Notes under the pieces: generated by a model
Database searches by the model: none
The model's input: the letters and a program-made list of their open reading frames with translations, nothing else
Told to the model about the DNA's origin: nothing
Translations under genes and position numbers: made by a program
Shown here: in pieces, positions 1 to 32,108 of the stretch
Layout of the letters: each line of letters begins with the position of its first letter
How positions within the stretch are numbered: the stretch's first letter is position 1
Assembly (NCBI GenBank): GCA_016841675.1
Contig: JAENYQ010000039.1
Coordinates: 1 to 32,108, forward strand
Direction: 5' to 3'
Source of the DNA: Desulfotomaculum sp.
GTDB taxonomy: Bacteria > Bacillota > Desulfotomaculia > Desulfotomaculales > Desulfallaceae
Length of the DNA stretch: 32,108 nt

Positions 1-66
1 AATGTGGCCTACGATCATGGTTAAAGGGAATGATTGCAAGTCCGGCGCAGATGTAGACGGTACCAT
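1..66 (-). CDS. possible 5' end of a minus-strand gene cut by the window edge
   Basis: Reading the minus strand from 66 there is an ATG preceded by a purine-rich GGGGGAAG stretch, followed by 22 open codons that leave the window. The visible peptide begins MVPSTSAPDLQSF. It is too short to assign to a family. The only support is the start codon with a plausible ribosome site and the open frame, so it could be chance. Confidence 0.22.
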   Translation of the reverse strand, partial: MVPSTSAPDLQSFPLTMIVGHI

Positions 67-516
67 GTACTTCCCCCGTTCAACATTATTTGGTAATATT
101 TTAACACAAATTTACTTTACCTACTATAATTTGGTCAATTATTCATGTGGCAGGGTGCCAAAACCATGCCCCAATCCACCCGACCAATCTCATGCTCCCT
201 CAGCCCTACCCCACCCCACCCCACCTCTACAAAAGATTTTCAAAAACATTCCATTTGGTGGCCGTTATCAGTAACGGTTATCTACTGGGCTCTCAGGATG
301 GGCTCGCCGATTATGTAGGTTCCTTTAATAATGTTTGTGTATAAATCAGCATTAACTGGTTTTCAAAGATAACTTTGGAAATGTTATTATTTTAGGCTTC
401 TAAAAGAACCATCACACTTAGGTGGCTTTCACACCAGTTTTTAAGTTGAATATGAATATCTTTACTCCCCAAATAGCATAATTGATAAGAGAATAAAATC
501 AATTGGGGTAAATATT
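67..516. other. intergenic stretch, no gene recognised
   Basis: About 450 bases with no convincing gene. It holds a C-rich patch with repeated CCCCA units near 180-228 and a perfect small hairpin (CCGTTA, loop TCAG, TAACGG) at 262-277. An open frame across 2-274 has poor composition and no ribosome site, and is probably chance. The last 100 bases are AT-rich and probably carry the promoter of the membrane protein at 517, but no clear -35/-10 pair was found. Confidence 0.4.
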
Positions 517-1122
517 ATGACAAAAAACAAAATAAAAGATTTCTATGTAGCTGGATTATTGATAGGGGTTATGGGAGGCGTCATTCATAATTTTTTGCTT
601 CTTTTACTTATTTTGGCTGGGCTCAAAACTAGAACGTATTGGAAAGATATGGCGGAAGTATTCTTTAATCCTCCACAATTATTTACCTGGTATGCACAAT
701 TATTTGGTTTAATTGCTTCATTAGGCTTGGCCGGAGTAAGCGGGATATTAATTGCCTTGTTATTAAAGGTTACAGGAAGGGATTATCTGTATATTAAATC
801 CATATCTGCTAGTTCTGTAATGGGCTTTGCAATTTTTGTAGTGCTATACCCTGCACTGGGATTAGAATTTCTACAGCACTCAATAATTACTAACTATGTT
901 GCTTTTTTTACATTTATTTTCTATGGTGTAGTAGTTGGATTTCTGTTTGATAAATTCACTGATTTTAAGCTTGCGGATGATAGATCACAAAGAGATTCGA
1001 CCAAGAATATTAAGCCACATAAAGTCTATCTAAAACCAGACAGCACCTACCAAGTTAATCCCCCTGCTGAAGAGCAAAAAGTAAAAAAACCTACTATACT
1101 AAGGTGTTTTAGAGAATGGTAG
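517..1122 (+). CDS. hypothetical four-helix membrane protein
   Basis: A 201-aa protein of unrecognised family. Four hydrophobic segments are visible at about residues 11-36, 60-85, 97-117 and 123-146, followed by a charged, Lys-rich cytosolic-looking tail of about 50 residues. The start is ATG with a GGGG ribosome site 8-9 bases upstream. The gene stands alone between two gene-poor stretches. The topology is that of a small integral membrane protein; there is no visible motif for transport or catalysis, so no function is proposed. Base composition is AT-rich like its surroundings. Confidence 0.75.
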   Translation: MTKNKIKDFYVAGLLIGVMGGVIHNFLLLLLILAGLKTRTYWKDMAEVFFNPPQLFTWYAQLFGLIASLGLAGVSGILIALLLKVTGRDYLYIKSISASSVMGFAIFVVLYPALGLEFLQHSIITNYVAFFTFIFYGVVVGFLFDKFTDFKLADDRSQRDSTKNIKPHKVYLKPDSTYQVNPPAEEQKVKKPTILRCFREW

Positions 1123-1619
1123 GTATGTTGCTTAGCGTTGAAACACTATTTAGTTTTGAAAGTTAATAAATATTAAACTACTATTGGGGTGCAACAGCGT
1201 AGGAATGACGGTTGCTGCTGCGGTCGAAGGGGGCAGTTGCTCAGCTGGAGCGATGCACCGCCAACGTGGTACAACCGGGGGCTTTGCCCGCGGCCCTGTC
1301 CGCGCGATGTTGGTATCGTCCCGCATTGTGGGAAGGGCTTGATTTATTAAGAGCCTGTTCGAAAAGCCTAATAATAACGCAAAAAACAGACAGTAATTAC
1401 CATACCCAATAGTTTGAAACTTTGATTTTGGGCCAGATTTTAGCATTACTATCCTTAGCTATTTACTTTGGTTCTCCACAGGGATATATAAGAAAAGTAT
1501 AAGGGGCAACCGTAAGGTCGAAAACTTGTAGTAGCAACGTAGGCATGGTCATCATGTGCTGCGTTGCTTATTTTGGCACAATACTATATATGGTCCGCAA
1601 TTTGTAACATGGCTGTGAA
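1123..1619. other. gene-poor stretch upstream of the biotin operon
   Basis: Roughly 500 bases with no gene. A locally GC-rich island (about 1200-1340) contains a short tRNA-like resemblance that I rejected as a tRNA. At 1533-1568 there is a long hairpin with a 7-bp outer stem (AGCAACG/CGTTGCT) and a further inner pairing around GGCATG/CATGTGC, followed by TATTTT; it could be a terminator or a structured leader element. Open frames here have no ribosome sites or recognisable products. Confidence 0.4.
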
Positions 1620-1651
1620 TAGTTAACCATTATTATTTTTTTGGTTTACAA
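1620..1651 (+). promoter_or_regulatory. upstream BirA-type biotin operator (O1)
   Basis: Inverted half-sites TAGTTAAC (1620-1627) and GTTTACAA (1644-1651) are separated by 16 bases. This matches the bacterial BirA operator pattern TTGTNAAC-N16-GTTTACAA with one mismatch in the left arm. It lies about 140 bases upstream of bioF. A possible promoter overlaps its right arm. BirA with biotinyl-AMP would be expected to bind here and repress; that is inference from the family. Confidence 0.68.
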
Positions 1652-1673
1652 TGCTTCTATGCTTTGGTAATAT
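1645..1673 (+). promoter_or_regulatory. candidate sigma-A promoter for the biotin operon
   Basis: TTTACA (1645-1650) and TAATAT (1668-1673) are separated by 17 bases. The -35 matches 5/6 and the -10 matches 4/6 of consensus. The -35 overlaps the right arm of the first BirA-type operator and the start point would fall just upstream of the second operator, a layout suited to repression by BirA. Confidence 0.4.
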
Positions 1674-1697
1674 TAAAAAAAGTTTTTTATTAATAAA

Positions 1698-1729
1698 TTG
1701 TTAACTTCGTTTTATGGGCAGGTTTACAA
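1698..1729 (+). promoter_or_regulatory. downstream BirA-type biotin operator (O2)
   Basis: TTGTTAAC (1698-1705) and GTTTACAA (1722-1729) are separated by 16 bases, a full match to the BirA operator pattern. It is 78 bases downstream of the first operator with the same internal spacing, and about 60 bases before bioF. Its position before a complete biotin gene set strongly suggests control of bioFDAB by the biotin repressor/ligase BirA. Confidence 0.82.
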
Positions 1730-1789
1730 TTTTGGACCTACATAATCAGGAAGCGAATTTATCCCGTAACCCAAAAGGAGCATATTTAA

Positions 1790-2959
1790 ATGGAATTCTT
1801 AAAAGAGGAACTTTTTAGTCTCAAACAGCATGGCCTTTACCGCCACCTTAACACAATGGATAATTCACAGGCTTCCCGCACAATGGTTAATGGCAAAGAG
1901 TGTATTTTATTATCGTCTAATAATTACCTGGGGCTTACTGAACACCCGGAATTAAAAGCGGCAGCCGGGGAAGCTGTAAGTCTTTGGGGTACCGGTGCGG
2001 GGGGGTCACGTTTAATCACGGGTAATTTTAGACTGCACGAAGAGCTGGAAGAAACCATTGCCCATTTTAAAAATACAGAAGCAGCCATAGTGTTTAATAC
2101 CGGCTACATGGCTAACATTGGAACGATTACCGCATTGACGGGGCAGGAGGACATCATCTTTAGTGATGAGCTCAATCACGCCAGTATTATTGACGGGTGC
2201 AGGCTTAGCCAGGCCAAAACTATGATTTACCCCCATAAAAAAACCGGTGCTCTTGAAGAATTGTTACAACAGTTCCGTGGTTACCGCCGGCTTCTTATCG
2301 TCACCGACGGGGTTTTCAGTATGGACGGCGACTTGGCCCCGTTGCCCCGCTTGGTTAAATTGGCAGAAAAATATAATGCTTTGTTAATGGTCGACGATGC
2401 CCACGCCACAGGAGTATTGGGGTGCCGGGGTGCCGGTTCGGCGGAGCATTTCGGCTTGGATGGCAAGATTCCTATCCAAATGGGTACTTTGAGCAAGGCA
2501 ATAGGTAGTGCAGGCGGCTATGTGGCCGGTTCTTATGATTTAATTGATTACCTGAGAAACAAAGCGCGTAGCTTTATTTTTTCAACAGCTCTGCCCCCAT
2601 CTGTAATCGCCGCTGCTTTGGCGGCCTTTAGGGTTCTGAGAAAAAATCCACAAATCCGCAAACAGCTTTATATGAACGCTCAATACCTTAGGTCAGGGCT
2701 GAAGCAAATGGGTTTCACCATCGCGGCCGAAGAATCACCGGTAATACCTGTGTTAATAGGTGATGCGAACAAAACTGTACAAATGGCCCAACAGCTGTTT
2801 TCCTTGGGCGTCTTTGCCCCGGGAATCAGGCCGCCCACAGTGCCACCGGGCACGAGCAGAGTGAGAGTTACGGTGATGGCCACGCACACCCGGGATGATT
2901 TAGATAAGGCCTTAGCTGCCTTTAAGCAGGCCGGTCAAACGCTAGGGGTTATTTATTAA
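1790..2959 (+). CDS. bioF: 8-amino-7-oxononanoate synthase
   Basis: A 389-aa fold-type I PLP enzyme that condenses pimeloyl-CoA (or pimeloyl-ACP) with L-alanine to give KAPA, the first committed ring-forming step of biotin synthesis in the cytosol. Visible family marks are SSNNYLGL near residue 42, the DDAHATGVLG motif at about 202-211, and the PLP lysine K236 in TLSKAIGSAGG. Length is normal for BioF. The start is ATG with AAAGGAG about 10 bases upstream. It is the first gene of bioF-D-A-B and sits directly behind two BirA-type operators. No bioW, bioC or bioH lies in the window, so the pimelate donor must come from elsewhere. Confidence 0.95.
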   Translation: MEFLKEELFSLKQHGLYRHLNTMDNSQASRTMVNGKECILLSSNNYLGLTEHPELKAAAGEAVSLWGTGAGGSRLITGNFRLHEELEETIAHFKNTEAAIVFNTGYMANIGTITALTGQEDIIFSDELNHASIIDGCRLSQAKTMIYPHKKTGALEELLQQFRGYRRLLIVTDGVFSMDGDLAPLPRLVKLAEKYNALLMVDDAHATGVLGCRGAGSAEHFGLDGKIPIQMGTLSKAIGSAGGYVAGSYDLIDYLRNKARSFIFSTALPPSVIAAALAAFRVLRKNPQIRKQLYMNAQYLRSGLKQMGFTIAAEESPVIPVLIGDANKTVQMAQQLFSLGVFAPGIRPPTVPPGTSRVRVTVMATHTRDDLDKALAAFKQAGQTLGVIY

Positions 2960-2976
2960 AATAGGAGGGAAAAAAT

Positions 2977-3696
2977 ATGCACGGTTTTTTTATCACTGGC
3001 ACCGACACCGGTGTCGGCAAAACCGCCGTTACTGCCGGGCTGGCGGCAAATCTTAAACAGAGAGGTCTCAACGTGGGAGTTATGAAACCTCTGCAGACAG
3101 GAAGTGGAGAAACCGCACAAGGCCGGGTTTCCGTTGACGCTTTTTTTGCCATGCAGGTAGCGGGAATTGCCGACCCAATGGATATAGTCAGCCCGTATCG
3201 CCTGGAACCGCCTTTAGCTCCACGCATAGCCGCCGAAATTACAGGAGCCACCATTGAAATGGATAAAATTAGCCGGGCCTATCGGGAATTGCGCGAGCGC
3301 CATGACTTTATGCTGGTGGAGGGTGCTGGCGGCATCATGGTGCCTATAATAGGCCGGTATTTAATGGCCGATCTGGCTAAATTGCTTGGTTTACCGGTGT
3401 TGATTGTGGCCAGGCCCGGTTTGGGAACGGTAAATCATACTTTATTAACTGTCGAGTATGCTAAGGCAAGGGGGCTCCAAGTTGCCGGAATTATTATTAA
3501 CGGTTTTAAGCAAAGTGAGGCCGGCCTGGCAGAGAAGACAAACCTGGGGCTGATTGAAGAGTTGTCTGGAGTTCCCGTGGTAGGAATAATATCCTATGAC
3601 GCTGATATAGATGTAGATACTTATAACCCTGGATGTATTACCAAGCTGGCCAAGGAAGGAATCGTTTGGGAAAAGCTTTGCCTACCAGCTAGCTGA
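2977..3696 (+). CDS. bioD: ATP-dependent dethiobiotin synthetase
   Basis: A 239-aa P-loop enzyme that closes the ureido ring of dethiobiotin from DAPA, CO2 and ATP. The BioD-type Walker A GTDTGVGKT is at residues 8-16, followed by the MKPLQTGSG segment and the VEGAGGIMVPI loop (about 112-122) typical of the family. Length is as expected. The ribosome site AGGAGGG lies 8 bases before the ATG, and the gene is 17 bases after bioF, so it is co-transcribed. Nothing unusual is seen. Confidence 0.95.
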   Translation: MHGFFITGTDTGVGKTAVTAGLAANLKQRGLNVGVMKPLQTGSGETAQGRVSVDAFFAMQVAGIADPMDIVSPYRLEPPLAPRIAAEITGATIEMDKISRAYRELRERHDFMLVEGAGGIMVPIIGRYLMADLAKLLGLPVLIVARPGLGTVNHTLLTVEYAKARGLQVAGIIINGFKQSEAGLAEKTNLGLIEELSGVPVVGIISYDADIDVDTYNPGCITKLAKEGIVWEKLCLPAS

Positions 3697-3739
3697 TTCT
3701 AGATGATTGAAAGATTAATGTGTAAATAGGAGGAACATT

Positions 3740-5119
3740 GTGAATAATTATAAGCCGGAACAACTGGAACAATGGGATAAGCAATATGTCTGGCATCCAT
3801 TTACCCAGATGCGCCAGTGGCAAAAGGAAAAGCCGCTGATCATTGAAAAAGGGGAAGGCAGCTATCTTTTTGATGTAGAGGGCAATAAGTACCTGGACGG
3901 AATCTCCTCACTGTGGGTTACTGTGCACGGGCACCGAAAAGAAGAAATAAACCGGGCTATTACAGATCAACTGGATAAACTGGCCCACAGCACTCTGCTA
4001 GGTCAAGCCAACGTACCGTCAACACTGCTGGCCCGTGAATTGGTGGGAATAACCCCTGAAGGTCTAAATAAGGTTTTTTATTCCGAAAGTGGATCCACCG
4101 CAGTGGAGATTGGCCTTAAGATCGCCTACCAGTACTGGCAGCAAAAAGGAGAAGAAAAATATAAGACCAAGCGTAAATTTGTCTCCCTGCTAAACGCTTA
4201 CCACGGGGATACTATTGGTTCGGTAAGCGTGGGCGGCATGGACCTATTTCACAAAATATTTGCCGCGCTGTTATTTGAAACTGTACATGCGCCGTCGCCC
4301 TACTGTTACCGCTGTCCTATGCATCAAAACAAGGAAACTTGCTCGATGGACTGCGTTAACGAGATGGACTCCCTTTTAGCTCAACACCACCATGAAATTG
4401 CCGGGGTGGTGATAGAGCCCCTGGTGCAGGGAGCGGCCGGTATGCTGGTGGCGCCGGAGGGCTACCTGGCCAAGGTAAGAGAAATTTGCACCCGTTACAA
4501 CGTTTTGCTAATTGCTGACGAGGTAGCTGTGGGGTTTGGGCGTACCGGGAAAATGTTTGCCTGTAATCACGAAAATGTAATCCCGGATATCATGTGCTTG
4601 GCCAAAGGAATTACCGGCGGCTACCTGCCCCTTGCGGCCACTATGACTACTGATGAAATATATAATGCTTTTCTGGGAGAAGTAGACGAATGTAAAACTT
4701 TTTATCACGGCCATACCTATACCGGCAATCCAGTGGCCAGTGCCGCCGCTTTGGCTAATTTGGAGCTTTTCGAAAGGGATAACTTAATTACGGTTCTGCA
4801 GGAAAAAGTTTCATTGTTTACTAATGGCCTGAAAAGGTTTAAAGATCTCCAACACGTGGGTGACGTACGTCAAAAGGGATTAATGGCCGGCATTGAAATC
4901 GTGGAGAATAAGGTCACCAAAGAACCTTTTTTAGTTAAATACAATATCCCCCACCGCATCGTTTTGGAAGCCAGAAAAAATAGTTTAATCATCAGGCCGT
5001 TGGATAATGTAATGGTACTCATGCCCATTCTTTCCATGAGCTTTGCAGAACTGCAGCAGGTTTTAGATATTACCTACGCAGCCATAAGAAAAGTTACTGA
5101 GGAGGAAGCTCTTTGCTAA
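3740..5119 (+). CDS. bioA: adenosylmethionine-8-amino-7-oxononanoate aminotransferase
   Basis: A 459-aa PLP aminotransferase converting KAPA to 7,8-diaminopelargonate, normally with SAM as amino donor. Visible: WHPFTQM near residue 18, SESGST near 115, the PLP-ring Asp in LLIADEVAVGFGRTGK (D260), the PLP lysine K289 in CLAKGITGGYLPLA, and GHTYTGNPVA. The GTG start is backed by AGGAGGA 7 bases upstream. An insertion with four cysteines (PYCYRCP at about 187-193, then C201 and C205) could be a small metal knuckle. It follows bioD by 43 bases, and its end overlaps the start of bioB. Confidence 0.95.
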   Translation: MNNYKPEQLEQWDKQYVWHPFTQMRQWQKEKPLIIEKGEGSYLFDVEGNKYLDGISSLWVTVHGHRKEEINRAITDQLDKLAHSTLLGQANVPSTLLARELVGITPEGLNKVFYSESGSTAVEIGLKIAYQYWQQKGEEKYKTKRKFVSLLNAYHGDTIGSVSVGGMDLFHKIFAALLFETVHAPSPYCYRCPMHQNKETCSMDCVNEMDSLLAQHHHEIAGVVIEPLVQGAAGMLVAPEGYLAKVREICTRYNVLLIADEVAVGFGRTGKMFACNHENVIPDIMCLAKGITGGYLPLAATMTTDEIYNAFLGEVDECKTFYHGHTYTGNPVASAAALANLELFERDNLITVLQEKVSLFTNGLKRFKDLQHVGDVRQKGLMAGIEIVENKVTKEPFLVKYNIPHRIVLEARKNSLIIRPLDNVMVLMPILSMSFAELQQVLDITYAAIRKVTEEEALC

Positions 5120-6081
5120 AAATATTAAATAATGAAATAACGGCCGGGCTGCCCGTAAGTGAACAAGATGCACTTAGGCTTAATGAATTGGCAGGTACTG
5201 AAATTTATGAACTGGTAACCCTGGCCGGCAGGGTTACCCGCCAATCTTTTTCGGAAAACAAGGTAGACTTGTGTTCCATTATTAATGCCCGGTCGGGCCA
5301 TTGCAGCGAAGACTGTGCTTTTTGTGCCCAATCAGCCCATCATAATACCAGCGCCTCAAATTACCCCATGTATAGCCCGGAAGAGATTCTGCGCAGCGCA
5401 GTAAAAGTTGAGGAATCAGGGGTGCGGAAGTTTTCAATGGTTACCAGCGGCCGGGGAATTGCCGACTCCGACCTGGAAAAGATGCTGGAAACTATCGTGC
5501 TCCTGCGCCGGGAAACAAGTCTCAGCCTTTGTGCCTCCCTGGGTATTATTAACGAAAAGCAGGCGTCCATGCTGGCCGAAGCTGGATTGTCCACTTACCA
5601 CCATAACCTGGAAGCGGCACCCGGCTATTTTGATAAAATTTGTACCACCCATACTTATCAGGAAAGAGTGCAGACTATTTTAAACGCCCGGAAAGCCGGT
5701 CTGCGCGTGTGCGCCGGGGGGATATTAGGCCTTGGCGAGTCGCCGGCGCACCAGGTGGAACTGGCCTTTGAATTACAAAAGCTGCAGATTGACTCCGTAC
5801 CGTTAAATTTTTTAAATCCCATTCCCGGAACGCCGCTTCAAAACCAAAGGGCCATTACCCCCTTAGAGATTTTGAGGGTCATAGCTGTTTTTCGATTGGT
5901 GCTCCCCCAATCGATACTACGCCTTTGCGGAGGTAGAAAAGAGGGCTTGCGTCGTCTCCAACCCCTTGCGTTTTTAGCCGGGGCAAACGGTCTTATGGCA
6001 GGCGATTATTTAACTACCAGCGGTGAACTAATGCAAGAAGATCTGCGTATGCTCCAAGACATGGGTTTAGCAGTGTCTTAG
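5113..6081 (+). CDS. bioB: biotin synthase (radical SAM)
   Basis: A 322-aa radical SAM enzyme that inserts sulfur into dethiobiotin to make biotin, using a 4Fe-4S cluster and a sacrificial auxiliary cluster. The radical SAM motif is C64-x3-C68-x2-C71 in GHCSEDCAFCAQSAHH. The YHHNLEA motif (about 166-172), the FLNPIPGTPL segment and RLCGGR near the C-terminus match BioB. The TTG start overlaps bioA by 7 bases and has GGAGG at 5101-5105, indicating translational coupling. It is the last gene of the operon; no clear terminator follows. Confidence 0.95.
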   Translation: MLKILNNEITAGLPVSEQDALRLNELAGTEIYELVTLAGRVTRQSFSENKVDLCSIINARSGHCSEDCAFCAQSAHHNTSASNYPMYSPEEILRSAVKVEESGVRKFSMVTSGRGIADSDLEKMLETIVLLRRETSLSLCASLGIINEKQASMLAEAGLSTYHHNLEAAPGYFDKICTTHTYQERVQTILNARKAGLRVCAGGILGLGESPAHQVELAFELQKLQIDSVPLNFLNPIPGTPLQNQRAITPLEILRVIAVFRLVLPQSILRLCGGRKEGLRRLQPLAFLAGANGLMAGDYLTTSGELMQEDLRMLQDMGLAVS

Positions 6082-6358
6082 ACCAGGGACCACCAGTGCG
6101 CATCCATTTTTAAAACAAGACATCTGTATATTATCAATACGGTGCTAATTTTTTCATTGTTAAGCCGTGCATCGGCTGGAGCGAGTAAAAATAGTTCGGA
6201 AAGGTTATGCTGCCGCAGCTAGACAGGATTTACTTAGAAAATCGTACAGGTTCAGGGGTAAAAACACCAGTTTTAGACCTCGCAAGATTTTTCATGCGTC
6301 AGCTCTGGGAGGAATTGAAACCTTATTGACTTAACTCACTACATGGCAGTATACTATC

Positions 6359-6388
6359 GTATGCAGCCTACCTATGAAGAATTGAAAC
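6359..6388 (+). repeat. solitary CRISPR-like repeat (type I-B-like)
   Basis: The 30 bases at 6359-6388 begin GTATGCAGCCTACCTATGAA and end GAATTGAAAC. They resemble the well-known 30-nt repeats of clostridial type I-B arrays, which commonly carry CCTACCTATGAGG followed by AATTGAAAC. A second, weaker copy would be 6292-6321, sharing the same last ten bases, matching at about 19 of 30 positions, and separated by 37 bases, a normal spacer length. No cas genes and no third repeat are present, so this would be a dead remnant. It could also be coincidence. Confidence 0.35.
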
Positions 6389-6477
6389 CCACGCTTCTAG
6401 GAATCGCTTAAATATTATTAAAGAAATTAAGAAAGATAAACCGTGTGTTGATGTTTTAACTTAATGCATTGAAGTGG

Positions 6478-6537
6478 GTGGGCGTTGATATAGGTATGGA
6501 TTTAGTAATTAGAGATCTTACTTCCTTGACAGCTTAA
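6478..6537 (+). pseudogene. possible scrap of a TnpB-like protein
   Basis: The frame from 6478 reads VGVDIGMDLVIRDLTSLTA and then stops. VG(I/V)D(V/I)G is the RuvC-I signature of TnpB proteins; the intact TnpB later in the window has VGIDVGLLTF at the same position. A stretch just upstream (IKEIKKDKP) also recalls TnpB N-terminal regions. The match is short, so confidence is low. Confidence 0.2.
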
Positions 6538-6797
6538 TTCAAATGGCTGCTCGAAAAGATATAGGTTATCAGCATTTAAAAAATTTATGCATTGGCAAGA
6601 CGATGACTCTGTTCAGGAGTTGTTGAGCGGCAAAAAGAAGAAACAGTATGATTTTTGGTCATACAACAGGATTCGTCTTTAAAGCGTGACATGATTAAAG
6701 CCAATAGTATTAAAGACCGTTGGGAACGAAGATGGGCTTGGAAAAAACTGGCTTCTTGTATTGCTTTAGGTTTTTTAAGGGGGAAAGAAATGCAACT

Positions 6798-7625
6798 ATG
6801 AAAATTCATATTGCGCACAGTCCTGATTCCGACGATGCTTTTATGTTCTACGCTATTAACTGCGGCAAGATCGACACCACGGGGTATGAATTCGTGGATG
6901 TGTTATCGGATATTGAGACCCTGAACAGGGAAGCCCTAAAGGGCACCTATGAAGTGAGTGCCATATCCATTCATGCCCTTCCCTCCGTGGCGGAACGCTA
7001 TGCACTCCTCTCCAGCGGGGCTAGCATGGGCGACAACTATGGTCCCATCGTGGTTGCCAGGAAACCTTTTGACCCAAAAAATCTGGCCGATCGCAAGGTT
7101 GCTATTCCCGGCACCCTGACTTCAGCTTTTTTGGCTCTCCGCCTTTTTCAACCGAGCTTTAAGTATGAAGTTTTACCCTTTGACCAAGTCACCGATGCGG
7201 TTAAGCAAGGTAAGGCGGACGCCGGGCTGGTGATCCACGAGGGCCAACTTACCTATCATGAAGAGGGACTACACCTGATCCTTGATCTCGGTCAATGGTG
7301 GTACGAGAAGACGAAGGGACTCCCCCTGCCCCTAGGGGGCAACGTGATCCGCAAGGATCTCGGGCGGGAGCACATGGAAAGGATCTCCTCAATACTAAAG
7401 GAAAGCGTCAGCTACTCCCTCGCACACCGAGAAGGGGCTCTGGATTACGCCTTGAGCTTCGCACGAGGCATGACGAGGAATCAGGCCGACCGCTTTGTAG
7501 GCATGTATGTTAACGAGCTAACGGTGGACTATGGGGAACATGGTCGGCAAGCTGTCAAACTGTTTCTGACCGAAGCCTATGCCAATGGCTTGGTCAGCAA
7601 CCTGCCAGACATAGCTTTTGTCTAG
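6798..7625 (+). CDS. mqnD: 1,4-dihydroxy-6-naphthoate synthase (futalosine pathway)
   Basis: A 275-aa periplasmic-binding-protein-fold enzyme that acts on cyclic dehypoxanthine futalosine to release 1,4-dihydroxy-6-naphthoate for menaquinone. The N-terminus MKIHIAHSPDSDDAFMFYA carries the family HSPDxDDAFMFYA signature; DAGLVIHEGQLTY and the LPLPLGGN segment also match. I chose the ATG at 6798 because the signature starts there and AAGGGGGAAAG lies about 10 bases upstream; the frame stays open to 6720 but the extra 26 residues are unlike the family. It is the first gene of mqnD-E-A-C. Codon use shifts to higher GC than the decayed DNA before it. Confidence 0.92.
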   Translation: MKIHIAHSPDSDDAFMFYAINCGKIDTTGYEFVDVLSDIETLNREALKGTYEVSAISIHALPSVAERYALLSSGASMGDNYGPIVVARKPFDPKNLADRKVAIPGTLTSAFLALRLFQPSFKYEVLPFDQVTDAVKQGKADAGLVIHEGQLTYHEEGLHLILDLGQWWYEKTKGLPLPLGGNVIRKDLGREHMERISSILKESVSYSLAHREGALDYALSFARGMTRNQADRFVGMYVNELTVDYGEHGRQAVKLFLTEAYANGLVSNLPDIAFV

Positions 7626-7644
7626 GATAAACAGGGAGGACATT

Positions 7645-8750
<1,106 letters not shown>

Positions 8751-8754
<4 letters not shown>

Positions 8755-9587
8755 AAATCAGATTGGGTAAGGTCGATTATCTCAACTGTCTCCCCGTCTA
8801 CAATGCCATTGAGAATGGTCGTGTACCCCTTGAGGTTGATTTTGTTAAGGGGGTGCCGACCCGCCTTAATACACTGTTCATGGCCGGTGAACTTGATATC
8901 ACCCCTGTTTCCTCAATCGAGTTCGCCCGCCACCCTGACAAGTGTATCATTCTCCCGAATGTCTCCATCAGTGCCGACGGTCGCGTGGGCAGCATCTTTC
9001 TGTTTAGTCGGGTACCTATAACCGATCTAAATGGTAAAAAGGTTTGCCTGCCTGATACCTCAGCCACATCGGTGGCACTCCTAAAGATCCTCTTTCACCA
9101 CTATTACAAAATCGAGGCCGCCTTTGAAACCGTACCCGATGACCTGGAATTGATGCTGTCCCGGGCCGATGCCGGGTTGCTGATCGGTGACCGCGCCCTG
9201 ATTACTAACCACCAGGTGCGGGTCACCGAAAAACCGCTGTACGTCACCGATCTTGGTTCAGTCTGGAAGGAGTTCACCGGCCTGCCTATGGTCTTTGCCC
9301 TCTGGGTCATCAGACGTGACTTTGCCACCCGTTATCCATCCGAAACCGATGTCGTGGCCCAAGCCTTCCTGACGGCGAAGAGGATCGGCCATGCCGAGTT
9401 GGACCGCCTGGCGATTATCGCACAGCAAAAGGTGCCCCTGCCGCGGGATGTCCTGGATGATTACTTCAACCTAATCAAGCACGATTTCGATACACCGTAC
9501 CGCAAGGGACTGACGGCCTATTACCAATACGCTTTTCAGATTGGTCTCATTGCTGAACCAGCACCATTGGTTGTGTGGGGTGAATAA
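8751..9587 (+). CDS. mqnA: chorismate dehydratase
   Basis: A 278-aa periplasmic-binding-protein-fold enzyme of the VitK2 family that dehydrates chorismate to 3-[(1-carboxyvinyl)oxy]benzoate, the entry step of the futalosine route. The N-terminal LGKVDYLNCLPVY is diagnostic, and the ITPVSSIEFARHP and LLIGDRAL segments also match. Start and stop of neighbours interlock: its ATG overlaps the mqnE TGA by 4 bases, with GGAGGGAAA just upstream. It is followed 3 bases later by mqnC. Length is typical. Confidence 0.93.
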
Positions 9588-9590
9588 ACC

Positions 9591-10658
9591 GTGTTAAAGG
9601 TACGAGACATTCTTGCCAAGTGCCTCGCAGGTAACCGCCTTACCTTAGATGAAGGGATTACCTTGCTCCAAGAAGCAGGCCTGCACGAACTGGGTCGCGC
9701 CGCCCAAACGGTGCGCGCCAAGCTGCATCCAGAGGGATTGGTCTCCTTCGTTATTGACCGTAACATTAACTACACTAACGTCTGCTGGTGCGGCTGTAAG
9801 TTTTGTGCCTTCTACCGCCGCCCGTCGGATCCCGATGCCTATGTCCTGTCCGTCGATGAAATCTTGGCCAAGGTGCGGGAACTAGTAGATGCCGGCGGCA
9901 CGCAGCTTCTCATCCAAGGGGGGCTTCACCCCGGTCTCAGTCTGGACTATATTACCACTATGTTCAAGGCCATTAAGGAGCACTTCGAAGTCCAGATCCA
10001 TTCCCTATCTCCGCCCGAGATCGCCGACCTGGCTAAGAAGGAGGGCCTTTCTGTCCAGGAAACGCTTGAGGTTCTGCGCAACGCCGGCCTGGGTTCCCTA
10101 CCCGGTGGAGGAGCGGAGATCCTCGTCGACCGCGTGCGGCGGCAGGTCAGCCCGAATAAGATCAACTGGCGGGAATGGATGAACGTCATGCGCACCGCTC
10201 ACGCCATGGGGATGAAAAGCACCGCGACGATGATGTTCGGCATGGTAGAGACCGTCGAGGAGCGGCTGCTGCACTTGCAACGGTTGCGTGACCTGCAGGA
10301 TGAAACCGGGGGCTTTACGGCTTTCATTTCTTGGACTTACCAGCCAGCCAACACCGCCCTGGGCGGCAAAAGCGTCACGGCCGTGGATTACCTGCGTCTG
10401 CTGGCCGTCGCCCGGCTTTTCCTGGACAATTTCCCCAACCTGCAGGCCTCCTGGGTGACTCAGGGGCCCAAAATCGGCCAAATGGCGTTGGCCTTCGGCG
10501 CTAACGACTTCGGCGGTACCATGATGGAGGAAAATGTTGTTCGGGCTGCCGGCGCCGCATTCCGGATTCCGTTACAAGACATTGTGCGCATCATCCAGGA
10601 TGCCGGTTACACGCCGGCCCAGCGGACCACACTGTATAAAATCATCAAGATCTTCTGA
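9591..10658 (+). CDS. mqnC: cyclic dehypoxanthine futalosine synthase (radical SAM)
   Basis: A 355-aa radical SAM enzyme that cyclises dehypoxanthine futalosine. The cluster motif C65-x3-C69-x2-C72 lies in YTNVCWCGCKFCAFYR, with an extra Cys at 67. The LIQGGLHPGL, LPGGGAEI, ISWTYQP and NDFGGTMMEENVVRAAG segments are typical of MqnC. The GTG start is 3 bases after mqnA. It completes mqnA, C, D and E in one operon; the nucleosidase/hydrolase step (MqnB or an MTAN) is not in the window and must be supplied elsewhere. Confidence 0.93.
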   Translation: MLKVRDILAKCLAGNRLTLDEGITLLQEAGLHELGRAAQTVRAKLHPEGLVSFVIDRNINYTNVCWCGCKFCAFYRRPSDPDAYVLSVDEILAKVRELVDAGGTQLLIQGGLHPGLSLDYITTMFKAIKEHFEVQIHSLSPPEIADLAKKEGLSVQETLEVLRNAGLGSLPGGGAEILVDRVRRQVSPNKINWREWMNVMRTAHAMGMKSTATMMFGMVETVEERLLHLQRLRDLQDETGGFTAFISWTYQPANTALGGKSVTAVDYLRLLAVARLFLDNFPNLQASWVTQGPKIGQMALAFGANDFGGTMMEENVVRAAGAAFRIPLQDIVRIIQDAGYTPAQRTTLYKIIKIF

Positions 10659-10666
10659 CAGAAAAA

Positions 10667-10740
10667 TGGGACCAGAAGGCATTATCGTATTTTAACACCC
10701 TATTTACCAATCGTTCCACCACGCCGAAAAACTGGTCCCA
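10667..10740. repeat. widely spaced 9-bp inverted repeat after mqnC
   Basis: TGGGACCAG (10667-10675) and CTGGTCCCA (10732-10740) are perfect inverted copies separated by 56 bases, just downstream of the mqnC stop. There is no T-run after the right arm, so it is not a standard terminator. It may be a weak structured 3' end or a remnant of a small element. Confidence 0.35.
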
Positions 10741-10843
10741 GAGTATCAAAAGCTACAAGGAGCCAGGAATAGTTAGAAATGCTTTTACTTTACGATACAA
10801 GATCTTAATCTAATCACAAAAATATGTGGAGGTATAAGTTATC

Positions 10844-11503
10844 TTGTCCAGATTCCCAGTGTATGAGATTTTTGGCCCTACAATTCAAGGAGAGGGGTTA
10901 TACAGTGGGAACCGCACCATGTTCTTAAGGATGGCGGGTTGTGATTATAGATGCACATGGTGCGATACCCAATATGCGCTTAGCGCAAGGCAGGCCCGGC
11001 AGGTACTGTCTGAGGAAGAGATTGTGCAATTAATAAAATTAGAAGCTAAGGAAACAACCCACAGGGTAACAATTACAGGTGGAAATCCCTGTATCCAAGA
11101 TTTAAGTAGGCTTATCGACCTGCTCCATCAGGATAATTACGTAATACATATTGAAACTCAGGGCTCAATAATACCGTCTTGGCTTTATAAAGTGGACCAT
11201 GTTTGCATATCGCCTAAGCCTCCTAGTTCCGGAAATATAACGGATTTTTCGTCCTTCGATGAATTTATGCACAGCAAGATACCAAAGGAAATTAAAGTGG
11301 TGGTTGGTACGGAAGAAGACTATTTATATGCCCAAAAACTATACCAAAAATATGAGTATTACCCTTTTACATTACAGGCTTGTACAATTGAAGAGCCTTA
11401 CTCAATATTGAAGTGGCTTATAGAAAAGGTTTCTAATGACCCCAGCTTTGGCGACAATGTTAAAGTTTTACCACAGTTGCATGTGTTAATAGGTATTAAG
11501 TAA
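10844..11503 (+). CDS. queE: 7-carboxy-7-deazaguanine synthase-type radical SAM protein
   Basis: A 219-aa small radical SAM enzyme expected to convert 6-carboxy-tetrahydropterin to 7-carboxy-7-deazaguanine in queuosine precursor synthesis. Visible: FGPTIQGEG at residues 10-18, C33-x3-C37-x2-C40 in AGCDYRCTWCDT, the TITGGNPC motif near 80, and HIETQGS near 120. The TTG start has GGAGG about 11 bases upstream, slightly long, but the N-terminus fits the family. It stands alone between the menaquinone and lower-ligand operons with no queC, queD or queF nearby, so a QueE-like role in another pathway cannot be excluded. It is more AT-rich than the mqn genes. Confidence 0.85.
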   Translation: MSRFPVYEIFGPTIQGEGLYSGNRTMFLRMAGCDYRCTWCDTQYALSARQARQVLSEEEIVQLIKLEAKETTHRVTITGGNPCIQDLSRLIDLLHQDNYVIHIETQGSIIPSWLYKVDHVCISPKPPSSGNITDFSSFDEFMHSKIPKEIKVVVGTEEDYLYAQKLYQKYEYYPFTLQACTIEEPYSILKWLIEKVSNDPSFGDNVKVLPQLHVLIGIK

Positions 11504-11583
11504 ATGAATAACAAGTAGTAATTTAAACTTAATCTATTTAAATTGGGAAATTGGGTTATATTTCTTAGAAAATGCATATTACG

Positions 11584-11739
11584 TTTTACAGGTGCCAACA
11601 GTTTGTTGGAGAATAGGGAACCGGGTGACATTCCCGGACGGACCCGCCACTGTATTGGGGAGCAATTGTCATTACCACTCCTTTGGGGGGGAAGGGACAA
11701 AGTTGCAATGAGCCTGAGTCAGGAGACCTGCCTGTAAAA
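11584..11739 (+). ncRNA. cobalamin riboswitch
   Basis: The closing helix P1 is a perfect 9-bp pairing of TTTTACAGG (11584-11592) with CCTGTAAAA (11731-11739). Inside lie the conserved core segments GGGAACCGGGTGACATTCCC and GCCACTG, and the B12 box AGTCAGGAGACCTGCC at 11717-11732. Order and spacing match the AdoCbl-type aptamer. It is directly followed by an extra hairpin (TGCCGGCTT/AAGCCGGCA, 11746-11770) and a terminator, pointing to transcriptional attenuation of bzaAB by cobamide. Confidence 0.93.
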
Positions 11740-11787
11740 ATACGTTGCCGGCTTCGCGAATAAGCCGGCAGTTGTGAGGACGATGGT

Positions 11788-11820
11788 AAAGTCCGCACCC
11801 ATTTGGGATGCGGACTTTTT
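11788..11820 (+). terminator. rho-independent terminator of the cobalamin riboswitch
   Basis: A 10-bp stem AAAGTCCGCA (11788-11797) with TGCGGACTTT (11809-11818), extended by a CCC/GGG pairing past a one-base bulge, runs into TTTTT. It lies 49 bases after the aptamer and before any coding sequence, so it is the expression platform. The alternating antiterminator pairing was not resolved by eye. Confidence 0.88.
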
Positions 11821-11824
11821 GTAT

Positions 11825-12030
11825 GTGCGCCCGGCATGGGTGTAGTCTAACGGGTGCAAGTCCCGAGTGCGGGTTGATAGTGCCAAGCACATAGCTGAAG
11901 GCAAGGGTGTCCACCGCGAGGCGGAATCTGAAGGGCTTGAGGAGAAGTACCAGGCCGTAATCAACGGGGGCTACCCCAAGGATGAACCGATCGGCCAAAG
12001 ACGGGGCAAGGTCGAGCCTGCAGTATGGAG
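11825..12030 (+). mobile_element. 5' fragment of a group II (class C-like) intron
   Basis: From 11825 the sequence reads GTGCGCCCGGCATGGGTG, then GTCTAACGGGTG, AAGTCCCGA, CAAGGGTGTCC and GAATCTGAAGG, in the order seen at the start (domain I) of bacterial group II introns such as the class C intron of Oceanobacillus iheyensis. It starts 4 bases after the terminator T-run, the usual insertion place of class C introns. Resemblance fades after about 11940-12030. No reverse transcriptase gene or domain V is visible, so this is a truncated remnant forming part of the bzaA leader. The right boundary is uncertain. Confidence 0.72.
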
Positions 12031-12057
12031 GCGAAGGCGAATTATAGGAGGTAAAAT

Positions 12058-13356
12058 ATGTCATTTTTAGAAGATGTGCAAAAAGGAATCATAACAGAGC
12101 AAATAGAAGCCGCTGCAACCGCTGAAGGGGTTGCTGCGGCGGTAATCAGGCAAGGTATGGCCGATGGCACTATCGTGGTTCCCTGCAACCCTGCTCACAA
12201 AGGACTGAAGCTTATGGCCATCGGTAAGGGTCTCCGGACAAAAGTAAGTGCCAGCATCGGGCTGGATAGCAAGGATAGCACTGTGGCTTATGAGCTGGAA
12301 AAGCTGCAGACAGCGCTGGCCGCAGGAACCCATGCGATCATGGATCTCAGTATTACCGGAGATATGGATGGGGCTCGCAGGGCTATTTTGTCGGCATCGC
12401 CGGTGCCTGTGGGTACCTTGCCTTTGTACCAGACGATCGCCGAAGCCAGTCGGAAATACGGCTCGACATTAAAAATGACGCCGGAGCAGATGCTTGAGGT
12501 CATAGAACGTCAAGCAGCTGATGGCGTTGATTTTATGGCGCTACATTGCGCAACTACCTTTGAAACCATTGAACGTGCCAAAAACGAAGGCCGCATAGAC
12601 CCTTTGGTCAGCTATGGCGGTGCGCATATCATTGGCTGGATGGTCCACCATAAAAAGGAAAACCCTCTCTATGAGAACTATGACCGCATTCTGGATATCG
12701 CGAAGAAATATAGTGTGACCCTTAGCCTGGCAGACGGCATGCGTCCGGGCTGTCTGGCGGATTCCCTGGATGGAGCCCAGGTGCAGGAGCTGATCATACT
12801 GGGTGAGCTGGTGGATCGGGCTCGCAAAGCCGGTGTGCAGATTATGATCAAAGGGCCCGGCCATATGCCGCTGAATCATATCAGGGATACCATGACCTTG
12901 CAGAAAAGCCTTTGCAAGGGAGCACCCTACTTTGTTTTTGGTCCCTTATTGACTGACCTTGCCGTCGGCTATGATCACATCAATGCAGCCATCGGCGGTG
13001 CTATCAGCAGCTGGCATGGTGCCCAATTCCTGTGTTATGTTACGCCTGCCGAGCATATCGGCAATCCCGATGTTGCACAGGTGCACCAGGGTGTCATTGC
13101 CGCCCGTATTGCCGCGCAAGCCGGGGATCTGGCCAAGGGCATGCCTGAGGCAATCCGGTGGGAGCTGGATATGTCCAATGCCCGCAGAGATTTGAAATGG
13201 ACGGAACAGATCAGACTGGCCATCGATCCGGAACATGCCGAATATATCCGAAAGACCAGAAATGATGGTGAGATTTCTACCTGTGCCATGTGCGGTAAGT
13301 TCTGCGCTATGAAAATCATTGCTGAACACATGCATTTTGACAAGCACTCCTGTTAA
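12058..13356 (+). CDS. bzaA: ThiC-like 5-hydroxybenzimidazole synthase subunit BzaA
   Basis: A 432-aa radical SAM protein of the ThiC superfamily. In anaerobes BzaA with BzaB (or single BzaF) rearranges the purine intermediate AIR to 5-hydroxybenzimidazole, the lower ligand of cobamides. Evidence for Bza rather than ThiC is context: tandem ThiC paralogues behind a cobalamin, not a TPP, riboswitch. Visible: GTIVVPCNPAH near residue 38, GGAHIIGWMVHHKKENP, IKGPGHMPLNHI, and a C-terminal cluster motif CAMCGKFC, which is C-x2-C-x3-C, one residue shorter between the last two Cys than in typical ThiC. AGGAGGT lies 6 bases before the ATG. The A/B assignment rests on gene order; BzaF is the alternative. 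Confidence 0.85.
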   Translation: MSFLEDVQKGIITEQIEAAATAEGVAAAVIRQGMADGTIVVPCNPAHKGLKLMAIGKGLRTKVSASIGLDSKDSTVAYELEKLQTALAAGTHAIMDLSITGDMDGARRAILSASPVPVGTLPLYQTIAEASRKYGSTLKMTPEQMLEVIERQAADGVDFMALHCATTFETIERAKNEGRIDPLVSYGGAHIIGWMVHHKKENPLYENYDRILDIAKKYSVTLSLADGMRPGCLADSLDGAQVQELIILGELVDRARKAGVQIMIKGPGHMPLNHIRDTMTLQKSLCKGAPYFVFGPLLTDLAVGYDHINAAIGGAISSWHGAQFLCYVTPAEHIGNPDVAQVHQGVIAARIAAQAGDLAKGMPEAIRWELDMSNARRDLKWTEQIRLAIDPEHAEYIRKTRNDGEISTCAMCGKFCAMKIIAEHMHFDKHSC

Positions 13357-13383
13357 TGTTTTTGAAAAAGGAAGGGTGATATT

Positions 13384-14664
13384 ATGACACAAGTATTAAA
13401 GGCCCGTGCCGGAAAAATAACGGAAGAAATGGAAGCCGTTGCGTTATATGAACAAGTCGATGTGGAATTTGTTAGAAACGGGGTGGCGGAGGGTCGCATT
13501 GTCATTCCCAGGAACATTAACCGCAAGTCCTTCAGATATTGCGGCATCGGGGAAGGTATGCGGGTTAAGGTCAACGCTCTAATCGGCACCTCCAGCAACC
13601 GTGACGATATGGCCATGGAAGCCAGAAAACTGCAAGCCGCACAGGATGCCGGCTGTGACACCTTCATGGATCTGAGTACCGGCTCCGGCATTGATGCCAT
13701 GCGCAAGCAGACCTTGGACATGGCTAATGTGGCCGTAGGTTGTACCACTATTTATCAGGCGGGACAGGAAGCCATTGAAAAATATGGTAGCGTGGTAGAA
13801 ATGCGTACCAAGGATATTCTGGATAATATTGAAAAACAGGCAGCAGAAGGTATGGATTTTATGGCGATCCACAGTGCCTTTAATAATTCTGTGTTAAAGG
13901 TAATGCAAAAAACAGGTCGTGTAACCTGGGTAGTCAGTCGCGGCGGTGCCTTCATCACCGGCTGGATGCTGCACAACAAAAAGGAGAATCCCCTGTTTGA
14001 ACACTATGATCGTATTCTGGAGATTTTAAAAGCCTATGACGTCACCCTGAGCTTGGGCGATGCCATTCGTCCCGGTGCAACGGCAGACTCCCTGGATGGC
14101 GCCCAGATGCAGGGACTGCTGGTGCAGGGCGATCTAGCCAAGCGCGCTCAGGACACCGGTGTTCAGGTTATGGTAGAAGGCCCGGGGCATGTGCCTCTTA
14201 ATCATGTAGAAGCTACTATGAAGCTGCAAAAAAGACTATGCAACAACGCACCTTACTTTATCCTGGGTACATTGGCGACGGATGTTGCCCCGGGCTATGA
14301 CAACATAACCGGTGCCATTGGAGGTGCCTTCGCCGGTGCCAGCGGTGCGGACTTCCTCTGCTACCTGACTCCGGCGGAGCATTTGGGACTGCCTTTGGAG
14401 GAAGATGTGCGCACCGGTGTCATCAGCACCAGAATGGCGGCACAGATTGCCGACGTAGCCAGAGGCCACAAGCAGGCCATTGCCAGAGAAAAGGAAATGG
14501 CCCAGGCTCGTGTAACCATGGATATTGACCGGCAGATCAAAGCGGCCCTGGCGCCGGATAAACTGATTGCCGCCAAGGAAAAGGGCTGCGGACAGCACCT
14601 GTGTGCGGCCTGCGGTAAAGACTGTGCCGTTCAGGAAGCTGCCAGGTATTTCGGTATTCGGTGA
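13384..14664 (+). CDS. bzaB: ThiC-like 5-hydroxybenzimidazole synthase subunit BzaB
   Basis: A 426-aa ThiC-superfamily protein, paralogous to the gene before it and 27 bases downstream. Expected to act with BzaA in converting AIR to 5-hydroxybenzimidazole. Visible: GRIVIPRNINRKS near residue 38, FMDLSTGSGID, GGAFITGWMLHNKKENP, VEGPGHVPLNHV, and the C-terminal CAACGKDC cluster motif, again C-x2-C-x3-C. LSTGS retains the canonical ThiC form better than its partner (LSITGD), so this paralogue is closer to ThiC. No cobT, bzaC, bzaD or bzaE follows, which would limit the product to 5-hydroxybenzimidazole unless those genes lie elsewhere. Confidence 0.85.
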   Translation: MTQVLKARAGKITEEMEAVALYEQVDVEFVRNGVAEGRIVIPRNINRKSFRYCGIGEGMRVKVNALIGTSSNRDDMAMEARKLQAAQDAGCDTFMDLSTGSGIDAMRKQTLDMANVAVGCTTIYQAGQEAIEKYGSVVEMRTKDILDNIEKQAAEGMDFMAIHSAFNNSVLKVMQKTGRVTWVVSRGGAFITGWMLHNKKENPLFEHYDRILEILKAYDVTLSLGDAIRPGATADSLDGAQMQGLLVQGDLAKRAQDTGVQVMVEGPGHVPLNHVEATMKLQKRLCNNAPYFILGTLATDVAPGYDNITGAIGGAFAGASGADFLCYLTPAEHLGLPLEEDVRTGVISTRMAAQIADVARGHKQAIAREKEMAQARVTMDIDRQIKAALAPDKLIAAKEKGCGQHLCAACGKDCAVQEAARYFGIR

Positions 14665-14938
14665 AGGTTTTGATAATGCCAGACTGGAAATAATTTTGGG
14701 GTCAAGCGAGGGACTGTCCCCTTAAGGCCAGATGACCCTCTAACAGAGTTAATCGGTATGCTAAAGGGGCCCGGAACTGGTTCCCGTAATTATAAGGAGG
14801 ACCTTTATGGAAAGTTACGGAAAATAAAATGTGTAAGGTGATTCCCTTGGACCGGGATTAGACTTGGTAAGCCTATTGCCACATACCGGCATATAATAAT
14901 ATGCCTAAAAAAATTAAACTTTTAAGAAGGTGTCGTTT

Positions 14939-15313
14939 ATGCCTGCACGCTATCCGCCGCAAGATTGTCCTGAAGGGTTTATAAGTCGTTACTTTGTTAT
15001 CTCCGGCGATACAATGACCATTATTGCACAGTATTTTGGCACGACCAAAGAAGAGCTTATAGCAGTTAATTCTCATATTACCGATCCAAATGTACTTTAC
15101 CCGGGGGATGTACTATGTGTACCAGGATTTCGCAAACCTGCAACTTGCCCAACGAATTTCCAGGGCCGTTACGAAGTTAAAGATGGAGATACAATGTTTT
15201 CCATTGCACAGAAGTTTAATATCAGTGAAGAGGAGCTTATCTCCGCCAACCAACATGTACCCAATCCAAAATTTATTTTCCCGTTTGATGTACTTTGTGT
15301 TCCAGCTCTTTAG
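14939..15313 (+). CDS. small protein with two LysM-type domains
   Basis: A 124-aa protein made of two similar halves of about 55 residues. Each has the LysM pattern of a (V)xxGDTMxxIAQ(Y/K)F start, an EEL(I)xxN centre and a LYPGDVLCVP-like end (about residues 19-62 and 75-120). Each half is introduced by a Cys-Pro dipeptide. LysM domains bind peptidoglycan or related N-acetylglucosamine polymers; proteins of this shape are common in spore-formers, often in the spore envelope. I chose the ATG at 14939 because AAGAAGGTG lies 6 bases before it; a GTG nine bases upstream would overlap that site. No signal peptide is seen. Confidence 0.82.
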   Translation: MPARYPPQDCPEGFISRYFVISGDTMTIIAQYFGTTKEELIAVNSHITDPNVLYPGDVLCVPGFRKPATCPTNFQGRYEVKDGDTMFSIAQKFNISEEELISANQHVPNPKFIFPFDVLCVPAL

Positions 15314-16145
15314 CAGGGTTGCTGGCGAACCTATTCCGGCCGAGACATTTCAAATCCTCACATTTGAATAAGAGAAATCATATTTTACGAATTTTGCGTA
15401 AGGATGAATGTTTATTCGTAGGGGATTTGAGTAACTTTTTATTTATATAATTCCAGGAATTTTTGTCATATATTTGATGACTAATAATCAGAATGAGTGC
15501 GAAAATTGCTTCAGGTCAGCCTGCTGAGACAACTGACTGGGAACCTACAACATATGAAACTGTTAACAACTTTGATGGCGTTACTATGACGGAAGAGGAA
15601 GGAACACCTTCCTCTTCCGCATAGTGTATCGGGTATATATTGAGTTTCAGTAATAGTAATTACCCCTTTTGCCATTTTTTTATTTTATGTTGATAGGTAG
15701 AAATTTTTATTCATAAAGCTATGCAATTTCAGGATAATAACCCCAAAAACGTTTCCCTATTTGCATTATACTGATCCTCCGCAATGCTTTTTCAAAAAAG
15801 AAAAATCATCAAGTATTGCCTTTCCATGTTCCAGATAAAACTGGGATTATCTACTGTTTGGAAGGGTATTTTCAGGTCAGGTATTTGCTCAATAGAAAGA
15901 GTCTTTCCTTTTGTTTGATGTCATCATCAAACATGACTTCTCTGCTAACCCGTACCCAAAAAAAGTCTTCGCCATACCAGAAAACAATAGGTTGGTGCTT
16001 TTCTTTATAGTATTATAGTGTAAAAGATTAATAAAAACATTTATACTTGTATCAAATATGGTACAGCTTATTTGCTAAAATAGAATTGCAAATAAAGGTT
16101 GTAAATCCAGCGACCTGAAAAATTACCTACGAAGGTGCAATTATT
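15314..16145. other. gene-poor stretch with remnant-like open frames
   Basis: About 830 bases without a secure gene. A 43-codon plus-strand frame at 15493-15624 (peptide starting MSAKIASGQPAETTDW, ending EEEGTPSSSA) has protein-like composition but no ribosome site and may be a 3' remnant. On the minus strand 16012-15872 is open for 47 codons and includes PIVFWYGEDFFWVRVSREV, again protein-like and without a convincing start. The rest is AT-rich. I read the segment as decayed coding DNA. Confidence 0.35.
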
Positions 16146-16363
16146 ATGTACGAGCCTACCACAGTGGCCGAAATTAGGGGATGGCTTGAGGATGGCAATA
16201 AAAATGGTGTAACACATTGCTTAGTGATATGTGACACCTGGATTTGGCAGATGGGTATGAGGATTATCCATTTTATATTATGCCTGGGGAGAATGTCCAT
16301 AAAATAGCAGATAAGTACAGTGACCCGCACGGCATTGAGCGTCTGATGGAAGTTTATAATTAA
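16146..16363 (+). pseudogene. frameshifted small conserved protein
   Basis: Starting at ATG 16146 (GAAGGTG 7 bases upstream) the frame reads MYEPTTVAEIRGWLEDG and continues to LVICDTW, then drifts out of frame. The adjacent frame resumes at once with LDLADGYEDYPFYIMPGENV and ends at TAA 16361-16363. Joined, the two parts give a coherent protein of about 72 residues like short conserved proteins with a VxCDTFDxEDYPVxV(M)P core. A single missing base near 16215-16235 (probably one T in ACCTGG) explains it. It could be a real decay event or a sequencing error. Confidence 0.65.
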
Positions 16364-16543
16364 GAAAGGTTTTCGGTAAGTATGCTATGGTGACAGGGGA
16401 GAAGGGAGGATTTAAATAACTATACATATTTATACACCCGGCTCGGATGACCGACTGGCGGCTAATCAACCAGCTGGCCAGTGACCCTGTTAATTTGAGT
16501 TGCGAAAGTTGAGTGAATAAATTATAAAAAGGAAGGCGTGTTA

Positions 16544-17029
16544 TTGATTACTATTAATAAGTTTAATTTCGTTAAGGGTTCTATTGAAGTTATTGATAAA
16601 ATATTATGTTTGCAGTTAGCTCTTTTTAAAGAATTAGGTGAAATAAAATCTCTTCAAGAGGAACGTCTTGTTGAAACTTCAACAAGAGAATACTTGCAGA
16701 AAGCACTTTCAAACAATGAATTTATATCCTATATGGCGGAAACGAATAGAGAAGCCGTAGGAATTTGTGAATTAGTTTTATTTAAAAGACCACCATACTT
16801 GGAAAATCCTCAAGGGACTGAAGCATACATTCTAAATATGTATACTGTTCCTGAATATCGTGGGAATGGTTTAGGTCAGCGATTGCTTGGTGAGTGTATT
16901 GAAGAAAGTAAAAAAAGTGGCGTAAAACGGATTTGGATGCACCCATCTGAAGATGGGAAACGACTATACAAAAAAATGGGTTTTACTATGAAGGATAATA
17001 GTGGTAATGAAATGGAACTGTTCTTATAA
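16544..17029 (+). CDS. GNAT-family N-acetyltransferase
   Basis: A 161-aa acetyl-CoA-dependent acetyltransferase of unknown substrate. The acetyl-CoA binding motif A is seen as LNMYTVPEYRGNGLGQRLL (about residues 98-116; R/Q-x-x-G-x-G core in YRGNGLG), and the C-terminal region has KRLYKKMGF, typical of GNAT motif B. GGAAGG lies 7 bases before the TTG at 16544, which I prefer over the GTG at 16538 that nearly touches the ribosome site. Flanked by pseudogenes and gene-poor DNA, and AT-rich, so probably accessory. Confidence 0.85.
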   Translation: MITINKFNFVKGSIEVIDKILCLQLALFKELGEIKSLQEERLVETSTREYLQKALSNNEFISYMAETNREAVGICELVLFKRPPYLENPQGTEAYILNMYTVPEYRGNGLGQRLLGECIEESKKSGVKRIWMHPSEDGKRLYKKMGFTMKDNSGNEMELFL

Positions 17030-17263
17030 TAAGCTTTCTTATTCCGTAACTATTCATCAGGTACATCTTATCCTCATTAAATTCTCAAATCCTCACGTCA
17101 GGATGTTTTCATGTAGTGTAATTGGTCATGTCTTTTCTTATTAAATGTCATATGAAAGGGTTGCGTTGTTTAATCCTTGTCATGAACATAAGGTCTTCTA
17201 GTTTATTCGGGCATAAGAATATTTTATTCCCGGCGCTGTTCAAAGTGATATATGCATACATCC
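17030..17263. other. intergenic, nothing recognised
   Basis: AT-rich stretch after the acetyltransferase. AATAAG-CTTT-CTTATT at about 17027-17042 could form a small hairpin. No gene is supported. Confidence 0.3.
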
Positions 17264-17314
17264 ACTATCCCAACTGATGTTACCATAAGTCGTTCAGATG
17301 TATTTGGGCGCTTC
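17264..17314. repeat. dispersed ~50-bp repeat, copy A
   Basis: The segment ATCCCAACTGATGT-TACC-ATAAGTCGTTCAGATGT followed by TTGGG and GCGCTTC recurs at 25752-25805 with only a few changes. This copy abuts the 3' end of the minus-strand pseudogene at 17316. It has no coding capacity; it may be the end of a miniature element. Confidence 0.6.
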
Positions 17315-17315
17315 T

Positions 17316-17607
17316 CTATTTCGGGGTATTATCTTTCCGACCGGCAACATACTCCCTATACTCCCTAAGGAGGAGACTTTGGTACTCCCGTCGGGCGGAA
17401 GAAGGGATATAATTCTTTTCATCCAGCCTGTCGACGATTTCTTCAGCTGTATCTGTGTTAACCTGTTTGCCCTCTGCATAGATGTCTTTAAGTATCTCGT
17501 CATGACCTTCAACCCCGATTTGGGTGCCGTCCCAGAAAGGTGAGTTTCCTCATGCCTCTTATAGGCTGTGCGCAGCAGCCGCTTCCTGTGTTAGCGTCAT
17601 TTGACAT
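17316..17607 (-). pseudogene. frameshifted small conserved protein
   Basis: On the minus strand an ATG at 17607 with a GGGGGTAAT site opens MSNDANTGSGCCAQPIRGMR, continuing to KLTF. The adjacent frame continues FWDGTQIGVEGHDEILKDIY, then EEIVDRLDEKNYIPSSARRE and ends LLLREYREYVAGRKDNTPK with a TAG at 17318-17316. Start and stop are out of phase by one base, so a single indel near 17530-17540 breaks a gene of about 96 codons. The intact protein would have a CC pair near the N-terminus and an acidic helical body. I do not recognise its function. Confidence 0.6.
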
Positions 17608-18003
17608 TGTATTACCCCCTGTGGTTTTCCGAGCGTAAAGTTTTTAGGAAGAAGAAGACAAAAAAATAGCCTTGTAGTCAAAATAAATTAACCGAATGCT
17701 GATGAAATATTGAAAGGATATAGGGCAGTTGGCAGGACCGACGCACAAATTTAAAGATGCATAACCTACAAAGGGTACAAGATATATCCAGATAAATTTT
17801 TTCGCTAAACCATACAAGATATCACAAATTAAATATGAGACAATAGTGTGGGAGAATAGAAAAGGAGCCACACTATGAAGAGAAATGGGTCTTGGGCGAT
17901 CCTTTGCGGAGAAAGCGGCCATCCAGGTTACGAACAATAATTTGATTATTCATTGATTTGCAGTCCAGATTAAAGTGACCGGCAACATCCTGCTGGAAAC
18001 GTT
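17608..18003. other. gene-poor stretch upstream of the MarR promoter
   Basis: About 400 bases. A 97-codon minus-strand frame (17937-17644) has hydrophobic patches but no ribosome site and no family resemblance; I do not accept it as a gene. The segment at 17890-18000 reads like a fragment in several frames. Nothing else is seen. Confidence 0.3.
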
Positions 18004-18009
18004 TTTTTA

Positions 18010-18056
18010 TTGACATAAAATTTTTATTGACATAAAAGATGTAAATAAAATATAAT
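18010..18056 (+). promoter_or_regulatory. promoter of the marR-MATE unit with duplicated -35
   Basis: TTGACA (18027-18032) and TATAAT (18051-18056) with an 18-base spacer form a near-consensus sigma-A promoter. The -35 sits in a perfect 17-bp tandem duplication (TTTTTATTGACATAAAA at 18004-18020 and 18021-18037), so a second TTGACA lies at 18010-18015. Just downstream is an AT-rich imperfect dyad (TTTTAA at 18084-18089, TTAAAA at 18101-18106), a plausible operator for the MarR protein encoded next. Confidence 0.75.
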
Positions 18057-18130
18057 AAAAAACGTTGATTGTAAATAGTTTAGTTTTAAAATATTTAATA
18101 TTAAAATGTTTAATTGTAAAGGAGAAGTAA

Positions 18131-18568
18131 ATGGTAGAAAGTCGAGAGTTACTTGAGCTATTCTCCAATGTTCTCAAAAAAATGAAAAAAGAATGGACAA
18201 AACAACTGGAGCATGGAATAAGCCCTTCCCAGTATTTCATTTTAAAAACCCTTGAACACTCTGGTTCACGAAAGGCAACAGAACTTGCTGAGGTGATTCA
18301 AATGACACCGGGGGCGATAACCGGGGCCTCAGATAAACTTGTCTCCGAAGGCTATGCTGAGCGTAAAGGAGCAAAGGAAGACCGGCGTGTCGTTTACTTG
18401 GAAATAACAGACAAAGGAAAAAAATTCGTAAAATTCATGTTTGAGAAGCAAAAGGCCGTGACGGCCAAGTTTTTTGAAGGGTTATCGGATGAAGATATTA
18501 ATCATCTTATTCGGATTTACCAGCAAATATCGCATAACCTGGACACTGATTCTACAATAAAAAAATAG
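18131..18568 (+). CDS. MarR-family transcriptional regulator
   Basis: A 145-aa winged-helix repressor. Visible: the first helix region MVESRELLELFSNVLKKMKK, the HTH SGSRKATELAEVIQMTPGAI (about residues 49-68), followed by the wing with AERKGAKEDRRVVYLEITDKG, which holds the conserved DxR of MarR wings. GGAGAAG lies 6 bases before ATG. It precedes a MATE transporter by 58 bases, the usual arrangement of a ligand-responsive repressor with its efflux pump. Regulation is probably autogenous through the AT-rich dyad upstream. Confidence 0.9.
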   Translation: MVESRELLELFSNVLKKMKKEWTKQLEHGISPSQYFILKTLEHSGSRKATELAEVIQMTPGAITGASDKLVSEGYAERKGAKEDRRVVYLEITDKGKKFVKFMFEKQKAVTAKFFEGLSDEDINHLIRIYQQISHNLDTDSTIKK

Positions 18569-18626
18569 AAACTAGACATGTTGATTTCTAAATCTAACTT
18601 GAGAAAGAATTGAGGAAAATAGTGAT

Positions 18627-19994
18627 ATGGCCAAGAATTTAGATCTCAGAAATGGGGATATTGGCAAGCTGCTTTGGGAATTTTCACTGCCAGCCATTAT
18701 TGGCGTTATGGTGAATGCCCTTTATAATATCGTTTCCCGTATATTTGTGGGCCAGGGTATCGGTTTTGTCGCCATTGCCGCAACCACGGTAGCCTTTCCG
18801 ATAATGATTATTATTATGGCCGTTGCCATGCTTATCGGTATTGGCGCGACCGCCTTGATTTCAATCCGTCTTGGGCAACATAAAAAGCAAGAGGCAGAAG
18901 TTATTGCCGGTAATGCTACCTTTTTGTTAATTTTATTGCCGCTCATCCTATCAGGCGTTTATTTCCTTTTCTCTGACCCGATCTTAACCCTGTTCGGTGC
19001 CAGCCAAGAGGTTCTGCCCTATGCTCGAGATTATATCCATATTATCATGATGGGAGCAGTCCCGGGAGCGGTTTCTTTTGGGATGAGTAATTTTATCCGG
19101 GCTGAAGGAAACCCCCGGTTCGCCATGTTAACCCAAATTATTGGCGCAGTGATCAATATTATTTTGAACTATGTTTTTATCTTCCATTTGGGGTTGGGAA
19201 TCAAAGGCGCTGCCTTAGGAACGGTCATTGCACAAACGGTTTCAGCAATTATGGTGCTGGGTTATTTCATTCAAGGCCGAAGCCAAATTAGAATTATTCT
19301 TAAAAACCTAAAACCCAAATTTGTGATTATAGTAAAGATTGTTTCAATTGGGTTTGCTCCTTTTGCCATGCAAATGGCCAATAGTGTTCAGCAAACGATT
19401 TTAAACAATACCATAATGGCCTATGGCGGAGATCTAGCGCTTTCAGCGGTTGGCATTATCATGAGCGTGGCTATGCTCCTGCTCATGCCGATTGTCGGAA
19501 TCAGTCAGGGGGCCCAGCCTTTAATCGGATTTAATTATGGAGCTAAACAATTTGAGCGTGTGCAAGAAACGTTAAAAAAAGGAATTCTGGCTGGTACATT
19601 CTTGGCCGTCTTAGGCTATATCTTAGTTCAAACCTGTGCCACCCCGATTGTAGCACTTTTTAGTAAAGGGGATACTGCCCTCACGCAATTGTCGGTTCAC
19701 GCTCTGGTCACATTCCTTGCTGTCTTGCCAATAGTTGGCGTTCAAATCGTAGGGGCAAATTATTTTCAAGCTGTCGGCAAACCTGTTCAAGCAACGATCC
19801 TGAGCTTATCAAGACAAGTGCTTTTTTTAATTCCACTCTTGCTCATCCTGCCTAATTTCTGGGGAATTGAGGGAGTTTGGAGAACGGTACCAATTGCCGA
19901 TTCTTTATCTGTGATTTTGACTGCTTCATTTTTATTCTATGAAATGAAGGAAATGAAAAGGAAGAAGCTGGTGTTGTGCAGTTCAACTAATTAG
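18627..19994 (+). CDS. MATE-family multidrug/cation efflux transporter
   Basis: A 455-aa inner-membrane protein with about 12 hydrophobic segments in two halves, typical of MATE exporters driven by Na+ or H+ gradients. The N-terminus (LLWEFSLPAIIGVMVNALYN) and the GISQGAQPLIGFNYGA segment near residue 292 match the family. GAGGAAA lies 9-10 bases before ATG. It probably shares a transcript with marR. Substrates cannot be told from sequence. Confidence 0.92.
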   Translation: MAKNLDLRNGDIGKLLWEFSLPAIIGVMVNALYNIVSRIFVGQGIGFVAIAATTVAFPIMIIIMAVAMLIGIGATALISIRLGQHKKQEAEVIAGNATFLLILLPLILSGVYFLFSDPILTLFGASQEVLPYARDYIHIIMMGAVPGAVSFGMSNFIRAEGNPRFAMLTQIIGAVINIILNYVFIFHLGLGIKGAALGTVIAQTVSAIMVLGYFIQGRSQIRIILKNLKPKFVIIVKIVSIGFAPFAMQMANSVQQTILNNTIMAYGGDLALSAVGIIMSVAMLLLMPIVGISQGAQPLIGFNYGAKQFERVQETLKKGILAGTFLAVLGYILVQTCATPIVALFSKGDTALTQLSVHALVTFLAVLPIVGVQIVGANYFQAVGKPVQATILSLSRQVLFLIPLLLILPNFWGIEGVWRTVPIADSLSVILTASFLFYEMKEMKRKKLVLCSSTN

Positions 19995-20020
19995 ATGCTT
20001 GAGCCAGGCTTCCTGATGGC

Positions 20021-20048
20021 CATGGGCGCTGCAATGGCTGCGCCCATG
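20021..20048 (+). terminator. hairpin between convergent MATE and PNPOx-fold genes
   Basis: CATGGGCGC (20021-20029) and GCGCCCATG (20040-20048) form a perfect 9-bp stem with a 10-base loop in the 79-base gap between convergent genes. There is no T-run on either side, so intrinsic termination is uncertain. Confidence 0.45.
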
Positions 20049-20073
20049 TAACTGATTATTAACCTCAACCTGG

Positions 20074-20535
20074 TCAGTTCAATTCAATCTCAAAATGATA
20101 ACCAAACTTAGTGGTATTATCCGTAAACTTCAGGAACTGTGGTTCTATACAGTGCCACTGAGCCTTGGAAACTCCTTTGAAGGAACCCGGGTTGTGTAGA
20201 AGGTGCTTAACTGCGGGAAACTTCTTTAAAAATGAAGTTAAAATCACTGCTGTCTCTTTTAGACCGCTAACTAAATGGGCCTGTCCTTTTAGCTGGAGAC
20301 CCTGGATTTTACTCCAATCCCGATAGTCTTCGGTAATCGTGGCTGCCACCAAAGAGTTCTCGCGCATGTTACGGCTGTGTATTGAAGTAGTTTCAGATAA
20401 AAAGTATAAATGATATCCACGGTTAACAAAAAAAACGGGAGTCGACCACGGTCCGTCTTCTCCATAGGTAGATAGCACCATGGTATTATGGTTAGCAATG
20501 TAATTGAGAATAACTTGCTCTTTTTCTATATTCAT
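20074..20535 (-). CDS. pyridoxamine-5'-phosphate-oxidase-fold flavoprotein
   Basis: A 153-aa split-barrel protein. The pattern NTMVLSTYGEDGPWSTPVFF near residues 17-36 and LYFLSETTSIHSRNMRENSL near 48-67 is typical of FMN-binding PNPOx-like proteins of unknown substrate; a vitamin B6 role is not implied. AAGGAG lies about 7 bases before ATG. It lies 31 bases downstream of the IPP isomerase gene on the same strand and is probably co-transcribed. Confidence 0.82.
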   Translation of the reverse strand: MNIEKEQVILNYIANHNTMVLSTYGEDGPWSTPVFFVNRGYHLYFLSETTSIHSRNMRENSLVAATITEDYRDWSKIQGLQLKGQAHLVSGLKETAVILTSFLKKFPAVKHLLHNPGSFKGVSKAQWHCIEPQFLKFTDNTTKFGYHFEIELN

Positions 20536-20566
20536 AATTAACTCCTTAACTAATCCTGTTGTAACA

Positions 20567-21619
20567 TTACCTTCGCGCGTAATGAGTGATATTTACGCCC
20601 CTCCGCATAAGCCATTCAGCAGTAAATCCGGTTATTATTACAGGTTTCCCGGTCAATTCCTTCAAGTTCTTCGCGCCGGTCATTAACATCGTCCTTCGCA
20701 AATTATCTGTAATATTGTCAATCCGTTCAATCAAACCCTGTTCAGATTTTTTGGATAATACCTGTAAGAAATGAGCGGCCATCCCCACCAGTTCAGCCCC
20801 TAAAGCAAGGGCACACGCTACATCAATCTGGCCGGTAAAACCACCAGTGGCTGTGACTGATAAGGGCAGGTTCAGACTTAAAGTTTCTATTAGACTGGCG
20901 GCTGTGGTAATGCCGATGTTTGGAGTCCCTTCATCGTCGACCCGTCCTGAACGCATCTTTTCGATCTTAATAAAATCCGTTCCACCTTTGCCGCCAACGT
21001 CGATATATTTTACCCCAAGATTATATATTTTCTTAATTGTCTCACGGGATAAACCAAAACCAACCTCTTTGATGATCACCGGAACCGGTGATTGTTGGAC
21101 GACTTTTTCAATGTTTGCCAAGGTATCGCTGAACTTCCTATCACCCTCCGGCATGGTCAGTTCCTGAGCAACATTTAGATGTAACTGGATACCGTCAGCC
21201 TCAATCATGGTAATAGCTTCCTTCGCCATATCCGGCGAAGCGAGGGCGCTGAGATTAGCCAATAAAACTCCGTCGGGATTCTCATCACGAGCTACTTTAT
21301 AGGTGTCCCGGACTTCAGGATCTTCCAGCCCTGCTGTTTGAGAGCCAACTGCCATGGCAATGCCAGTCCGGGCTGCACTCCTTGCGAGACTGCGGTTAAT
21401 ATGCTTTACATCAGGATGACCACCTGTCATGGCGTTAATTAAGAGTGGGGCTGTTAACTTTTTATTCAGAAAGTTAAGCGCAGTATCAACCTGTTCAAGG
21501 TTTAATTCCGGTATTGCCTCATAAACCAGGTAGAGGTCCGAAAAACCGTTTTCAACTGGAAATTGTGCAGTTTTTAAAGCAAACTCAAGATGTTCTTTTT
21601 TCCGGTTTTGCCTGGACAT
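20567..21619 (-). CDS. fni: type 2 isopentenyl-diphosphate delta-isomerase (FMN)
   Basis: A 350-aa TIM-barrel flavoprotein interconverting IPP and DMAPP for isoprenoids, including the menaquinone side chain. Visible: RKKEHLEFAL near the N-terminus, PLLINAMTGGHP near residue 60, MAVGSQTAGLED, QLHLNVAQEL, the phosphate-binding DVGGKGGTDFIKIE, and ATGGFTGQIDVACALALGA. It needs FMN, NAD(P)H and Mg2+. I chose the ATG at 21619; an in-frame TTG two codons upstream is too close to GAGGGA. First gene of a two-gene minus-strand unit. Confidence 0.92.
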   Translation of the reverse strand: MSRQNRKKEHLEFALKTAQFPVENGFSDLYLVYEAIPELNLEQVDTALNFLNKKLTAPLLINAMTGGHPDVKHINRSLARSAARTGIAMAVGSQTAGLEDPEVRDTYKVARDENPDGVLLANLSALASPDMAKEAITMIEADGIQLHLNVAQELTMPEGDRKFSDTLANIEKVVQQSPVPVIIKEVGFGLSRETIKKIYNLGVKYIDVGGKGGTDFIKIEKMRSGRVDDEGTPNIGITTAASLIETLSLNLPLSVTATGGFTGQIDVACALALGAELVGMAAHFLQVLSKKSEQGLIERIDNITDNLRRTMLMTGAKNLKELTGKPVIITGFTAEWLMRRGVNITHYARR

Positions 21620-21924
21620 GTTCAAGTCCCTCTACCGCCCTTCTCCTGTAAGATTAAAAACTAGAGTTGATAATTATATTTCATGGTGATACAATAACCC
21701 AAAATAATTGGTTGAAAAAGGTAAGTAGGTATGTAATTTAAAAATAATTGCTCGACTTAAAGATACTTTAGGTTTTTCTATCATCATCTGCCCAGAGGAC
21801 TCCCGCCTCTAAGGCGGGGAGGTGAATGGGCGGCCGGGCGAAAGCCCGGCAATTTTGTTGTAATTTACCAAAGATTACTGTAAAATAAAATCAGTAACCA
21901 GTTAATGAAAGTCTTGGTGTTACT

Positions 21925-22359
21925 ATGAAACTAGACAGCAATTATCATTCAGTGTTCAAGCTGACTTATCACCTTGTTCTGGTGGTCAAATACCGCCGGA
22001 AGGTACTCAACGACCAGATAGCCTTACGCATTAGGCAAATCGGCGAGTATATAGCGCCGAACTATAATATTGTTTTTCTGGAATTCAACCACGACCGTGA
22101 CCACGTGCATATACTCTTCAGCGCCCACCCCAACAGCGCCTTATCCAAGTACATTAACGCCTTCAAAAGCGCCTCGTCCCGGCTGGTTAAAAAAGAGTTT
22201 CCGGAAATCAGAAAATATCTCTGGAAAGAGTATTTCTGGTCCCGCAGCTTCTGCCTCTTGTCCACTGGAGGAGCGCCAATGGAAGTGATTAAAAAATACA
22301 TTGAGTCCCAGGGAGAAAAAAATGATCATCGTTCACAGGTTCCGCATCGAACCAACTAA
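21925..22359 (+). CDS. tnpA: IS200/IS605 Y1 transposase TnpA
   Basis: A 144-aa single-strand DNA transposase. The HUH motif is H60-V-H62 in DRDHVHILFSAHP, and the nucleophilic tyrosine is Y125 in VIKKYIESQ. The N-terminal LTYHLVLVVKYRRKVL matches the family. It cuts at the element ends next to the subterminal hairpins and moves single-stranded circles. No strong ribosome site was seen before the ATG; IS605 tnpA is often poorly translated. Its 3' end overlaps tnpB by 38 bases in another frame. Confidence 0.92.
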   Translation: MKLDSNYHSVFKLTYHLVLVVKYRRKVLNDQIALRIRQIGEYIAPNYNIVFLEFNHDRDHVHILFSAHPNSALSKYINAFKSASSRLVKKEFPEIRKYLWKEYFWSRSFCLLSTGGAPMEVIKKYIESQGEKNDHRSQVPHRTN

Positions 22360-23392
22360 AGAGCAGGCGCAAAAGATGTTTCAGACACTTACGCTTTGTC
22401 GCCGGCTTTACAACGCCGCTTTGGAACAGAAGGAAATATGCTACCGGCAAAGAGGCGGCTCGCCTTCCTGCATTGCGCAAAAGAATGAGCTTCCGGCGTT
22501 AAAAAAAGAATTGCCGGAATACAAACAGGTCAACGCTCAGGTTCTACAGGACTGCCTTCAGAGGCTGGATGAGGCATTGCAGCGGTTTTTCAGCGGTCTG
22601 GCCGGATATCCTCACTACAAAGATCGGGATCATTACCGCTCTTTCACCTACCCGCAGGCAGATAAACAAGATCATTTTAAAAAGCTTGGTCACATTTACC
22701 TGCCGAAGATAGGCTATGTCAAAATGAATGCTCACTTTGCCTTTGACCCTGCAAAAGTTAGCCGGATAAACGTCAAGTATCATAACGGTAAATGGTACGT
22801 CAACTTAACTTCGGAAATAACAGAAGCCCAAGCCGTAGAAATTGCTAATAAAGTTGGTATTGACGTTGGGCTTTTAACCTTTGCCGCCCTTTCAGACGGC
22901 ACTAAAATAGACAACCCGAAATACTTTCGTAAATCTGAAAAGAAATTAGCCCGGTTGCAGAGGCGACTTTCCCGCAAGAAAAAAGGTTCAAACAACCGAA
23001 GGAAAGCCAAAACCAAAGTAACCTGGCTGCACGACAAAATAGCTAACCAGCGCAAGGACTTCTTACACAAAGTTTCTTACGGCATAGTAAAAAAGTACGA
23101 CTTAATTGCTGTAGAAGACTTGTCGGTCAAGAACATGATTAAAAATCATCACTTAAGCAAAAGCATTGCCGATGCCGGGTGGGGGAAGTTTATCAACTAC
23201 CTGGAATATAAATGCCTAAAATACGGCAAGACATTCGTAAAAATACCACCGGGAGGAACGTCCCAGACCTGTGTCTGCGGTGCCAACGTGCCAAAAGACT
23301 TAAGTACCCGGGTGCATAAGTGCCCTAAGTGCGGGCTGATTGCAGATCGGGATGTAGTTTCGGCAATGGTTATCCTGCAAAGAGCAAGTTAA
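22322..23392 (+). CDS. tnpB: TnpB RNA-guided nuclease of the IS605 element
   Basis: A 356-aa RuvC-type protein of the family ancestral to Cas12. The catalytic acidic residues are all visible: Asp in KVGIDVGLLTF (about 181), Glu in IAVEDLSVKNM (about 265) and Asp in GLIADRDVVSAM (about 342-344). The zinc knuckle is TCVCG with HKCPKCG (Cys at about 317, 319, 334, 337), and the basic ARLQRRLSRKKKGSNNRRK segment lies between RuvC-I and II. I chose ATG 22322, preceded by GGGAG at 22311-22315. It should use the RNA made from its own 3' end and the element right end to cut target DNA. Confidence 0.93.
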   Translation: MIIVHRFRIEPTKEQAQKMFQTLTLCRRLYNAALEQKEICYRQRGGSPSCIAQKNELPALKKELPEYKQVNAQVLQDCLQRLDEALQRFFSGLAGYPHYKDRDHYRSFTYPQADKQDHFKKLGHIYLPKIGYVKMNAHFAFDPAKVSRINVKYHNGKWYVNLTSEITEAQAVEIANKVGIDVGLLTFAALSDGTKIDNPKYFRKSEKKLARLQRRLSRKKKGSNNRRKAKTKVTWLHDKIANQRKDFLHKVSYGIVKKYDLIAVEDLSVKNMIKNHHLSKSIADAGWGKFINYLEYKCLKYGKTFVKIPPGGTSQTCVCGANVPKDLSTRVHKCPKCGLIADRDVVSAMVILQRAS

Positions 23393-23526
23393 GTTTTTGC
23401 ATTCTCAGTAGGGCTGGAAGCACCCAAACTTACGCCCGGGGAGATTGTGTAAGACCTTTAAGGCTGCGGTCGATGAACCAGGAAGCTCTCGCCTCTTAGC
23501 GAAGCGTAGGCGGGAGAGGCTTCACA
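23393..23526 (+). ncRNA. candidate omega RNA region at the IS right end
   Basis: In IS605 elements the guide-carrying RNA comprises the 3' end of tnpB and the following right end, with the guide lying just outside the element. The 134 bases after the tnpB stop hold an AGTAGGGCTGGAAGCACCC stretch and the right-end hairpin (23486-23517). The guide would start near 23526. Boundaries are inferred from the family, not seen directly. Confidence 0.5.
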
Positions 23527-23640
23527 ATTTCAAATCCATTACCTTTAGTATTATTGATCATGTCTTCAAATGCCTTCTTCAAAACATGAAATTTGGTTTC
23601 AATAATAAATAGTTTCCCATTAGAATTTAAAATAACAATT
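23526..23640 (-). pseudogene. short gene fragment between the IS605 right end and a repeat
   Basis: On the minus strand about 38 codons read without a stop: IVILNSNGKLFIIETKFHV followed by LKKAFEDMINNTKGNGFEIV. The composition is protein-like. It is cut by the inverted repeat unit on one side (23641) and by the IS605 end on the other. It is probably the leftover of a gene split by these elements. The family is not recognised. Confidence 0.35.
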
Positions 23641-23754
23641 GTGCACCGCGGGGGGTGATCTGTCATCTAAGAGCGTTAGCGAAGGATCTAGATTCTTCAC
23701 TTCGTTCAGAATGACATGACGCTTACCACTTACTGAGTTAACGGTATAACCATG
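23641..23754 (-). repeat. ~115-bp repeat, copy 1 (inverted)
   Basis: Begins GTGCACCGCGGGGGG and ends ACGGTATAACCATG. Its reverse complement is almost identical to 25004-25118, including CCGTTAACTCAGTAAGTGG, GTCATTCTGAACGAAGTG and CGCTAACGCTCTTAGATGAC. The GTCATTCTGA-type core occurs widely in bacterial genomes as a non-coding dispersed repeat. With copy 2 it forms long inverted repeats bounding a 1.48-kb module. Confidence 0.88.
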
Positions 23755-23819
23755 TTTAAATTAATATACCTTCGGCGTATTGTACACTTTAGATTTCATC
23801 TATAAATTAAATAAAGTGG

Positions 23820-24101
23820 TCAGTTTAATATTTCAAAATCAACATATTCCGTGTGGCTATAACCCTCAGTATCACATTGAAAGGCGTAGCAGGTGAAATC
23901 CCCCAGGCTGTCGAAGGACTTCCAGTCAGTGTCCCGGGTAACAGCTTTCTCCCCACCGCTGTAATGAAAGGTTTCCGGAGACCCGGAAATGGGATAGGCA
24001 CGAAAGTTAAACTCAGCATTGCCTGCTCTTTCTAGGTAGCCTTGCAGTTGGTCTGGTGTCCGAAAGCGGATATGAGGTTTTGGTGATCTGTATTTGTTCA
24101 T
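23820..24101 (-). CDS. hypothetical 93-aa protein
   Basis: A 93-residue soluble protein, rich in aromatic and acidic residues, with GGEKAVTRDTDWKSFDSLGD in its second half. No signal peptide or membrane segment. An excellent ribosome site (AGGAGGAG, 7 bases before ATG) supports it as a real gene. It is divergent from the HAD gene across 179 bases and lies inside the inverted-repeat module 23641-25118. I do not recognise the family. Confidence 0.7.
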   Translation of the reverse strand: MNKYRSPKPHIRFRTPDQLQGYLERAGNAEFNFRAYPISGSPETFHYSGGEKAVTRDTDWKSFDSLGDFTCYAFQCDTEGYSHTEYVDFEILN

Positions 24102-24280
24102 AAGAATCTCCTCCTAGCTTTAGGATACCAATTAAGAGCAAAATTATCATGGAGAAACTGAAAAATGAAGTATAGAACCCGATGACCACTGTGCGTGGTC
24201 TTCTACAATTATTAAAAGATACCTTAAAAACGGCCTGTCTTCATCATACATTGACGGAGAGGGGAAGGGAGTGTTACCAA

Positions 24281-25000
24281 GTGTTGCAAGCGGTTTTATT
24301 TGATTTGGACGGTACTTTACTGCAGGTAAAAACCGAGGATTTTATGAAAGTATATCTAAAAGAAATTACCGCGGTAGCGGCAGCCGTGGTGGAGCCCGAG
24401 CGTTTTGTCCAATCGCTGCTGGCTAGTACAAACGCGATGATGCAGCCAAGTGACCAAAGACAAACCAATGCCGAAGTATTCTGGGCTGATTTTTGTTTGC
24501 GAATGGGTGAAAACACAGAGGATTTAAAACCTTTGTTAGAAGATTTTTACGCTAACCAATATAATAATCTTTCCCGAGTCACCAAGCCGGGAGATAAGGC
24601 CCGTCAAGCGGTACAAAAATCACTAGAACTTGGTTTGCGGATTGTACTAGCTACAAATCCTGTTTTCCCGGATTCGGCTAATCGAGAACGTATGGATTGG
24701 GCCGGAGTGGGTGACTTGCCGTGGGAACTGGTCACCAGTTATGAGCACATGCATAATTGCAAGCCTAACCCCAAATACTACCTGGAAATTGCTTCTCGAT
24801 TACAATTAGAGCCAGAAAACTGCCTGATGGTTGGTAATGATGTACAGAAAGATATTGTACCTGCTGTGGATGCGGGGATGAGTACTTTTCTGGTAACTGA
24901 CTATCTTGTTGGTAGTGTAACTGATAACATACGAGCTAACGGTGCTGGTAATTTGTCAGACTTTATAATTTGGCTGAACGAAACACAGAACAATAATTGA
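24281..25000 (+). CDS. HAD-superfamily hydrolase (phosphatase-like)
   Basis: A 239-aa haloacid-dehalogenase-type hydrolase; likely a small-molecule phosphatase. Motif I is VLFDLDGTLLQV (nucleophile Asp at residue 8), motif II is IVLATNPVF, motif III lysine is in NCKPNPKYY, and motif IV is LMVGNDVQKDIVPA. A helical cap lies between motifs I and II. I chose the GTG at 24281 because GGGAAGGGAG lies 9 bases upstream and motif I normally starts within the first ten residues; the frame is open up to 24182. A terminator-like hairpin follows at 25257. Confidence 0.88.
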   Translation: MLQAVLFDLDGTLLQVKTEDFMKVYLKEITAVAAAVVEPERFVQSLLASTNAMMQPSDQRQTNAEVFWADFCLRMGENTEDLKPLLEDFYANQYNNLSRVTKPGDKARQAVQKSLELGLRIVLATNPVFPDSANRERMDWAGVGDLPWELVTSYEHMHNCKPNPKYYLEIASRLQLEPENCLMVGNDVQKDIVPAVDAGMSTFLVTDYLVGSVTDNIRANGAGNLSDFIIWLNETQNNN

Positions 25001-25003
25001 TAA

Positions 25004-25118
25004 CATGATTATACCGTTAACTCAGTAAGTGGTACAGTGTCGTGTCATTCTGAACGAAGTGAAGAATCTAGATCCTTCGCTAACGCTCTTAGATGACAGC
25101 TCTCCCCCCGCGGTGCAC
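25004..25118 (+). repeat. ~115-bp repeat, copy 2
   Basis: Starts CATGATTATACCGTTAACTC four bases after the HAD stop and ends CCGCGGTGCAC. It is the near-perfect inverted partner of 23641-23754 and shares its first ~45 bases with copy 3 at 31980. There is no open frame. Confidence 0.88.
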
Positions 25119-25256
25119 CATTGTTTATCTCATCAATGAGGATTACTGAGTAAAGGGAATAATCATGATTGATAAAAGTATATCGATATACTAAATTCGT
25201 TAAAAATGCAGTATTGTCTGCTGCACTGCACCACACTCAATACAGGATTAATTTTG

Positions 25257-25283
25257 CGGGGCTAAAAAAGCCCCGCATTTTGC
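25257..25283 (+). terminator. rho-independent terminator downstream of the HAD gene
   Basis: GCGGGGC (25257-25263) pairs with GCCCCGC (25271-25277) around a TAAAAAA loop, followed by ATTTTG. The stem is strong and the T-run short. It lies 257 bases after the HAD stop, beyond the repeat copy. The stretch 25119-25256 before it holds no gene. Confidence 0.72.
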
Positions 25284-25395
25284 TTTCTGGATGCCTTTAA
25301 GAACCAATTACTATCCACGCTCTGTCTGTGATATTCCGGCAGTACCGAAACAGGGGCAAGTGAGAGAGATTTATAAAAAATGGCAGCGTTAATTT

Positions 25396-25662
25396 TTAGT
25401 GTTCCAGTCCTTTTTCCGTACTATCGCCACAGCAACTGCCCGGTGTGCAGCCATTGTTTTCAGGTTTACTGCCGCAGCATGTGGAAGAACCGCGCAAGTC
25501 CGCTGGTGCGCCCACCGAGTTGGGCAGGAAAGGTCTGGAGATTAATTTGGTCAATTCTATTCCTCCGCATTCCGGGCATTTAAGTTGTTCGTTTTCTTTA
25601 GCAGGGAGGACAAGGGTTTCAAATACATTTCCACATTTACACTTATATTCAAATATGGGCAT
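25396..25662 (-). CDS. FmdB-family zinc-ribbon protein
   Basis: An 88-aa protein with the classic FmdB N-terminus MPIFEYKCKCGNVFETLV and a four-Cys zinc ribbon (C8, C10, C29, C32, the last two in LKCPECGG). The C-terminal third is rich in Cys and Gly (STCCGSKPENNGC, SCCGD), which adds possible metal-binding sites. FmdB-like proteins are named as putative regulators but their role is not established. AAGGAGC lies 7 bases before ATG. It stands alone. Confidence 0.85.
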   Translation of the reverse strand: MPIFEYKCKCGNVFETLVLPAKENEQLKCPECGGIELTKLISRPFLPNSVGAPADLRGSSTCCGSKPENNGCTPGSCCGDSTEKGLEH

Positions 25663-25751
25663 AGTTCATGCTCCTTTCCTGATTAATTTTTCACGGATAT
25701 GTTTTTCGACGTTGTTTGATGAAATCCTGCAGAACCCGTTCCACAGTACTC

Positions 25752-25805
25752 AATTATCCCAACTGATATCACCATAAGTCGTTCCGATGTTTGGGGGAGC
25801 GCTTC
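25752..25805. repeat. dispersed ~50-bp repeat, copy B
   Basis: Shares ATCCCAACTGAT, ACCATAAGTCGTTC and GATGT, then TTTGGG and GCGCTTC, with 17264-17314 in the same orientation. About 32 of the first 35 bases agree. It lies upstream of the FmdB-like gene and just before the catalase fragment. Confidence 0.6.
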
Positions 25806-25868
25806 AAAAAATCTAGCTGCTAATTAACTGCTTAACAATTTATTTAAACTCATCGCGCTCAGCTGCCC

Positions 25869-26096
25869 TACAATCCTTTTGACTTGACCAAGGTATGGTT
25901 TAAAAAGGATTTCCCACTGATTGAGGTAGGCTATTTTGAATTGAACCGTAATCCGGAAAATTACTTTGCCAATGTTGAACAGGCTGCCTTCAACCCGGCC
26001 AACATTGTACCCGGCATAGGCTTGTCACCCGACAAAATTTGGCAGAGCCGGCTATTCTCCTATGGTGATACCCAGCGCTACAGACTCGTGCGGTGA
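25869..26096 (+). pseudogene. fragment of a monofunctional heme catalase
   Basis: About 75 codons, starting [10 protein letters not shown], matching the central part of small-subunit catalases: [40 protein letters not shown] and [13 protein letters not shown]. The last holds the RxxxY proximal heme ligand motif. The reading frame ends at TGA 26094-26096 right after that motif. The N-terminal distal His/Asn region and the C-terminal part are absent, so no active enzyme can be made. Deletion on both sides of the fragment is likely; the ~50-bp repeat lies just upstream. Confidence 0.85.
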
Positions 26097-26155
26097 TGCC
26101 ATTTCATTTGTATTTATAAAAATGTTACGATAAGATGGTTTGGGGGGGTGTTCAA

Positions 26156-26956
26156 ATGACTATAAAAGAACTGGGACATGGGGTAGGCTGCTGAGGCCCA
26201 TCCCAAGAAGGTGTTGGTCAACACCAGGAAAATATTTTAGAAAACTGCTTGATTTGTGGAAATAAACTTGATTACCTGGAATCCGGCCAAGAGTTTTCTT
26301 GCCTATACTGCGGGCAAAAAGAAATTGGCTACGTTTGCTGTCCAAACGGCCATTATGTTTGTGACGAGTGTCATGGGAAAGATGCTTATGAAAAAATCCT
26401 AAATCTGGCTCTTACTGCACAGGGCTCAAATCCATTGGAAATTGCCGAAAAGATGATGAAATCAGCTCCTATACCAATGTTAGGCTGTGAACATGCCTGG
26501 ATAGCCGCGGGGGCTCTTTTGGCAGCAATTAAAAATAGCAGAGAAATTAAAATTACCAACCGTCAAATCGCTGAAGCTTTGACTCGAACAAAAAAACAGG
26601 CTATTGGGGCCTATTGCGGTTTGACTGGTATTTGCGGCATAGCTCCTGCTATAGGGGCTTGCTTCAGCGTTATTTTGGGGGCTGCCTGTCCAAAAGATAA
26701 AGAAACTGCCACTACCATGCATGTTGTATCTCAGGTTATCAAAACCATAGCTAAGCAAACCGGCCCCTGTTGTTGCAAAAATTTTGTACGGACAGCTTTG
26801 ACCTTAAGCTGTAAACTGGTAATAGAACATTTAAAATTTAACTTACCTTGTTTCGGGGAAATAGTCTGTGATGATAGTAACAGGCATCCGCACGGTTGTA
26901 GGAAGGAAAAGTGCCACTATTATCATGTCCTTGACAGCAATCAACAAGGCCTATAA
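26156..26956 (+). CDS. DUF5714-type Cys-rich protein, candidate selenoprotein (Sec13)
   Basis: A 266-residue frame if the in-frame TGA at 26192-26194 (codon 13) is read as selenocysteine: MTIKELGHGVGC-U-GPSQ. ATG 26156 follows a G-rich site (GGGGGGGTG). After TGA the frame continues to paired zinc-ribbon Cys (C31, C34, C49, C52), then CCPNGHYVCDECH (C61-C72), and a helical part with CGLTGICG, GPCCCKNF and a Cys-rich tail, as in DUF5714 proteins. The only downstream start (TTG 26249) would fall inside the CLICG zinc motif, losing C31. A GGTC-loop hairpin sits 21 bases after the TGA. The function is unknown; redox or metal-linked methyl/radical chemistry is only a guess. A nonsense mutation is the alternative. 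Confidence 0.78.
26192..26225 (+). promoter_or_regulatory. SECIS-like element for UGA recoding
   Basis: Downstream of the TGA (26192-26194) a perfect 6-bp stem GGTGTT (26210-26215) and AACACC (26220-26225) closes the tetraloop GGTC (26216-26219). The bacterial SECIS of E. coli fdhF has an apical GGUC loop as well, and bacterial SECIS loops generally lie about 16-37 bases after UGA; here 21. The bulged U found in fdhF is not evident. SelB binding is inferred. Confidence 0.65.
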
Positions 26957-26990
26957 ATATAAGCAAACACACCGAAAAGGGGATGTGGAA

Positions 26991-27092
26991 ATGAACAAGT
27001 TTTTAAAAGGTGACTTTGCTGAAAAACTAATTATTGCGCTTGCACCAACTTGCCAAATCAATTATTTTAAATCATCAGATTATCTACTGTAA
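26991..27092 (+). CDS. hypothetical 33-aa peptide
   Basis: A short frame beginning MNKFLKGDFAEKLIIALAPT and ending SSDYLL, preceded by AAAAGGGG about 9 bases upstream. It lies 34 bases after the DUF5714 gene and 50 before the flavin reductase. It could be a real small gene or the truncated 5' end of a larger one. No family is recognised. Confidence 0.35.
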   Translation: MNKFLKGDFAEKLIIALAPTCQINYFKSSDYLL

Positions 27093-27142
27093 ATACTAAA
27101 CACCGAATATAATTGTACAAAAATAAAGGAGGATTAGGTCAA

Positions 27143-27718
27143 GTGAAAAAAAGCTTGGGAGCTAAAACATTGGTTTATCCAACGCCAGTGTTTATCGTGG
27201 GGACCTATGATAAGGAAGGTAAACCAAACGCCATGACTGCGGCTTGGGGTGGGATATGCTGCTCATCGCCGCCTTGTGTTGCTATTTCATTGCAAAAGGT
27301 TAGACACTCTTACGAGAACTTGGTAAATAAAAAAGCCTTCACTGTAAATATACCGTCTGAAAAATTTGCCCGAGAAGCAGATTATTTTGGGATCGTTTCC
27401 GGACGCAAGGAAGATAAATTCGCCAAGACCGGGCTTACAGCGGTGCCAAGTGAGCTGGTTGATGCTCCATACATAAAGGAGTTCCCTTTAAACCTGGAGT
27501 GCAAGGTAATTCAGGTAATTGAGATTGGCCTGCATACGCAATTCATAGGTGAAATTGTCGACGTTAAGATAGATGAAACCCTACAGGCCGATGAACAGCC
27601 GATCATCGAACAAATAAAGCCCATGCTGTACGCACCCGACAATAGTTCTTATTACGGTGTAGGTAAGTACATAGGTAGGGCGTTTTCAATAGGCAGAGAA
27701 TTAAAAAATTTAAACTAA
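27143..27718 (+). CDS. flavin reductase-like FMN-binding protein (flavoredoxin type)
   Basis: A 191-aa split-barrel flavoprotein. [20 protein letters not shown] (about residues 12-31), [18 protein letters not shown] and the [21 protein letters not shown] segment are typical of the flavin reductase/flavoredoxin family, which transfers electrons via FMN in anaerobes. AAAGGAGG (27126-27133) lies 9 bases before the GTG at 27143, which I prefer to the upstream ATG at 27113. A terminator follows. Substrate and partner are unknown. Confidence 0.87.
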
Positions 27719-27743
27719 AGTTGCCATTGCTTAACTAAGTTTT

Positions 27744-27766
27744 CCGGTTTACTCACCGGGTTTTTT
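27744..27766 (+). terminator. rho-independent terminator after the flavin reductase
   Basis: CCGGT (27744-27748) and ACCGG (27755-27759) form a short stem followed by GTTTTTT. It overlaps the stop codon region of the convergent LysM gene, so the two transcription units share the terminator region. Confidence 0.72.
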
Positions 27767-28219
27767 AGGGGTTTTGAGCTTTTGGCCAACCTGTAATATA
27801 GCTTCAGCATTTATACCGTTAAGCTCGGCTATTTGAGATACATAGCTCTCTGTGCCAAATAAAGAAATAGATATTCCAGCCAAGGTATCACCGGGCTTGA
27901 CTACATAGATTGTCTGGTCGGTCCCGGTTTGTGTAATTTCGGTTTGCGGACTGTTATTATCATTGACCGGGTTGTCATTTTGAGCGGTAGTTTGTAACAT
28001 GCTAAGCTCTTCTTTAAGTGTTTCTGCTTCAACTCTAAGCTTATTGTTTTCGATTTGCAAAAAGGCTCTTTCATTGCTAACATACCAGATGCCAATTAAT
28101 GAAATAATAGCGATTATAGATGCTGCTAGAGTCAGCATTTGCCAGTGTGATTTTCTTTTTTGGGCTACATTACTTTCTTCTAATTCGTCAATTGATAATT
28201 TTTCGTTGTTATCAGGCAT
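27749..28219 (-). CDS. membrane-anchored LysM-domain protein
   Basis: A 156-aa protein with an N-terminal cytosolic part (about 1-28), one membrane helix near 29-47 (LTLAASIIAIISLIGIWYV), a probable coiled coil (about 50-78, ERAFLQIENNKLRVEAETLK), a polar linker rich in Asn/Gln/Thr, and a C-terminal LysM domain (about 104-152: IYVVKPGDTLAGISISLFG to QVGQKLKTP). It probably faces the cell wall. AAGGAT lies about 7 bases before ATG. Terminates into the shared hairpin with the convergent flavin reductase. Confidence 0.83.
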   Translation of the reverse strand: MPDNNEKLSIDELEESNVAQKRKSHWQMLTLAASIIAIISLIGIWYVSNERAFLQIENNKLRVEAETLKEELSMLQTTAQNDNPVNDNNSPQTEITQTGTDQTIYVVKPGDTLAGISISLFGTESYVSQIAELNGINAEAILQVGQKLKTPKKPGE

Positions 28220-28300
28220 CTTTTAATATCCTTCTTTGATTTTTGGATTAATTTTGGGTTTATTCATGGATTAAGTCATTATATCATAGAACTACTATTT

Positions 28301-28338
28301 TAAAAAAAAGCTTTTTATTTACGCAAACAAGCTTTTAG
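28301..28338 (-). terminator. candidate terminator of the YihY-like gene
   Basis: On the minus strand AAAAGCTT (28337-28330) and AAGCTTTT (28313-28306) can pair across a 16-base loop and run into a T-tract. It lies just past the stop of the YihY-type gene. The stem is AT-rich, so strength is uncertain. Confidence 0.5.
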
Positions 28339-28353
28339 GATGTTCAGTTGCGG

Positions 28354-29178
28354 TTAACGGTTGGAATGATTAAATAAAGCGGCATTAATTTCGCCGCCCA
28401 GTAGTATAACCACACTGCTTATGTAAAGCCACACCAAAAAAACAATGATGCCGCCCAGGCTGCCGTAGGTGCTAAAAAAGTTGCCGAAGTTGTTAACGTA
28501 ATAGGCAAAAAGCTGAGACGAAATAATCCAGCCCAAGGTGGAAAAAACCGCACCGAGGTAGACGTCTCTAAAGCGAAGCGGCAGACTGGGTGCTAAAAGG
28601 TACAGCATGGAAAAAGTTAAAAATATTATTGTGACGGGAATAAGATAGCGCAGATATGACCACAGATAAAAGAAAAATGTTTCCATGCCCAGGCTATGAA
28701 AAACCGCAGCACCGATTATCTTCCCGAATACCATCAAACCTAGCGAGAACATAATCGCCATTGCTAGGGCAAAGGTGGCTAAAATGCCAATCATGTTTAA
28801 CTTTAAGAAGGACCGGCTCTCTATGGTTGCATAAGCTTTGTTGATACTGCGAATCAAGGCATAAGTGCCTCTTGAAGCAGTCCATATGGTTCCCAGAATA
28901 CCAAAGGATAACAGGGAAGCATTATTAGCCTTGGAAATTTCTAAAACAATTTGTTCAACCACTGCAAAAACGGTTGTCGGTAAAAGTTCGGATAACTGCT
29001 GCAAGGTGTTCTGGTCCGTCAATGGTGTGTAGTCCAGCAGGGTTAAAAGGAAAATAAAGAAAGGAAATATAGAAATGATAAAGTAATAGCTTAGCTGCGC
29101 GCCCGTGGCGGATACTTCGTTCCTCTGGGTTTGTTGGTAGAAGTGAAACAAAACTTTTTTAGACTGCATTATTTGCAT
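28354..29178 (-). CDS. YihY/virulence factor BrkB-family inner-membrane protein
   Basis: A 274-aa integral membrane protein with about six helices. Family marks: SATGAQLSYYFIISIFPFFI near residue 25, TIWTASRGTYALIRSINKAY near 100, and the C-terminal YGSLGGIIVFLVWLYISSV plus LLGGEINAA. Proteins of this family were once called ribonuclease BN, but that activity belongs to another gene; the real role is unknown. I chose the ATG at 29178 because GGGG lies 9 bases upstream; the ATG at 29187 is directly adjacent to that G-run. Confidence 0.88.
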   Translation of the reverse strand: MQIMQSKKVLFHFYQQTQRNEVSATGAQLSYYFIISIFPFFIFLLTLLDYTPLTDQNTLQQLSELLPTTVFAVVEQIVLEISKANNASLLSFGILGTIWTASRGTYALIRSINKAYATIESRSFLKLNMIGILATFALAMAIMFSLGLMVFGKIIGAAVFHSLGMETFFFYLWSYLRYLIPVTIIFLTFSMLYLLAPSLPLRFRDVYLGAVFSTLGWIISSQLFAYYVNNFGNFFSTYGSLGGIIVFLVWLYISSVVILLGGEINAALFNHSNR

Positions 29179-29259
29179 GGTTTTCATCCCCGGTCAGTAA
29201 ACTAGCTATTTAAATTATAACATATCGATTGAATATGGAAAAATTTTATAAAACATAAT

Positions 29260-29289
29260 GAAACCCTCTTCCATATGGAAGAGGGTTTC
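29260..29289. repeat. perfect 30-bp palindrome
   Basis: GAAACCCTCTTCCAT (29260-29274) is followed without a gap by its exact reverse complement. It lies between the hairpin array and the YihY-type gene and can form a hairpin in RNA of either strand, though no long T-run follows. It may end transcripts coming from the SASP side. Confidence 0.7.
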
Positions 29290-29304
29290 GGTGTAGATAA
29301 AGCC

Positions 29305-29727
29305 CGTAATGACCTACGCTACAACCACTATGCGTATCTACGTAGCCCACAACAACCTTTCGGCTGCTATAGACCATTACGACACCCATAATGATCTTTG
29401 CTCGACTATTATGGATATCTTATGAGCCTGCAACAATCTCTCGACTGCTGCAAACCCAATGACTTAACAATAAAATTACCGGCAACCATGTTAAGTTTGT
29501 TCGACACCCATAATAATCTTAGCTCGACCGATAAGCATCCCTTGTGACCATACTGCAATCGTTTGGACTGCAGTACAGCCTACCAGAACACTTACCGATC
29601 TGCCCGCCGGCTAATACAGAGCCTTAGTGGGACCCTGTATTAACCTTTGGCCGACCACTACAGAGCCTTGCGACCCTGTAGCGCTCTTGGCTCGGCCATT
29701 ACGAACCTTGTGATACTATTATGGCCG
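29305..29727. repeat. array of small hairpins with ~20-nt periodicity
   Basis: A short core resembling A(A/G)CCTT-G-CGACC recurs about every 20-21 or 40-42 bases (for example from 29354, 29393, 29434, 29515, 29557, 29620, 29643, 29664, 29682, 29703). Between cores lie arms that differ from unit to unit yet pair with their neighbour: CCATAAT/ATTATGG (29386/29408), ACTTAACA/TGTTAAGT (29462/29489), TACTGCA/TGCAGTA (29551/29569), TAATACAG/CTGTATTA (29612/29635), CTACAG/CTGTAG (29658/29676), CGGCCAT/ATGGCCG (29693/29721). A segment starting CGACACCCATAAT is nearly duplicated at 29380 and 29502. No open frame, tRNA or known element fits. Confidence 0.75.
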
Positions 29728-29743
29728 GTTTTGCGAAAATTAT

Positions 29744-29797
29744 AAGCATAAATTTAAATTTTTTTGATTTTTTTTAAGCTTTAATTTTTTATGCTTT
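29744..29797 (-). terminator. AT-rich inverted repeat at the SASP 3' end
   Basis: AAGCATAAA (29744-29752) has its inverted partner near 29787-29797 at the SASP stop, with further A/T pairing inside and runs of T between the arms. It may form the 3' end of the SASP mRNA, but the arms are AT-only and the call is weak. Confidence 0.35.
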
Positions 29798-30064
29798 AAC
29801 TAATGAAGCTTCGTAAGCACGAATCATTTCCCTAACCATATGACCACCTATTTTACCGCCGATATGTCCTCCAATTACCCCTGCTTCCCGGGATTTTAAA
29901 TTGCCGTTGTAGCCATCATCCAAGGGTATCCCTGTTTCCCGAGCTACCTCGTATTTAAAATTTTGTAGTTTGTTCCGGTATTGTTGTTCATTAGTGATAC
30001 CCGTAAACTCAGGTAAGTCCTGAATTACAGAGTACTTTAACGGGTTTAAAAATTCTTTAGACAA
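29789..30064 (-). CDS. alpha/beta-type small acid-soluble spore protein
   Basis: A 91-aa DNA-binding spore protein that coats and protects spore DNA. The core is visible: YRNKLQNFKYEVARETGIPL (about 28-47), where the germination protease site normally lies, then DGYNGNLKSREAGVIGG and GGKIGGHMVREMIRAYE. The C-terminal motif carries an extra GGHIGGK-like unit, making this part longer than usual, and the N-terminal ~25 residues are longer than in short SASPs. The TTG start has an excellent site, GGAGGTGATC, 4 bases upstream. It would be made late in the forespore; a sigma-G promoter was not confidently found. Confidence 0.9.
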   Translation of the reverse strand: MSKEFLNPLKYSVIQDLPEFTGITNEQQYRNKLQNFKYEVARETGIPLDDGYNGNLKSREAGVIGGHIGGKIGGHMVREMIRAYEASLVKA

Positions 30065-30266
30065 TCGATCACCTCCATCATTATTGTGCGTAATACAGCG
30101 TTTTTTATTTAACCAATAATAACTTGAGTTAAGGCCAGGTAAAAAATGATTATAATATTGAACTATACCTGTTTTTATGATATTTTGTAATAGTTGTCAG
30201 ATAATTTAGAATAAAATTTGCTTTTTGTAAAGCATAAAGAATATGAAAAAATGGAGGATGTTATCC

Positions 30267-30536
30267 GTGGCTTATTTGGAATTAGAGGTAAAATTGGTTA
30301 AAGGGTATTGTTCAGCAGGCTGTCAGTTGGGTCAAAAATTTATATTCAAAGATCCATTAATTATTCCTGAGGGAGATGCGCCGCTTTGCCTTTATGCCTT
30401 ATCAGCTATGTTTCCTTATTTAACTGCTGCTTGTAGGGAAACACCTAGCGATGACTGGATTAACAGTGTACAAGAATTGCAGTGCCCTGATAACGCGAAT
30501 GCAGTTGTGTTTACCATGAAAAGAATAAATGACTGA
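30267..30536 (+). CDS. TIGR04076-family small protein
   Basis: An 89-aa protein with LEVKLVKGYCSAGCQLGQKF at the N-terminus, PEGDAPLCLYALSAMFPYL in the middle, and VQELQCPDNANAVVFTMKRI at the end. The pattern V-G-x-C, then G(D)xPxCxxAxxxLxPY, then (V)xCPD resembles a family of about 90 residues of unknown function frequent in anaerobes. The GTG at 30267 has GGAGG (30253-30257) 9 bases upstream; an ATG at 30243 sits before that site and is unlikely. Confidence 0.7.
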   Translation: MAYLELEVKLVKGYCSAGCQLGQKFIFKDPLIIPEGDAPLCLYALSAMFPYLTAACRETPSDDWINSVQELQCPDNANAVVFTMKRIND

Positions 30537-30587
30537 TAGATAAATAACCCGTTTGTACATGAATTACTCTTTTTTTGAGCATAATTT

Positions 30588-31619
30588 ATGTACATTTTAA
30601 AGCTTAGCTACAGAAAAATAAGTCTAAGTGGGTGCTGTCGTATAAAGGAAAACAATGAGCACGCTAACTATAAACTGGCCACATTTGCGGGCGGTTGTTT
30701 TTGGTGCGTGGTTGCGCCATTTCAAAAAATGGCCGGCGTTGTCGGGGTCATGGCGGGATACACCGGTGGTAGAAGTAACAACCCCACCTATGAAGAAGTT
30801 TGTGCCGGGGACACGGGGCATTATGAAGCGGTGCAAATAACCTATGACCCTGCTGTGTGCTCGTACCAAAAGCTTCTAGATACCTTTTGGCGCCAGATTG
30901 ACCCTACTGACCCCGGGGGGCAGTTTCATGACCGGGGGCAGTCTTATAAAACGGCTATCTTTTACCATGACCAGGAGCAAAAAAGTGAGGCCGAAGCAGC
31001 AAAGGAAGTACTGGCGCAAAGCGGCCGGTTTGACCGGCCCATAGCGACACAGATACTACCGGCGTCTGAGTTCTACCCGGCCGAAGATTACCACCAAGAT
31101 TATCATGTCAAAAACCCTGCTCATTACGGCATGTACCGCAAGGGTTCCGGGCGCGAAGACTTTATGCTGCACCATTGGGGCGAGGGTCAAGATAATCAGG
31201 AACTAACAACAAAATTAACCAGTCTTCAATACGAAGTTACCCAGAATAACGCCACTGAGCCGCCCTTTAACAACGAGTATTGGGATCACCAGCAGGAAGG
31301 GATTTATGTGGACGTGGTTTCCGGCGAACCGCTCTTTAGTTCTCTGGACAAGTTTGATTCCGGGTGTGGTTGGCCTAGCTTTACGAAACCCCTGCATGGT
31401 GAGCATGTAAAGGAGAAAAAAGATCTAAGTCATAACATGAACCGTACCGAAGTGCGGAGCGGCACTGCGGATTCACATCTGGGGCACATTTTTGACGACG
31501 GTCCTGCTCCCACGGGTAAACGTTACTGCATCAACTCCGCCTCCCTGCGTTTTATTCCTGTAGCCAAATTAGAAGCGGAAGGTTATGGGCAGTACGTCGA
31601 CCTATTTAAAAATAAATAG
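30588..31619 (+). CDS. msrAB: fused peptide methionine sulfoxide reductase MsrA-MsrB
   Basis: A two-domain repair enzyme reducing both stereoisomers of methionine sulfoxide. MsrA (about 28-185) has the catalytic Cys in FAGGCFWC (C37), [20 protein letters not shown] and the AEDYHQDY segment. MsrB (about 205-335) has [25 protein letters not shown] and the catalytic Cys in [12 protein letters not shown] (about 314); the two CxxC zinc motifs of other MsrBs are absent, as is usual in fusions. The N-terminus is uncertain: ATG 30588 has no good ribosome site, while AAAGGA-AACA-ATG at 30655 is one frame off. No signal peptide is clear. Confidence 0.9.
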
Positions 31620-31652
31620 CGCCTAAAGTGTATCCATGTGTCGGTTAAATAA

Positions 31653-31949
31653 TTAAGCCAGTTCTTTCATGATTTGCAATGAGGGCTCCTCAGTCAGGAT
31701 TGCCCTAAATTGGGCTGTCATGGTTTTAAAATACGGAGTTTGCACATGCGCATCAAAGGCTGCCTGGTCTACGTATTTTTCCACAAACAAGATTTCGGCG
31801 GGATTGTCTGCCGCCACGTGGGGAATATACATCAGGCAGCCTTCCTCTTTCTCGCGTACTTCCCGGGCCAGTTGCTTACACCCTTGGGCCAGCAGGGTTT
31901 CTTGACCCGGTTTAGACTTAAGCTTGGCAATTACAGTAATCATCATCAA
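31653..31949 (-). CDS. ABM-domain (antibiotic biosynthesis monooxygenase-type) protein
   Basis: A 98-aa dimeric ferredoxin-like-fold protein. ITVIAKLKSKPGQETLLAQG at the start, then EEGCLMYIPHVAADNPAEIL and FVEKYVDQAAFDAHVQTPYF are typical of the ABM/YgiN group; members include quinol monooxygenases and others of unknown role. AGGGGGC lies 3-9 bases before a run of two ATG codons (31949 and 31946), so the exact start is open. Convergent with msrAB. Confidence 0.85.
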   Translation of the reverse strand: MMMITVIAKLKSKPGQETLLAQGCKQLAREVREKEEGCLMYIPHVAADNPAEILFVEKYVDQAAFDAHVQTPYFKTMTAQFRAILTEEPSLQIMKELA

Positions 31950-31979
31950 GCCCCCTTGAAAATAGTTTTAATAACTTTT

Positions 31980-32108
31980 CATGGTTATACCGTTAACTCA
32001 GTAAGTGGTACAGCGTCGTGTCATTGCTATGAATGCAAGAACTTAAGAACCTTTTAAGCCTGTCATTGTAGAGCGCAGCGAAGAATCTTAAAGCCCAGAT
32101 CCTTCGCT
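31980..32108 (+). repeat. ~115-bp repeat, copy 3 (variant, cut by window edge)
   Basis: Starts CATGGTTATACCGTTAACTC and continues CAGTAAGTGGTACAGCGTCG as in copies 1 and 2, then diverges after TGTCATTG for about 45 bases before returning to a related segment (GCGAAGAATCT and GATCCTTCGCT). So it is a longer variant of the same element with an internal insertion or a mosaic of two related units. It runs off the window. Confidence 0.8.

Follow-up and report, generated by a model that had tools for sequence, protein, structure and literature searches.

The closest described relative of the protein reported here is MbdU, the "metal-binding double selenoprotein" defined by NCBIfam model NF045648 (Haft & Tolstoy 2025, mSystems, doi 10.1128/msystems.01417-24, via PMC13188914). 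An entry in a 2026 review lists MbdU with the motif CU and two selenocysteines (Sec), after Haft & Tolstoy 2025 (PMC13188914). In full-length MbdU-type proteins (L050 and L107, scoring 789 and 805 bits against NF045648), the first Sec falls at the N-terminal CU shared with the protein described below; their DUF5714 is followed by a C-terminal region with a match to the DUF2284 section of NF041536, and a second TGA lies in that region. The C-terminal Sec domains of MbdU and of its AhpD-fused relatives are shared with ArsM_DUF2284_UU and ArsM_AhpD_UU (NF041536 and NF041537), in which, by contrast, an arsenite methyltransferase stands in the place of DUF5714. For the RNA signal that directs Sec insertion, the bacterial SECIS model specifies a loop of 3 to 9 nt with a G in the first two positions, a stem of 4 to 16 bp, a UGA-to-loop distance of 16 to 37 nt, and a minimum free energy (MFE) of at most −7.5 kcal/mol (PMC13188914).

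The window, by which we mean the whole stretch of DNA analyzed (32,108 nucleotides, contig JAENYQ010000039.1 of Desulfotomaculum sp. assembly GCA_016841675.1), contains a standalone relative of MbdU with the following features.

26142..26148, + strand: G-rich ribosome-binding site GGGGGGG, 7 nt before the ATG (sequence)
26156..26956, + strand: standalone DUF5714 selenoprotein gene (predicted), 266 residues with Sec13 (sequence; DUF5714 and NF045648 matches)
26189..26194, + strand: Cys12 codon TGC followed by the predicted Sec13 codon TGA, arm motif CU (same position in 50 aligned Clostridia genes)
26210..26225, + strand: putative SECIS hairpin GGTGTT-GGTC-AACACC within the coding sequence (covariation, frequency, fold)
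26246..26311, + strand: first zinc-ribbon cysteines C31, C34, C49, and C52, invariant (alignment; model beta strands 39-48 and 55-61)
26339..26371, + strand: second Cys/His site C62, H66, C69, and C72, invariant (alignment)
26396..26923, + strand: DUF5714 domain (PF18978), a helical Cys-rich core with GCE (C111), CGLTGxCG (C154, C160), C178, CCK (C206, C207), HPHxCR (C248), and C253 (profile match, alignment, model)

The frame runs from ATG 26156 to TAA 26954-26956, and its sole internal in-frame TGA is at 26192-26194 (codon 13), in the context Cys-TGA-Gly-Pro (C-U-G-P). These coordinates agree with the original prediction for this locus, which had described a continuous frame with one TGA, an ATG and G-rich ribosome site of its own, and a downstream start that cuts into the first zinc-ribbon Cys pair. 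That downstream start is TTG 26249 (codon 32), no other being listed among the table-11 ORFs; it opens a 235-aa ORF and would drop Cys31, a residue invariant in 47 aligned relatives. Most relatives have a G-rich or AGGAGG-type site and a start 6 to 19 codons ahead of the TGA.

Residues 81 to 256 match DUF5714 at 175 bits (gathering cutoff, 26.2), and the protein matches model positions 34 to 272 of 468 in NF045648 (8e-107, 358 bits; curated cutoff, 600); no other NCBIfam model matched the window protein significantly. Like MbdU, it has a DUF5714 core and an N-terminal Cys-Sec arm at the homologous place. Unlike MbdU, it lacks the C-terminal DUF2284 part and therefore the second Sec, and it falls under the 600-bit cutoff. 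A DUF2284 continuation was absent from the downstream frames even with TGA read open, the next gene being a flavin reductase, and neither C-terminal domain of NF041536 and NF041537 is present. Sequence comparison thus indicates that the window product corresponds by homology to the N-terminal half of MbdU and shares the first Sec, yet is not MbdU as defined. The original designation as a candidate new selenoprotein was too strong, because MbdU is already known and the family is already modeled as a selenoprotein under NF045648. DUF5714 is named in no paper of the literature covered. As far as that literature shows, with Haft & Tolstoy 2025 known via PMC13188914, the new elements are the standalone single-Sec form, the apparent location of the Sec arm at either protein end, and the association of the arm with the GCE cysteine.

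All four components of the Sec machinery proposed as a first check are present in the host genome: a tRNA-Sec (selC) scoring above the Rfam cutoff, also called by ARAGORN, with anticodon TCA; selB; selA, immediately upstream of selB; and selD (L032, G000 contig C134:74587-75504), which itself holds an in-frame TGA, like other Sec-containing SelD genes. A homologue was found in 12 of 60 related genomes, and nine genes beside the window's carry the TGA (same family or order, counting L027, whose alignment began past the TGA). Scanning species genomes turned up 78 relatives, and 57 genes with a TGA in an N-terminal arm lie in named genomes; TGA carriers include isolates and complete chromosomes. 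Virtually all armed genes of Clostridia have TGA as the arm codon ahead of the zinc ribbon. The TGA is kept where the preceding Cys has been replaced, as in RGU (L079, L080), RWU (L072), and the LTU and FTU of Thermodesulfobacteria (L110, L111). Among the aligned DUF5714 relatives, the TGA occupies the same column and is followed by a conserved hairpin, no Cys codon was found at the Sec position, and the reading frame is preserved between the TGA and the zinc ribbon, where length changes are of 3 nt. A close relative from Pelotomaculum (L037) has TCA (Ser) at the Sec position and retains the hairpin; L053 has lost arm and hairpin and contains a frame break; and L086, a draft sequence containing Ns, is frameshifted, its DNA being similar to that of the armed relative L072. 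None of the contrary outcomes envisaged in the original prediction was therefore found: the machinery is present, the arm and hairpin are kept, and the sole other codon is the one Ser.

The perfect 6-bp stem (26210-26215 paired with 26220-26225) starts 15 nt past the TGA, and the GGTC loop (26216-26219) starts 21 nt past it; the stem and loop were correctly recognized from the start, with the amendment that the loop, not the stem, lies at 21 nt. The window hairpin fits the bacterial SECIS model for loop (GGUC), stem (6 bp), and spacing (21 nt). Its MFE is −5.4 kcal/mol for the bare stem, −6.9 with 2 to 3 flanking nt, −7.2 at 48 nt, and −11.9 at 66 nt including the TGA, such that the −7.5 kcal/mol threshold is reached only with the stretch around the TGA included, the bare stem being weaker. 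Folding energy was no better than that of shuffled sequence (66-nt fold, z = +0.97), and synonymous shuffling per gene gave a mean z of −0.97 over 61 sites (window gene, +1.2). Because folding energy discriminates poorly here, covariation was taken as the test instead. In an alignment of 50 genes, whose rows are related and thus not independent, the hairpin pairs form in 91% of cells (18 to 53% in slid controls), both-sided changes occur at 6/6 stem pairs (51 double-change cells), and the observed covariation score was reached by 0/500 shuffles. RNAalifold, unprompted, recovered 5/6 hairpin pairs. Such paired change across differing codons and amino acids (GVGQH, SAGQH, DAGQH, DTDRYH, and DTGEY) would be hard to explain otherwise. 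A hairpin with a G in the first two loop positions lies at SECIS distance after 50/57 arm TGAs, compared to 5.6% of all TGA triplets at the same loci. Third-position differences between the window gene and its 88% identical orthologue in Desulfoscipio geothermicus DSM 3669 (L035) number 0/12 in codons 1 to 12 and 1/17 in codons 14 to 30, compared to 53/226 in the rest. On this comparative basis (covariation, frequency, and low third-position change), the putative SECIS hairpin is more than a chance structure.

A recent nonsense mutation or a sequencing or assembly error, in whose favor one may cite the decay of a catalase fragment just upstream and the sense codon of L037, appears extremely improbable and is refuted by the recurrence of the same TGA with its covarying hairpin in many independent genomes and by the intact remaining frame (50 synonymous versus 28 nonsynonymous codons between the window and D. 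geothermicus, codons 31 to 256). The TGA could also be a true stop, ending a 12-residue leader peptide, with the hairpin regulatory and the gene starting at TTG 26249. The 235-aa ORF from that TTG is compatible with such an arrangement; however, the start deletes the invariant Cys31, the stretch between the TGA and the zinc ribbon is maintained in frame, the spacing and loop fit the SECIS model (PMC13188914), and the homologous position in MbdU is Sec. We therefore regard a true stop as very unlikely. The preference for Sec over nonsense expressed in the original prediction is borne out by the machinery, the recurrent TGA, and the hairpin covariation, and we conclude from these comparisons that the standalone MbdU relative very probably contains Sec at codon 13.

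The AlphaFold2 model of the protein has a core with a mean pLDDT of 84 (mostly 80 to 98), comprising a zinc-ribbon-like beta part and a helical domain. Residues 1 to 19 and 21 to 23 have pLDDT values below 50, placing Cys12-Sec13 inside an almost wholly disordered segment (residues 1 to 23) before the zinc ribbon, as expected from the earlier suggestion of a flexible arm ahead of a Cys-rich zinc domain. Further invariant Cys/His residues in the DUF5714 core are C111, C154, C160, C178, C206, C207, C238, H244, H246, C248, and C253; the full invariant set suffices to build zinc sites and a soft-ligand pocket. A Foldseek search of the PDB with the model gave no match with E < 1, and a PDB sequence search returned only marginal zinc-finger and unrelated matches; neither search led to a structure that locates the active site. 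A likeness to the IRG1 fold was considered and rejected, since the best VIA-align score (Z of 5.7, 4.1 Å over 141 residues) is within the range of unrelated helical folds. Homology to the C_GCAxxG_C_C family (PF09719/TIGR01909), prompted by the CGLTG and CCK motifs, received no significant support from hhalign (probability 0.3%, 3-row profile). The CG(A)LTG and CC(R/K) motifs of the two families are alike, whereas C_GCAxxG_C_C proteins lack the zinc ribbon and the arm, and kinship is unproven.

When 299 genomes of the phylum were searched with a profile, two kinds of DUF5714 protein emerged, which separate with full support in a tree based on the core. The TGA arm is present in 14/15 LGCE-type proteins and in 0/16 MHGPE-type proteins (Fisher P = 6e-8, descent ignored), suggesting that the arm is linked to the GCE cysteine, relatives without the Sec arm also being without that cysteine. 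The non-Sec HGPE-type proteins (L130 to L145) share the zinc ribbon and DUF5714 core of the window protein but have no TGA arm and HGPE in place of GCE. In four of them (L141, L142, L144, and L145), an N-terminal Cys-Cys pair (MECCETK, MGCCDTE) precedes the zinc ribbon by a few residues and could be a sulfur-based equivalent of the Cys-Sec arm.

The GCE-type relatives from Nitrospirota have no N-terminal arm. The endings of several are Cys-TGA-Lys/Arg-stop (L091, L095, L096, L098, and L099; L103 has one residue more), with a GC-rich hairpin past the stop codon at SECIS distance, and others have CHTU, CHSU, or CTSU tails (L089, L092, L090, L093, and L094); the L089 tail is doubtful, because no selB above the cutoff was found in its genome. 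Hairpins at SECIS distance (for example, GCGTCCC-GTC-GGGACGC and CCGTCC-GGTC-GGACGG) follow 16/17 C-tail TGAs, including the CKTU tails of Clostridia, compared to a background of 6.3%. The Nitrospirota Cys-TGA-Lys/Arg endings thus apparently encode a C-terminal Sec, and both ends of the protein seem able to host the Sec arm. The core tree, in which many branches are weak, puts the C-tail forms among the N-armed ones. MbdU fusions are scattered among standalone forms in this tree, which suggests, without proof, that the standalone form is the older of the two. Separately, L048 (partial NCBIfam matches only), L073, L077, L087, and Actinobacteria L100 to L105 are DUF5714 fusions in which an AhpD-like domain carries GCEPU, GCAPU, or GCSPU; these proteins have an additional Sec-like TGA close to or at the C terminus (CKTU tails in Clostridia) and possibly three Sec each.

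One tentative reading of the family as a whole is that the standalone DUF5714 selenoproteins are an unmodeled, possibly ancestral form of MbdU, in which the short Cys-Sec arm would be a movable module. The arm would be N-terminal in Clostridia, where its SECIS lies within the gene; C-terminal in Nitrospirota, the SECIS being mostly past the stop; and present at each end of the protein in some Thermincola and Desulfosporosinus. As part of the same reading, these selenoproteins would act in the same organometal/arsenic pathway where DUF5714 and arsenite methyltransferase swap beside the same Sec partner domains.

For the window protein, SelB and tRNA-Sec would decode the codon 13 TGA as Sec by way of the in-gene SECIS (GGUC loop, 21 nt downstream), because the hairpin sits inside the coding sequence. 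The disordered arm (residues 1 to 23) would then carry the adjacent Cys-Sec pair to the zinc ribbon and Cys-rich helical core and may fold over the soft-ligand pocket, where the selenolate could capture, reduce, or hand on a soft substrate, be it a metal or metalloid (As, Hg), an organometal, an alkyl group, or a disulfide. The selenolate would probably be partnered by cysteines of the core, for instance C111 (GCE). Such a metal(loid)/redox-arm role is put forward as a possibility short of probable, and the redox or alkyl/metal-binding function originally proposed is still something that we infer. Metal(loid) chemistry is favored on account of the fusion partners and sporadic neighbors. A Rosetta-stone hint comes from the fusions of DUF5714 with Sec-bearing DUF2284 and AhpD-like domains, since in NF041536 and NF041537 these domains are joined to an arsenite methyltransferase instead. 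The chemistry that such partners indicate could, however, be one that does not involve arsenic. Sporadic neighbors among the relatives include UROD (URO-D type), MetE-like, DUF1638, CbiM, an ArsP_2 exporter, a CopZ-like metallochaperone, and ArsR-like proteins; no conserved operon was found across the relatives, and neighborhoods vary. The window gene's own neighbors (HAD hydrolase, catalase remnant, flavin reductase, and MsrAB) say little on its role. The catalase remnant (PF00199 positions 279 to 339) occupies 25902-26096, just upstream of the selenoprotein gene, and ends at TGA 26094-26096. Elsewhere in the window, 21925-23392 holds an IS200/IS605-type element, in which a Y1 transposase gene comes first and an OrfB/TnpB-like gene, encoding a Cas12f1-like TNB domain, overlaps it.

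Mammalian thioredoxin reductases present Sec as an adjacent Cys-Sec pair on a flexible C terminus. By analogy, the protein could be a genuine selenoprotein whose arm is a redox relay for thiols or peroxides and not a metal(loid) handler. The adjacent Cys-Sec on a flexible end, C-terminal in other relatives, fits such a relay, as do the AhpD-like Sec domains fused in L048 and a weak likeness of the L108 core to the putatively redox-active C_GCAxxG_C_C family (residues 148 to 208, E = 2e-4, below the cutoff; L108 is the sole family member with such a match). However, MbdU is named a metal-binding protein, the fusion partners and some neighbors (ArsP_2, CopZ, and ArsR-like) suggest metal(loid)s, and the profile comparison with C_GCAxxG_C_C was not significant. 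We consider a plain redox relay rather unlikely, while acknowledging it as a serious rival to metal(loid) handling.

Genes of the standalone type may be misannotated, because a gene finder that does not recode UGA would start downstream, losing the arm and cutting the zinc ribbon, and because NF045648, the sole selenoprotein model matching here, demands 600 bits. With one Sec and one domain, the standalone form is a simpler biochemical target than the fusions. The apparent switching of the Cys-Sec arm between protein ends, each with its own SECIS, constitutes a natural experiment, and the arm's presence at either end suggests that the Sec pair is a tethered group and not part of the fold.
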